DNA from: Clostridiales bacterium DTU069
GTDB taxonomy: Bacteria > Bacillota > Clostridia > DSM-8532
Assembly: GCA_001512485.1 (NCBI GenBank)
Contig: LFRV01000074.1
Span: 102,774-160,290 of the forward strand
Direction of reading: 5' to 3'
DNA: 57,517 nt
Position numbers and translations under genes: made by a program. Shown in pieces: positions 1-57,517 of this stretch (its first letter is position 1; every line of letters starts with the position of its first letter). The notes beneath the pieces are model-generated. The model had not been told where the DNA came from. It was given only the letters and a program-made list of their open reading frames with translations, and made no database searches.

Positions 1-497
1 CACATAAGTATTATTTCATCCAAATCTCCAAGCTGGCTTATCCTGCCTAAAACCTCGGGGCAGATTGAAATATCGGCAAAACCGGATAAATCGGCTTCCG
101 TCAAGGCCTGCGCCAATGTCGGAAGAGCAAGCGACATCGCCTTTTCCCTTGACATTTTCCCCACAGTACCGGGGTGGACAACTATTCTCCCGGCACCCAT
201 CCATTCTGCTATTTGTAATGTTTTTAGTATATATTTTATGGAGTTTTCCCTTTTTTCCTCTTCAGTGCTTGCCAGGTTAATATAGTACGGTGCATGGATG
301 CTCATCCTTATCCCGGCTTTTTTTGCTTCTTCGCCGATTTTTTCAGCCGTTTCCTTCTTTATGTTCGTTCCTTTATTGCACTGGTACTCATAGGCGTTAA
401 GACCCATTTTTTTCAGCCAGCGCGGCATTTGCCACGAATGCCTGTTCCCTTCCCTGTAAAAACTATCGGAATTTCCAGAAGGGCCGAACCATACCAC
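1..497 (-). CDS. nfo: Endonuclease IV family (AP endonuclease 2), 3' part outside window
   Basis: The first 165 residues of a TIM-barrel AP endonuclease, which cuts DNA 5' of abasic sites. The start is GTG at 497, chosen because AAAAGGAG lies 8 bases upstream and the protein then opens MVWFGPSGNSDSFY, the usual start of clostridial endonuclease IV relatives. Three zinc ligands of the family are recognisable: H68 in SIHAPYYINL, H108 in VVHPG and E148 in ICPE, matching E. coli Nfo H69, H109 and E145. The gene runs off the left edge, so the remaining ligands cannot be checked. It is read on the minus strand and is downstream of the propeller gene. A sugar isomerase-like TIM barrel is less likely given GPSGNS and YYINL. 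Confidence 0.85.
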   Translation of the reverse strand, partial: MVWFGPSGNSDSFYREGNRHSWQMPRWLKKMGLNAYEYQCNKGTNIKKETAEKIGEEAKKAGIRMSIHAPYYINLASTEEEKRENSIKYILKTLQIAEWMGAGRIVVHPGTVGKMSREKAMSLALPTLAQALTEADLSGFADISICPEVLGRISQLGDLDEIILM

Positions 498-577
498 ACA
501 ACCGACTCCTTTTCATCATAAAAAAACAAATTTCCGGTACATATGCCGTCATAAATTGCGTACTCCGGTTAACAAAA

Positions 578-595
578 TGAAGCGTGCGGGCTTCA
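578..595 (-). terminator. Intrinsic terminator after the beta-propeller gene
   Basis: A perfect 6-bp stem (TGAAGC/GCTTCA) with a 6-base loop overlaps the stop codon of the beta-propeller gene. On the minus strand it is followed by TTTTGTT. The stem is short, so strength is uncertain. Confidence 0.5.
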
Positions 596-2311
596 CTTAA
601 TCCTTATTCCGAAAATTTTCCTCGCATATGAACCTACTACAACCATATCGTCAAAAATGGCAGGCGACGCTTCAACATTTCGCTCCACCGATATTGCATC
701 AAGAATTTCACCGGTTTTCGGATCAATTAAATACATATATCCGGCGGAATCACAGTATATCATATAGCTTGTGCCGTCATCCGACTTAAATAGTGTCGGC
801 GAACTCCAACCGTAATTATTCATTACTTTAGCCCATACTTCGTCGCCGGTTTCCTTGTCAACGGCAATAAGCCTTCCGCCAATCTCCGTGCCTGTCTTTG
901 CTATATTGAAAAAAACGAGGTTCGAAATATCTCCGGTACCTATTGCAGGTGTGCCGAAAAGACCGCCGTTAATTATCGTATCCTTCCAACAGCCATATGA
1001 GCGTTCCCAGATTTGCTCTCCGGTTAACGCATTAATTTTCCGTATAGTAGAATTACCGTAATTCCCCTGCCTGTCCACTTCATTTCCCGTGTACAGAAAA
1101 ACACCGTCCGCGGTTTCCTCTATAACTATTGTACTGTCCGTGTCATCTTTAAGGTTAAAGCACCATTTTGGACGAAAAGTATTTATATCGACACACTGGA
1201 GCATGCCCCCGTTATCGGCAAAGTACATAAGATCCCTGTAGATGGCCGGAGAATTCTCTATCCCGTAACTTCCTGTGAAATGGTTCGTATATCTGTATTT
1301 CGTTATATCAGGATCAATTGACAGTTCACCTTTTTCAATATCAAACTTAGTATTTAGTTTTATTTTATATACAAGCCCGTTTTCTCCGCATTGAAAGAAT
1401 GTATCGGTTTCGGCATGAACGAGCCCTGACGAATCAAACGCTCCCCAGTTCCGCGGCTGGTTCGGATCACTTCCCGGCAAAGCATATATTTCTTCCTGGT
1501 TAATCAGGTTGAAAATACGATAATAAAAGGGCGCGGATTTTCCGCTATAAAGCTTTTGAACGCCCATCCCGCAGTAAAGAATCGGATAGCCTCTCGGATC
1601 AACGACGGGTGTGCCCTTAATAGGAAAACCGATTTCTATAGGAGGCCGTGTCGGCTTACCGGTTTCAAGATCCAAAAAGTGCACTTTTCCGTCCAAAGCC
1701 GCCTGGATTACTTCCACAAGGTCCTTATCCACGAATTCGGGATAAATGTTCATTATTCTGCGTACATTTTCCGGCCAGTGTATTATAAGAGGCTGACCTG
1801 TCCAGCCAACACCCGGCCACTGCGGATCGATCAGTTCAAGCTCACCATGGCTCCATACAATTTCAAGTTTTTTTTCAATAACCTTTCTGCTTCCAAATGC
1901 AGCGCCATTTCGATGGTTATTCCCGCGAAACGTTGTTATTCCATCAACCTTGCTGTAAGATTCAGGAGAACCAAAAACGATCTCTTCTTCTCCGCTGTAA
2001 TTATTGACCGGGGTTTTGCCGGAGTAAACCTGGTATCTTACCTGCTGTCCGCTGTTATTTCCAACACTGTCAGCTACCGGGACGGGGGTGACTTCCGGAG
2101 TTGGTGTCGGCGATTGAGTCGGAATCGGCGTCGGTGACGGTGGCGGTGTTTCCGTAGGAGTTATCATTAAAGACTGGTGCGGAGTTTGCGTTGGTTTCCC
2201 ATCTTCACCGTCATTATGAAGCTTATCATAGTCCCTGTATACAAAAATAAGTATTGCCAGTAACACAACCGGCATTATCAACATCAAAACTTTTCCTTTC
2301 CTGGTTCTCAT
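593..2311 (-). CDS. Membrane-anchored PQQ-like beta-propeller protein
   Basis: A 572-residue surface protein. Residues 1-27 are a basic stretch plus one hydrophobic segment (uncleaved anchor). Residues ~38-80 are a Thr/Pro/Ser-rich linker. From ~120 on there are repeated blade motifs of the PQQ/WD40-like type (IYRDLMYFADNGG, LIAVDKETGDEVWAK, YMYLIDPKTGEIL). Such propellers bind ligands or partners and are usually not enzymes; no PQQ-dehydrogenase catalytic residues are evident. The start has GGAGGG upstream. It lies 137 bases downstream of a serine hydrolase with the same kind of linker, so the two probably act together at the cell envelope. The substrate is unknown. Confidence 0.75.
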   Translation of the reverse strand: MRTRKGKVLMLIMPVVLLAILIFVYRDYDKLHNDGEDGKPTQTPHQSLMITPTETPPPSPTPIPTQSPTPTPEVTPVPVADSVGNNSGQQVRYQVYSGKTPVNNYSGEEEIVFGSPESYSKVDGITTFRGNNHRNGAAFGSRKVIEKKLEIVWSHGELELIDPQWPGVGWTGQPLIIHWPENVRRIMNIYPEFVDKDLVEVIQAALDGKVHFLDLETGKPTRPPIEIGFPIKGTPVVDPRGYPILYCGMGVQKLYSGKSAPFYYRIFNLINQEEIYALPGSDPNQPRNWGAFDSSGLVHAETDTFFQCGENGLVYKIKLNTKFDIEKGELSIDPDITKYRYTNHFTGSYGIENSPAIYRDLMYFADNGGMLQCVDINTFRPKWCFNLKDDTDSTIVIEETADGVFLYTGNEVDRQGNYGNSTIRKINALTGEQIWERSYGCWKDTIINGGLFGTPAIGTGDISNLVFFNIAKTGTEIGGRLIAVDKETGDEVWAKVMNNYGWSSPTLFKSDDGTSYMIYCDSAGYMYLIDPKTGEILDAISVERNVEASPAIFDDMVVVGSYARKIFGIRIK

Positions 2312-2448
2312 TATAGCCCTCCATACATTTTACAGTGTCCTGAATATTGTAAGACCCGTTAGTTCCTGCTGATAAAAAATATATTTTTACGCTGCGGCTT
2401 AATTCATTAAGGGAACTGCGGGATTTCATTAATAGAACCGGGGTATAT

Positions 2449-3495
2449 TTATTTACTGTTCTTCAGATAATAATATATCCTTTTTGATATTTCGCCAATC
2501 ACATCACACGCGGCTCCGTATTCGGCGCCGTCACTCATAACGGCCAGAACATAAGGCTCATCCGCGAATATTATTCCGACATCGTTGTATACGCCGTAGC
2601 TTTCAAAAGATCCGATTTTATGCGCTACCTTTACATCTTCAGGCAAATATTTGTTAATCCTGTCGTTAAATACCGTGTTCTGCAAGTCATCTATTAAAAT
2701 GCCGGCTATTTCCGGGGACTCAATATAGAACCGGTACAGTTCTTTTGTGTAAAGCGCAATATCATAGGGGCATGAGCGATGCCTTCGCCCGTAATATATC
2801 GTCCCGCCGAGTTCCTGCATGTAATTTCTGATATTGTCAATGCCCAAAAGCCGGATAATCATGTTTATCGCGCAGTTATCGCTGTATACGATTGACAGCC
2901 TTGCGGTTTCACGCACTGTATACTCGGTGCCGTACTCAGACTTTTGAATAATGCCGGAACCGGGTTCAAAATCTTCTTCAAGATATATTAAGGTGCTCTC
3001 CGGATCGATTTCCCCGGAGGCTATTTTTTTATATAAAAGAAGGTTCATCGGCAGTTTTGTGGTGGATGCCGCTACAAACTCATCCTTGTCGTTAATGCCG
3101 AACTCATCTCCGTTGACAAGGTTAATAAAATACATACCGTACTTGGCCGACTGCTGGGAAATATATTCCTCAATCTCCTTTTTTAATGCCTCCATATCCC
3201 TTGGAAAAGGAGTGGGTGCCGGCGTTGGCGAGGGTGTTTGCGTCGGAATTTGTGTAGGTTCCTTTTGAAGCATACCGGTGGGTGTAACAGCGTCTGCTTC
3301 ATTTTCCATATGTTCAGACGCGTCTCCGTTCGGATTTGTTCCTTCAGGCGGAGTAATAACGGTTACATCCCTGCCGTCTGTCTCCGTTCTGTCATTCATC
3401 TGCAAAATTGCAACAAATGCAAGAGCCGCAAGTATTACTGAAAAGAGTATTATCTTAACCGTATTGCTTTTTTTATGCCTGTTGGATTTAATCAT
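2449..3495 (-). CDS. Membrane-anchored class A beta-lactamase-like serine hydrolase
   Basis: A 348-residue protein with an N-terminal membrane segment (residues ~13-32), a Thr/Pro-rich linker (~80-98) and a penicillin-recognising serine hydrolase domain. The catalytic triad of motifs is present: S144-T-T-K147, S205-D-N207, and K293-I-G295 in place of KTG. The Ile in the third motif and the tethered design argue against a secreted resistance enzyme; a peptidoglycan-related peptidase or esterase is equally possible. No Shine-Dalgarno lies at the normal distance; the nearest, GGAGG, is 30 bases upstream across a small hairpin. Probably cotranscribed with the following beta-propeller gene. Confidence 0.8.
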   Translation of the reverse strand: MIKSNRHKKSNTVKIILFSVILAALAFVAILQMNDRTETDGRDVTVITPPEGTNPNGDASEHMENEADAVTPTGMLQKEPTQIPTQTPSPTPAPTPFPRDMEALKKEIEEYISQQSAKYGMYFINLVNGDEFGINDKDEFVAASTTKLPMNLLLYKKIASGEIDPESTLIYLEEDFEPGSGIIQKSEYGTEYTVRETARLSIVYSDNCAINMIIRLLGIDNIRNYMQELGGTIYYGRRHRSCPYDIALYTKELYRFYIESPEIAGILIDDLQNTVFNDRINKYLPEDVKVAHKIGSFESYGVYNDVGIIFADEPYVLAVMSDGAEYGAACDVIGEISKRIYYYLKNSK

Positions 3496-3504
3496 TTGTA
3501 TCGT

Positions 3505-3520
3505 ACAGGAAAGATCCTGT
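3505..3520 (-). promoter_or_regulatory. Hairpin between Shine-Dalgarno and start codon of the serine hydrolase
   Basis: ACAGGA and TCCTGT form a perfect 6-bp stem around a 4-base loop. It sits between a good GGAGG (3526-3530) and the ATG at 3495. Folding would bring the ribosome-binding site to about 14 bases from the start. Confidence 0.4.
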
Positions 3521-3770
3521 TTATTCCTCCCTTCCGCAAACGATAAGCGTTTGCATCATTTTCACAGTTTTATTCTCCGCTACCGTTAAATTATATTACC
3601 TTTACGCTTATAAGTCTACTCCGGATTAACCGAAAAATCCGATTTATGCCTGATGCTGTTCGCACGCACAATATCAATGAAGGCTATAAAAACTGCGTCC
3701 GGGTAAGAACCTTAATTATGATTATTGCCGAATAAAACTATTACCCAAGATATTTTTTTGTAGCTTTAAA
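3521..3770. other. Divergent intergenic region
   Basis: Gap between the serine hydrolase (minus) and the LytTR regulator (plus). It is AT-rich and should carry the promoters of both units. I see no gene and no clear promoter pair; the only structures I support are the hairpin near 3505 and the inverted repeat at 3771. Confidence 0.4.
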
Positions 3771-3791
3771 CCATTTTTTATTATAAAATGG
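3771..3791 (+). promoter_or_regulatory. Inverted repeat upstream of the LytTR regulator
   Basis: CCATTTT and AAAATGG form a perfect 7-bp inverted repeat around a 7-base spacer, about 140 bases before the regulator start. It could be an operator or an RNA hairpin; its AT-rich sequence makes chance possible. Confidence 0.3.
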
Positions 3792-3928
3792 AAAAAGAAC
3801 ACATTATTTTTTCGGATTTGGCTGCATCCGGTATGCAATATATTGCTGATAGTCCATTTTTACATAATTACAATAATTATATTAAGCCTTTAAACAAAAT
3901 ATACATTAGGAGATTTATGGGAGGAAAA

Positions 3929-4678
3929 ATGTATAATTTTGTTATTTGTGAGGATAATCCGAATACAGCGGCGATAATTAAGAACTTTATAACCGAGTGT
4001 ATCGCAAAGAAAAACATAGACTGCCACATCCATCTGTTCCAGGACAATTTTGAGAAAGTTATTGATTTCGCAGAGGCAAATCTCGGCCATATTAATGTCT
4101 ATTTCATGGATATAATACTTAACCAGGAAAACGCATCCGGCCTTACACTGGCGAGACAAATACGAAAAATAGACATTATGGCTTATATAATCTTCATAAC
4201 ATCGCATCCTGAATTAAGCCTTAAAGTTTTTCAATACAAACTTAGAGCTCTTGACTATATCTATAAACAGGACGAGAATATTCAAAAAAGGATACAGGAG
4301 TGCATAGATACGATCTTAAGGGAAATTGTCAAACTGGGAAATGTCGATGTGACAAAGCAGATAACACTGAAGAGCTATAATAATTTCTATACCGTAAAGC
4401 TTAACGATATTATGTATTTTGAAACGAGGCCGGGCTCAAGAATGCTCCACTGCGTTCTTAAAAATGGTACCTGCATAGAGTTTTACGACACAATGAAATC
4501 GTTGATAAAACATTTGGACAGCCGTTTTTATCAATGTCACCGTTCATTTATCATTAATATCCGGCAAATTAAAAAACTCGGAGGAAGCCGGTATTATTCT
4601 GTTGTTATGAATGACGGAAAGGTTTGCGACGTTTCGAAGCAGAAGTGGAAGGAGCTGGTAAACCGTGTTCGCTCCTGA
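3929..4678 (+). CDS. LytTR-family response regulator (AgrA-like)
   Basis: A 249-residue two-component response regulator. The receiver domain (1-~125) has the acidic pair E8-D9 and a phosphoacceptor D61 in VYFMDIIL. The C-terminal half (~150-245) is a LytTR DNA-binding domain (MYFETRPGSRMLHCVL, FYQCHRSFIINIRQI). The start is ambiguous: ATG at 3929 follows GGGAGG with 4 bases between, and an in-frame ATG at 3917 follows AGGAG at the same distance. I prefer 3929 because the receiver begins there. The frame is open back to 3788 but that extension looks untranslated. The 3' end overlaps the next gene by 14 bases, so it pairs with the adjacent histidine kinase. Confidence 0.9.
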   Translation: MYNFVICEDNPNTAAIIKNFITECIAKKNIDCHIHLFQDNFEKVIDFAEANLGHINVYFMDIILNQENASGLTLARQIRKIDIMAYIIFITSHPELSLKVFQYKLRALDYIYKQDENIQKRIQECIDTILREIVKLGNVDVTKQITLKSYNNFYTVKLNDIMYFETRPGSRMLHCVLKNGTCIEFYDTMKSLIKHLDSRFYQCHRSFIINIRQIKKLGGSRYYSVVMNDGKVCDVSKQKWKELVNRVRS

Positions 4679-5981
4679 ACAAATTATAAAGGTTTTTACC
4701 GTTTCACTTATACATCTGCTTATCGTAATATACATGAATTTCAGGAATATAAAAAGGAATGGCATATGCAAAGTTCTTTTATTCAGCATCCTATTCGTTG
4801 CAAACTATGTTATCCACAGTTTAATTGAAATGCCCGGAATTAGGTTTTTCATAGTGCTTATTACTATGTCAATCATTACTAAATATATTTACCGTCTTAA
4901 TTTCTTTGAATCTTTTGCATTATCGTTAATAAGTCTTCTTATTGTCGTAGTTGGAGACTTTGGTCTTCTTTTTTTCTTTGTCAATTTCTTAAAATTTGAT
5001 TATCGCAGCCTTGATTACCCCCTGTATATAGGTATTGCCAACCTGAGTTTTCTTTTTATAACCATATTGGTTATATTTACTAAACAGCTTATTCGTGGGA
5101 AAAAATATAAATCTAAAATTAGTACCAAATTTTCCTTTTTAGGCTGTATTGTTTTTATTGTTTTTATCTGTACGCTCAACCTCTATTTCAATAAGCAGAT
5201 TATTTCCGCAAATCCGTCTACGGTAATTGTTTTTAACCTTATTGCGTTCACGATATACTTTTTTGTATGTCTGTTCCTTGTCCTTTCCTATTGTTCGGTA
5301 AATAACCAGGCTTTATTAATGGAGCAGCAGGCAAAGGAATATGAACAGCTTATTGAATATATGCAGATTATCGAAAGCCTTTATCAGGACATACGAAACC
5401 AGAAGCACGATTTTTTAAATGTTCTGTTCTCACTCAAAGGCTATATTGACAGTGGACGGCTTGAAGAACTAAAGAGCTACTATTACAACTCTATTCTGAA
5501 GGAGTACAGGGAAAGCCCTCAAAACCATATAGTGTCATCATTGAATTTTATTAAGCAGACCGGGTTAAAGGGCATATTGTCATATAAGCTTAACCAGGCG
5601 TTATCTATGGGGCTAAAGGTTTACGTTAATATTTTTTCGGAAGTATGGTTTAAAGATATGGATATCATAGATTTATGCAAGGTCGTAGGCATTCTTATCG
5701 ACAATGCGATCGAGGCATCTTTAGAATCCGAAATGAAAGAGCTCCATGTGGGTATTGAAACAGGTGATGGCTCCGCTTCCATAATCATTGCGAATACCTG
5801 CATTAACGAGCCGAACGTGAACCATCTTTTCAAGCGTGGGGTTTCAACGAAAGGAAAAAACAGGGGGCTGGGTTTATGCAATGTTAAAAACATATTAGCC
5901 CAATATCCATCTGTTTTTTTACAGACAACCGTGGATCAAAATTTTTTCTTCCAGGAACTGGTTTTCCCTGGCAGCGGATAA
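4665..5981 (+). CDS. GHKL-type sensor histidine kinase (AgrC-like)
   Basis: A 438-residue membrane sensor kinase. About six hydrophobic segments fill residues 7-210, then a cytoplasmic helix leads to the phosphoacceptor H248 in DIRNQKHDFLNVL. The ATPase domain has an N-box (DNAIEAS) and G-box (RGLGLCNVKNIL), typical of quorum-sensing and LytS/AgrC kinases. The start is GTG at 4665, inside the regulator gene, with AGGAG about 10 bases upstream; translational coupling is likely. Known AgrC proteins sense a cyclic peptide, but no agrB or agrD is within 20 kb, so the ligand is unknown. Confidence 0.9.
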   Translation: MFAPEQIIKVFTVSLIHLLIVIYMNFRNIKRNGICKVLLFSILFVANYVIHSLIEMPGIRFFIVLITMSIITKYIYRLNFFESFALSLISLLIVVVGDFGLLFFFVNFLKFDYRSLDYPLYIGIANLSFLFITILVIFTKQLIRGKKYKSKISTKFSFLGCIVFIVFICTLNLYFNKQIISANPSTVIVFNLIAFTIYFFVCLFLVLSYCSVNNQALLMEQQAKEYEQLIEYMQIIESLYQDIRNQKHDFLNVLFSLKGYIDSGRLEELKSYYYNSILKEYRESPQNHIVSSLNFIKQTGLKGILSYKLNQALSMGLKVYVNIFSEVWFKDMDIIDLCKVVGILIDNAIEASLESEMKELHVGIETGDGSASIIIANTCINEPNVNHLFKRGVSTKGKNRGLGLCNVKNILAQYPSVFLQTTVDQNFFFQELVFPGSG

Positions 5982-5995
5982 CCTCGAGAACCTGT

Positions 5996-6032
5996 TCCGA
6001 TTTATCGGGGCAATTTGCCGAGATATATCGGA
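5996..6032 (+). other. Hairpin downstream of the kinase gene
   Basis: TCCGAT/ATCGGA, TATC/GATA and GGCA/TGCC nest into one imperfect stem 15 bases after the kinase stop. There is no U-tract, so it may be an mRNA 3' stabiliser rather than an intrinsic terminator. The rest of the gap to 6342 is AT-rich and shows no convincing gene. Confidence 0.35.
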
Positions 6033-6342
6033 TTATAGAAGCAGTGATGCGTTTTGCCAATACAATCACCACCTGAAAAGCATAAACATTCTGTACCCTT
6101 ATATGCAATGTGGGGGGCTGGGTACGGAATGTCATGCCGTAAATCTATTTTAAACGGATTTATTTTCTAATTCAATGGCTTTGGGATATAAAGCATGAAA
6201 TTTGGCATAAAGAGACTATTACTAACATTTCACGCAAATAAAAATGCTTTTTTTGCAAAATATGTTCTAAAATATACTATAATATGGTATAATTGTAAGC
6301 TCATTAAATTGCAAATAAAGCAGAATCGTTTAATACAGGCTT

Positions 6343-7635
<1,293 letters not shown>

Positions 7636-7674
7636 TTATAGCTCACGTTTTTTATCATATTGCCATAGACAAAA

Positions 7675-7699
7675 GAGGGGACGATATCCTCATCCCCTC
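7675..7699 (-). terminator. Terminator-like hairpin between rpmA and obg
   Basis: A 7-bp stem GAGGGGA/TCCCCTC, read on the minus strand, is followed by TTTTGTC. It lies 14 bases after the rpmA stop and may separate abundant L21/L27 transcripts from weaker obg expression by partial termination. Confidence 0.55.
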
Positions 7700-7713
7700 A
7701 GCAACTAAATTAC

Positions 7714-7992
7714 TTAATCGGTAACAATACTCACTTTCTTTTTGTTTTTTCCCATTCTTTCAAATTTTACAACACCGCTGGCCAACGCAAACAATGTATC
7801 GTCACCGCCAATTCCGACATTTTTTCCGGGATGAATTTTCGTACCCCTCTGCCGGACGAGTATATTCCCGGCCTTTACAAACTGACCATCGCCTCTTTTT
7901 ACACCCAGGCGTTTAGATTCACTGTCACGTCCGTTTTTTGTACTTCCTACACCTTTTTTATGCGCGAAAAACTGTAAATTTACCTTTATCAC
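7714..7992 (-). CDS. rpmA: 50S ribosomal protein L27
   Basis: A 92-residue L27, which reaches the peptidyl-transferase centre. It has the Firmicutes N-terminal extension MIKVNLQFF that is removed before AHKKGVGS; the cut falls between F9 and A10 and is made by Prp, the product of the gene just upstream. The core ([32 protein letters not shown]) is canonical. The start is GTG with AAGGAGG upstream, three bases after prp ends, so translation is coupled. Confidence 0.98.
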
Positions 7993-7995
7993 GGT

Positions 7996-8328
7996 TTACA
8001 CCTCCTTATACCGGATGCGGATATACTGCCCGTATTCCGCCTCGATTTGCTTAAGCCCGATCACCATTGTCCTTAATATAATATCCGCGGTAATAAGCTG
8101 CTCGGCGGTAAGGTTATCCGGAATAAAACAGGAAATATATTCCCTGTCCTTTTCCTCAAAGTTCCTGAAACCGGCCAGCTCAATCATTCCTCCAAGAGCC
8201 GTATAAACAACGGCCGATACGGCCGAACAGACAATATCCTTTCCGGAGCTGTCGTAACCCGCATGGCCCCGGACCTTAAAACCCCGGATCTTTCCGTCGT
8301 TATCTCGATAAAATTCAGCAATGATCAT
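7996..8328 (-). CDS. prp: Ribosomal-processing cysteine protease Prp
   Basis: A 110-residue cysteine protease of the YsxB family. The catalytic pair is visible as H22 (GHAGY) and C34 (DIVCSAVS). In Firmicutes it trims the N-terminal extension of L27, which is encoded by the next gene and carries the expected cleavage site. It begins one base after the rplU stop. Length and motifs match the family throughout. Confidence 0.95.
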   Translation of the reverse strand: MIIAEFYRDNDGKIRGFKVRGHAGYDSSGKDIVCSAVSAVVYTALGGMIELAGFRNFEEKDREYISCFIPDNLTAEQLITADIILRTMVIGLKQIEAEYGQYIRIRYKEV

Positions 8329-8329
8329 A

Positions 8330-8641
8330 TTACGCGTTTATCTTTTCAATTTGAACTTTAGTATACGGTTGTCTGTGTCCCTGTTTTTTTCTATAACCCT
8401 TTTTCGGCTTATATTTAAAAACAGTAATTTTCTTTCCTTTTCCATGGCCGAGCACCTTTGCGTCTACGGAAGCCCCGTCGACGAATGGTGTCCCAAAAGT
8501 CAAATCTTTATCGTCTGAGACAGCAAGCACTTTGTCAAAAACAACGGTTTGCTCTTCATCCGCGGAAATTTTTTCAACAAACAGCACATCGCCTTCTCTT
8601 ACTTTGTACTGCTTGCCTCCCGTTTCAATTATTGCGTACAT
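8330..8641 (-). CDS. rplU: 50S ribosomal protein L21
   Basis: A 103-residue L21, a 23S rRNA-binding protein. The ATG at 8641 gives the canonical start [14 protein letters not shown]; the frame extends 33 codons further upstream, but that part is the leader. The C-terminus ([21 protein letters not shown]) fits the rRNA-binding end. A GGAGGAGG lies 12 bases upstream inside a GGTACC self-pairing structure, consistent with translational control. First gene of the L21-Prp-L27-Obg operon. Confidence 0.98.
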
Positions 8642-8728
8642 TATTAATTGGTACCTCCTCCATCCTATCTCGCCGTTAAAGGTACCGGAAAAACCGGATT
8701 TAAAACCCTTCCACGAGCGGTCGCCGTT
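8642..8728 (-). promoter_or_regulatory. Probable ribosomal protein L21 leader
   Basis: The 5' UTR of rplU. Two GGTACC copies, one just upstream and one adjoining the GGAGGAGG site, can pair and hide the ribosome-binding site. CCGCTCG near the 5' end and CGGCGAG before the Shine-Dalgarno may form the closing helix. Autoregulatory L21 leaders are known in Firmicutes; assignment here is by position and appearance, not by a covariance model. Confidence 0.55.
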
Positions 8729-8730
8729 AC

Positions 8731-8759
8731 ATTTTAGCACAGCTTTTTCGGCGTGTCAA
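8731..8759 (-). promoter_or_regulatory. Sigma-A promoter of the rplU operon
   Basis: TTGACA (8754-8759) and TAAAAT (8731-8736) are separated by exactly 17 bases on the minus strand. Transcription would begin near 8725 and produce the L21 leader. Confidence 0.85.
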
Positions 8760-8875
8760 CTTTCGTTGTCATATTTGTATCAGCATTGCAAAATGCAGTG
8801 TTATAACATATACTGCCCCCGGTTTTGCCAAGCGAAAATCTTATGAATTTCTTAATTTCATGGTGTAATAACCTC

Positions 8876-8908
8876 ACCCGTTACCGAAATCACAGATTTC
8901 GAACGGGT
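8876..8908 (+). other. Strong hairpin between rplU and hexokinase
   Basis: ACCCGTT/AACGGGT and GAAATC/GATTTC form a two-part stem with a 3-base loop and a small 3:1 internal bulge. There is no U-tract on either strand. It could be a boundary element, a small RNA or a weak terminator. Confidence 0.4.
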
Positions 8909-8932
8909 ACCCGAGAGAACATTGTATTATGG

Positions 8933-8963
8933 ATTTATTCAGCCTATATCCGACTGAATAAAT
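8933..8963 (+). promoter_or_regulatory. Perfect 10-bp inverted repeat at the hexokinase promoter
   Basis: ATTTATTCAG and CTGAATAAAT flank an 11-base spacer. The repeat covers the -35 area of a promoter whose TATAAT is at 8970-8975 and has a poor -35. This geometry fits a repressor or activator site for the hexokinase gene. Confidence 0.55.
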
Positions 8964-8969
8964 TTATGG

Positions 8970-8975
8970 TATAAT
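8970..8975 (+). promoter_or_regulatory. Probable -10 box of the hexokinase gene
   Basis: Perfect TATAAT, 44 bases before the start codon. No good -35 is found 16-18 bases upstream, so an activator may be needed. Confidence 0.5.
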
Positions 8976-9019
8976 AAGTAAGCTGAATTAATATTTTGCA
9001 GTGAAGGGATAGTATTAAC

Positions 9020-10309
9020 ATGCATATGAAAGAATTTATAAAGCAGAACGGTATGCTTATCGATTTTGCTTATTTTGAAGAAAACCTGGACATGTTCATC
9101 AATGAAATGGAAAAAGGCCTTGCGGGAGAAAACAGTTCTCTAAAAATGCTTCCTACATACATATCGATTGATGATATCCCTGAAAAACGCGACAGTGTTA
9201 TTGTTATAGACGCGGGCGGTACAAATCTCCGTATTGCGCTCGTAAACTTTGATTACAGTGCCCCTTCGATATCGTATTTTATGAGATACCCAATGCTCGG
9301 AACAAAAGGACCTATTACGAAAGATGAGTTTTTTTCAACCCTGGCAGAATATCTTGTTCCGCTAACGGGCAAAAGTAAAAAAATAGGCTTTTGTTTTTCT
9401 TTTCCGGCGGATATTGTGCCAAACAGGGACGGGAGAGTCATTTACCTCAGTAAGGAAGTAAAAATCGACGGGATTGAGAATTCACTTTTAGGCGAACCAT
9501 TGAAGAACTCGCTTGCCGAAAAAGGCTTTGATATTGAAAATATTGTTATATTAAACGATACCGTGGCATCCCTGCTTGGCGCGAAAGCCGTGTACGGTAG
9601 CCGCGTTTTCGACAGCTACACGGGCTTTATCCTGGGGACAGGCACAAACAGTTGTTATATTGAGAATAATTTCAATATTTTAAAAAGTGAATATCTTAAG
9701 AACAAACCCGGAAACTGCATAATAAACATTGAGTCCGCCGGATACGCAAAAGCTCCGCGAACGCCTGTGGATGATTCATTCGACAGTCTTACCGAAAAAC
9801 CAGGTGAACAATTGTTTGAAAAAATGATTTCCGGCGCCTACCAGGGCGGGCTTTTGTTGGAGTTTATCCGGGCAGCAGTTGCAAACGGCTGCTTTTCCAA
9901 GTCATTTGAAGAAAAACTGGCAGCCGTTTCATCTCTTGAATCAAAAGAGATTGATGATTTTTGCTATTATCCTTACGGTGACAATAAGCTTGCACACCTG
10001 TCCAAAGACAACGAAAAAGATCTTGTCTCTCTTTATGAACTTGTTGATGCCTTTTTTGAAAGAGCTGCCGTGCTTTCGGTTGTTAATCTTGCGGCTATAT
10101 TGAAAAAGACGGGCACAGGCAAAAACCCGTGCCGTCCCGTATGCATATCCGCTGAAGGATCGACTTTTTATAAATGCAAACTGCTTAATGAAAAAATTAA
10201 TTACTACATGATTGAATTCGTCAGAAGACGTCTTGGTATGTACTGCGAATTTGTAAAAGCCGAAAATTCCACATTATATGGAACCGCGCTGGCCGGGCTG
10301 CTGGATTAA
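9020..10309 (+). CDS. Eukaryotic-type hexokinase
   Basis: A 429-residue sugar kinase of the hexokinase family rather than the ROK glucokinase family usual in Firmicutes. Seen motifs: phosphate-1 loop VIDAGGTNLRI (D64-G67), sugar-binding FSFPAD (127-131), catalytic D180 in LNDTVASLLGA, and phosphate-2 loop LGTGTNSCYIE (206-210). The likely reaction is ATP-dependent 6-phosphorylation of glucose or another hexose in the cytoplasm; specificity cannot be read. GAAGGGA precedes the ATG. The gene stands alone and its 3' end overlaps rng (opposite strand) by 36 bases, with no terminator between them. Confidence 0.88.
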   Translation: MHMKEFIKQNGMLIDFAYFEENLDMFINEMEKGLAGENSSLKMLPTYISIDDIPEKRDSVIVIDAGGTNLRIALVNFDYSAPSISYFMRYPMLGTKGPITKDEFFSTLAEYLVPLTGKSKKIGFCFSFPADIVPNRDGRVIYLSKEVKIDGIENSLLGEPLKNSLAEKGFDIENIVILNDTVASLLGAKAVYGSRVFDSYTGFILGTGTNSCYIENNFNILKSEYLKNKPGNCIINIESAGYAKAPRTPVDDSFDSLTEKPGEQLFEKMISGAYQGGLLLEFIRAAVANGCFSKSFEEKLAAVSSLESKEIDDFCYYPYGDNKLAHLSKDNEKDLVSLYELVDAFFERAAVLSVVNLAAILKKTGTGKNPCRPVCISAEGSTFYKCKLLNEKINYYMIEFVRRRLGMYCEFVKAENSTLYGTALAGLLD

Positions 10310-11563
10310 CCGTCCTGTTCCTCCGCATACGGGGCAGGGTTTTGTTATTGTTTCCCGCAGCGTGCCGCGTACCTTCTTACGCGTCATTTCAACAAGCCCG
10401 AGTTTGGTTATCCCCTCTACGATAACCTTGTTCCTGTCAGCCCTTACTGCTTCTTTCAGGAAAGATACTACTTTATCTTTATGCGACTCTTCCTTCATAT
10501 CTATAAAATCAACAAGAATTATGCCCTCGATATTTCTAAGTCTTATTTGCCTTGCAATCACGGCGGCAGCTTCGAGATTTGTCTGCAATATTGTATTCTC
10601 TTGTTCTCTTTTGCCTGTAAATTTGCCCGTGTTGACATCAATAACGGTGAGCGCTTCGGTTTCGTCGAATACGAGGTATCCTCCGCACTTCAGCCATACT
10701 TTGCGCGACAGCGCTTCGCGGATAGCCGGTTCTATGCGGTAGTATTCGAATAAATCATACTCCTGGTGGAAGAGTTTTATTTTATTTTTTAAATCCGGTG
10801 AAACCTTGTCAAGATAATCCAGCAGTTCATTATACCTGTCCCTGTCGTTTATAACAAAACCTTTGACATCTTTATTCAGGTATTCCCTCGCAATCTTAAC
10901 GTGTAATCCCGTTTCCTGATGCAGGATTCTCGGAACCTTGCCTTTGCTTTCTTTTTTAAAGATACTGTCCCGCAGCCGAAGAAGCATAAGGATTTCATTT
11001 TCAATTTCACTGTCTTTTACTCCTTCGGACGCGGTCCTGATTATAATCCCGCTGCCCTCGCCGCAAAATTTTGACGCAATATTTTTAAGACGTTCCCTTT
11101 CCGAATCATTTTTTATTTTCGCCGATACATTAGCCAAACTATTATTACAAACCAGCACCGCGTATTTACCCGGAAGGGTGATATTTGTCGTAACCCTCGC
11201 TCCCTTGCCTTCAACAGGTTCCTTTATAACCTGAACCGTAATTTCCCGACCGGGTTTTATGATCTGTTCGATTCGAGGCTTATGAACTTTTGCGCCGTCA
11301 AGGCTTGTTTCTGAACGGTCAGTGCCGGATTTCCCGCCCGGAACAGCTTCAGACACATAGAGATAAGCGTTTTTTTCCACTCCGATATCAATGAATGCAG
11401 CCTGTATTCCCGGAAGAACCTCCCTGACAATCCCGCGGTATATGTTCCCGACCAGTCGTTGAGGTCGGCTTCCCTCAATGAATATTTCAGCCGGTTCTCC
11501 ATCTTCGAGCACGGCTACCCGTGTTTGCAGCAACCCTATATCAACAATTATTTCTTTAACCAT
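10274..11563 (-). CDS. rng: Ribonuclease E/G family endoribonuclease
   Basis: A 429-residue RNase G-type enzyme that cuts single-stranded AU-rich RNA and matures rRNA. The S1-like region is at ~38-110 (LVGNIYRGIVREVLPG, AAFIDIGVEKNAYLYV). The catalytic metal ligands are D309 in TVIDVNTGKFTG and D352 in ILVDFIDM. The CPVCGGTG zinc-link (C410, C413) is near the C-terminus. No long RNase E scaffold tail exists. The start at 11563 gives MVKEIIVDIG, typical of the family; the frame continues 12 codons upstream without a better site. It is the last gene after the radical SAM and DUF2344 genes, a common clostridial order. Confidence 0.95.
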   Translation of the reverse strand: MVKEIIVDIGLLQTRVAVLEDGEPAEIFIEGSRPQRLVGNIYRGIVREVLPGIQAAFIDIGVEKNAYLYVSEAVPGGKSGTDRSETSLDGAKVHKPRIEQIIKPGREITVQVIKEPVEGKGARVTTNITLPGKYAVLVCNNSLANVSAKIKNDSERERLKNIASKFCGEGSGIIIRTASEGVKDSEIENEILMLLRLRDSIFKKESKGKVPRILHQETGLHVKIAREYLNKDVKGFVINDRDRYNELLDYLDKVSPDLKNKIKLFHQEYDLFEYYRIEPAIREALSRKVWLKCGGYLVFDETEALTVIDVNTGKFTGKREQENTILQTNLEAAAVIARQIRLRNIEGIILVDFIDMKEESHKDKVVSFLKEAVRADRNKVIVEGITKLGLVEMTRKKVRGTLRETITKPCPVCGGTGRLIQQPGQRGSI

Positions 11564-11650
11564 ATGTTTTTCCCCAGTTACAGCACTATTTCGGCACATA
11601 CCTGCCCAACGAATAAACGGTTGCCGTTCGGACGCTGTATTCGAACTAAT

Positions 11651-12364
11651 TTACAAAAGCGAATCATCCATCGGCGTAATCCATATATTTCTCGCCGGCA
11701 GCAAACCCGGCGCCGCTTTCTTTTTACCGCAGTACAGCATTACACGGTGCATCGCGAGTATGCTGAAAGGCGTGTTTGAAGCTTTCGATACCCCTTCGAT
11801 AAAGAGTTCCGGACGGACGTTGTTCTCCTGCCCTGCCCCGAGAATAACGCTGAACACTGCCGTATCACCGTCTTTTTCCGCCGAAAGTTCATATATGAAC
11901 GGCCGGATATTGACTTCCTTCCCGCCGCTCTTAGTCTTTTTAATAACATATATCCCGCTGCTGTCAAGCGTAGAACTTACCGCGTATCCGATATCATGCA
12001 TATCGGGCATTTTAACCGAAATCCTGTAATGCGCCGCGCGAATAATCCCCATAAGGTTCGACCTGCCGGTTTTCACCCTTGCCTCAATTACTTTAATGCC
12101 GGCAGGCAGCGAAGAATTCATTCTTTGCATGAAGCCGGCAGTGTCAATATGCCCGGTGATCTCAACATCGGCAAATTCCCCTTCGCTGGTCAGGCCGAGC
12201 GGCATTGGCTGCGCAAATACAATGCGCGGTCTCGGATTGAAACCTTCCGAATGGGCAACCTGTATCCCGGCGCGCTTGAAAGCCCGCTCAAACAGGCGCA
12301 GTATATCAAGATGGCTTATAAATTTTAATTCTTCCCCTCTGCCGAATCTAAACCGTATTTCCAT
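11651..12364 (-). CDS. DUF2344 radical SAM-linked protein
   Basis: A 237-residue protein of the DUF2344/TIGR03936 family, recognisable from FRFGRGEELKFISHLDI and HSEGFNPRPRIVFAQPMPLGLTSE. The family is found next to, or fused to, the TIGR03960 radical SAM protein, and its function is unknown. Here it lies 146 bases after that gene and before rng. The ATG at 12364 is preferred over the GTG five codons upstream because the conserved region begins at MEIRFRF. The Shine-Dalgarno (GAGAGAG) is weak. Confidence 0.88.
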   Translation of the reverse strand: MEIRFRFGRGEELKFISHLDILRLFERAFKRAGIQVAHSEGFNPRPRIVFAQPMPLGLTSEGEFADVEITGHIDTAGFMQRMNSSLPAGIKVIEARVKTGRSNLMGIIRAAHYRISVKMPDMHDIGYAVSSTLDSSGIYVIKKTKSGGKEVNIRPFIYELSAEKDGDTAVFSVILGAGQENNVRPELFIEGVSKASNTPFSILAMHRVMLYCGKKKAAPGLLPARNIWITPMDDSLL

Positions 12365-12510
12365 TTTTATCTCTCTCACATGATTTTATATTCAATTCCC
12401 GGCTGATAACCGGGCTTTAACAGCTTTTCGTGTCACCAGGTCCACCCTGCCCGTCGGCGGTTAAGCAGCCTACACATGCTGACATTACATAAAGATCCGG
12501 AGAACAGGCG

Positions 12511-14364
12511 TCAGATACCGCAGATTCCGCCGGCAAAAGTGTTTATCCCGCAATTCGAGCACCTTGCCCTGCAATTCTCGGTAGTTTTCCCTTCATATGC
12601 CTTTATGCACTCGCGCTCAAGAAATTTTTTCGATACACCCATATCAATATGTTCCCAGGGTAGCTTTTCGTTAAACTCCCTGGTCCGGTTTGCGTAAAAT
12701 GACGGATCAACGCTTTCTTCATTAAATGCCCTCATCCACGCATCGTAATCAAAGTGCTCGTTCCACCCGTCAAAACGGCATCCCTTTTGCCAGGCATTGA
12801 ACAATACCTTTCCAAGCCTTCTGTCGCCTCTTGCAAGGACGGCCTCAAGAAAACTCAACCGGGCATCATGCCAGTTAAAAACAATTGATTTCAATACTTT
12901 CCGGAGTTTTTTTCTAAGGAAATCCTGCTTTTCATAAAACATTTCCTGTGTGTCCTGACCGAACCACTGAAACGGCGTAAAAGGCTTCGGCACAAAGCAG
13001 GCTGCGCTTACCGTCAGTTTCAATCCCTTTGGGCGCCTGTTTTTCGGTATTTCATTATAAACATTAATAATTTTCTGCATTAACCGGGCAATGCCTTCAA
13101 TATCTTCCATAGTTTCAGTGGGAAGCCCTATTATAAAATAAAGCTTGATACTGTTCCATCCCCCGTTAAACGCCAATTCCGCGGACTTAACAATATCTTC
13201 TTCAGAAATGCCTTTGTTTATTACATCCCTAAGCCGCTGTGTTCCCGCTTCGGGAGCAAAAGTCAGACCGCTTTTTCTCACCTTCTGTGCCTTTTTCATC
13301 AAATCAACGGAAAAATTATCAACCCTTAGTGAAGGCAAGGACAGGTTGACCTTTTTTTGTTCCGTCAATTTTATTAAGACATCGGTGAACTCTTTCAGGT
13401 TTGAATAATCGCTCGTGCTTAACGAAACGAGTGATATCTCCTCGTATCCCGTTGTATTAATCGAACCTTCGGCTTGTTTATACAGCGTTTCGGGATTTTT
13501 TTCGCGCACCGGCCTGTATATGAACCCCGCCTGGCAGAAACGGCAGCCGCGGATACAGCCGCGGAACAGTTCAAGCATAATCCTGTCGTGGACGGTGCCT
13601 ATAAAAGGAACTATTATATCTTCAGGAAAATCAGCATCATCAAGATTTTTAACTATCCTTTTCCGGACTATTCCAGGGGTCCCGGCAAAACAGGGCTTAA
13701 TTTCCGATACCGTAAAATCATCTTTATATGAAACCTTATATAATGAAGGCACATAAACGCCCTGAACCGATGACACTTTCCCGAGGAATTCCCTTCTGTC
13801 CCGGTTTGGACCCGAGGCCTTCCATTCTTTGTATAAATCTATGATTTCGAGGATAACTTCTTCGCCTTCTCCCACCACGAAGAAATCAATAAAATCCGCA
13901 AGCGGTTCAGGATTGCAGGCACACGGCCCGCCCGCGCAAACAAACGGATGGGAATTGTTCCGTTCTTCGGACAACACCGGAATTCCGGCCAGATCAAGCA
14001 TATTCAGCACATTCGTATAGCTCATTTCATATTGGAGCGTAAACCCGATTATGTCGAATTCTTTTACCGGATCCTTTGTTTCAAGGGAAAAAAGAGGTAT
14101 CCCTTTTTCCCGCATCACCTTTTCCATGTCAACCCACGGAGCGAACACGCGCTCGCAGTAAATATCGTCTCTCCTGTTCAGAACATGGTACAATATCTTC
14201 ATTCCAAGATGCGACATGCCGACTTCATAGATATCCGGAAAGCAAAACGCAAAACGCACGTCAGCCTCTCCCGGGTCTTTTACGGCCATGTTCCATTCCC
14301 CGCCGGTATATCTTGCCGGTTTTTCCACATTCATAAGCAGACTGTCGTCAAGCGTAACTTTCAT
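12511..14364 (-). CDS. TIGR03960-family B12-binding-like radical SAM protein
   Basis: A 617-residue radical SAM enzyme. The N-terminal ~180 residues resemble a B12-binding domain (FCFPDIYEVGMSHLGMKIL). The radical SAM cluster motif CIRGCRFC supplies C270, C274 and C277. Downstream are typical (beta/alpha)6 barrel segments (LSLVSLSTSDYSNL, FAPEAGTQRLRDVI). The reaction of this family is not established; a role in RNA or ribosome modification has been suggested from its neighbours. ATG 14364 has GGAG 6 bases upstream and is chosen over a TTG four codons earlier. First gene of a unit with DUF2344 and rng. Confidence 0.9.
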   Translation of the reverse strand: MKVTLDDSLLMNVEKPARYTGGEWNMAVKDPGEADVRFAFCFPDIYEVGMSHLGMKILYHVLNRRDDIYCERVFAPWVDMEKVMREKGIPLFSLETKDPVKEFDIIGFTLQYEMSYTNVLNMLDLAGIPVLSEERNNSHPFVCAGGPCACNPEPLADFIDFFVVGEGEEVILEIIDLYKEWKASGPNRDRREFLGKVSSVQGVYVPSLYKVSYKDDFTVSEIKPCFAGTPGIVRKRIVKNLDDADFPEDIIVPFIGTVHDRIMLELFRGCIRGCRFCQAGFIYRPVREKNPETLYKQAEGSINTTGYEEISLVSLSTSDYSNLKEFTDVLIKLTEQKKVNLSLPSLRVDNFSVDLMKKAQKVRKSGLTFAPEAGTQRLRDVINKGISEEDIVKSAELAFNGGWNSIKLYFIIGLPTETMEDIEGIARLMQKIINVYNEIPKNRRPKGLKLTVSAACFVPKPFTPFQWFGQDTQEMFYEKQDFLRKKLRKVLKSIVFNWHDARLSFLEAVLARGDRRLGKVLFNAWQKGCRFDGWNEHFDYDAWMRAFNEESVDPSFYANRTREFNEKLPWEHIDMGVSKKFLERECIKAYEGKTTENCRARCSNCGINTFAGGICGI

Positions 14365-14452
14365 ACCATTCTCCAATCCAGAAATAAATCAGGCATGTAA
14401 TTCACTGAACCGAATATATTTACATGAGTTACAAGCATTTTAAAACAACAAT

Positions 14453-14470
14453 AACACGTTCCCCCGTGTT
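14453..14470 (-). terminator. Terminator of the ABC export operon
   Basis: AACACG/CGTGTT stem with a 6-base loop, followed on the minus strand by ATTGTTGTTTT. It lies 85 bases after the last ATPase stop codon. Confidence 0.5.
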
Positions 14471-14487
14471 TGACAAGGCTATATGTG

Positions 14488-14499
14488 ACAGTTAACTGT
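14488..14499. promoter_or_regulatory. 12-bp perfect palindrome ACAGTTAACTGT
   Basis: Located between the export operon's last gene and the terminator-like hairpin at 14453-14470, about 124 bases before the radical SAM gene start. It could be an operator for the radical SAM unit; no matching second copy was found. Confidence 0.3.
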
Positions 14500-14555
14500 T
14501 TTGGAAATTTTAATAATTCACCGCTTTATGCGTTAGATACAGTTTCATATATCAG

Positions 14556-15428
14556 TCAGGCTTTATATATTTCAAGCCCATCAGCGCTTTTGCGGATTTT
14601 TACGCGCTCCCCGCCGCGAAGCTTCATGTTTTCGATATATTCCTCGGGTATTTTAATCCTGCCCTTGTTGTCTATAACCGCGTATTCCTCGTGGGACTCC
14701 GCGGGCTGCGCGATATTGTCAAGCTCAGAAAGCCTTTTTTGATAATCTTCCTTTTTCAGCATTTCACTTCCAATCATGCCATCGCTTATAGATATCACGC
14801 GATCGACCATCGACGAAATCTTAAGGTCATGTGTAACAATAACTATTGTCACGCCAAGCTCCCTGTTCAGCTTCTCAAACAACTCCATTATTTTATACGT
14901 GTTACTGCTGTCAACGGAACCGGTAGGTTCGTCTGCAAGTATAAGCTTAGGGTTGTTAGCAAGCGCTATCGCAATCGCGACACGCTGCTGTTCGCCGCCG
15001 GACAATTCTCCAAGTTTGCTTTTATACTTATTCTTCAGTCCGACCATGTCCAGCAGTTCCCTCGCCCTGTCCCTGCGATTTTTCAGACCGGTGATCATCA
15101 TCGGCACCTGCACGTTCAACTCGGCCGACAAATAGGGCAGCAGGTTCCTTGCCTTGTTCTGCCATACAAAACCGATTGTCTCCCTGTTATACATCATAAG
15201 CTGCCTGTCATTGAACTTTAAAAGGTTTTTCCCGTCCACATGGATGGAGCCGGCCGAAGGCCTGTCAAGACCTGCAATAATATTCAAAAGCGTCGACTTC
15301 CCGCTTCCGCTTTTTCCGATGATTGCTGTCAGTTCACCCTTGCGTATCGTCAGATCGAGCCCCTGCAGCGCGACAACTTCGGTCTCCTTCGTCTTGTATA
15401 TTTTTACGAGGTTGTCACACAAAATCAT
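14556..15428 (-). CDS. ABC transporter ATPase with C-terminal AbrB-like domain
   Basis: A 290-residue LolD/MacB-type ATPase. Walker A GKSGSGKS (38-45), Q-loop Q90, signature LSGGEQQR (142 on), Walker B LILADEPT (162 on) and H-loop H200 are intact. Residues ~249-290 (AVIDNKGRIKIPEEYIENMKL, then RGGERVKI) look like a SpoVT/AbrB swapped-hairpin domain, which normally binds DNA or forms dimers. That fusion is unusual for this ATPase class. ATG 15428 with GAGGA 7 bases upstream is preferred; an ATG at 15449 overlaps the previous gene. Last gene of the five-gene export operon, and the second of two ATPases serving one permease. Confidence 0.88.
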   Translation of the reverse strand: MILCDNLVKIYKTKETEVVALQGLDLTIRKGELTAIIGKSGSGKSTLLNIIAGLDRPSAGSIHVDGKNLLKFNDRQLMMYNRETIGFVWQNKARNLLPYLSAELNVQVPMMITGLKNRRDRARELLDMVGLKNKYKSKLGELSGGEQQRVAIAIALANNPKLILADEPTGSVDSSNTYKIMELFEKLNRELGVTIVIVTHDLKISSMVDRVISISDGMIGSEMLKKEDYQKRLSELDNIAQPAESHEEYAVIDNKGRIKIPEEYIENMKLRGGERVKIRKSADGLEIYKA

Positions 15429-15438
15429 CGGCACATCC

Positions 15439-16119
15439 TCATGCGACATCAATTACCACCCCATCCTCTAGCGTAAAAATCCTGTCGGCTATTTCCATCA
15501 TGCTCGGATCATGCGTACACATTATTATGGTTATTCCGTCACGAACAACCAGATCTTTGAACAGTTTCACAATCCGCAGCCCGGTATTCGTATCGAGCTC
15601 GGCGGTAGGCTCGTCGGCCAGCAGCAGCACCGGCCTGTGCGCAATAGCCCTTGCAATTGCGACGCGCTGCTGCTCCCCGCCGGACATTTCCGCGGGATAA
15701 TGCCTCATTCTTTTTCTCAGACCGACAAAATCAAGGCATTCTTCAACCCTTCTTTTTCTTTCCCTCGCGTTGTAGTTTGAAATCCTAAGCGCGAAATCGA
15801 TGTTTTCATAGGCCGTCATATTTGAAACAAGCGCAACGGACTGGAAAACAAAGCCGAACTTGTTTCTGCGAAGGGCATCCCTGTTTTTCTCCGACAAACG
15901 CGTAATGTCCTGCCCGTCAAAGAGGACTTTTCCGGTATCCGGCCTGTCAAGCGCACCGAGGATATTCAGAAGCGTGGTCTTTCCGGAACCGGATGGGCCC
16001 ATCAGGATGTTGAACGTGCCTTTTTCGATCTCGAGATTAATACCTTTTAAAACATCAATGACCGTACTGCCGGTTTTAAATGAACGGCTTATATTTTCGG
16101 CTTGCAGTATATGCATCAT
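15439..16119 (-). CDS. ABC transporter ATPase (MacB/LolD type)
   Basis: A 226-residue ATPase of the lipoprotein-release/macrolide-exporter class. Walker A GPSGSGKT, Q-loop FGFVFQS, signature MSGGEQQR, Walker B LLLADEPT and H-loop THD are all present, so it should hydrolyse ATP. The start codon overlaps the permease stop (ATGA) and GAGAGGA lies just upstream, which shows tight coupling to the permease. The length is that of a bare nucleotide-binding domain, in contrast to the longer partner that follows. Confidence 0.92.
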   Translation of the reverse strand: MMHILQAENISRSFKTGSTVIDVLKGINLEIEKGTFNILMGPSGSGKTTLLNILGALDRPDTGKVLFDGQDITRLSEKNRDALRRNKFGFVFQSVALVSNMTAYENIDFALRISNYNARERKRRVEECLDFVGLRKRMRHYPAEMSGGEQQRVAIARAIAHRPVLLLADEPTAELDTNTGLRIVKLFKDLVVRDGITIIMCTHDPSMMEIADRIFTLEDGVVIDVA

Positions 16120-18998
16120 GAATCCTCTCCCATTTTCAGCACCTGGTGCACATTAATGCTTCTTACGAGCCAATACAGGAAAACAAACCCGACAAACAGC
16201 ATAACACCGGCAATTCCGAGTACCTTCACATAATCGTTTATATCGGCGGTTACCTTAAACGGCGGTACCTGCTGATATGCGGAGTATACCATTTCAAGCA
16301 TCGGAATGAATATCGTGCCGGCAACAGTCCCTAAAACAATTCCTGCCAAAATAGCTATGACGGACACAAGGAACTGCTCGAACAGCATGATTAGCGTCAC
16401 GCTCCCCATCGGCATGCCCATAGCCCGGAATATCCCGAATTTTAATGTTTTGTCCCGGATTGACAGCACCCAGAAAAGCACGAAACCGATGGCCGCAATA
16501 AACATTGTTACGATGAAACACATCGTTAACACGCCGTTAGTCCCGAGAAGCAGCGGATCGTTTTTCTTTTCGATAATTTTCTGCGACGCGTAGTCCACCC
16601 TCTCGACCATAAGAGATAAAGACTCAAGCTGCTCGTTTATAAAACTGTCCGCAGTGTCGGGCTTCTTTTTCAGCCATATTTCATACGGTACCGCGGGCAA
16701 CTTTTTCATCACGTAGGTATGATTGATTACCGCAAAAAAGGTCTTGTTTACTACTACTTCATCTGTTTCCGTTTTAACCTCGGAATACGGGTTGCAGGAC
16801 GGAAAGTAATCGAGGAAACCGTAAACGACGAATTGAAGCGCATGATCCTGACTAAAGCGTATCGTAACGGTGTCTCCTTCTTCTATATCGTATTTCTCGC
16901 GGAAGCTGTTCGAAAGGAAACAGGCCGTAGGCGCATTGGTCATCATGTTCAGGTATTCGTTGATGTGACGGGGCAGCAAATCATTTCTGAACCAGACAGT
17001 CTTCCCGAATTCATGCGGTGTAATGCCCAAAAGCCTGATATTCCTGACCGATGTCCTTCCGCTCGTCAGAGAAGCTTTATTGTCAACCAGTACCCTGGTC
17101 ATGCTTTCAAACCCTTCAATTTTACGGTATTGTTCATAAGGCGGTTCACGGTATTGTACCGGTGCACTGCTCGAAACAGTCAACACCCCGTCCGCTCCCT
17201 GGGGCATTCCATAAGAAGACGCAGCCTGCTGCTGGTGTTTAAGGTTGTTGTAGGGCTCAATTACCACGTCCGCGGCGTTTTCATACATCACTTTATCAAT
17301 GATATTGTTGTTGATTGTCCTGGCCTGGTTAGCGTTAATAATGCCAAAGGACAGTGACAAAATGACGAACAGCATTATGGACTGCTGGTTCCGGTCGGCC
17401 CTTGATACGTTAACAAGCGAGAAATAGGCCACGGGATTCCAGATCCTTATGCCAAGCCTGAATATGAGCCGTATCAGTAGCGGGTACAGTCTCAGGAAAA
17501 GGAGGCTGATTCCGAGAATAAAAAACGTTGATACGAAATACAGTAGCGGATCAATGCTCAGTTCGGTTCCGGAAAGTCCCGTAAGTCCCAATAAATCCTG
17601 CCTGTTCCGGAAATTATTATACCCGTATGCGCAGACCGCAAGAACGACAATATCAAGATAGAATTTTTGCCAGAACGGTTTCCCGGTATCGGAAACAAGG
17701 CTCCTTTTGTACTCAACAATTCCGGCGGCGCTGGCCTTTACTACCGGAACGAGCATAAACAGCATGAATATCACGGCAGCGGCCGCGGAATAACCGAAAA
17801 TTTCGGGCGTAATAACCGGAATAAGGGCTTTCCTGTTCACAAATTCCAAAAAGCCGTTCGACGAACCGAGGACACGGCAGATGAAGAACCCGATTCTCGG
17901 CCCCGCCGCAAAGGATATGACCGCAAGGATTAGGCTTTCTGCCAGGTATACCAGGAAGACCTGGAATCTTCCTGCTCCCCTGCTTTTGATCACCGCAATC
18001 TCATTCCTGCTGTTCCTGACAATCAGGCCCGAAATCATCATTGTATAAAAGCAAATTATAAGCATCATCGGAACCGTAAGAATCCAAAGGGTAATCTGCA
18101 GTTGTTCCCTCCTGCCCTGGTATCTCTCAAGCACCTTCTGCATGCGGAATGTGATTTTTACCATTCCCCCGTTTCTTTCGTTCCATCGCTGCTGGTTTTT
18201 CAGAATGTCCAGGATTGTTTCCACATCATTTATTCCCACCGCATGGTAATCAAAGAACCACGTGTTTTCGGTTCTTTCTATCGTTACCTTGTCGTTCTTT
18301 GCTATCAGATCCTCAATATGATCTTCATAAAACAGGATCGCATCGCCTAAATACCTGTAACGGTTTCCGCTCCAGTAAAGGGAATTCAGATTTTCCACCG
18401 TGAATATGCCGACTACCTTGAATCTCGCTATCTGAATTTCTTCGTCCGAAAGAAAGCTGCGCCATTCCAGCGAGTATTCCTGATCCTGCAAAAGATACAG
18501 CCTGTTTATTGCCTCAAGGGACACCGCCACCTCATAAACACCGTTAACCGGTTCCTTTGCCGGCATCCGTCCGCGTACAAGCCTGATGTGCTTTTCATAA
18601 TCCGACAGGTATACCGGGTTTGCGTTCAGATCGAGCGAGTTAAAGTACTCGTCGCCTTCACGCCTGATTTTAAACGAATTGAGCCGGATATGATAAAGCT
18701 GTTCCTCTACGGGAAGCTCAAAGCTTTTTGAAAGCTGGGTTTGTGCAATATTTTTCACCTGGTCGGCAATGTACTTTTCGTATATGCCCCTTCCAGACAG
18801 TTCCACCGTGTAAGTGCCGGGAGACCTGTTGGTTTGCAGATGATCATTCTCAAGATCCTTTGTCAATACTTTCTGCAGTATCGCGTTCGAATACAGCGGA
18901 ATGGATGAAATAATGCCGCAGGCGGACAGAGCGCCGATTAGCAGGCAAAGGAAAAGCCACTTGTTATTGATGAGCCTGTGATATAAAAATTCAAGCAT
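16116..18998 (-). CDS. Large FtsX-family ABC permease
   Basis: A 960-residue membrane protein. A single N-terminal segment (~13-33) is followed by a ~270-residue extracytoplasmic domain, an FtsX-like membrane block (~305-425) with further segments to ~540, a second large extracytoplasmic region (~560-810), and a C-terminal FtsX block (LGTNGVLTMCFIVTMFIAAIG to the end). This two-FtsX architecture is that of MacB-like/BceB-like permeases, which work by mechanotransmission on extracytoplasmic substrates. AGGAGGAAAGGT precedes the ATG. It lies 10 bases after the adaptor gene and overlaps the first ATPase. The substrate is unknown. Confidence 0.9.
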   Translation of the reverse strand: MLEFLYHRLINNKWLFLCLLIGALSACGIISSIPLYSNAILQKVLTKDLENDHLQTNRSPGTYTVELSGRGIYEKYIADQVKNIAQTQLSKSFELPVEEQLYHIRLNSFKIRREGDEYFNSLDLNANPVYLSDYEKHIRLVRGRMPAKEPVNGVYEVAVSLEAINRLYLLQDQEYSLEWRSFLSDEEIQIARFKVVGIFTVENLNSLYWSGNRYRYLGDAILFYEDHIEDLIAKNDKVTIERTENTWFFDYHAVGINDVETILDILKNQQRWNERNGGMVKITFRMQKVLERYQGRREQLQITLWILTVPMMLIICFYTMMISGLIVRNSRNEIAVIKSRGAGRFQVFLVYLAESLILAVISFAAGPRIGFFICRVLGSSNGFLEFVNRKALIPVITPEIFGYSAAAAVIFMLFMLVPVVKASAAGIVEYKRSLVSDTGKPFWQKFYLDIVVLAVCAYGYNNFRNRQDLLGLTGLSGTELSIDPLLYFVSTFFILGISLLFLRLYPLLIRLIFRLGIRIWNPVAYFSLVNVSRADRNQQSIMLFVILSLSFGIINANQARTINNNIIDKVMYENAADVVIEPYNNLKHQQQAASSYGMPQGADGVLTVSSSAPVQYREPPYEQYRKIEGFESMTRVLVDNKASLTSGRTSVRNIRLLGITPHEFGKTVWFRNDLLPRHINEYLNMMTNAPTACFLSNSFREKYDIEEGDTVTIRFSQDHALQFVVYGFLDYFPSCNPYSEVKTETDEVVVNKTFFAVINHTYVMKKLPAVPYEIWLKKKPDTADSFINEQLESLSLMVERVDYASQKIIEKKNDPLLLGTNGVLTMCFIVTMFIAAIGFVLFWVLSIRDKTLKFGIFRAMGMPMGSVTLIMLFEQFLVSVIAILAGIVLGTVAGTIFIPMLEMVYSAYQQVPPFKVTADINDYVKVLGIAGVMLFVGFVFLYWLVRSINVHQVLKMGEDS

Positions 18999-19008
18999 AC
19001 CTTTCCTC

Positions 19009-20169
19009 CTATTCTATAATGACCTGCTCTCCGGCCCTAATACCCTCCGTTATCTCGACCTCGCTGACGGACTGTACTCCTTTCTGCACATAACGTTCAA
19101 TACGGATGCCGTCTTCAAGGACATAAACAACATCCTTCCCAAGGTATGATTTTAATGCTCTTTTTGGAATTTTCACCGCATTCTCGCTGAAATCCTTTAC
19201 AAGCTTAATTTCAGCCCTGTCACCCATTTTGACGCCTTCAGGCAGTTCTTCCATCTTAATATGCACCGTTTCCCTGTATTTTTCCATTTCTTCAAACGGT
19301 ACGCTTGCGGCTGTTAATACTACCTCCCCGGAATAGGTTTCCTTGTCCACCGTCACCTGCACTTTCATCCCGATTTTAAAATCGCCTGCCGAGTTGCCCT
19401 TGTATTCAAGATGCAAAACTTTCGGATCGGATATTGTGACGATAGTCTTATATACATCAACGAAATCGTCTTCGCTGATGCTAAGAACATAGGTAACAAT
19501 GCCGTCAACAGATGCATACAGCCTGCATTGGCTGAGTTCCTCCTCAAGCTGTACAAGCTTCAGCTCCGCAAGCGCCAGTTCGTATTTTTTCATTTCCAAC
19601 TGGTTGGTATAATCGATCCTGAGCTTATCGAGGGAGATTTTCTGGTTTTTTATTTCCCTTTCGATATTTTCAATGTCGTTTCTCGCATGCGCGCCGGCAT
19701 TTTCAAGCATCTCACTGCGCTTTTTTTCCAGGTCCGCGAGATTGCTCTCGGCCGCCATAATTTCTATCGCGGATTTCTGCTCTATATAGCTGTATGCCTT
19801 GATATGGGAATCAACAAGAATTTTCTGATACTCAATTTCCTTCTCAATATCATCGGTCAGAAGCTCCGCTAGTAAATCCCCCGCTTTAACCGTATCCCCG
19901 AGTTTGACATGGATTGCTTTAAGGCGGCCGCTCCGGTTCGTAAAGAAATGGTCTTTGTCGATAACCGGTATGAAATAGGCTGTCCTTACAATGCTGTCTT
20001 CAATATAACCTATTGTGGCTTCCTCTGCCTGGTATGTAATCTGTTCGGGCTCCACGAGAGGCGGCGCCAGGACCACTTCCTCGGTGGGGAACAGGCTGCA
20101 TGCGGACAACATACAGCAAAACAAGGCAATGATGAAACGAAAACCCGCTCTTTTGCTCCTTAATTTCAT
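19009..20169 (-). CDS. HlyD/MacA-type adaptor lipoprotein
   Basis: A 386-residue efflux adaptor. The signal peptide ends in the lipobox LSAC, so it is a lipoprotein facing outward. A lipoyl/barrel half (IHVKLGDTVKAGDLLAELLT) precedes a long coiled coil (~110-210; AESNLADLEKKRSEMLENAG), then the second barrel half and a membrane-proximal domain (DRAEIKLVKDF, PKRALKSYLG). In Gram-positives such proteins work with MacB-type permeases, and the permease gene starts 10 bases downstream. ATG 20169 is chosen because GGGGG lies 7 bases upstream; the frame starts 12 codons earlier. Confidence 0.9.
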   Translation of the reverse strand: MKLRSKRAGFRFIIALFCCMLSACSLFPTEEVVLAPPLVEPEQITYQAEEATIGYIEDSIVRTAYFIPVIDKDHFFTNRSGRLKAIHVKLGDTVKAGDLLAELLTDDIEKEIEYQKILVDSHIKAYSYIEQKSAIEIMAAESNLADLEKKRSEMLENAGAHARNDIENIEREIKNQKISLDKLRIDYTNQLEMKKYELALAELKLVQLEEELSQCRLYASVDGIVTYVLSISEDDFVDVYKTIVTISDPKVLHLEYKGNSAGDFKIGMKVQVTVDKETYSGEVVLTAASVPFEEMEKYRETVHIKMEELPEGVKMGDRAEIKLVKDFSENAVKIPKRALKSYLGKDVVYVLEDGIRIERYVQKGVQSVSEVEITEGIRAGEQVIIE

Positions 20170-20299
20170 AAAAAGACCCCCGTAACTATATAAACAATTA
20201 TGCATTTCCGTATGGAATACTCATAAACATACTTATATCAGGCAAACCGGGCAATAATGGAAATTCGCCGAAGTTAAAAAAATAATAATGCCACATAAA

Positions 20300-21829
20300 C
20301 TATGGCCCTGCCATCAGTTGTTTTGCCTTCCGGTATAAAGAGAGGATCTGTTCAACACCGGCTTCTTTCTGCTTTTCTTCCAGTTCTTCCGGCGACATGC
20401 TGAAGTTTCCTTCACCGGCGGCAGTAAGGAACTTTTCCATGTTCGCGGTATATGCTTCTACCATTTCTGCAATCTGATCATATGCCCTCATTATTTCTTC
20501 AAATGCTTCCGGGTTTTCCTCCAATTTTTCCTCGTATTTTCCATAAAGCTGCCTTGTTGTTACCGTATTTTTATAACTCGAATCCTGGCATAGTTCTTTT
20601 ATATGCGCATCGACGTTCGGAGTAAGCCGTTCATACCGTATGTCAAAAAAATAATCGACGGCGAACCATGTAGTCAATGGTTTTACGGACCTGGAAAAGG
20701 TCACCCTGTCGCCCTGAAGGGAATAGTTCCTGTCCTTAACGCCGTACCTGAACAAATCATAATTCTTCTGCGACTCGTGGATCCATTCAACGAAAGAAAC
20801 AACGCGTTCGGGAACGGAACATGTTCTTGAAATTACAAGTCCCCTGCCGGATGTATTGATCAATAACCTGCTTTCCATGTATAACGGCATTACCGTGAAC
20901 TGGGCATCGACAACGGACAGTTGCTCCAGGGCGTTCTCAATATTATTCATCGGCATTAGTTCGGAAGCCAGTCTCCCATTAAGAAGCGTATTGGTGTATC
21001 CTACCCTTTTTATATAGCCTGCAGTATACCATTGTGAAAATAAACGCCATGCTTTGGCAAATTCCGGGGTCTGTTCCATTGCATACATGTTCGCCGGTTC
21101 GTCAAGCCTCGACAGGAAGTAATCCGAGAATTCGACGTAATAACCGTTTCCTTCCATGTATGCCGTAAAAAAATAACGCGCATCCACATCACCGGGAATA
21201 AGACCTTTTTCATTTTCATATATCATTTTAAGGAATTCCCCATAGTCCTCCATTGTTTCAAGACCGCCCGGCGCATATTTTTCAGCGTACTCCTTTTTTG
21301 TCACTATACAGTATCTCGGGTTATCAAACCCGTAATACGGCACCAGGTACAGCTTTCCGTTCACGGCTCCGTAATACAGGTAATCCCTGCCTATCTCGTT
21401 TTCCGTCAGTTCATGATAATACTTCGGCGCGTACCGCGGAAACAAATCCGTTATATCAAGTATAAGATCCTGCTGCGCATAAACAACGGGAGAAAAACAC
21501 GTAAACGCGTCAATTTTTTCACCCGACTGAATGAGCTTTATTGTTTCCTGGTCATACTGCTCATACGGGATCCAGTTAAAAAACGGGGTTATATTAATTG
21601 TTTCGGAAATGCTTTTTGCGACTTCGGCAAGCATATTATCTATTTCCGCTTTATCACGGGGCTGCCCGCTTGTTCCGTAGCCGGGCGAATAAATATGCAC
21701 GTCCTCATGCTTCGGAACTTCCGTACTGATATCCGTGTATTCATACTTATCCCTGTTTTTCTTTCCGCAGCCTATGAAACAGCACACGAACATCAATGCC
21801 AGGATAACGCAAACAAATCTTCTTTTCAT
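20300..21829 (-). CDS. Extracellular solute-binding lipoprotein, family 1-like
   Basis: A 509-residue lipoprotein with a signal peptide ending in FIGC. The body has the fold cues of sugar-type ABC substrate-binding proteins (KLYLVPYYGFDNPRYCIV, ETMEDYGEFLKMIYENEKG, TSGRGLVISRTCSVPERVV). No MalF/MalG-type importer permease is nearby. Instead it leads an export-type operon (adaptor, FtsX permease, two ATPases), 130 bases before the adaptor gene. It may be a sensor or ligand-presenting subunit; a simple import role cannot be excluded if a permease lies elsewhere. Start ATG 21829, where the signal peptide begins. Confidence 0.85.
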   Translation of the reverse strand: MKRRFVCVILALMFVCCFIGCGKKNRDKYEYTDISTEVPKHEDVHIYSPGYGTSGQPRDKAEIDNMLAEVAKSISETINITPFFNWIPYEQYDQETIKLIQSGEKIDAFTCFSPVVYAQQDLILDITDLFPRYAPKYYHELTENEIGRDYLYYGAVNGKLYLVPYYGFDNPRYCIVTKKEYAEKYAPGGLETMEDYGEFLKMIYENEKGLIPGDVDARYFFTAYMEGNGYYVEFSDYFLSRLDEPANMYAMEQTPEFAKAWRLFSQWYTAGYIKRVGYTNTLLNGRLASELMPMNNIENALEQLSVVDAQFTVMPLYMESRLLINTSGRGLVISRTCSVPERVVSFVEWIHESQKNYDLFRYGVKDRNYSLQGDRVTFSRSVKPLTTWFAVDYFFDIRYERLTPNVDAHIKELCQDSSYKNTVTTRQLYGKYEEKLEENPEAFEEIMRAYDQIAEMVEAYTANMEKFLTAAGEGNFSMSPEELEEKQKEAGVEQILSLYRKAKQLMAGP

Positions 21830-22226
21830 GCCGCGCCTTTCTCTCCTTAACCCATCCGCCGTATTTTCGATATTCATCCTTGCCGCGGAAAATAGAACGG
21901 AATCGTTTTGATACAATATTACCACATTTATTCTTTTATAGGCAATATATTCACTTTTTCAGCTTACCATCTTCCCCGTACAAAAATATTTGCAATGAAA
22001 ACAAGCAAGCTCCTGCTAAAACGGCAGCAAGCGCGAAAGGGGCACCGGAACCGGTTTGTAAATCAGCAGAAATATTTTAAGACATATGATATAATGCAAA
22101 AGGTCAAAAAGGCCGATGTTTTATGTAAACGAATTGTTTTTGGTACTGTCTATTTCCTCAAAAATAGTTCAGGCTTATAACAGGCATAATAAAAAAACCG
22201 GTTACGACGGTCACTGCTATAAATGC
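21830..22226. other. Divergent intergenic region
   Basis: AT-rich DNA between the solute-binding lipoprotein (minus) and the DUF89 gene (plus). It should hold the promoter of the five-gene export operon. A small ACCGG/CCGGT palindrome occurs near 22043. I found no gene, and no riboswitch I could recognise. Confidence 0.4.
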
Positions 22227-22291
22227 TTGTGATATAGATAATTTCGAACTTTATTAGTAGTTTGTGGTATAGTTAATTACGGACTTTATTA
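22227..22291 (+). repeat. Tandem 35-bp-period direct repeat upstream of DUF89
   Basis: Two 30-base units (22227-22256 and 22262-22291) match at 26 of 30 positions. Each starts TTGTGRTATAG and ends ACTTTATTA. They end 22 bases before the start codon and may be duplicated regulator sites or promoters. Confidence 0.7.
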
Positions 22292-22313
22292 ATAAAACGG
22301 ACGGTGATGTAAC

Positions 22314-23171
22314 TTGAAGGTTAACCAAGATTGTGTTTACTGTTATCTCAAACAGGCGGTATCGTGCATGAACCATGCCGGAATTGACGAAGACAAACAG
22401 CACGAGGTTCTGTATAAGCTTATGGATGATATTAAAAATTACAGCAGGGAAAAAACTCCCGCGGAAAACTCGACTTTAGCTTTGCTGGAAACTTACGAGC
22501 TTATCGGCAACTATGACCCATACAAGGATGCTAAGCGTCAATCCAATGATTTGGCGCTTGAATTGTACCCTAAATTGCAGCAGATTATGGATACATCGGA
22601 AGACAAACTGGACTGCGCATTAAAGATCGCGGTAGCCGGAAATGTTATCGATCTCGGAATAAACAGGGATTTCGATATCTCTGAAGCATTACGGCACAGT
22701 ATGGAAATCGGTTTTACTATAAATCATTATGAAGAGTTTAAGAATAAAGTAGCCGCCGCTGATAAAATTATGATAATAGGAGATAATTCGGGCGAAATTG
22801 TTTTTGACAAAGTGCTTGTAAATTATCTTAAAACTCTTGGAAAAGATGTTGTTTACGTGGTAAAGGAAAGTCCGATACTTAATGATGCGACAATGGAAGA
22901 CGCCGTATATACGGGTATTGATAAAATATCGAGAGTTATTACAACTGGCAGCGGATACCTCGGCACCTGCCTGCAAACGGTATCAAAAAAATTCCTCAAA
23001 GAATTTCATGAAAGTGATGTTATATTGGCTAAAGGACAGGCAAATTATGAATCGCTTGAAGATGAAGACATATCCAAAGGCAAGGTATTTTTCCTTCTCA
23101 GGGCTAAATGCGACAGGGTGGCGGAAAGCCTCGGCGTAAAACTTCTCGATATGGTTCTTCTGTCAGTTTAA
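22314..23171 (+). CDS. DUF89 (ARMT1-like) damage-control phosphatase family protein
   Basis: A 285-residue DUF89 protein of the short bacterial type. It has the N-terminal C7-x-x-C10 pair (DCVYC), the metal/phosphate motif GDNSGEIVFDK in the middle, and AKGQANYESL near the end. The family includes metal-dependent phosphatases that remove damaged phosphometabolites, such as off-pathway sugar phosphates; the substrate here is unknown. The start is TTG at 22314, with a GGTGATG Shine-Dalgarno. It stands alone behind a tandem repeat and 97 bases before the chemoreceptor gene. Confidence 0.88.
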   Translation: MKVNQDCVYCYLKQAVSCMNHAGIDEDKQHEVLYKLMDDIKNYSREKTPAENSTLALLETYELIGNYDPYKDAKRQSNDLALELYPKLQQIMDTSEDKLDCALKIAVAGNVIDLGINRDFDISEALRHSMEIGFTINHYEEFKNKVAAADKIMIIGDNSGEIVFDKVLVNYLKTLGKDVVYVVKESPILNDATMEDAVYTGIDKISRVITTGSGYLGTCLQTVSKKFLKEFHESDVILAKGQANYESLEDEDISKGKVFFLLRAKCDRVAESLGVKLLDMVLLSV

Positions 23172-23268
23172 ATAAAAATTTGGGCATTTGGAATTAATAA
23201 TTGGTTGCATCCATTTTATTAATGGTAAATATATAAAAAAACATTTTAAATCCTGGGGGTAAACATCA

Positions 23269-25413
23269 ATGAAGATAAAAAAAATAGCTGTGGACATTAA
23301 AACTTTGCTCTCGAAAATTAAAATTTCAAGTTTTAAAACAATTCGCGCTAAACTTTTATCTGCCTTTATCTTATCGGTAATACCGGTTATATTGTTAGGG
23401 GTGGTTTCATTTTCCATCGCCAAAAACGCCCTTGAGAAAAAGGCGCGCGAATCTACAATTGATACTATGGGACAGACGCAGAATTATCTTGAATTAATGT
23501 TTTCAAATATTGAATCGATATCGATGCAACTCCTGGGCAACAGCGATTTGCAGAATTATATTTCAGGCAGTATCGCGGACGTAGCGGAAGAACTTAACAC
23601 AAAACGCAGGGTTGACAATATTATTGGAAATCTTATGGTTAATAATAACTTTATATCTGATATTATCGTCATATCAATAAGCGGAAAATCACTCACTTCA
23701 TCACGCAGCTACAGTTTAGTCAATTTCGACCACACAGGATTTCTCGAAGATAGTTTTACTAAAATAATATCAGATGCGAACGGCAGATTATTATACGCCG
23801 GAAAGCATGAATTTTTGGACAATTACCGCTCCAGCAGCGTTACAAGCGCAGGAGACTATGCATTTACAGCCGCGCGGCTCTTAAAAAATACAATGACAAA
23901 TGAAGAATACGCTTATCTTTTCATCGATGTGAAACGATCCTCTATTGAAAACCTGTTAAACCAATTAGCTGATGGAAGCCGGGGAGAATATCATTTAATC
24001 AGTTCAGACGGGGAAGTAATTTCTTCATCGGCAGCAACTGAGTCCGAAGATTCTTCCGACGGTAGTAAATCAAGCGGAGATAACGCTCAAAACCAGGATT
24101 TTATCAGTCTGATAATTGACAGCGGTGAAGATACGGGGTCAGAATACGTAGATTATAAGCAAGAAAGTCATTTAATGACATTTACCCATATCGGAAACAC
24201 GGGATATATCCTGGTTTCGTTAATACCGCTGAAGGTGCTTATGGAAGCATCGCGTTCCATTTTGATGTGGACAGTATTTTTAGTTGCTCTTGCGTCAGCG
24301 TTTGCAATCGGCACAGGTTTTTATATGTCCATGAACATGGGAAGGACAATCAACAGGACCATAAATGCCGCCAGGCAAGCTGCATCCGGTGACTTATCGG
24401 TTGAATTTACATCAACAAGAAAAGACGAACTTGGGCTTTTGGCAAAATCGATAAATACAATGGTATCAAACACGAGAAACCTAATCGCGAATGCAATGGA
24501 GCTTTCGAATAAAGTGGCCGAATCCGCTTCAATAGTGTCCAATACGACACAGCATGTTTCGGAAGCGTCACGAGATATAACTTTTGTCATACAGGAAATA
24601 GCAAAAGGGGCTTCCGCCCAGGCGACCGATGCAGAAGAAAGCGTAAACCGCATGGACAAGCTTGCGATGAAGATAAACCAGGTATCGGAAGCCACTAATA
24701 ATATTGAAAAACTGTCCAAAGAAACCTCGGTTCTTACCCAAAAAGGTTTATCATCGGTTGTAGAATTGGAAAGCAAGACGCGTGAATCAACAGACAATAC
24801 AAAACAGATTCTGTCCGAAATTGAGGCGCTGGATGAAAACTCAAAATCAATCGGCAAAATTGTGAAGGTGATAAACAATATAGCGGACCAAACAAATCTC
24901 CTGGCGTTGAACGCTGCAATAGAGGCCGCAAGAGCCGGTGAATCCGGCAGGGGGTTTGCCGTAGTCGCTGATGAAGTGCGCAAGCTTGCCGAGCAGTCAA
25001 TGTCTGCCACGCGCGAAATCTCCGCTATTATAAAAAATACACAGGATCAAATAGGCAAAACCGTGCATCGTTTCAGTACCACGGAAGAAATATTAAAAGC
25101 GCAGAACGAAGCCGTCAATAACACAATCGTAACTTTCAAGAGCATTGCCGAAGCAATGGAAACTCTTTCAAAACAACTTGAACAGATTAAGAATGACGCA
25201 ACTGATATGGATGCTTTCAAGGCAGAAGCGTTAACGTCAATTCAAAACATATCGGCCGTTTCGGAAGAAACCGCCGCTTCGACACAGAAAGCAAATGCTT
25301 CGGCTGAAGAACAGATGGCAAACATTGAACAATTGACAGGCTTTGCCGAGGAACTCGGTGAATACGCTAAAAAGATGAATGAATCAATAAGCGCTTTCAA
25401 AATAAACGCATAA
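23269..25413 (+). CDS. Methyl-accepting chemotaxis protein
   Basis: A 714-residue chemoreceptor. TM1 is at ~28-50, an extracellular Cache-like sensor covers ~51-320, TM2 is at ~325-347, a HAMP domain follows to ~400, and the cytoplasmic signalling coiled coil runs to the end. The kinase-contact tip is exact ([20 protein letters not shown], then [15 protein letters not shown]). The ligand is not predictable. GGGGG lies upstream of the ATG, and a strong terminator follows the gene. No che genes are in the window. Confidence 0.95.
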
Positions 25414-25417
25414 AGCA

Positions 25418-25448
25418 AAACCCGCTCCTTTCCGGGAGCGGGTTTTTT
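25418..25448. terminator. Bidirectional intrinsic terminator
   Basis: ACCCGCTCC/GGGAGCGGGT stem with a short loop, AAAA before and TTTTTTT after. It sits between the convergent chemoreceptor and serC genes and can serve both strands. Confidence 0.92.
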
Positions 25449-25458
25449 TCAATCATTT

Positions 25459-26538
25459 TCATTTATTTCCCAGTTCGAACTCCTTCATGAACTCAACAAG
25501 AGCTTTTACGCCTTCAACCGGCATAGCGTTGTATATGCTGGCTCTCATGCCTCCGACGCTTCGATGACCTTTCAGGTTTACAAAACCTTTCTCTTCGGCT
25601 TCTTTTATAAAACGCGCGTCCAGTTCCTTGTCTCCGGTAACAAAAGGAACATTCATAAGGGAGCGATCTTTCTTCGCTACCGTTCCCTTGAACATACTCG
25701 AATTATCAAGAAAATCGTAAAGAATCCGGGCTTTTTCTTCATTTATTTTCTGCATTGCAGGAACACCGCCGAGTTTCTTCAGCCACTCGAATACAAGGCC
25801 GCATATATAAATGTTGTAACACGGCGGAGTATTGTACAATGACCTGTTCTCCGCATGAACCTTGTATTGAAGCAGTGTAGGCACTTCCAGATGCGTATCG
25901 TTTATAAGGTCTTCGCGAATGATAACAACGGTAACTCCTGCCGGCCCCATATTCTTCTGGGCTCCGGCAAAAATCAGACCAAACCTGGTAACATCATATA
26001 CTTCGGATAGAATGTTCGACGACATATCGGCAACGAGCGGAACATTTCCCGTTTCAGGTAGTTTCGTGAAACGGGTTCCGTATATCGTATTGTTTGTAGT
26101 GATGTAAAAATAGTCGGCATCCGCGCTGAATGTTTCAGGATCAAGGTCAGGAATATAAGTGAACTTTGCTTCTTCGGAAGAAGCCACAATATTTACTTTA
26201 CCGTATTTTCTCGCTTCGCTTATCGCTTTTTTCGACCATGCTCCTGTATTTACAAAGTCCGCTTTTCCCTTCCGCATAAGATTCATCGGAACCATCGCGA
26301 ATTGGGTTGACGCTCCGCCTTGAAGAAATAACACCTTATAGTTTGAAGGAATATCCATAAGGTCCCTTAAATCTTCTTCGGCTTTCGAAATAATCTCTTC
26401 AAACCATTTGGAACGATGGCTCATTTCCATGACAGACATTCCGCTGCCATGCCAGTTCAGGATTTCATCCCTGGCGGTTTCCAATACTTCAACAGGTAAA
26501 ACCGAAGGTCCCGCTGAGAAGTTATACACTCTTTTCAT
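25459..26538 (-). CDS. serC: Phosphoserine aminotransferase
   Basis: A 359-residue class V PLP aminotransferase that converts 3-phosphohydroxypyruvate to O-phosphoserine in serine synthesis and also acts in B6 synthesis in some bacteria. It starts MKRVYNFSAGPSVLPVEVL, the SerC signature. The PLP lysine is in FAGAQKNMGPAG. Substrate-binding HRSVGGMRASIYNA is near the C-terminus. ATG 26538 has GGAG upstream; the frame begins seven codons earlier. No serA or serB is adjacent. Confidence 0.97.
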   Translation of the reverse strand: MKRVYNFSAGPSVLPVEVLETARDEILNWHGSGMSVMEMSHRSKWFEEIISKAEEDLRDLMDIPSNYKVLFLQGGASTQFAMVPMNLMRKGKADFVNTGAWSKKAISEARKYGKVNIVASSEEAKFTYIPDLDPETFSADADYFYITTNNTIYGTRFTKLPETGNVPLVADMSSNILSEVYDVTRFGLIFAGAQKNMGPAGVTVVIIREDLINDTHLEVPTLLQYKVHAENRSLYNTPPCYNIYICGLVFEWLKKLGGVPAMQKINEEKARILYDFLDNSSMFKGTVAKKDRSLMNVPFVTGDKELDARFIKEAEEKGFVNLKGHRSVGGMRASIYNAMPVEGVKALVEFMKEFELGNK

Positions 26539-26637
26539 TTTGATCCACACTCCATTCAAATTTTTATTTAAAAATCAGCCATTAATGTTCGTAACTGTTA
26601 ATTTTTTGGTATAAAATAATTTGTAAATATTCTACCA

Positions 26638-26709
26638 CTATGAACAACCAATGTCCATAGAATACACAGAATTATTGTGAACAATTTAACAAACTCAAGA
26701 ATTTGTTCA
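26638..26709. promoter_or_regulatory. Cluster of TGAACAA motifs and inverted repeats between serC and the A2M gene
   Basis: An interrupted repeat CTATG-ACA/TGT-CATAG spans 26638-26660. TGAACAA at 26678 and TTGTTCA at 26703 face each other, and a third TGAACAA is at 26641. This divergent region must hold both promoters, so these may be operator sites. Nothing else is seen in the 314-base gap. Confidence 0.35.
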
Positions 26710-26852
26710 TAACCGAACCTATATGGGCAGGGCTGCAAGTTTTTTATGGAACTTATTGTATTCCAATGCCGTCAAATAAAATGCGGTGACAAAACCGTTT
26801 CGGCATGGAATCTAAAACAGACCGGAAAACTTATTAAAGGAGGTAAACCGCA

Positions 26853-29800
26853 ATGAAAAAAACAATTGCAATAGTACTCGCAGTATTGTTAGCTACCGCG
26901 GTATTCTGGGCTGCAACCCCGACTGCCCGCGTTTACGCGGAAGAATACCGGAACGGCTTTCTTCTTGTCCCTGTCAGCTTTGATGCGACAGGCATATACA
27001 CGGATACGGCTTTTATCCTTAAAACACAGAACGGTTATACCGTTAGTCAGATAAACGAGATGCTCCGTTTGATTGGGGATAATTCACTGAAAATTACAGC
27101 AAGCAAAAATAACGAATTTCTTATAACCCCCGAAAGGGAACTCGAACCGAACAGCCTCGTCAGGTTTGTTATTACCACGCCTGAAAATGAATCAATCTCA
27201 TGGACATTCCAGACAAGGCGAAACTTCGCGGTTTTAGGCACGCTTCCCGCCCACCAGTCAAGCTATGTTCCCGTTAACAGCGGAATAGAGATATACTTCA
27301 GCCATACCGGTTTTGCAAATCCGGAAAAGTATTTCGAAATATCGCCGAAGGTTGAAGGCAGGTTCGAAACAAATGGTTACATGGCGGTATTTATTCCGAA
27401 AAAGCTCGAACCGGCCACAATATATACCGTAACGATCAAAAAGGGATTGCCCCTTGATGGTACGGATATGAAACTTGCGGAAGATTATGTATTCGCTTTC
27501 GAAACCGAACCCGAACGAACAACCGGTACGATAGCGAAGAGCACGCTGTATTTCAATGATTATCTTATGGAATTTCCGACAAACAAGACTCCGATAATCC
27601 CTATTTACATATATTCCGCGACCAATGCGGATAAAGCTGTTGTAAATACAAAGATATATAAATATAAAAACTCCGATGATTTTATTAACGCGGTGAAGCT
27701 TAAATTTGAGCAGCCGTACTGGGCGTATAGCATAAAGCAGAAAAAAATACTTTCCTCCGATGGCCTTGAGGAGATTTCGTCCTTTGAGCAAACGTTTGAC
27801 CTCAGGCAGTGGCAGGACAGGTATTTGTCTGTCCCCGAACCCCTGCCGCAGGGCTTCTATCTCGTGGAAAGCACATATGACCGCCTTACCGCCCAAATGC
27901 TTATACAGTCTACCGATTTAACGGCTTACATCACTGAAAGCCAGACACTGACAATTGTATGGGTAAACAGCCTGAAAGACGGCGGTTACCCGGTCGATGG
28001 CGCAGAAGTCAGATCAAGTGCGGACAGAAAGACATATAAAACAGACTCCGAAGGGGTAGCGGCATTTGACACAATAATAAAGGAAGAAGACAATGCGGAT
28101 GATTATGAGCTTCAGTACTACCATATAAAATATAACGGTGAAGAACTTATCCACGCTGTAAACAGGTATCAAATCTACCGTTATATGGAATACGCGCAGG
28201 ACAATTACTGGAGGTATTTCCAGACCGACAGGAACCTGTACAAACCGGACGACCTCGTCCAGTTCTGGGGTTTTCTGAAAAACCGTGATGACGGGACTTA
28301 CCCTGAAAAAATCACCGTTGAAATTGCCGAAGGCGGCTACTGGGGTATTCCAATGGCAAGCTTTTTAAGGTATTTCCTTCCATTTATAGAAAAGCCGCTC
28401 GTTTCTTTGAGCATATCCGCAGATAACGGGTTCTTTGAAGGCAGTTTCCGGCTTCCGAAACTTTCCCCGGGAGGGTACAGGATATCGGTAAAGGTTGACG
28501 ACGAGATAATCAACAGCCATTACATCAGCGTTGAGAATTACGTGAAACCCGCATACAAGATGACCGTCGAAAAGGACAAAAACGCAGTATTCCTTGGAGA
28601 AACAGTAAACTTTGCGATAACTCCCGCGTTCTTTGACGGGACGCCTCTGCCTTCGCTTGACGTCTCGTACAGCATAAGCGGGTACCCGTTCAGCGAAATA
28701 TATGAAACGGTTAAGACAGGACCGGACGGGAAGCTGAATATTCCTTACACGGTTACAACCAACGATGAAAAAGCCCAGGGTAAGCGCAGCATCTGGCTTA
28801 ACGCAAACGCAACGCTTCCCGAAAGCGGCATGATAAGCGGCTATGAATATGTACGCGTTTTTGTAAATGATATTCACGCGGCATTTCAAAGCTATTCCGA
28901 AAAACCCGGAGAGATAACCCTTAAAGCCGTTTTAAACGAGATTGTGCTTGACAGGCTTAATGACCCGGAATCGGATGAACTCGTCAATTATTCGGATTAT
29001 ATCGGTGATCCGGTAAAATACAAAAAGATCGACGGGACAATTTATTACCACTATTATGAGAAGATTTACGACGGAGAGGAATACGACTATATAAACAAGG
29101 TGGTAAGAAAGGTCTACCGCTATGAAGAGCGCAAGGAAAAAGTAACAGACTTTTCGTTCACTACCGGGGAAGACGGAACCGCAACCAATTCTTTCACCCT
29201 TGAACATCCGGACAGGGGATGGTACATTGCCGAGCTTGCCTGGGAAGACAACAGCGGCAGGAAAATGGACCGGACCGTATATTTATCGAACAGAAAAAAC
29301 GTGGTAATTGATGAAGAAAAATACGACTGGTACCATATCGAAGCCGACAAGGACAAATACCGGATCGGCGACGAAGTTGCCGTTACGCTGAAAAACCACG
29401 AAGAACCTGTTACAAATGCAAAAATCCTGTTTATTGAAGCTCAGAATGGCATAATGAAATATACTGTTCAAAACAGTCCCGAATACAAAACGCGTTTTAC
29501 GGAAGATATGGTGCCAAATTTCCATATAAGCGCGATATGTTTTATCTGGGAGAATTATGTTAACACAGGAACGAGTAACATAAGGTATGATACCGACGAG
29601 GTGAAAATAGATTTAAGCATTGAAGCCGACAGCCAGTCCTACCGTCCGGGAGATACCGTCAACCTGGAAATCACCGCGAAGGACGAAAAGGGTAATCCTG
29701 TTGCGGCTCGCGTAAACCTCGCAATAATTGACGAAGCGATGCTTCAGATTTCACACTATAATGTTGATGTTCTGAACATGCTTTACCAATGGCTCGGAAG

Positions 29801-31856
29801 CGGCATTTCGTATTCCGGCTCATCCCATGATACTGGATTTATAGGTATCGACGGAGTATATGCAAAAACCGCTGAAATGGCAGCCGGCGGCATGGCGCCC
29901 GAACCGGCCCAGGCACCAGCGGATATGAATGTAGAATTCTCGGAGCTGGAGGTTGCCTACGATACCGCGGACTTCGGCAGCATCGAGGTAAGGACTGAAT
30001 TTAAAGATACGGCGCTGTTCCGTACGATCGAGCTGTCGGAAGACGGCACCGGCACGGTTTCCTTCAGGCTTCCCGATAATGTAACATCATGGCATATTTA
30101 CGCTGCCGCGATCTCTACCGACCTTCACGGCGGTACCGGTGAATCGGACCTGAAGGTTACGCTCCCGTTCTTTATTAACGACAGTCTTAACACGACCTAT
30201 TTAAGCGGCGACTTCCCGTATGTCGGCGTAACAGGCTACGGCAACAGCCTGAAAGAAGGGGAAACGATCAGATGGCAGGTTACAAGTCCGCAGGTTCCGG
30301 ATTATACAGGAACAGCGACCGGAAAAGCATTCGAGCGCATAAACATTCCTCTATGGGAGCTTGAAGAGGGAACATACGATCTTGAAATAAAGGCAATCAC
30401 CGAAAGTGGCTTGTCCGACGGCATTAAAAGGACAATATACGTAACCGATACGTACCATGAAATTGAAGAAGCCGTAACTGAAATATTAAGGCCGAATATG
30501 CGGCTTGCCGGCGGGAAAGACGGGCTGACAACCCTTATTTTTACCGACAGGGGCAGGGGAAAGTTTATACCGGTATTATACGGACTGATCCACGGCGGAA
30601 GCAGGCTTGATCAGAAATACACGGCTTACACGGCGAAACAGCTTCTTGACGAAATAGCGCCGAACACGAAGAACGGCAAAACGATAGAAATTGACCTGTC
30701 TCAATATCAAAAACCTGACGGCGGGTATGGAATCCTCCCGTACTCGGAAAGCGAGCCTGAACTGTCCGCGCTTCTGTCGCCGCTGCTTAAGAATGAAACT
30801 GGAGCGCAAGGCCTGAAGCAGTACTTCTATACGCTTATATTTAATGAACCGGGCAGGGTACACGCACCCGCGCTATATGGACTTGCAGAAATGGGCGAGC
30901 CGGTTCTCGTCGATTTGAATAACGCGCTTGAAGTACAAAACCTTTCATTGAGGGATTACATGTACCTGGCCCTCGCATATGAAGCCCTGGGTGAATCAGG
31001 TACGGCACTTAAGATTTACAATGAAAAGGTGGCGCCCGTCCTGGAGAAGAAGAGCCCCTATATCCGCGTTCTTAACTCAGACGATACGGATGAAATCCTG
31101 ATGGATACCGCTCTTGCCGCGGTTCTCACGTCAAGGCTTGACCTGCCTGATAAGGAAGGCTTGTTTAATTACACCGTGTCGAACTACTCCAAAAAGATTT
31201 TGATAAATGCCGAAAAGCTTATGTACGTGATTGAAGAGTACGAAAAACTTCCGGATGCGGACATCGAGTTTACGTATAAATATGATGGAAATACGTATAC
31301 GGAAAAGATAAGCGACGGAGGCTCGATAACCGTTTCGGTACCGTCAATAAAGCTGTCCGGGTTTAAGATAACAAAAGTTTCCGGTGAAGCGTGCGTTGTT
31401 TCGGTATACAATGCCCCATTGGCAAACCTCGCTGAGCAGGATCAAAACCTGAAAATCAAGCGCACTTACTACAACTATGCGACGGGTGAAGAAACAACCG
31501 AATTCAGGCAGGGCGATATTATAAAGGTTGTACTGGAATGGGACGTTTTGCCTTCCGCTATTGACAAGTTCTATGAGATTACCGATTTTGCCCCTTCCGG
31601 ATTAAAGCCTGTTGAAAGCCCGTACCAGCTTGCCGTAAGGCCCGATGCGGAATTAATATGGTGGTTCAGGAACGTAGACGGGCAGAAAGTCACGTTTAAC
31701 GTGTATCGTGACGCGGAAAACAAGGACGCTCTTGTCTATTACGCACGTGTCGTAAGCCCCGGAACGTTCACTGCGGACGGCACAATCATGCAGGGGACGC
31801 TCGTTAAAGACAGCATCCTGGTTGGTGAAAGCTCAATAATAAAAATAAGTGAATAG
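26853..31856 (+). CDS. Secreted alpha-2-macroglobulin-like protein without thioester motif
   Basis: A 1667-residue bacterial alpha-2-macroglobulin-like protein, a large cage-forming protease inhibitor family. A signal peptide (1-~30) has no lipobox. An Ig-like Big_5-type domain (~125-225) is followed by macroglobulin domains (YFQTDRNLYKPDDLVQFWG), the A2M core (FKDTALFRTIELSEDGTG, DNVTSWHIYAAAIS), a helical thioester domain and a receptor-binding-like end. Where CxEQ should be, it reads R1251-L-D-Q1254, so no thioester can form. No pbpC gene is adjacent, unlike many bacterial A2M genes. AAAGGAGG precedes the ATG. It may bind cell-surface or secreted proteases or polymers non-covalently. Confidence 0.88.
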   Translation: MKKTIAIVLAVLLATAVFWAATPTARVYAEEYRNGFLLVPVSFDATGIYTDTAFILKTQNGYTVSQINEMLRLIGDNSLKITASKNNEFLITPERELEPNSLVRFVITTPENESISWTFQTRRNFAVLGTLPAHQSSYVPVNSGIEIYFSHTGFANPEKYFEISPKVEGRFETNGYMAVFIPKKLEPATIYTVTIKKGLPLDGTDMKLAEDYVFAFETEPERTTGTIAKSTLYFNDYLMEFPTNKTPIIPIYIYSATNADKAVVNTKIYKYKNSDDFINAVKLKFEQPYWAYSIKQKKILSSDGLEEISSFEQTFDLRQWQDRYLSVPEPLPQGFYLVESTYDRLTAQMLIQSTDLTAYITESQTLTIVWVNSLKDGGYPVDGAEVRSSADRKTYKTDSEGVAAFDTIIKEEDNADDYELQYYHIKYNGEELIHAVNRYQIYRYMEYAQDNYWRYFQTDRNLYKPDDLVQFWGFLKNRDDGTYPEKITVEIAEGGYWGIPMASFLRYFLPFIEKPLVSLSISADNGFFEGSFRLPKLSPGGYRISVKVDDEIINSHYISVENYVKPAYKMTVEKDKNAVFLGETVNFAITPAFFDGTPLPSLDVSYSISGYPFSEIYETVKTGPDGKLNIPYTVTTNDEKAQGKRSIWLNANATLPESGMISGYEYVRVFVNDIHAAFQSYSEKPGEITLKAVLNEIVLDRLNDPESDELVNYSDYIGDPVKYKKIDGTIYYHYYEKIYDGEEYDYINKVVRKVYRYEERKEKVTDFSFTTGEDGTATNSFTLEHPDRGWYIAELAWEDNSGRKMDRTVYLSNRKNVVIDEEKYDWYHIEADKDKYRIGDEVAVTLKNHEEPVTNAKILFIEAQNGIMKYTVQNSPEYKTRFTEDMVPNFHISAICFIWENYVNTGTSNIRYDTDEVKIDLSIEADSQSYRPGDTVNLEITAKDEKGNPVAARVNLAIIDEAMLQISHYNVDVLNMLYQWLGSGISYSGSSHDTGFIGIDGVYAKTAEMAAGGMAPEPAQAPADMNVEFSELEVAYDTADFGSIEVRTEFKDTALFRTIELSEDGTGTVSFRLPDNVTSWHIYAAAISTDLHGGTGESDLKVTLPFFINDSLNTTYLSGDFPYVGVTGYGNSLKEGETIRWQVTSPQVPDYTGTATGKAFERINIPLWELEEGTYDLEIKAITESGLSDGIKRTIYVTDTYHEIEEAVTEILRPNMRLAGGKDGLTTLIFTDRGRGKFIPVLYGLIHGGSRLDQKYTAYTAKQLLDEIAPNTKNGKTIEIDLSQYQKPDGGYGILPYSESEPELSALLSPLLKNETGAQGLKQYFYTLIFNEPGRVHAPALYGLAEMGEPVLVDLNNALEVQNLSLRDYMYLALAYEALGESGTALKIYNEKVAPVLEKKSPYIRVLNSDDTDEILMDTALAAVLTSRLDLPDKEGLFNYTVSNYSKKILINAEKLMYVIEEYEKLPDADIEFTYKYDGNTYTEKISDGGSITVSVPSIKLSGFKITKVSGEACVVSVYNAPLANLAEQDQNLKIKRTYYNYATGEETTEFRQGDIIKVVLEWDVLPSAIDKFYEITDFAPSGLKPVESPYQLAVRPDAELIWWFRNVDGQKVTFNVYRDAENKDALVYYARVVSPGTFTADGTIMQGTLVKDSILVGESSIIKISE

Positions 31857-31927
31857 CTTGTAGTAATATAAATTTACCGGCACCACCAAAGAAATAATTA
31901 ATATAAACAACATAACAGGCAAAAATG

Positions 31928-31957
31928 AGGGGAACACACATCGAAGTGTGTTCCCCT
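31928..31957 (+). terminator. Hairpin terminator after the A2M gene
   Basis: A perfect 12-bp stem (AGGGGAACACAC/GTGTGTTCCCCT) with a 6-base loop, 71 bases after the stop. The plus-strand U-tract is poor (TTACG), so it may act partly as an mRNA stabiliser. Confidence 0.65.
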
Positions 31958-31978
31958 TACGTATAAAGCCTTTTGTTA

Positions 31979-32005
31979 TTGACAGGGAAATATTCCTGTT
32001 ATAAT
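31979..32005 (+). promoter_or_regulatory. Promoter-like element for the DUF342 gene
   Basis: TTGACA (31979-31984) and TATAAT (32000-32005) are 15 bases apart, shorter than usual. The spacer carries ACAGG/CCTGT inverted arms. A second TATAAT is at 32038-32043. Either could start the transcript. Confidence 0.45.
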
Positions 32006-32095
32006 AGTCAATATGCTTGGATATGACCTTTTGTTGGTATAATATTATTAAGGGCCATTTAAACAGGCCGATTTTTTAGACATTAAAATACTTGT

Positions 32096-32104
32096 GGGGG
32101 GGGG
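32096..32104 (+). repeat. Homopolymeric G9 tract at the DUF342 start
   Basis: Nine consecutive G residues include the Shine-Dalgarno of the TTG start at 32112. An in-frame GTG at 32094 lies just upstream of the tract, so tract length would matter if that start is used. Confidence 0.75.
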
Positions 32105-32111
32105 TGATTTT

Positions 32112-33689
32112 TTGAAAGTTATTTTTCGCGATCAAATATTAGCTATATTAAAAAATACCGATGGTTATTATATTGAAACATTCGGTAAAGGAAGAACCCC
32201 TGTGTATTTTGACGCACTTTTGAAGCAGTTTCCGATGATCCGGGTTACGGATTATTCCGCTGTAGTCAATGCTTTTAAAAAAGCTCCCTACGGGCCTGTA
32301 AAGTTTGGCATCGAAAAAGAGCGCATAGCCGTTGATATCTTTGATGATGGTCTTGAGGCTAAAATAACCCTGAATTTGCCCTCCGAAGAATTATCGATTG
32401 ATAACAGGAAAAACCTGATCATTGAAGTGATGGAAGCTCTTAAAGAAGCAGGAGTCAAATTTGGCATTACCCTTGAAAATCTGCGCGGAGAGCTGAAACC
32501 CGGCGAACCAATTTTAGTTGCCCGCGGAATCCCGCCGGTAAACGGTAAGGATTCAATTGTAAAAATGTACGAGATATCCAATCCAAAACCCAGGATTGTT
32601 GAAAACGGAAGCGTTAATTTTTACGATTTAGACCTTATACATCAGGTTAAAGCCGGTGATTGGCTCGGCGAACGGACACACCCTACGCCGGGGATTCCGG
32701 GTAAAAGCGTGTTCGACACTGAAATTAAGCCTGTCGACGGCCAGTATCTGCCTTTGCGATATGACCGGAGTTCGGTTGAAATGGTACGGGAAGAAAACAA
32801 AGATGTACTATACTCGCTGAAAACAGGAGCAGTGAATTATATAGATGATACCATCGCAGTTTATGACGTTTTGGAGATTGACGGCGATATAGACTTTAAT
32901 ACCGGCAATATTGATTTCAACGGTTATGTTACAATAAAAGGCGGCATTGAAGAAAACTTTACCGTAAAAGCAAAAAAAGACATAGAAATAATGGGAGAAT
33001 ACGGAATCGGTGGAGTTGACACGATTGAAAGCACAGATGGCAGCATTTATATAAGAGGAGGCATTGCCGGGCAAAACCGGGCCAAAATAATATGTAAAAA
33101 AAACCTGTATGTAAAATACCTGTCAGATGTCGACGTCGTATGCGGCGGCAGCGTATATGTAGGTTTTTATATTAGAAATTCAAACATTAAAGCCAGGCAG
33201 GTCATAGTCGACTCCCCGCGCGGACAGATAGCAGGAGGGCTTGTTGAAACTGATATACGCGTGGAATGCGCAGATATCGGAAATCGCATGGAAACAAGGA
33301 CTACAATTGTGGTTCACGGTTTCAGTCGTGATGATATGCAGTCAAGGCTTGACGAAATAAAAAACATGATAGATAAAAATAAAAAAGAGCATATAAAACT
33401 AAAGATCATGCTGGATAAGTTAAAAGAAGAAAACTCAAAAACGGAAAACCCGCTTATTCAGAAAACTTTTCATTCCCTGCGCGCTATCCAGGAGGATATA
33501 AAAAACCTTGAGCAGGAAAGACTCAGTATTATGAATTATCTCCGTACACCCGGCGAAGGCGCGGTAATAGTTAGAAGGCGGATTTATCCAAAGGTTAAAA
33601 TAGTTATACAGAATAATACGCTCGAGCTTAATGAAGAAGCCGTAGCACCGACATATATAGTAAAAGAAGGATCAATCGTTCAAATCTAA
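32112..33689 (+). CDS. FapA/DUF342 family protein
   Basis: A 525-residue protein of the DUF342 (flagellar assembly protein A) family. The N-terminal region (~1-130) is variable; the centre (~135-390) is a repetitive beta-rich domain (GDIDFNTGNIDFNGYVTIKG, VDTIESTDGSIYIRGGIAGQ); a coiled coil spans ~420-490 (LDEIKNMIDKNKKEHIKLKI). The role of the family is poorly defined, with reports linking it to polar organelle and motility functions. The TTG at 32112 is chosen because GGGGTGA lies 4-5 bases upstream. The 3' end overlaps the opposite-strand glycosidase gene by 18 bases. Confidence 0.85.
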   Translation: MKVIFRDQILAILKNTDGYYIETFGKGRTPVYFDALLKQFPMIRVTDYSAVVNAFKKAPYGPVKFGIEKERIAVDIFDDGLEAKITLNLPSEELSIDNRKNLIIEVMEALKEAGVKFGITLENLRGELKPGEPILVARGIPPVNGKDSIVKMYEISNPKPRIVENGSVNFYDLDLIHQVKAGDWLGERTHPTPGIPGKSVFDTEIKPVDGQYLPLRYDRSSVEMVREENKDVLYSLKTGAVNYIDDTIAVYDVLEIDGDIDFNTGNIDFNGYVTIKGGIEENFTVKAKKDIEIMGEYGIGGVDTIESTDGSIYIRGGIAGQNRAKIICKKNLYVKYLSDVDVVCGGSVYVGFYIRNSNIKARQVIVDSPRGQIAGGLVETDIRVECADIGNRMETRTTIVVHGFSRDDMQSRLDEIKNMIDKNKKEHIKLKIMLDKLKEENSKTENPLIQKTFHSLRAIQEDIKNLEQERLSIMNYLRTPGEGAVIVRRRIYPKVKIVIQNNTLELNEEAVAPTYIVKEGSIVQI

Positions 33690-35837
33690 TATCCTGTGCA
33701 GAATAGTTGCTATTTCGGCCCTTGTCGCCAGGCCTTTCGGCCTGATATATCCATTGCTTCCCTCGATATAACCGGATTTTATCATTGAAGCGACTGCCGC
33801 TCTCGCATACGCGCTTATTTCGCTCTCGTCTTTAAATTGTCTTAATATACTCTCGCTTGAGATCTCGAATTTATATCCCGATAAAGCTATCGTCCTCAAC
33901 AGTATAACGAACATTTCCTCGCGGACAATATTATCTTCCGGGTAAAAATATTCGCCAAATCCGGGTATCAGTCCGAGCTTTTTGGCTATTCCGACTTCGC
34001 TGCTGTAATAAGCATCGCCGGGGACGTCAGCATAATTTGTTCCCCATTCGGCATTAAGGCCAAAGGCTCTTACGACCATAATAATGAAGTCCTTGCGCTT
34101 CATGTATTCCGTCGGGAAGAACAAACCGTTTCCGTCGCCGAGAATTATTTTCCTTTCGTACAATTCATCGATGGCATCCGCCGCCCAGGAAAAATCCGGG
34201 CCGATATCCAGGAAATAAGCTGAATGCCCTGAGGCGATAATGCGGCCTTCACTCTCGTTATGCAAACGGTCAAGCGCGGTTACCATATATTTTACCTTTT
34301 CTGGGTTTTTTACGCTGCTGTCGATATATTCGGCGGTTTGTCCCTGTTCTTTTCTTACCAGGGCTACCAGGTTTTCAGCGATAATGTTTGAGCCGCGCAT
34401 TATCGCTTCATCCTTGCCGAAACGGTAAACAGCGTAATAACAGGTATCCGGATCATTATCCGTCCATGTCAGTTTTATGCCTTCGGAAACGGCTTCAACC
34501 TTTCCCCATCCGGGCATATCCGGGGCCCTACCGCCTTTCCACGGCATAACGGGAACCAGCGCCTTTGTTGACCAAAGGTCGTTTTTAATGGCGGAAACAA
34601 CCTGCTGTTTCCCCGTATCGGTAAAATTATTTGCCCTGAAAAGAATGCTTCCCATAATCCGGGGCTGGGCAACATTATATTTTAACTGGTTCGAAAACTC
34701 CGTAAGAGCATTGCTGCCTTTAAAATACCGATCGCTGTCGTCATTTATTTTATACAGTGCCTGCCCGACATACAGATGCACGTTTTTGCCTTTCACAACG
34801 TCGGCCCACCATGACGTAAGCTCGCCGTATGACGCGTTTCGGTTGGCAAACGTAAAATACACCTGCGGCGCAATATAATCTATAAGTTCTTCTTCGACCC
34901 ATCTCTTCGTATCGGCAAAAGCACTGTCATAATTAGTAATGCTTGAAGAGGTGTTTGAGCCGTCCGGATACCCGTCCTTCTTGTTTGCCCATATTCCCAT
35001 AGGGCTGATCCCGAATTTTACCCAGCTTTTCGACGCGCGGATTTTCTCAGACAGTTCCTTAACAAGCAAATATGTATTATTCCTTCTCCAATCCTTTATA
35101 TCTGAAAACCCGTCCGGGTTATATTTCGTGTATGTCTGTTTATCGTCAAGTTCCCCAAAGGTACGCTCGTAGTAAAAATAATCGTCAAAATGAATGCCGT
35201 CAATATCATATTTCTCAACAATTTCCATAACCCTGTCAATAACCCATTTACGCGCTTCGGGGATTCCAGGGTCAATAACATACCTGTTCATCGCTTTCCT
35301 TATCCATTCAGGATGATCTTTGTACACGCTTTTCGGTATATTCAGCGATGCGGTTGTATCCTTATCGGTATACATTGACACACGATACGGGTTAACCCAG
35401 GCATGAAGTTCAATATTCCTCATGTGAGCCTGTTCTATAACAAATTCAAGCGGATCAAAACCGGGATCCTTACCGAACGTACCCGTCAAATACCGTGACC
35501 ACGGAACCAGATCGGATTTATAAAGGGCATCTCCTTCAGGGCTTACCTGGAAAAATATCGCGTTTATATTCATAGACGCAGCCATATCAAGAAGCGATAT
35601 CAATTCTTCCTTGCTCTTTTGCACGCGCTCGCCGGTGTCTTCGATATCTCTTGTTTCCTTCGAAGGCCAATCCAGGTTAAGTACGGTGGATATCCACATC
35701 CCTCTAAGATGCCTTTTTGAGACAAGCATTTCGGCAGGTATGTAATGATCATATGGCTCCCACGGTGAAGCTGCCGCATTCAATGACAATAGAACCATAA
35801 CCGCTGCCAGAAAGAGTAACATCAGTGACTTTTTCAT
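33672..35837 (-). CDS. SLH-anchored GHL10 (DUF187) family glycosyl hydrolase
   Basis: A 721-residue secreted protein. After a signal peptide (1-~23) comes a GHL10/DUF187 glycosidase-like barrel (~40-390; RGMWISTVLNLDWPSKETRD, DIDGIHFDDYFY). A fibronectin-like segment (~440-530) follows, then three S-layer homology modules (~550-721; NYADVPGDAYYSSEVGIAKK and similar) that bind pyruvylated cell-wall polymers. It should therefore act on glycans at the cell surface; the substrate is unknown. GGGGG lies upstream of the ATG. Its end overlaps the DUF342 gene. Confidence 0.92.
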   Translation of the reverse strand: MKKSLMLLFLAAVMVLLSLNAAASPWEPYDHYIPAEMLVSKRHLRGMWISTVLNLDWPSKETRDIEDTGERVQKSKEELISLLDMAASMNINAIFFQVSPEGDALYKSDLVPWSRYLTGTFGKDPGFDPLEFVIEQAHMRNIELHAWVNPYRVSMYTDKDTTASLNIPKSVYKDHPEWIRKAMNRYVIDPGIPEARKWVIDRVMEIVEKYDIDGIHFDDYFYYERTFGELDDKQTYTKYNPDGFSDIKDWRRNNTYLLVKELSEKIRASKSWVKFGISPMGIWANKKDGYPDGSNTSSSITNYDSAFADTKRWVEEELIDYIAPQVYFTFANRNASYGELTSWWADVVKGKNVHLYVGQALYKINDDSDRYFKGSNALTEFSNQLKYNVAQPRIMGSILFRANNFTDTGKQQVVSAIKNDLWSTKALVPVMPWKGGRAPDMPGWGKVEAVSEGIKLTWTDNDPDTCYYAVYRFGKDEAIMRGSNIIAENLVALVRKEQGQTAEYIDSSVKNPEKVKYMVTALDRLHNESEGRIIASGHSAYFLDIGPDFSWAADAIDELYERKIILGDGNGLFFPTEYMKRKDFIIMVVRAFGLNAEWGTNYADVPGDAYYSSEVGIAKKLGLIPGFGEYFYPEDNIVREEMFVILLRTIALSGYKFEISSESILRQFKDESEISAYARAAVASMIKSGYIEGSNGYIRPKGLATRAEIATILHRILDLND

Positions 35838-36011
35838 AAGTACCCCCGGTCTTTAACATAAATATTCGGGCAAAAATGCCTCAAACGAGAAAAGAAGTGC
35901 AGAGTCAATAACGGATAAAATGCCGGGCTATTGACATAATTAATTATACCATATGGGCTACCAATAAAAAACTGTTTTTATTAGGGACCCGCGGAAATAA
36001 TGTTCTAAACC

Positions 36012-36097
36012 TACTCATTGAACTTTGCTTATCCTCGCTCAGACTGTACATCTCTAGGCTTCATTCCGCTATAGTTTCCGTTATTGTACAAAAGTTC
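36012..36097 (+). mobile_element. Truncated MITE-like element A0
   Basis: Right half of the foldback element at 36357-36561. The block from TGCTTATCCTCGCTC to TTCCGCTATAGTTTCC is nearly identical. Its right end TTATTGTACAAAAGTTC keeps most of the terminal inverted repeat, while the left half is missing. Confidence 0.65.
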
Positions 36098-36132
36098 TTC
36101 CGAGTAGCCCTTGAGAATTATGACGAAAGCCA

Positions 36133-36329
36133 GCGGGTGGTTCGGGTTTTTTCGGTGACGACGGGCGACATGCTCCGAAGCCCTGCTGCCCACAGGGAAC
36201 TGTGGAGCGGGTTAATGAGCGACCCGGAATATGTAGACCTCTCAATAGAAAAATGAACAAGATCCGGAGCGTGGTGTTGGTACGTGCTTTGTCGCCCCAG
36301 GAATCCGAAACATCCGAACCAGGACCCGC
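36133..36329 (+). repeat. Structured ~195-bp repeat B, copy 1
   Basis: First of three full copies. It begins GCGGGTGGTTCGG and ends CCGAACCAGGACCCGC, so its ends pair. Inside are GGGC/GCCC, CCC/GGG and CGGGT/ACCCG-type stems shared with the other copies. No credible reading frame. Strand is given in the orientation suggested by wobble pairs. Confidence 0.75.
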
Positions 36330-36356
36330 GGAAATAATGTCGAAAGCCTTCCTTTT

Positions 36357-36561
36357 GAACTATTGTACAATAACGTCAACAAGGGGCTTCATTTGCAAGA
36401 GCTGTACAGTTCAGCTCGGGCAAGTCGAAACTCGCAAAAATGCTTTGAAAAATTTTTGCAGGAAGCATTTTTGCTCAGACAGTCAACTTGCTTATCCTCG
36501 CTCTGACTGTACATCTCTAGGCTTCATTCCGCTATAGTTTCCTTATATTGTACAATAGTTC
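36357..36561 (+). mobile_element. Foldback MITE-like element A1, 205 bp
   Basis: Perfect 16-bp terminal inverted repeats GAACTATTGTACAATA. Internal pairs include GGCTTCAT/ATGAAGCC, TGTACAGT/ACTGTACA, GCAAGT/ACTTGC and GCAAAAATGC/GCATTTTTGC, so nearly the whole element is an imperfect palindrome. It has no coding capacity; TTT on both sides might be a short target duplication. The transposase that mobilised it is not in the window. Confidence 0.8.
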
Positions 36562-36597
36562 TTTCAAGTCACCTGTGATAGTTACGCAGAAAAGACA

Positions 36598-36793
36598 GCG
36601 GGTGGCTCGGGTGTTTTCGGTGACGACGGGCGACATGCTCCAACGCCCCGCTGCTTACAGGTAACTGTGGAGCGGGTTAATGAGCGACCCGGGATATGGA
36701 GACCTCTCCGTAAACGTAAATCATGATCTGAAGCGTGTTGTTGGTATGTGCTTTGTCGACCTAGGAACCCGAAACACCCGAAACAGGACCCGC
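36598..36793 (+). repeat. Structured ~195-bp repeat B, copy 2
   Basis: Second copy, starting GCGGGTGGCTCGGGTGTTTT and ending ACCCGAAACAGGACCCGC. Compared with copy 3 the left arm has CGGGTG instead of CGGATG and the right arm has CACCCG instead of CATCCG, a compensatory change that keeps the pair. Confidence 0.78.
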
Positions 36794-36813
36794 GGGAATA
36801 ATGCAATAACACA

Positions 36814-36910
36814 GCGGGTGGTTTACGGGTCGAGCCATTGCTGCCGCGTTCCGGTTGGTACGCGGCTCTGGTTCGGGTGCTTTCGGTAACGGCGGCGGCA
36901 TGTTCGGTGT
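36814..36910 (+). repeat. Rearranged partial B repeat
   Basis: Starts GCGGGTGG like the other copies and later contains GGTTCGGGTGCTTTCGGTAA, close to the B left arm, but the inside is replaced by a separate hairpin (GAGCC/GGCTC with CGCGT/ACGCG). It is probably a degenerate or recombined copy. Confidence 0.5.
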
Positions 36911-36978
36911 TATAAACACCTTTGATGTTGGTAAATAATAGTCAGGTGTAAAGTATAAGAAATTTGGAGTGTAATAAA

Positions 36979-37362
36979 ATGCAGATTAAGGACATAATGA
37001 AAAAAGATTTTTTATCGGTCAAGGAAGACGATTTAATTGAAAAAGTATTGGATATTATGCGCGAATCCAAAATAAACAGTTTACCAGTCGTGAACAGTAA
37101 CGGCCTGTTGGCCGGCATTGTCGTCAAAGCCGATATTTTTCGATTTATGATACAGCCCGGTCATTATGATTCGTGCCCTGTCGATTGGGTAATGTCCAAA
37201 AATGTATTAACAATCAGTCCGGACAGCAGTATAAAAGAAGCTGCAAAAAAACTCCTGGACAACCATATCGTTGCAATGCCCGTTTTGGATAACGACAAAC
37301 TTGTCGGTATGATTACGATTGAAGAATTGCTCGCGTATTATATGGAGAATGACAACTCATAA
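36979..37362 (+). CDS. Two-CBS-domain protein
   Basis: A 127-residue protein made of two CBS domains (2-~58 MQIKDIMKKDFLSVKEDD; ~70-125 WVMSKNVLTISPDSSIKEAA), which as a pair bind adenine nucleotides. There is no attached enzyme or channel domain, so it is a free-standing regulator or energy sensor. GGAG lies 11 bases upstream of ATG 36979; an in-frame TTG at 36964 overlaps that GGAG and is unlikely. It is preceded by the repeat array and ends 8 bases before a convergent gene. Confidence 0.9.
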   Translation: MQIKDIMKKDFLSVKEDDLIEKVLDIMRESKINSLPVVNSNGLLAGIVVKADIFRFMIQPGHYDSCPVDWVMSKNVLTISPDSSIKEAAKKLLDNHIVAMPVLDNDKLVGMITIEELLAYYMENDNS

Positions 37363-37370
37363 AGAGTTTG

Positions 37371-38147
37371 TTACTGCCCGGCAGAAGGCTGTGTGCCTTC
37401 TGTCTCCGTTTCTTCCGCGCCATTAGTTTCCGTTTCGTCCGGTTCGGTTTCAACAGTTGAAACCGAAGTAATAAGCCATTGATCAACCCGTGTGTTGTAT
37501 GTATATAAAAATCGAAGCACATTTTGCCCCTGCTTCAAATACTCCTGGTTAGCGTTTTCCGTCAATTCAACATTCACACGGACCAAAACCTGCATTTCCC
37601 AATCGGGAGTATCGGACGGATTTATCTCGATTACAGGCTGTTTTTGTTCTTCTCCTTCATAAACGGGTTCAATAGACGCTACATTTCCGTCAAAGAAGTC
37701 TGAAAACATTTTAAGCGACCACGCTTTATCCCAAAACCTGCAATTTGATTCACTTTTCAGGAAGGCTACGGGATAATCCTTTTCGGCAACATTATGTATC
37801 CACTCCATTGTCGCGTTTTGAATAGGCGTTTGGTTTATCTGTGATTTCAAAACGGTAATGAACCGGAGTTTGTCATTGAGCTCGTTTTGTAAAGACTCGA
37901 TTTGGATTTCAAGTTCTTCTATTTTTTCATTTCCGGTTTTTATCTGATTATTAAGTTCTTCGATTTGCTTTTCCAACCTGCTCTTATCTTCGTTAAGGGC
38001 CATGTTAATGCGTCCGAGCGCTTCAATGCTCGCCTGGCTGTTTTCCCCCATTGAAACAAGGCTTTCCCTGTCCCATAAAAGATAATTCAATGCAATAAAT
38101 ACAAAGATAATAAACAATGAAGTAACAACTACAACAAAACGTTTCAT
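37371..38147 (-). CDS. Membrane-anchored coiled-coil protein of unknown function
   Basis: A 258-residue protein I cannot assign to a named family. It has an N-terminal membrane segment (~4-24), a coiled coil (~50-95; DKSRLEKQIEELNNQIKTGN), a globular part (~105-230) and an acidic Thr/Glu-rich tail (ETEPDETETNGAEETETEG). The topology suggests an envelope protein with its body outside. GGGAGG precedes the ATG. It lies 12 bases after tatD and 880 bases after metG, so it belongs to that unit. Confidence 0.8.
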   Translation of the reverse strand: MKRFVVVVTSLFIIFVFIALNYLLWDRESLVSMGENSQASIEALGRINMALNEDKSRLEKQIEELNNQIKTGNEKIEELEIQIESLQNELNDKLRFITVLKSQINQTPIQNATMEWIHNVAEKDYPVAFLKSESNCRFWDKAWSLKMFSDFFDGNVASIEPVYEGEEQKQPVIEINPSDTPDWEMQVLVRVNVELTENANQEYLKQGQNVLRFLYTYNTRVDQWLITSVSTVETEPDETETNGAEETETEGTQPSAGQ

Positions 38148-38159
38148 TACCTATCCCTC

Positions 38160-38936
38160 CTAACAAGAGAGGCGAAGATTAAAAAGCCTGCAGGCATTAT
38201 CCGCTGTCGCCTGCGCAACCTGTTCAAATTTCATATTCCTTATTTCCGCGATTTTTTCAATAATAAACGGGAGATAACCCGAGTCGTTCCTTTTTCCTCT
38301 ATGGGGAACCGGAGCCATGTACGGGCTGTCCGTTTCGACAAGGAGCCTGTCGATAGGTATATATTTAGCTACTTCAACGGGTCTTTTTGCGTTTTTAAAA
38401 GTAACAGCGCCTCCTAAGGCTATGTAAAAGCCGGCATCCAGAACTTCCCTGGCCATTTCGACACTCCCCGGGAAACAGTGAAAGACGCCGCCTGCCAAAC
38501 CGGCGTTTTCTGCTTTAATAATGTCTATTACATCCTTGTGCGCATCCCTGTCGTGAATTATCAATGGAAGCTTTAATTCCTTCGCAAGACCGATATGTGT
38601 GGCAAAACATTCTTTTTGTGCTTTCCTGGGGGAAAAATCATAATAATAATCCAGTCCGACCTCGCCAATTGCAACTACTTTAGCCGATCTCGACATTTCG
38701 CGTATGGTATCCAGCGATGTGTTTGAATATTCCGCGGCCTCATGCGGATGTGTACCGAGCGCGGCATATAATAAACCGTATGACTCGGACAATTCCAAAA
38801 CTTTGCGCATCGAAGCCAGATTTGTTGAAGGGTTTACAACCGCCGCAACACCCTGGCTTTCTATCCTTTTCATTACCATGTCCCTGTCAGCGTCAAATTT
38901 TTCATCATCGTAATGAGCGTGGGAATCAATCAACAT
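38160..38936 (-). CDS. tatD: TatD family metal-dependent hydrolase/DNase
   Basis: A 258-residue TIM-barrel nuclease, reported as a 3'-5' exonuclease in E. coli. The metal motif DSHAHYDDEKFDADRD is at the N-terminus, with E in AIGEVGLDYYY, HDRDAH in the middle, FHCFPGS, and D in LLVETDSPYMAP. All expected ligands are present. It follows metG by 91 bases, a common clostridial order. Confidence 0.95.
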   Translation of the reverse strand: MLIDSHAHYDDEKFDADRDMVMKRIESQGVAAVVNPSTNLASMRKVLELSESYGLLYAALGTHPHEAAEYSNTSLDTIREMSRSAKVVAIGEVGLDYYYDFSPRKAQKECFATHIGLAKELKLPLIIHDRDAHKDVIDIIKAENAGLAGGVFHCFPGSVEMAREVLDAGFYIALGGAVTFKNAKRPVEVAKYIPIDRLLVETDSPYMAPVPHRGKRNDSGYLPFIIEKIAEIRNMKFEQVAQATADNACRLFNLRLSC

Positions 38937-39027
38937 ATTTCACCCATCTTTTTTATGAATCACACAAGAAATTACTCGTGTTGTCCCGTTGTTCGCCGGC
39001 CGTTTAAATCCGTTACAAGTCGTCATT

Positions 39028-41185
<2,158 letters not shown>

Positions 41186-41241
41186 GAACTGCTGCGCAAT
41201 AACTGAAACAGGACAGGTTTCCTTTTATTGTACAGTAGTTC
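41186..41241. mobile_element. 56-bp internal-deletion derivative of the A element
   Basis: Ends GAACTGCTGCGCAATA and TATTGTACAGTAGTTC pair at 13 of 16 positions, and AA/TT extends them outward. The right interior GTTTCCTTTTATTGTAC resembles the right end of A1. The middle of the element is deleted. Confidence 0.6.
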
Positions 41242-41332
41242 TTCACGTTTATTTGTACGTCTGAACAGCAACTAAATATCAAACACCATGAAAAGGACAA
41301 TTTTGATACAACCGCCCAAACAGCGGGGATAA

Positions 41333-42037
41333 TCATCTATCCAATATTTCCCCATCCGTTGAAATTGTTACGACCTGCCACGGGATAAACTTGCCGCTGT
41401 CTATTAGTGCCTTTTTTACCGAGTTTTCAATGCCTCCGCAGCATGGAACCTCCATACGCACGACAGTTACGCTCTTGATGCTGTTATTCTTTATTATTTC
41501 CGTCAGCTTTTCGCTGTAATCACCTTCGTCGAGTTTAGGGCAGCCTATAAGTGTTATCCTGTTTTTCATAAACCTGTTATGAAAATCACCATGCGCAAAT
41601 GCCGTGCAATCGGCGGCAATTAACAGGTTCGCGTCGGTAAAATAAGGCGCGTTAACCGGAACAAGTTTAATCTGAACAGGCCACTGCGTAAGCTGGCTTG
41701 TATTTTCGGCGGTTTCGTTACGGGTGCTTATTTGGCTGTCCCTCCGGATAGTCTTAATATTTCTTCCGGGACATCCGCAGGGAATGGATGCCGCCTGTTT
41801 TTTCAGCATGTTTTCCTGGACCGCCGCTTCGTTATACTCCGCCGCCTCACGCATCTCAAAACTTATCGCGCCGGTCGGGCAGACCGGAAGGCAATCCCCC
41901 AAACCGTCACAGTAATCGTCACGCAAAAGTTTCGCTTTTCCGTCTACAATACCTATAGCTCCTTCGTGGCAGGCATCAACACACAGCCCGCAGCCATTGC
42001 ACTTGTCTTCATCTATCTTTATTATTTTACGAATCAT
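41333..42037 (-). CDS. Ferredoxin-type 4Fe-4S protein
   Basis: A 234-residue Fe-S protein. The first cluster motif is complete (CNGCGLCVDAC); the second is CDGLGDCLPVCP, with the middle Cys replaced by Leu, as is common in this clostridial family. Further Cys motifs (PCGCPG, IGCPKLDE, VPCCGG) lie in the C-terminal two-thirds. Relatives are usually next to hybrid-cluster protein genes and a Crp/Fnr regulator; here only the regulator is present, divergent. Likely role: electron transfer in redox or NO stress (inference). AGAGGTG precedes the ATG. Confidence 0.85.
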   Translation of the reverse strand: MIRKIIKIDEDKCNGCGLCVDACHEGAIGIVDGKAKLLRDDYCDGLGDCLPVCPTGAISFEMREAAEYNEAAVQENMLKKQAASIPCGCPGRNIKTIRRDSQISTRNETAENTSQLTQWPVQIKLVPVNAPYFTDANLLIAADCTAFAHGDFHNRFMKNRITLIGCPKLDEGDYSEKLTEIIKNNSIKSVTVVRMEVPCCGGIENSVKKALIDSGKFIPWQVVTISTDGEILDR

Positions 42038-42113
42038 TTATTACACCTCTTTCTTTTTAGATTTTGCTATTGATTCTATGGTTTAAGTTTAATATACTGA
42101 ATATAATAAGTCT

Positions 42114-42127
42114 GTTGTAAATACAAC
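42114..42127 (+). promoter_or_regulatory. Probable Crp/Fnr-type operator
   Basis: GTTGT-AAAT-ACAAC, a 14-bp inverted repeat, in the 104-base divergent region between the Fe-S gene and the Crp-family gene, ending 14 bases before the latter's start. The position fits autoregulation. Confidence 0.5.
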
Positions 42128-42141
42128 GAAAAAAGATTTTT

Positions 42142-42822
42142 ATGAAAAAATATACAGAATTATTAATAACAGTTCCATTATTTAAAGATATTAAAGTGTC
42201 TGATCTGCAGCCTCTGCTGGCATGCCTGTCGCCAAAACTCGAACGGTACGAAAAAAATGATATCGTTTTTATGAGCGGCGACAGCATCAACAGCTTTGGT
42301 ATTGTCTTGTCCGGGCAGGTCCAGGTTATTCTGGAGGACTTCTACGGGAACAGAAGCATTCTTGCCCAGGTTGGCAAAGGCAACTTATTCGGAGAAGCCT
42401 TCGCGTTCGCCGAAAATAAATCTCTTCCGGTATCCATAATTGCGGCGGCCGAAAGCGAACTGCTTTTTATCGACAGCCGCAGGATTACTTCTCCCTGCTC
42501 GAATTTATGTATATATCACCGGCAGTTGATACAAAACATGATGAATATCCTCGCGCTGAAAAATATAACGCTGACGCAGAAAATTGAATTGGTTTCGAAA
42601 AGAACCACCCGCGAAAAACTTTTGGCTTATCTGTCCTATGAAGCGCAAAAAGCGGGAAAAAGCAGTTTTCGCATTCCTTTCGACCGCCAGGGTCTTGCCG
42701 ATTACCTGGCTGTTGACCGGAGCGCAATGTCGGCTGTGCTGAGCAATCTAAAAAAAGAAGGTATAATAAACTTCCATAAAAATAAATTTGAACTGCTGAA
42801 ACAGCGGAAGAAATCGCTTTAG
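42142..42822 (+). CDS. Crp/Fnr-family transcriptional regulator
   Basis: A 226-residue regulator with an N-terminal cyclic-nucleotide-binding-like beta barrel (VPLFKDIKVSDL, GKGNLFGEAFAFAENKSLPV), a dimerisation helix and a C-terminal helix-turn-helix (FDRQGLADYLAVDRSAMSAV). No N-terminal Fnr-type Cys cluster is present, although C159 and C163 lie in CSNLC; it may sense through heme or another ligand, as HcpR-type regulators do. It is divergent from the Fe-S protein gene and likely controls it. The Shine-Dalgarno is weak (AAAAGA). Confidence 0.9.
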   Translation: MKKYTELLITVPLFKDIKVSDLQPLLACLSPKLERYEKNDIVFMSGDSINSFGIVLSGQVQVILEDFYGNRSILAQVGKGNLFGEAFAFAENKSLPVSIIAAAESELLFIDSRRITSPCSNLCIYHRQLIQNMMNILALKNITLTQKIELVSKRTTREKLLAYLSYEAQKAGKSSFRIPFDRQGLADYLAVDRSAMSAVLSNLKKEGIINFHKNKFELLKQRKKSL

Positions 42823-42919
42823 CAATTTCAACACATCCAGAACTGCCGCTGTTCAAAATATTTCAAACAATCGACTCACTCTTCATCTAAATATTAATAA
42901 AAATTTTACTGCCGGCGGT

Positions 42920-42948
42920 TGACAGGTTAATTTTTTTATTGTATTATT
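42920..42948 (+). promoter_or_regulatory. Sigma-A promoter of the GntR-ABC operon
   Basis: TTGACA (42920-42925) and TATTAT (42943-42948) with a 17-base spacer. The -10 lies inside the operator palindrome. Confidence 0.8.
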
Positions 42949-42977
42949 GTATTAAGCACTTAATACAATAATACAAA
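42940..42977. promoter_or_regulatory. Perfect 38-bp operator palindrome of the GntR operon
   Basis: Two perfect 18-base arms (TTGTATTATTGTATTAAG and its complement) around a central CA. It covers the -10 box and transcription start and ends 11 bases before the gntR start codon. Repression by the adjacent GntR protein is expected. Each arm holds two TTGTATTA-like units. Confidence 0.85.
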
Positions 42978-42988
42978 GGAGTGATTAA

Positions 42989-43360
42989 ATGCCTTGGGAA
43001 CTGAAAGCCGATCGCCCCATCTACGCGCAGCTCATTGAACAGATTGAACTGAAAATCTGTTCAGGAATATACGCGCCGGGCTCAAGGCTTCCCTCGGTCC
43101 GTGACCTTGCGCGGGAGGCCTCGGTTAATCCTAATACAATGCAAAGAGCTCTCGCGAAACTGGAAGAAGACGGACTGCTTTATTCCACCCGCACAAGCGG
43201 CAGGTTCGTAACGGAGGATGATAACGTGATTTATCAGGTAAAAAATAAACTGGCGCAGGAACAGATACAGGATTTTTTGAAAAAAATGAAACAGCTGGGT
43301 TTTGAAAACAAAGAAATATTAAGCATGCTGAAAACAATGCTGGAAGAGGTGAAACGATGA
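42989..43360 (+). CDS. GntR-family regulator, YtrA subfamily
   Basis: A 123-residue repressor. The N-terminal winged helix (PIYAQLIEQIELKICSGIY, GSRLPSVRDLAREASVNPNT) is classic GntR. The short ~50-residue C-terminal tail, with no effector domain, marks the YtrA subfamily, which controls ABC exporters encoded in the same operon and often answers to cell-wall antibiotics. AAGGAGTG precedes the ATG. The stop overlaps the ATPase start. Confidence 0.93.
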   Translation: MPWELKADRPIYAQLIEQIELKICSGIYAPGSRLPSVRDLAREASVNPNTMQRALAKLEEDGLLYSTRTSGRFVTEDDNVIYQVKNKLAQEQIQDFLKKMKQLGFENKEILSMLKTMLEEVKR

Positions 43361-44055
43361 ATACCATTCTTGAGTGCAAAAACCTTACAAAAAGTTTCGG
43401 AACGACAAAAGCTCTTGACGGCGTTAACCTTACGATAGAACGAGGCAGGATCGTCGGCCTTCTTGGACCTAACGGCAGCGGGAAGACCACGTTTATAAAA
43501 ATATGCAACGGGCTGCTGACCCCGACATCCGGCGAAGTTCGGATAAATGGGTTTAACCCCGGTGTCGAAACTAAAAAAATAGTATCATACCTGCCTGAAA
43601 AGAATTATTTGAACGATTGGATGAAGGTTTCGCAGATTATACGGTTCTTTCAGGATTTTTATGAGGATTTCAGCCCGGAAAAAGCATATGACATGCTAAA
43701 AAGGCTTAATATTGATCCGAACAGCAGGTTAAAAACCCTGTCGAAGGGGACTAAGGAAAAAGTCCAGCTAATCCTCGTTATGAGCCGCGACGCGGAGCTG
43801 TATCTCCTTGATGAACCTATCGGAGGCGTTGATCCTGCCGCCCGCGACTATATCCTCGATACAATTATAACGAACTACAATGAAAACGCTGCCGTTATCC
43901 TGTCGACACACCTCATTGCTGATATTGAGAAGGTACTGGACGACATTGTTTTCCTTAAGGAAGGGCAGGCAGTCTTAAACAAAACAGTGGATGAAATCCG
44001 TGATGAATACGGAAAGTCGGTAGACGCATTGTTCAGGGAGGTGTTCAAATGTTAG
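43357..44055 (+). CDS. ABC transporter ATPase (YtrB/BcrA type)
   Basis: A 232-residue ATPase. Walker A GPNGSGKT, Q-loop replaced by the YLPEKNYL form seen in this subgroup, signature LSKGTKEKV, Walker B LYLLDEPIGGVDPAARD, H-loop STH. It drives the ABC-2 permease encoded next. The start overlaps the gntR stop by four bases (ATGA), indicating one operon. Function by analogy: antibiotic or peptide export or sensing. Confidence 0.93.
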   Translation: MNTILECKNLTKSFGTTKALDGVNLTIERGRIVGLLGPNGSGKTTFIKICNGLLTPTSGEVRINGFNPGVETKKIVSYLPEKNYLNDWMKVSQIIRFFQDFYEDFSPEKAYDMLKRLNIDPNSRLKTLSKGTKEKVQLILVMSRDAELYLLDEPIGGVDPAARDYILDTIITNYNENAAVILSTHLIADIEKVLDDIVFLKEGQAVLNKTVDEIRDEYGKSVDALFREVFKC

Positions 44056-44837
44056 CGAAACTGTTGAAATACGAATTTAAAGCCACCGCACGCTGGTTTA
44101 TACCTATATACGCCGCTCTTATTCTGTTCGCATTGATAAGCCGGGTCTTGCTTCATAATGATCCGTTTGTGCTGAAAGAAGCTTCAAGCTTTTTGCAAAT
44201 TGCCGTTTTCCTGTCAATGTTCATATATGTGTTTTTATTTATCGGGATAATGGTCGTGACGCTTGTTGTCATGATTCAGAGGTTTTACAAAAGCCTCCTG
44301 GGTGATGAAGGATACCTGATGTTTACATTGCCGGTACAGACATGGAAGCATCTTGTGAACAAACTGCTGATTGCCATTCTTTGGAACCTGTTAAGCGCCG
44401 CTATTGGCATGGTCTCGATTATGCTGCTTGTACCTGCTCAGGAATTGAAAGAACTCGGCTCATTGCTTATGTATATTAAGGAGTATTTGGGAACAATGGG
44501 ATATTTCTCAATTCCTCTGCTTTTTCTCGCATCAATTGTTTTCAGCATAGTTCAAATGTACACGGCAATTGCGTTGGGGCATCTTTTCAGGAAACATAAA
44601 CTTCTGGCGTCTTTTGGGATGTATATAGGTATAAATACCGTAAGCCAGATTGTCTTTATACTGATTATTCTTTTTTTCCAGTATTATTTAACCTCGCTGT
44701 CCGGACCTGTGCCCTCTTTGCACCCGAGCCACATTAATATGTTAATTCTGGTAACCGGTATTATTTTGGCTGTATTAACAGCCGTATGCTTTATCGTAAC
44801 CAATATTATTCTGAAACGGAGACTAAATCTTGAATAA
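44049..44837 (+). CDS. ABC-2 type transporter permease
   Basis: A 262-residue integral membrane protein with six predicted segments (from ~18 FIPIYAALILFALISRV to ~235-255). The sequence is variable, as is usual for ABC-2 permeases. GGGAGG precedes the ATG and the gene overlaps the ATPase gene by seven bases. An intrinsic terminator follows 73 bases downstream and ends the three-gene operon. Confidence 0.88.
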   Translation: MLAKLLKYEFKATARWFIPIYAALILFALISRVLLHNDPFVLKEASSFLQIAVFLSMFIYVFLFIGIMVVTLVVMIQRFYKSLLGDEGYLMFTLPVQTWKHLVNKLLIAILWNLLSAAIGMVSIMLLVPAQELKELGSLLMYIKEYLGTMGYFSIPLLFLASIVFSIVQMYTAIALGHLFRKHKLLASFGMYIGINTVSQIVFILIILFFQYYLTSLSGPVPSLHPSHINMLILVTGIILAVLTAVCFIVTNIILKRRLNLE

Positions 44838-44909
44838 ACATTTAAGCGCTTAAAAAGTCAGCGCAAAAGCGGCCTTAACCCTCATCATCATAAAACGCCG
44901 CTTTCCTGC

Positions 44910-44931
44910 AAAAGCCCTTCGGGGCTTTTTT
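44910..44931 (+). terminator. Intrinsic terminator of the GntR-ABC operon
   Basis: AAAAGCCC-TTCG-GGGCTTTT with a stable UUCG tetraloop, then TTAATTT. Strong and well placed. Confidence 0.92.
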
Positions 44932-44998
44932 AATTTAAAACGTAAAGATGCTTTCCCTAAAATATCCGTGGATAAAGAACGCATCCCGCGACGCGCGT

Positions 44999-45862
44999 CT
45001 ACCTGCTGATTGCTCGAAGGTATTCAAGATTGCTTTTTAATTTTTCATACGTTTCCTGTTCGTTTGAAAAGTCCTCAACCGATAAAAAACCGTTATAACC
45101 GGCTGTTTTTAAATCGCCGCACAGTCTTTTCAAATCGGCATAACCTTTTTTTAACGACGTCCAGCGGGGTTCCCATATATCCGAGCCATGCCCGTCCTTT
45201 CCTGTCATTTCCCATATCGCGTTTTTAACATGGACATGGGCGAGATAATCACCGAGTAGTTCAATGCCGAGCCTGTAGTTTTCAAAACCTTCATGCACCA
45301 TATTGCCCGGATCAAATATGACCCCTATATAGTTAGGGTCAAAGTTAGAAACAAGGCGGTAAGCGGCGCTCGCGCTCGGTATAATGTTTTTCATATGAAT
45401 TTCATAGCATACCTTAACGTTGTGCTCTTTGGCCATTTTTTCAATTATTTTTGTCTGCTCTGCAACCCTGTTGAAAAGAGCCCTGTAGTTTTCGGTCCCG
45501 TCGTAATTTGGCGTGAATACGCGAATATTTCCGCATCCGTTAATATTTGCGGCTTTCATTACCTTCTCAATGCTTTCTGTATCCCACGGAGTAAGATATG
45601 TTGTAAGGAAATATGTCTCGATACCGTGCCTGTCGCAGATTTTCTTTACATCCCCGGCTATTTCGGAAATTTCCGCTATATCCAGCGTGCTTTTGTTATA
45701 TGTCCAATACCTGTTCTCATACGTGTAATTATCAGGTTTCCGTTCCGGGGCGGGTTCACCGACCCTCCACTCAACACCGTCGTAACCTAACTCATTAAGA
45801 ATTTTTACTGTTTCCTCAATGCCATATTCAGGCATGCTCACGCTAAATACTCCGATTTTCAT
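44999..45862 (-). CDS. Xylose isomerase-like TIM-barrel sugar phosphate isomerase/epimerase
   Basis: A 287-residue TIM-barrel protein of the IolE/IolI/hydroxypyruvate isomerase-like family. Recognisable pieces: GIEETVKILNELGYDGVEWR, the metal-site strands VCYEIHMKN, VIFDPGN and HVHVKNAIW, and SVEDF at the C-terminal end. The sugar substrate is unknown. ATG 45862 has GAGGGGA upstream; the frame runs 24 codons further. It is 68 bases downstream of the macrodomain gene on the same strand. Confidence 0.85.
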   Translation of the reverse strand: MKIGVFSVSMPEYGIEETVKILNELGYDGVEWRVGEPAPERKPDNYTYENRYWTYNKSTLDIAEISEIAGDVKKICDRHGIETYFLTTYLTPWDTESIEKVMKAANINGCGNIRVFTPNYDGTENYRALFNRVAEQTKIIEKMAKEHNVKVCYEIHMKNIIPSASAAYRLVSNFDPNYIGVIFDPGNMVHEGFENYRLGIELLGDYLAHVHVKNAIWEMTGKDGHGSDIWEPRWTSLKKGYADLKRLCGDLKTAGYNGFLSVEDFSNEQETYEKLKSNLEYLRAISR

Positions 45863-45930
45863 TTTAATCCCCTCTTTTCGGTTAGGATAACAGCTTAAAA
45901 TACTACCGCTGTACCGGTTTGCGGAATATT

Positions 45931-46452
45931 TCAATTAACTTCTGCAACAAGCTGTCTGGCTTCATCATACGCCTGCTTTGTCCGTTCGTCAAAGCATACA
46001 ACAACAACCTTGTCTATACTGCTGTTTTCTTTGAGGAACCCGCAAATTTCCCGCATCGCAATTTCCGCCGCGCGTTTTAGCGGGAACCGGTAAGCACCCG
46101 TACTGATTGAAGGAAACGCGATTATCTTTAGCCCGTTGTTAACAGCAAGTTTCAGAGAGTTCCTGTAACACGAAGCCAGCAGGCGATCCTCGTCATTTGC
46201 CCCTCCTTGCCATATTGGACCTACGGTATATATTACATGCTTCGCGGGCAGTTTATAGCCTTTTGTGATCTTTGCTTCTCCCGTTTCGCAGCCGTTCAGC
46301 CTGCGGCATTCTTCCAACAGTTCCGGACCGGCGGCCCTGTGAATGGCGCCGTCAACTCCGCCGCCACCAAGAAGCGTCTTATTTGCCGCGTTCACAATAG
46401 CATCAGCTTTAACCTTTGTAATATCACCCTGAATTATTTCAATGCGTTCCAT
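45931..46452 (-). CDS. Macrodomain protein (O-acetyl-ADP-ribose deacetylase-like)
   Basis: A 173-residue stand-alone macrodomain of the MacroD/YmdB type. The signature [19 protein letters not shown] (9-27) and the [14 protein letters not shown] loop are exact, and STGAYRFP forms the distal ribose loop. Family members hydrolyse O-acetyl-ADP-ribose and remove mono-ADP-ribose from proteins. The ATG at 46452 sits downstream of a purine-rich GGGAGGGAAAAGG. It belongs to a neighbourhood with a small helical protein and a VWA protein. Confidence 0.93.
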
Positions 46453-46530
46453 TCCTTTTCCCTCCCTTTCTCCGTTAACTGTCATTATACAACATATTCC
46501 GGGATAATGTATATTTGATCAGATAACTCA

Positions 46531-46549
46531 GGACCCGCGGGAACAACGC
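46531..46549 (+). repeat. Orphan right end of a B repeat
   Basis: GGACCCGCGGGAACAACG matches the right-end boundary (GGACCCGCGGRAATAATG) of copies 1 and 2 and lies 10 bases before copy 3, as if an earlier tandem copy had been lost. The same fragment occurs near 35984. Confidence 0.5.
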
Positions 46550-46558
46550 CGAAACATA

Positions 46559-46752
46559 GCGGGTGGTTCGGATGTTTTCGGTGACGACGGGCGACACGCT
46601 CCAACGCCCTGCTGCCTACAGGCAACTGTGGAGCGGGTTATTGAGCGACCCGGGATATGGAGACCTCCGTGCGAAAATAAAAAATACCCGAAGCGTGTTA
46701 TCGGTATGTGCTTTGTCACCCAAGGAAACGAAACATCCGAACCAGGACCCGC
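46559..46752 (+). repeat. Structured ~195-bp repeat B, copy 3
   Basis: A third copy 10 kb away from the array. Outer stem GCGGGT + GGTTCGGATGTTT pairs fully with AAACATCCGAACC + ACCCGC, and GGTGAC pairs with GTCACC. Inner stems: GGGCG/CGCCC, TGCC/GGCA, CGGGT/ACCCG, GGAG/CTCC and AAGC/GCTT. It lies between the macrodomain gene and the small helical gene, outside any reading frame I believe. Confidence 0.78.
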
Positions 46753-46801
46753 GGGAATCACAAGGATGCGCAGTTGCCGGTTTGAAGCAAATTGAAGCAA
46801 T

Positions 46802-47305
46802 TCAGGCAAACTGTTGCAGGGGTTTCTGATTATAATGATCGAGTATAAGGTTCACTGTATCAATATCATAAATTTTCCGTTCAAGACAGAACGCGATAAT
46901 CAAGTCAAAGATTTCGCTGCTCGATAAGCTGAACCCGCATGATTCCAATAAAGCATCCGCTTCCTCCCGCGTCAGCTCCAGAGCGAGGCAAAGGGAAATA
47001 ACCGTATTTTTACCGGGACGGTAATCCTTATTTGAACGAATCTTTGAAAAATGCCTCCGGTCAATGCCGGCCTTTTTATAAACTTCGGAATCAATTAAAT
47101 TTCTTTCATCTATGTAACGAAAAAGCAGTGACTTAAAAGAAGGCTTCTTCTTACTAAAAATGAAATCTTCCATTTCGCTTTCAAATGTTCCGGGGTATGC
47201 TTCCGCCGCCCTTAATACTGCATCTTCGAAAATCGAAAGCGATTTCGTTGCCAGGTTCTCCTCAAGATATTTTTCCAGTTGTTCCAGGATTCTTTTTATA
47301 TCCAT
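46802..47305 (-). CDS. Small helical protein, possibly HTH-like, unknown function
   Basis: A 167-residue, largely alpha-helical protein. The middle (VYKKAGIDRRHFSKIRSN, then NTVISLCLALELTREEADAL) resembles a Cro/XRE-type helix-turn-helix followed by a helical bundle. Nothing else identifies it. It is divergent from a VWA-domain gene with a strong inverted repeat between them, and on the same strand as the macrodomain gene. ATG 47305 is preferred over TTG 47311. It could be a regulator of the VWA gene or its partner. Confidence 0.75.
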   Translation of the reverse strand: MDIKRILEQLEKYLEENLATKSLSIFEDAVLRAAEAYPGTFESEMEDFIFSKKKPSFKSLLFRYIDERNLIDSEVYKKAGIDRRHFSKIRSNKDYRPGKNTVISLCLALELTREEADALLESCGFSLSSSEIFDLIIAFCLERKIYDIDTVNLILDHYNQKPLQQFA

Positions 47306-47322
47306 AAACAAATACCGCTTTG

Positions 47323-47350
47323 AAAATGTCGCCTTTCAGGCGACCATTTT
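47323..47350. promoter_or_regulatory. Inverted repeat between the helical-protein and VWA genes
   Basis: GTCGCC-TTTCA-GGCGAC with AAAAT/ATTTT extensions (one bulged C). It lies in the 100-base divergent space and could serve as a shared operator or as an RNA hairpin. Confidence 0.6.
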
Positions 47351-47405
47351 GTTGTTTTTTCCAGGTATTATTATACCATAATTATTTTAGAAAGGGATGT
47401 GCGGT

Positions 47406-47996
47406 ATGAAGAAAGGTTTGACGGAAATAGTTTTTATACTCGACAGAAGCGGTTCCATGGCAGGCCTTGAAAAGGATACAATAGGTGGTTTTAACGCTTT
47501 TGTGGAAAAACAGATGGAGCAAAAAGGCGAGGTAAGGGTTACCGCAGTTCTGTTCGATAATTACTATGAGCTTTTATGGAACGCTGTCAGGGCGGAAGAA
47601 GCAAAGCTTACCGAGAAAGAGTATTTTGTCAGGGGAAGCACCGCTCTTTATGACGCTGTGGGCAAAACAATCCTTGACATAAGCAGCCGGATCGATTATA
47701 CGACGGAAAGTGAACGGCCGGAAAAGGTTATTTTTGTTATTATTACCGACGGATTGGAAAACTCCAGCAGGGAATTCACACACAATAAAATAAAGCAGTT
47801 GATTCACCACTATCAGCACAAACATAACTGGGATTTTCTGTTTTTCGGCGCAAACATCGATGCGGCCGCGGAAGCGGATCATATCGGCATTAACTGTTGC
47901 AACGCGTTTAACTTTGAGGCGACCTGCGATGGAGTAAGAACGATGTATGAAAAAGTCAGCGAAGCCGTTTCGGAAAAAAGGAACGAAGATATGTAA
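47406..47996 (+). CDS. Cytoplasmic VWA-domain protein
   Basis: A 196-residue protein that is one von Willebrand factor A domain. The MIDAS motif is complete: D13-x-S15-x-S17 in FILDRSGSMAG, T in RGSTALYDAV and D in IITDGLENSS. There is no signal peptide or membrane segment, so it is cytoplasmic, like TerY-type VWA proteins that act in metal/stress or phage-related systems. ATG 47406 has AAAGGG 9 bases upstream; the frame's first ATG (47397) abuts that site. It ends at a strong terminator. Confidence 0.9.
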   Translation: MKKGLTEIVFILDRSGSMAGLEKDTIGGFNAFVEKQMEQKGEVRVTAVLFDNYYELLWNAVRAEEAKLTEKEYFVRGSTALYDAVGKTILDISSRIDYTTESERPEKVIFVIITDGLENSSREFTHNKIKQLIHHYQHKHNWDFLFFGANIDAAAEADHIGINCCNAFNFEATCDGVRTMYEKVSEAVSEKRNEDM

Positions 47997-47997
47997 A

Positions 47998-48026
47998 ATA
48001 GGAGCGGACTAATCCGCTCCTTTTAT
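47998..48026. terminator. Bidirectional intrinsic terminator
   Basis: AGGAGCGGA/TCCGCTCCT stem with a 4-base loop, then TTTTAT on the plus strand and TATTTTA on the minus strand. It separates the convergent VWA and GH95 genes. Confidence 0.92.
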
Positions 48027-48069
48027 CCTGAATTAATTTTTTTACAAAGCCCGGTTAATCCCGGAAAAG

Positions 48070-50331
48070 CTATTTATTGCCCAGGTATATGCACTGTCCC
48101 GGTTCAGTTTGATATTCGACTGTTTCTCCGTTCTGCACCCTTACAGCGCATTTGTTTCCCGCCAGCGACAACAATTTCGCTCTGACAAGTTTACCGTTTT
48201 CCCAATAAATATCCACTTCAAATCCGCCCCTCGCCCTCAGGCCCTTAACATAACCGTCAGGCCATGCCTTCGGAAGTGCGGGCAGTATGTGAATCGTACC
48301 ATCATGGCTTTGAAGCAGCATTTCCGCAATACCCGCAGTCGCGCCGAAATTGCCGTCAATCTGAAAAGGAGGATGATTATCAAACAGGTTCGGAAGCGTG
48401 GACTTTTTCAACAATTCGATTATATTTTCGTAAGCATTGTCGCCATCCTGAAGCCTTGCCCACATATTGATAATCCATGCCCTGCTCCAGCCGGTATGGC
48501 CTCCTCCGTGGGCGAGCCTCCTTTCGAGCGTAATTCTTGCCGCTTTGGCGAGTTCGGGTGTTCCATTGACGGTAATCTGCCTTCCCGGAGTCAGCGCAAA
48601 GAGATGGGATATATGCCTGTGACCCGGTTCGGCCTCTTCGTAATCTTCCGACCATTCCATTATCTGACCGTATTTTCCTGTTTCAATCCTTGGAATACGC
48701 TCCCGAACATCCTTAAGTGATTTAGTAAATTCATCATCAACGCCTAATATTGAAGCAGCGTTTATGCAATTCGTAAACAGTTCGTAAATAATCTGGCTGT
48801 CCATCGATGGTCCCATGCACAGGCAGCCGCTCTCTCCGCTTGGAAGAATATATGTATTTTCCGGGGATACGGAAGGGCATGTGACAAGCCTTCCTTTATC
48901 ATCTTCTATAAGGTAATCGAGGATAAATTCCGCCGCTTCCTTCATTACAGGATATGCCTGTTTTAAAAATTCTGCATCCCTGCCGAAATCATAGTGTTCC
49001 CATAAATGGAGGCAAAGCCATGCCGCGCCCATGGGCCAGTAAGTCGCAGGTATATATATGTCCTGCGGCGCCGTATCTCCCCATATATCCGTATTATGAT
49101 GGGCAGTAAATCCCCTGCATCCGTACATTACCCTTGCGGTTCTTCTACCGGGCTCGCGCATCCTTTCGATAAGGTCAAAAAGCGGCTTATGACATTCGGC
49201 AAGATTACAGTTTTCCGCCGGCCAATAATTCATTTGAGCATTAATATTAATCGTATATTTACTGTCCCACGGCGGCAGATAGTCTTTATTCCAAATCCCC
49301 TGCAAGTTTGCCGGCAAAGTCCCGGGCCTGCTGCAGGATATCAATAAATAGCGCCCGAACTGGAAATAAAGGCCGATAAGCTCATTATCCTTTACGCCTT
49401 TTCTGATATTCTCCAGCCTCTCATCAGTTGGAAGCATATGTCTTGATTCGTCTGAATCCGCATCATTTATATTAAACTCGACTCTCCTGAAGAGCTTCCG
49501 GTAATCGTTGATATGTTCCGCGAGTAATTCGTCATAGGAATGCTTCTGGGCGTTATTGATAAAATCCAGTGATGTCTTTAACGGATCTTCGTATCTGAAA
49601 GATGTCGCAGCGGATATAAACAATGTAACATTTACCGCATCTTCAACAACGAGGTGTTCGCCGATTATACGGACATTTCCCTGCTCCGCGGCGGCTCTGA
49701 TGCAAAACGCAAATCTTACACCGCCTTCCCCTCCGCATTTTTCACTTATAACAAGAGTATTGTCTGAAACCGGGGTCACTTTTTCAAAATACCTGGCCCT
49801 TCGTAGTATGCATCTGAAAGAAATCCTTTCAGGTCCGCCGCATTTTATCCTCATTACGATAACCTGATGAGGCGCACTCGAAAAAATCTCGCGGGAATAT
49901 GACGTATCTCCGACGGTATATTCGACTCTTGACACCGCCTGTTCTATATCCAGTTCCCTTTTGTAATCACGGTAATGATCATGCCCGTCAAATTCAATAT
50001 ATACATCGCCCAACGGCTCGTAGTGCCTCTGTCCTTCAGGGACACCCGAAAGAGCCATTGCCGCGAGCCTCTCGGCTTCACGGATTTTCCCGTTTTTAAT
50101 AAGCTCCCTGATTTTCGGCAGGTTCTTAAGCGCATCGGGATTATTCCTGTCTCTCGGCCCTCCGTACCAGACACTGTCCTCATTTAACTGAATCAGCTCT
50201 CTTTTTACCCCTCCGAACACCATTGCTCCAAGCCGGCCGTTTCCAATGGGCAAAGCTTCGTTCCAGCCGGTATATAAATCGGCGGGTTTTTTGTACCACA
50301 GCTTCAACTCTGGTTTGTTTTGGTAATTCAT
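48070..50331 (-). CDS. GH95-family alpha-L-fucosidase
   Basis: A 753-residue glycoside hydrolase of family 95 (1,2-alpha-L-fucosidase or alpha-L-galactosidase). N-terminal beta domain: [20 protein letters not shown]. The (alpha/alpha)6 barrel holds the family's catalytic motifs: [14 protein letters not shown] (base-assisting Asn pair), [19 protein letters not shown] (general acid) and [17 protein letters not shown]. No signal peptide is seen, so it is intracellular and probably acts on imported oligosaccharides. ATG 50331 is preferred (AAAGGA upstream); another ATG is six codons earlier. Confidence 0.93.
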
Positions 50332-50519
50332 TTTTCTTTTTCCTTTCATAAAGGATTATGCTGCGAGCAGAATGCCGCACAGGCCGCCTGCGGCGGAAAA
50401 CATCAATTATCACAATTAATTATAACATAATATAAAAATAACGTTGACAAAATGAGTTGTTTGTTTTATGCTTTAAAATACAAAGTACTTTATAATTTAA
50501 ATAGAAAGGGTTGGTTATA

Positions 50520-51167
50520 ATGGATGAAAAGGTTCTACAGCAGGCGGTAGACGACATTTCGGTTATAAAAGGAGTTATAGAGCGCACAGGAAAGTCCTTC
50601 GTATCATTCAGCAAAATATTCATATACTGGGGCATACTCTTTATTTTTAACTCCATAATAAATACTATGGGGTACAGCGGGAAATTTGAATTTTTCAGCA
50701 CTTTATACAGTTATCCGGTACTGAATTTTATATTTCCCGTAGCGCTGACTGCAATCATCGCGATACTGATTTACAGGCAAGTATCGAAAAAAATGCCCCT
50801 GGTCGGGCTGGAGAAACAATTAATGAAGATTTGGCTGCTTATACTGATTATGAACGTTATTCCTCCCAAAATCAGCGTAAGCGTTATGGAACCGGCCGCA
50901 CAGGTTGTTACAATACATACCGATCTTACCCCGACGTTGTTTTTCAGCCTGGCCGTCGCTCTGATAGCGACGTCATTGTTCACAGGATACAGGCAGTTGA
51001 AATATACCGGTGCCGTATATATATTTATCAGCCTTTTATATGCATATGTAATACCGGCGTCTGCGAATGCAATCACTTTGCTTCAGCTTCCGTATATTTT
51101 AGCGCTTCCCTTTACCTTTATTTATACCGGGCTTTTCCTGAAATCCAGGCAGGCAAGGAGTGAATAA
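50520..51167 (+). CDS. Membrane protein paired with a winged-helix regulator
   Basis: A 215-residue protein with a cytoplasmic N-terminal helix (~1-30) and six predicted membrane segments (e.g. IFIYWGILFIFNSIINTM, FPVALTAIIAILIYRQV, LPFTFIYTGLFL). I cannot name the family. GGGTTGG precedes the ATG. The next gene, a small winged-helix protein, follows one base after the stop. Such pairs are common in Firmicutes and are thought to be self-regulated envelope-stress or differentiation modules (inference). Confidence 0.82.
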   Translation: MDEKVLQQAVDDISVIKGVIERTGKSFVSFSKIFIYWGILFIFNSIINTMGYSGKFEFFSTLYSYPVLNFIFPVALTAIIAILIYRQVSKKMPLVGLEKQLMKIWLLILIMNVIPPKISVSVMEPAAQVVTIHTDLTPTLFFSLAVALIATSLFTGYRQLKYTGAVYIFISLLYAYVIPASANAITLLQLPYILALPFTFIYTGLFLKSRQARSE

Positions 51168-51168
51168 A

Positions 51169-51477
51169 TTGGATATTAATCATATACCGGACATATTTCA
51201 ATCAAAACTTCGGATAGCGTTGGTATCCTGCCTGATCACGGGAGCAAAAAGCTTCAGGGAACTGAAGGAAGTCACCGGGGCAACGGACGGAAACCTAAGC
51301 GTTCATCTTACAAAACTCCAGAAAGCAGGATATATCGTTATCCGTAAAGATTTTTTCAACAATAAACCCCGGACCGAATACGAATTGACGCAAAAGGGAA
51401 GGAATGAGTTTATTGAATATGTAAACAGGCTGCAGCAGATTGTAAATGGCTATAACCCCCCTGAAAACAATAAGTAA
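51169..51477 (+). CDS. Small winged-helix transcriptional regulator
   Basis: A 102-residue winged-helix DNA-binding protein of the ArsR/MarR-like HTH_27 type: FQSKLRIALVSCLITGAKSF, then TGATDGNLSVHLTKLQKAGY as recognition helix and wing RTEYELTQKGRNEF. The TTG at 51169 is chosen because AGGAG lies 8 bases upstream; a GTG at 51160 overlaps that AGGAG. It is translationally linked to the membrane protein gene and probably regulates it. Confidence 0.85.
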   Translation: MDINHIPDIFQSKLRIALVSCLITGAKSFRELKEVTGATDGNLSVHLTKLQKAGYIVIRKDFFNNKPRTEYELTQKGRNEFIEYVNRLQQIVNGYNPPENNK

Positions 51478-51482
51478 CCATG

Positions 51483-52970
51483 TTATAAGTAAATTTTTTC
51501 GGTGGCTATATTATTGCAGAATATGCTGTCATGCTCAACAAAAATAATTGTGGGCTTAAACTCGAGCAGTAAATTCTCGATCTGCATACGGGATATTACA
51601 TCAATAAAATTGAGCGGTTCATCCCATATATGAAGATGTGCTTTTTCGCAAAGACTTTTTGCGATAAGCACTTTTTTCTTTTGCCCTTCGCTGAAGTTTT
51701 CGATATCCTTTTCAAACTGAATCCTGGAAAAATCGAGTTTTCGAAGAATAGCCTTGAAAAGGCTTTCATCTATCCCATGCCGCAGCGCGTAATCGGTTAA
51801 GTTTCCGCTCAGGTATGATGTGTCCTGGGATACATAAGATATAAGCAAACGGCTCCCTTTTTCAAAACATCCGGTATATGATATTTCTTCCCCGCAGATG
51901 AGCTTTATAATGCTTGACTTCCCCGATCCGTTCTTGCCGCAGAGAGCAATACGATCGCCTTGGTTAACGGTAAAACTTATATTCCGGCAGACAGCTTTTT
52001 CTCCATAAAATATCGATACATCCTTTAACGACAAAAGAGTGTTTTTGTGATATACCAACTGGCTGAGCTTAAGGGGCTGAGAAATTTCAATGTTTTTCAG
52101 CAGCTTTGACTTTTCCGCTATTGCTGCGTTCTGCCTTGCTTCGATTACCTTCGCTCTTTTCATCAGCTTCTTTGATTTCACTCCTTCATACGGACGACGG
52201 CCTATGCTTTTTTCAGTTTTATCAGGATCAAAACCGATTTTACTTTTCTCTGCAGCATCAGCCCAACCTGATTTTTCTCTCGCGCTTTTCATAAGACGGC
52301 TGATCTCTTTTTTAAGTTTTTCATTTTCCGCAAGCTCAAAACTATCCTGCCGCTCTTTATTAAGCAGCCATGATGAGAAATTACCCTGCTGAATTTCAAT
52401 ATTCATTTTGTTAAGTGACAGAATATGGTCTACACAGCCGTCAAGAAACGCCCTGTCGTGAGATACCACTATGAAGCCCTTTTTACTGTTCAGGTAATTG
52501 CTTACTATTTCTCTGCCGCGCATATCCAGGTGGTTAGTCGGTTCGTCAATAAGCAGGAAATTGTTTTCCTTCAAAAAAAGCGCAGCAAGCAATACCTTCG
52601 TCTTTTCACCATTCGAAAGTGTTGCAAACGGGCGGTACAATACATCTTCATCAACTTCAAGAAGCGACAGCTCGCGTAAAAGCTCCCAATGCATATGATC
52701 TGCACTTATTCTTTCAACGACATCAATAGTGTTTATGCTTTCATCTTCAACTATATACGGAAAATACTCGAATTTTACGGAAGCCGTAATATTTCCGCTG
52801 TATTTGTATTTACCAAGAAGCAGATTCAAAAAGGTAGTTTTTCCCCTTCCGTTTCTTCCTATAAACCCCAGTTTCCAATCCGTATCTATCTGAAAGCTTA
52901 CATTTTCGAAAATGTTATCGTAACTGCCTTCATAGGCGAAAGTCAGGTTTGAAACGTTTATAAGCGACAT
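51483..52970 (-). CDS. Lsa-type ABC-F ribosomal protection protein
   Basis: A 495-residue ABC-F protein with two ATPase domains and no membrane segment. Domain 1: Walker A GRNGRGKT, signature LSNGEKTK, Walker B FLLIDEPTNHLD. The linker (~195-300) is basic and helical and reaches the peptidyl-transferase centre in known members. Domain 2: Walker A GKNGSGKSS, signature FSEGQKKK, Walker B LHIWDEPLNFID. Start and architecture resemble the Lsa group, which protects ribosomes from lincosamides, streptogramin A and pleuromutilins; resistance is inferred. ATG 52970 gives MSLINVSNLTFAYEGSYDNI. It sits behind a long leader with two terminators. Confidence 0.9.
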   Translation of the reverse strand: MSLINVSNLTFAYEGSYDNIFENVSFQIDTDWKLGFIGRNGRGKTTFLNLLLGKYKYSGNITASVKFEYFPYIVEDESINTIDVVERISADHMHWELLRELSLLEVDEDVLYRPFATLSNGEKTKVLLAALFLKENNFLLIDEPTNHLDMRGREIVSNYLNSKKGFIVVSHDRAFLDGCVDHILSLNKMNIEIQQGNFSSWLLNKERQDSFELAENEKLKKEISRLMKSAREKSGWADAAEKSKIGFDPDKTEKSIGRRPYEGVKSKKLMKRAKVIEARQNAAIAEKSKLLKNIEISQPLKLSQLVYHKNTLLSLKDVSIFYGEKAVCRNISFTVNQGDRIALCGKNGSGKSSIIKLICGEEISYTGCFEKGSRLLISYVSQDTSYLSGNLTDYALRHGIDESLFKAILRKLDFSRIQFEKDIENFSEGQKKKVLIAKSLCEKAHLHIWDEPLNFIDVISRMQIENLLLEFKPTIIFVEHDSIFCNNIATEKIYL

Positions 52971-53033
52971 AACTTTATCCCTCACTTTCAACAAGTAAAA
53001 AACAGCAGAATCGAAATTAATCTAAAAGACGGA

Positions 53034-53186
53034 TTACTCGACTTCACCTTTTATCAGTTTCTTTTCTTCCTGCCTGCGCTTCTTTTTGTTTTTCAGTTTA
53101 TTTTCCTGTACCCTGGTCCGGGGGTTTATCACCCAACTGCTGCGGATTTTCTTCATATAATCGTAAGTGCTTTTCATTTTTTTCAT
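53034..53186 (-). CDS. Small basic protein upstream of the ABC-F gene
   Basis: A 50-residue, Lys/Arg-rich protein (starts MKKMKSTYDYMKKIRSSWVI; later NKLKNKKKRRQEEKKLI). GGAGTG lies 8 bases upstream of the ATG, and the stop is 63 bases before the ABC-F start. It is similar in style to small basic proteins seen in other clostridia, possibly nucleic-acid or ribosome binding. It is cotranscribed with the ABC-F gene and might be its regulator or just a passenger. Confidence 0.7.
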   Translation of the reverse strand: MKKMKSTYDYMKKIRSSWVINPRTRVQENKLKNKKKRRQEEKKLIKGEVE

Positions 53187-53223
53187 ATATATCACACTCC
53201 ACAATATACTTTAGTTAATTAAA

Positions 53224-53254
53224 AAATCCGCAGACAACGATCGCCTGCGGATTT
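53224..53254 (-). terminator. Second leader terminator of the ABC-F unit
   Basis: AAATCCGCAG/CTGCGGATTT stem with an 11-base loop, followed on the minus strand by TTTAATTAAC. It lies 37 bases before the small basic gene. Confidence 0.85.
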
Positions 53255-53282
53255 ACTTCTAAAAATAACAGGATTTGAAGCA

Positions 53283-53310
53283 ATAAAAAAACACGCTACC
53301 GATGCGTGTT
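53283..53310 (-). terminator. First leader terminator of the ABC-F unit
   Basis: AACACGC/GCGTGTT stem with a 7-base loop, then TTTTTTTATTG on the minus strand. A strong intrinsic terminator about 225 bases after the transcription start. Confidence 0.88.
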
Positions 53311-53347
53311 AACAGCTTTTTCTATATGCATTGAGAGCTGGCAGACT

Positions 53348-53485
53348 TTATTGCCGACTGCCTTTCATGCCGCATGGTTGCCCGAAATAATCCGCACAGG
53401 CGACGCAATTAATCCCGTAACAAGGAATTTCTGTGTACCTGTGCCGATATTCAATTAACGAAATGCCGGTACAAACCTCTTCATT
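53348..53485 (-). other. Open Cys-rich frame without a standard start, in the ABC-F leader
   Basis: A 45-codon frame ending in TAA at 53348 reads EEVCTGISLIEYRHRY, then CYGINCVACADYFGQPCGM. It has five Cys and ordinary codon usage but no ATG, GTG or TTG at its 5' end. The nearest ATG (53484) is one base off. A -1 shift would give a 45-residue protein. It may be a frameshifted gene, a programmed shift, or chance. Confidence 0.4.
53455..53484 (-). CDS. Nine-codon leader peptide (uORF) of the ABC-F unit
   Basis: ATG at 53484 encodes MKRFVPAFR then TAA. AAGGAG lies 11 bases upstream. It is ~50 bases after the promoter and upstream of two terminators, the arrangement of ribosome-mediated attenuators that control antibiotic-resistance ABC-F genes. 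The alternative is that this ATG begins the Cys-rich frame one base out of register. Confidence 0.5.
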   Translation of the reverse strand: MKRFVPAFR

Positions 53486-53540
53486 GCTTATAATACTCCT
53501 TCAATATATTCGATATGTTGCAGTACGCAATAACATCTAT

Positions 53541-53569
53541 ATTATATGGGTGTTTCAAAACATTGTCAA
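53541..53569 (-). promoter_or_regulatory. Sigma-A promoter of the ABC-F leader
   Basis: TTGACA (53564-53569) and TATAAT (53541-53546), both consensus, with a 17-base spacer on the minus strand. Predicted start near 53534. Confidence 0.92.
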
Positions 53570-53638
53570 CGGAATCCGGCATTTGATCATTATTCCCGGT
53601 TTAATCCGGCACATAAAAGCGGGCAGCGCAGGTTTTTT

Positions 53639-55030
53639 TCATTGGGTATTTTCGTCTTCAAAAAGCAGATTGCGGACGGTCTGCATGAACTCGGCCCAGT
53701 TAACGTCCTCCATATAGTGCACAAAGACAACTTCCTGTATTCCATGATGTTCTATAAACTGCGGAATATTCATCCCGGTAACGGCAGTACTGTAAAAGCG
53801 CGAATCTATTATGTATATTTCTTCGTAATGGGGCAGAAAGAACGGAGCAATGGCGTTTCCGAACGAATCTTTCATAATCAGCAGCTTCCTGCCGTTTTTC
53901 ACATCCGTCTGAATAACCGACCACGTGCCGCCGCCGGAACTGATAAAGATTAAATACTTATCCTTTCCTTCCGCATAACTTAGGTCAATTACGTCGACTT
54001 CCCTGGGAGTGCTACCCGAATACCTGGTAAACCGGTTTTTCGTAAACGGCAGGTAAACCTGGATCGTATCGGGATTATTCTCCAGTTCTTTCGAAAGCGT
54101 TTTTGTATACGCGCTGCCGAGGAAATTATCCACGGTTACCGTTTCATACCGCTCAAGAGGAACGGCCTCTTCGCCGCGGGCCTTCATAAAAGCTTCATAT
54201 GCGTAATACGCTCCGAGAGCCGTCCAATGATGATCGGTCCTGAAATAGATATATTCATCCTTATGCCTGCTTAAGGCGTCGAAAACATCAACGGCTGTAA
54301 TATCCGGATGCAGCTTGCTGTTAATGTAAATCATCGCTTCATTCTGCGAGTCGGTCATGTCCCGGTAGCGTTTCATGAGCGTGAATTCCCCCGCCGTCGG
54401 CGCAATCATCGAATAAAGTTTTACCTTATCTCCGAGTTTCTCGTGATACATGTTTATTGTCTCGACATAATAATCGATCGCCTCTTTGTTGAAGCGGAAC
54501 AGTTCTACGGCTTTCCCGTCTGCAAGAAGCCAATATCCCATGTTTCCGTCATCTTCAAGTTCAAGCCCCGGTTCCGCAGCATTTTCCCTTTTCTCTCCCT
54601 CGGTTTCAGTTCGCTCCTGCGGATCCTGTTCTTTGTTTTCGCTTCCGTCCGGAGTAGTTTCTTCACGGTTTTCGGGATCGTTTCCGGCTTCTTCGCCGGA
54701 AAAATCCGCATCATCGCCTGGAGACTGCGGCAGTTTATCCCTTTCCGCAACCACCAATACATAGCCCGAATTAACCGTAAAAGCGTCTTTTATATCCCTG
54801 CACATAAGTATCATTTCGTCGCGCATGATAAAGGTATCGTTATAATAATTGTTATAGTCTTCGAAATATTTCCCATTGAAAAAATCTGCGGCGGAAAAAA
54901 CGGGCTTTCCGGCAAGTGCACGGTTTTCCACTTCGGATATTTCCGGCTTGTGAGTATTTATTAAATTGGCTGTTCCTAAAACGGCCAGCACCATAAAAAA
55001 TATCAACGTTTCCGCATAAATTTTTTTCAT
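53639..55030 (-). CDS. DHHW-family (AlgX/AlgJ-like) acyltransfer partner
   Basis: A 463-residue secreted or anchored protein with an N-terminal hydrophobic segment (~5-24) and the DHHW motif in YFRTDHHWTALGAYY. The family is SGNH-like and takes acyl groups passed by an MBOAT protein to modify extracellular polymers, as AlgX/AlgJ do for alginate. The preceding gene is an MBOAT protein, 16 bases away. An acidic Glu/Asp/Thr-rich insert (~105-165) is an unusual feature. GGGGAGGAG precedes ATG 55030; the frame runs 26 codons further upstream. Confidence 0.9.
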   Translation of the reverse strand: MKKIYAETLIFFMVLAVLGTANLINTHKPEISEVENRALAGKPVFSAADFFNGKYFEDYNNYYNDTFIMRDEMILMCRDIKDAFTVNSGYVLVVAERDKLPQSPGDDADFSGEEAGNDPENREETTPDGSENKEQDPQERTETEGEKRENAAEPGLELEDDGNMGYWLLADGKAVELFRFNKEAIDYYVETINMYHEKLGDKVKLYSMIAPTAGEFTLMKRYRDMTDSQNEAMIYINSKLHPDITAVDVFDALSRHKDEYIYFRTDHHWTALGAYYAYEAFMKARGEEAVPLERYETVTVDNFLGSAYTKTLSKELENNPDTIQVYLPFTKNRFTRYSGSTPREVDVIDLSYAEGKDKYLIFISSGGGTWSVIQTDVKNGRKLLIMKDSFGNAIAPFFLPHYEEIYIIDSRFYSTAVTGMNIPQFIEHHGIQEVVFVHYMEDVNWAEFMQTVRNLLFEDENTQ

Positions 55031-55046
55031 TGCCTGCTCCTCCCCG

Positions 55047-56465
55047 CTAAAACTGGAAGTACAAAAACGGGTTATAGGTCTGCGAAACCAGAAATACGAG
55101 GGACACAATAAAAACTACGGTGTAAGCAAAAGGCTGACCTATATTTTGGATCCCCGCCGCAAGTTTTGACCGCTCTTCGATTTTCCTCTCGGTAATACCT
55201 GCCAGATATTTCAGTATAGGCGTACACGCCAGAATGCAAATCATAATGAAAACACAATTATTCTCGAAAAGGATTCTCGCATCCGGATCAATAAAGCTTC
55301 TCCCCGCCGTTCCGAAAAGAGCGCCGACGAAAACGAGCAGCCGCGCCGTATCTGTGAAATAGAAAAATGCCCATCCGATCAAAGTGACGATGACAAAGTA
55401 TATTCTTGAAAACAAACCCGGTATGCGTTCCAGAAACCCTTTCAGCAATTTCTTTTCAATTACAATGAACACAAAATTAAACAGTCCCCAGAGGATAAAA
55501 TTCCAGCTTGCTCCATGCCAGAGTCCTGTTAATAACCAAACCACGAGCAGGTTGCGGATAATGTGCCGCCTGTTCCCCCCAAGAGGTATGTATACGTAAT
55601 CCCTGAAGAAAGTCCCGAGGGAAATATGCCACCGCCTCCAGAATTCCGTCAGCGATTTTGAAATATACGGGTAATTGAAATTCTCGCCGTAATTAAAGCC
55701 GAAAATTTTTCCAAGCCCGATAGCCATATCCGAATAGCCCGAAAAGTCAAAATATATCCGGAAAGCGAAAAGCAGAATCCCAAGCCAGGCTCCCGCAACA
55801 GAAAGACGGGATAAATCGCCGTCCAGGAACGTTCCCGCAATCTCCGCCGCCGTATTGCTTAAAATAACCTTTTTCGCAAGCCCGGCAATGAACCGGCGCA
55901 CGCCGTCCCTTACCCCCTCCGGCGTTTCTTCGCGGTGATCAATTTCGTCAGCAATATCCGGATATCGGATAATAGGTCCGGCGACTAGATGGTGGAAAAG
56001 CGAGATGTACAGCATGAATTTCCAATAAGATTTCTGCGCAGTTATTTTGCCTTTGTATATATCCGAAACATAAGAGATTGCCTTAAAGGTATAAAAGGAA
56101 ATACCAACAGGCAGATAAATATCCGGTGCGTTAACCGTCAATCCCAGAAGGCGGTTCAGGTTTTCAAGAAGAAATCCCGTATATTTAAAGAAAACAAGTA
56201 TTAAAATATTCAGGCTGACCGCCAGAACAAGCTTTGCTTTTTTCTTATTCCGATCCTTCGTTTTTTCAATCGATAACCCGCTGAAATAATTGAACAGACC
56301 GCAAACGAGAAGAAGAATGACATATCCCGGTTCCCCCCACGCGTAAAAAACAAGGGATGCCGCAATTAAAAGACCGTTTCGCCACCGCCTGTTCCCGGTT
56401 ATGTAATAAAGTAGCGCCGTAAGCGGCAAAAATACGCACAGGAATATCAAGCTGGAAAAAACCAT
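55047..56465 (-). CDS. MBOAT-family membrane O-acyltransferase (AlgI/DltB/PatA-like)
   Basis: A 472-residue polytopic protein with ~11 membrane segments. Family motifs: VGISFYTFKAISYVSDIY, FHHLVAGPIIR, FRIYFDFSGYSDMAIGLGKI, FWRRWHISLGTFFRDYVYIP and the catalytic His region TGLWHGASWNF. It should move acyl (usually acetyl) groups across the membrane for the DHHW protein encoded next. The polymer acylated here is unknown. ATG 56465 is chosen for GGAG 8 bases upstream; a GTG three codons earlier is possible. Confidence 0.95.
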   Translation of the reverse strand: MVFSSLIFLCVFLPLTALLYYITGNRRWRNGLLIAASLVFYAWGEPGYVILLLVCGLFNYFSGLSIEKTKDRNKKKAKLVLAVSLNILILVFFKYTGFLLENLNRLLGLTVNAPDIYLPVGISFYTFKAISYVSDIYKGKITAQKSYWKFMLYISLFHHLVAGPIIRYPDIADEIDHREETPEGVRDGVRRFIAGLAKKVILSNTAAEIAGTFLDGDLSRLSVAGAWLGILLFAFRIYFDFSGYSDMAIGLGKIFGFNYGENFNYPYISKSLTEFWRRWHISLGTFFRDYVYIPLGGNRRHIIRNLLVVWLLTGLWHGASWNFILWGLFNFVFIVIEKKLLKGFLERIPGLFSRIYFVIVTLIGWAFFYFTDTARLLVFVGALFGTAGRSFIDPDARILFENNCVFIMICILACTPILKYLAGITERKIEERSKLAAGIQNIGQPFAYTVVFIVSLVFLVSQTYNPFLYFQF

Positions 56466-56490
56466 ATATGTCACTCCGTATCAATAAAAA

Positions 56491-56517
56491 GGTCTTTCCG
56501 CTGTAAACGGCAAGACC
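56491..56517 (-). terminator. Leader terminator upstream of the MBOAT gene
   Basis: GGTCTT-x-CCG/CGG-x-AAGACC stem, 7-base loop, followed on the minus strand by TTTTTATTG and ending 20 bases before the MBOAT start. No minus-strand gene lies upstream, so it probably attenuates this operon. Confidence 0.75.
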
Positions 56518-56550
56518 GCAGCTCCGGGTACTTTATCTGTCCCGATAACC

Positions 56551-56579
56551 ATTATAGTCCTTTAAACTGCCATAGTAAA
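56551..56579 (-). promoter_or_regulatory. Probable promoter of the MBOAT-DHHW operon
   Basis: TATAAT (56551-56556) with TTTACT 17 bases upstream (56574-56579) on the minus strand. The short leader (~80 bases) contains the terminator hairpin. The rest of the divergent gap to 56786 holds the ccdA promoter, not resolved. Confidence 0.6.
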
Positions 56580-56786
56580 GGGAAGGAACCTTTTACCTGT
56601 AAGGTAATCAATATTTGACCCGTTTTAAGCAGGTTTATCAGGGTAAAAATAATCATACGCTTCCGGATTTTTTCTCCGTCATTTCCCGGACGGAATTATC
56701 CGGACAGGATTATGATATCTATAAAAAGGCGGCGCCGTACAATTATTTTACAACCCGGGACAGGGATAAAAGAAAGGAAATCGTCG

Positions 56787-57470
56787 ATGGACTATTTCAT
56801 CACGTTCCTTGAGGGAATTGTTACTTTTATATCGCCTTGCCTGCTGCCTATGCTGCCGGTATATGTTTCATATTTTGCCGCTCAGGACGACGGCAGCAGC
56901 AAAAACAGCGCACTTATCAACGCAATCGGTTTTGTCATGGGGTTTACCATCGTCTTTACGATCCTCGGAGCTTTTGCCGGCACCATCGGGAGATTTTTAA
57001 GGGAATACCGTCCGCTTGTCAATGCGGTTACGGGCGTAATAGTAATCCTCTTCGGATTAAACTTTATCGGAGTTATTAAACTGCCGTTTATCAATACGAT
57101 CCGTCAAATGAAAATGGATACCGCCAAGACAGGATTTTTTTCTTCGATCCTGTTCGGTATCGTATTTTCTGTCGGTTGGACGCCGTGTGTCGGGGTCTTT
57201 CTGGGCTCGGCCATTATGCTTGCCGCCTATGGCGGTGACAGCCTTAAAGGCGTTCTGATGCTTCTATGTTATTCGCTTGGTTTGGGAATCCCTTTTTTGG
57301 CAAGCGCCGTATTAATCGGAAGGCTGAAATCGGCTTTCGACTTTATTAAGAAAAATTACCGCATAATAAGTTTCGTATCGGGCGGGCTGCTTATCATTAC
57401 CGGAATATTGATGGCAACCGGTTTAATGTCGCGGTATCTGTCAATACTTTCAGGCGGCTCTGTTAACTAA
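56787..57470 (+). CDS. ccdA: CcdA-family thiol-disulfide membrane transporter
   Basis: A 227-residue membrane protein with six segments that carries reducing power from cytoplasmic thioredoxin to the outside. The redox Cys pair is C18 in FISPCLLPMLP and C134 in VGWTPCVGVFLG, in the conserved positions of the first and fourth segments. In Gram-positives it serves cytochrome c maturation, sporulation or extracytoplasmic redoxins. ATG 56787 has AAAGGAAA upstream; the frame runs 25 codons further. Confidence 0.93.
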   Translation: MDYFITFLEGIVTFISPCLLPMLPVYVSYFAAQDDGSSKNSALINAIGFVMGFTIVFTILGAFAGTIGRFLREYRPLVNAVTGVIVILFGLNFIGVIKLPFINTIRQMKMDTAKTGFFSSILFGIVFSVGWTPCVGVFLGSAIMLAAYGGDSLKGVLMLLCYSLGLGIPFLASAVLIGRLKSAFDFIKKNYRIISFVSGGLLIITGILMATGLMSRYLSILSGGSVN

Positions 57471-57472
57471 GT

Positions 57473-57517
57473 ATGAAAGAAATGAGACCTGAAAGACCTT
57501 TGGTAGGCAAAAAAAGA
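57473..57517 (+). CDS. Start of next gene, cut by window edge
   Basis: Fifteen codons (MKEMRPERPLVGKKR) begin two bases after the ccdA stop. The basic N-terminus would suit a membrane-anchored TlpA/ResA-type redoxin, the usual partner of ccdA, but the sequence is too short to identify. Confidence 0.5.
   Translation, partial: MKEMRPERPLVGKKR

Follow-up and report, generated by a model that had tools for sequence, protein, structure and literature searches.

A probable ribosome-sensing transcription attenuator, of a family found before varied translation-stress genes in Clostridia, precedes an Lsa-like ABC-F gene

The window, as the whole stretch of 57,517 nucleotides from Clostridiales bacterium DTU069 is called here, contains an Lsa-like ABC-F gene as the second gene of a minus-strand operon, 63 nt past a small basic gene and behind a leader with an upstream open reading frame (uORF). 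The features of the leader and the operon are given in order of transcription:

53541–53569, minus strand: sigma-70-type promoter, TTGACA-17-TATAAT, a 12/12 consensus match
53496–53502, minus strand: Shine-Dalgarno sequence (SD) GAAGGAG of the uORF and 5' strand of helix P0; the match to covariance model R3 begins here
53455–53484, minus strand: nine-codon uORF MKRFVPAFR-stop, ATGAAGAGGTTTGTACCGGCATTTCGTTAA, aligning, after compensating indels, with family uORFs that end in E-V-[VA]-F-R-stop
53438–53445, minus strand: 5' arm of helix P1, GGCACAGG, 9 nt past the uORF stop
53394–53400, minus strand: 3' arm of P1, CCTGTGC
53384–53393, minus strand: anti-SD strand of P0, GGATTATTTC (CUUCUUUC in the family), a weak duplex in the window (−5.8 kcal/mol)
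53371–53381, minus strand: 5' strand of the putative antiterminator, GCAACCATGCG
53295–53306, minus strand: 3' strand of the putative antiterminator, CGCATCGGTAGC, overlapping both arms of terminator 1
53290–53310, minus strand: intrinsic terminator 1, with a homologous terminator in relatives
53224–53254, minus strand: intrinsic terminator 2, 14 bp, −18.9 kcal/mol, with a homologous second terminator in loci L084, L086, L088, L103–L106 and L111
53034–53186, minus strand: gene for a conserved small basic protein of 50 aa, W.INPRTRVQEN..NKKKRRQ.EKK
51483–52970, minus strand: Lsa-like ABC-F ribosomal protection-type gene, 495 aa, ATG at 52970, ending at 51483

The promoter, the nine-codon uORF with its SD, the two terminators, the small basic gene and the ABC-F gene had all been listed in the initial annotation, and all are present on the minus strand. 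The promoter at 53569–53541 is the sole site scoring above 9/12 in the 4.5 kb scanned. A consensus search between 53224 and 52970 found no promoter and no terminator, and so, at that sensitivity, it did not turn up the second promoter downstream of 53224 that had been named as counter-evidence. The leader folds more strongly than its own shuffles (z −3.8). A gene at 53642–55030, upstream of the leader, lies on the same strand, and an HTH_34 winged-helix regulator and an overlapping unnamed membrane-type ORF (51160–51477 and 50511–51167, plus strand) are convergent to the ABC-F gene.

Relatives of the leader were located with three covariance models: R1, from nine loci, R2, a refinement with 17 loci, and R3, built without the window. 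R3 matched the window at 53502–53374 with 50.5 bits (E 1.1e-8), the next match reaching 11.9 bits; this match from a window-free model indicates that the likeness is more than chance. The R2-stage search found leader copies in 20/391 class genomes and 3/399 phylum-sample genomes, window included, and 42 leader loci, counted by reading the located loci, were gathered, nearly all from Clostridia (5% of sampled class genomes). The model ends before the terminator, which is hence an independent feature: an intrinsic terminator followed 16/17 newly found leaders, compared with 8/539 control stretches. Family uORFs have 9–12 codons, mostly 10–12, with a good SD and the consensus end ..E-V-[VAIF]-[FL]-x-stop, and many of the leaders inspected also begin, as the window does, at a strong sigma-70-type promoter. 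P1 starts ~9 nt past the uORF stop in most leaders; after it come a pyrimidine strand, CUUCUUUC, complementary to the SD, then a GCAACC strand, which reads GUAACC in a second leader group, and usually two terminators. Rfam 15 gave nothing at or above gathering score in the window and only tRNA in the relatives, and a search of the open-access literature turned up no account of a leader like this ahead of rsgA, rtcB-prfH or exporters. The family, common to Clostridia and bacteria related to them, is apparently uncatalogued.

The genes downstream of the 42 leaders share a ribosome or drug theme. At nine, the small gene is followed by an RsgA-like GTPase of ~350 aa, and at eight by another gene, namely ABC-F (window), rplS, a methyltransferase, GNAT-type genes or unknown small ORFs, one of them ahead of a carbohydrate-kinase-like gene. 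The remaining leaders precede an RsgA-like GTPase without an intact small gene (5/42, the degenerate L122 and L150 among them), an ABC exporter (6/42), RtcB (5/42, with PrfH downstream where the contig allows), a CD3324-family protein (4/42, one followed by an RsgA-like GTPase), a MoxR-like AAA-ATPase (3/42), a GNAT protein (1/42) or a methyltransferase (1/42). NCBIfam was used to check the assignments of RtcB, PrfH, RsgA and CD3324, the PrfH match being partial because the locus ends; the exporter, methyltransferase, GNAT and ATPase labels are broad, resting on weak or general matches and on visual inspection. The leader is followed by RtcB-PrfH operons in L135 and L148; in L132 an RtcB gene follows it. 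L136 and L145 also carry RtcB-like genes behind the leader, the L145 copy apparently broken. In L122 (G025:C27) and L150 only degenerate remains of the small gene and RsgA follow the leader, and one of the two has lost the start of its uORF; these look like pseudogenised regulon members.

The small basic gene itself was found in 8/32 genomes of the window's family and in 15/391 of the class, 12 of the latter scoring strongly, and these copies do not lie near ABC-F genes. In 8/8 family loci and at nine class-sample loci the gene has the same leader in front of it. Searches of Pfam, PDB, plasmids, phages and viral contigs returned no relatives of the protein, and its identification as an ArfA-like rescue factor was dropped as unsupported, with no Pfam or PDB match.

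The ABC-F protein scores 485.6 bits against NF000355 (cut-off 380, passed) and, over full length, 734.9 bits against the Lsa model NF000167, below that model's cut-off of 750; its nearest solved structure is Lsa(A), at 428 bits. We compared 85 loci of its relatives, 80 of them 67–76% identical and five from the window's family, with two of these five, L091 and L092, apparently being the same contigs as L005 and L077 among the 80. A viral-contig search with the ABC-F gave five relatives. The R1 leader was absent upstream of ABC-F in 85/85 of these loci; the lone weak match (19.5 bits) lies at the far downstream end of L069. Most of the relatives carry another conserved leader, composed of GGAGTTGAAAAG-ATG, an TTTCTTGC motif and a terminator on CAAGAA..TTTCTTG, whose uORF is MxxFSC-stop in many Clostridia and a bare start-stop pair in many Paenibacillaceae. 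The start-stop form (SD, ATG directly followed by TAA, TGA or TAG, then TTTCTTGC) was seen in L015, L022, L034, L040, L060 and ~25 more, ~200–250 nt upstream of Lsa-like ABC-F genes and mostly in Paenibacillaceae; it could be a minimal uORF that senses trapped initiation complexes.

Since the small gene recurs behind the leader while the relatives of the ABC-F are without it, the leader goes with the small gene and not with the ABC-F. The only RsgA in the window's genome (91% complete) is of housekeeping size, and the 350-aa paralogue is absent, in keeping with ABC-F having replaced the GTPase. We read the locus as a translation-stress attenuator that, in this lineage, had its downstream gene swapped for ABC-F. 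The initial annotation had proposed a leader for an Lsa-like ABC-F gene. It was right that an attenuator-type uORF leader heads an operon ending in such a gene, but this is not the leader of that ABC-F lineage (0/85 relatives). The tandem terminators and the intervening small gene, which it took as unusual, are both common in the leader's own family and are therefore not oddities of an ABC-F leader. We consider it unlikely that the window's leader is specific to ABC-F in the manner of VmlR, CplR and LsaA, where PLSA drugs would trap the ribosome on the uORF start codon and so induce the ABC-F. The operon does contain an ABC-F gene, a uORF inside an anti-antiterminator hairpin is the logic described for vmlR (PMC9226507), and a start-codon stall would block P0 too; however, the relatives of the ABC-F are without this leader and most have another, the same leader also stands before non-ABC-F genes, and its uORF is long with a conserved C-terminus.

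At the level of the family, covariation backs three pairings, namely the SD helix P0, the inner helix P1, and an antiterminator overlapping terminator 1. In the strand test, the complementarity of each leader's strands to their own partner was compared with that to swapped partners from other leaders. Across 20 leaders, p was 0.0001 for P1 and 0.004 for P0, in permutations that ignore phylogeny; one of two control pairings was null, and the other, which set the P1 5' arm against the anti-SD region, came out positive, as the last part of the P1 3' arm falls within that region. The antiterminator was tested as GCAACC plus 12 nt downstream against the 5' arm and loop of terminator 1, an extended region picked after sequence inspection, and gave p 0.0001 over 32 leaders, with most of the signal lying between two groups (GCAACC:GGUAGC vs GUAACC:GGUUAU). 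Within the groups, p was 0.04 (type A/B leaders) and 0.06, and one control stretch was significant in the second group. Pair counts over P0 and P1, on alignments fitted to the structure, found a compensatory change at 11/18 pairs (0/500 shuffles; 9/18 pairs without the window), and MAFFT-only counts on nine close leaders were uninformative. A pairing of the P1 3' arm with the 5' arm of terminator 1 was also tried as the antiterminator and rejected, own pairs being no better than swapped ones (p 0.94).

The covariation of the antiterminator also bears on the reading that the terminators mainly close a separate short transcript, be it an sRNA or the end of an upstream operon, with no switch. Terminator 2 is strong and the gene at 53642–55030 is on the same strand, as that reading would expect, but the leader moves among downstream genes keeping its uORF, hairpin and terminators, and together with the covariation this makes it very improbable. 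Terminator 2 has a highly conserved core, which reads GGUGGUCGUU or, in another group, GUGGUUAC. This core appears complementary to the GCAACC/GUAACC strand of the antiterminator, which may thus act on both terminators.

In the window, the antiterminator would pair 5'-GCAACCAUGCG (53381–53371) with CGCAUCGGUAGC, or CGCAU-C-GGUAGC (53306–53295). P1 (−20.9 kcal/mol) and the antiterminator (−12.5 kcal/mol) are strong helices there and P0 (−5.8 kcal/mol) a weak one. When a partial window RNA from the P1 3' arm to terminator 1 was folded, the antiterminator was preferred (probability 0.70 vs 0.12). With the polymerase just past GGUAGC, the antiterminator rose from 0.23 to 0.55 with a ribosome at the uORF stop, and a larger block gave 0.17. 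In equilibrium folding of the complete window leader, terminator 1 formed at 0.83–0.98 wherever the ribosome was placed, and under a ribosome block it stayed formed in 12/13 leaders, with a clear response in 0. A switch would therefore have to act during transcription, and the case for it rests on covariation together with partial-transcript folding. Alternative folds between the uORF and the terminators, suggested in the initial annotation, thus have pairings backed by covariation, although the full leader at equilibrium keeps terminator 1.

The stretch before the ABC-F gene is very probably a ribosome-sensing off-switch, and we hold with good confidence that 53569–53224 is a ribosome-sensing transcription attenuator, from a family common to many Clostridia translation-stress operons, with ABC-F exchanged in. 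Its parts, its family membership and the three covarying pairings are read from sequence comparison; beyond these we infer a drug-stalled ribosome as the signal, readthrough, passage through terminator 2, and an inducer. When ribosomes are free, the uORF would be finished quickly, and the SD and spacer would pair with the anti-SD strand (P0) around P1. P0 and P1 would lock up the GCAACC strand, terminator 1 would form with terminator 2 as backup, and the operon would be off. If a drug or another translation block detained a ribosome on the uORF, P0/P1 would stay open and GCAACCAUGCG could pair with CGCAU-C-GGUAGC, a stretch that overlaps terminator 1 in both of its arms. With this antiterminator formed, RNA polymerase would go on to transcribe the small gene and the ABC-F gene, the latter occupying the place that the RsgA-like GTPase has in relatives. 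The vmlR/cplR-like logic, the long uORF with its conserved end, the other targets and the toiL and RtcB2-PrfH precedents are the reasons for favouring a translation-stress attenuator.

What such an attenuator would sense depends on the uORF. The window holds a diverged copy, whose alignment to R3 points to a deletion close to the start codon and to 7 nt inserted after GAGGU. Its uORF ends in V-P-A-F-R-stop, 9 nt before P1, with E-V lost via the insertion and A-F-R-stop still in frame, and this kept frame may mean that translation of the uORF as far as this end is under selection. Most leaders (e.g. L103, L117, L128) have, ~9 nt ahead of the uORF stop, a GAGGUG hexamer that is complementary to the 16S anti-SD and possibly a pausing signal; it is retained in L084 despite a different reading frame, and lost from the window. 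One sub-version of the attenuator reading, differing in what is sensed, is a general slow-translation sensor, where any uORF stall (several drug classes, starvation) would open P0/P1 as in E. coli toiL, and where the C-terminal conservation would come from RNA pairing or the SD-like GAGGUG and not from peptide arrest. We regard this version as possible but somewhat doubtful. GAGGUG kept in L084, the diversity of the regulon and the toiL precedent (PMC12121999) speak for it; however, most leaders retain E-V-x-[FL] and the place of the stop, and the window indels keep A-F-R-stop in frame, which suggests that the peptide or the stop position matters.

Under the favoured attenuator reading, a guess about a single gene becomes a testable regulon, in which one RNA element ties ABC-F to an RsgA-like GTPase, RtcB-PrfH ribosome repair, exporters and a conserved uncharacterised small protein. 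As these genes share one leader, they are candidate contributors to survival when ribosomes are inhibited or damaged. We give about even chances to the wider proposal that one uORF attenuator family is a common Clostridia translation-stress sensor, co-inducing ABC-F, an RsgA paralogue with the small basic protein (assembly/rescue), RtcB-PrfH and drug export, with targets that swap between lineages. If true, this would be an RNA-encoded regulon for ribosome damage. The locus further hints that the sensor of an ABC-F is exchangeable, and such an exchange would alter which drugs induce it.

Among known systems, the leader of the ABC-F's own relatives (GGAGTTGAAAAG-ATG..TTTCTTGC) likewise has a uORF and a terminator before the same type of ABC-F, yet it is unrelated to the window leader in sequence and architecture and is absent from the window. 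The vmlR, cplR, lsaA and vga attenuators resemble the window in having an SD and uORF in a 5' hairpin, an alternative antiterminator, an intrinsic terminator and ABC-F downstream; this uORF/anti-antiterminator, antiterminator and terminator logic has been proposed for vmlR (PMC9226507) and partly shown for cplR (PMC10201436). Their uORFs, however, have 3–4 codons and sense start-codon-trapping drugs (PMC10201436, PMC9226507), the known PLSA-sensing ones being MIN, MK[LQ], MAGN and MR[IM] (PMC10201436), whereas that of the window has nine. With uORFs of 9–12 codons and a conserved C-terminus, start-codon sensing of lincosamides, pleuromutilins or streptogramin A cannot be assumed for the window's family, which also differs in its SD:anti-SD helix, tandem terminators and other targets, and in the window by having ABC-F as the second gene. 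E. coli toiL-topAI is alike in that a single uORF-hairpin element is proposed to sense several translation stresses, one uORF sensing several drugs, but toiL unmasks a ribosome-binding site and acts via Rho (PMC12121999), while the window family has intrinsic terminators. The RtcB2-PrfH operon, which protects E. coli against colicin E3 cleavage of 16S rRNA in the decoding centre (PMC9223846), has its counterparts in the RtcB-PrfH operons of L135 and L148 and the RtcB gene of L132, all behind the same leader family.
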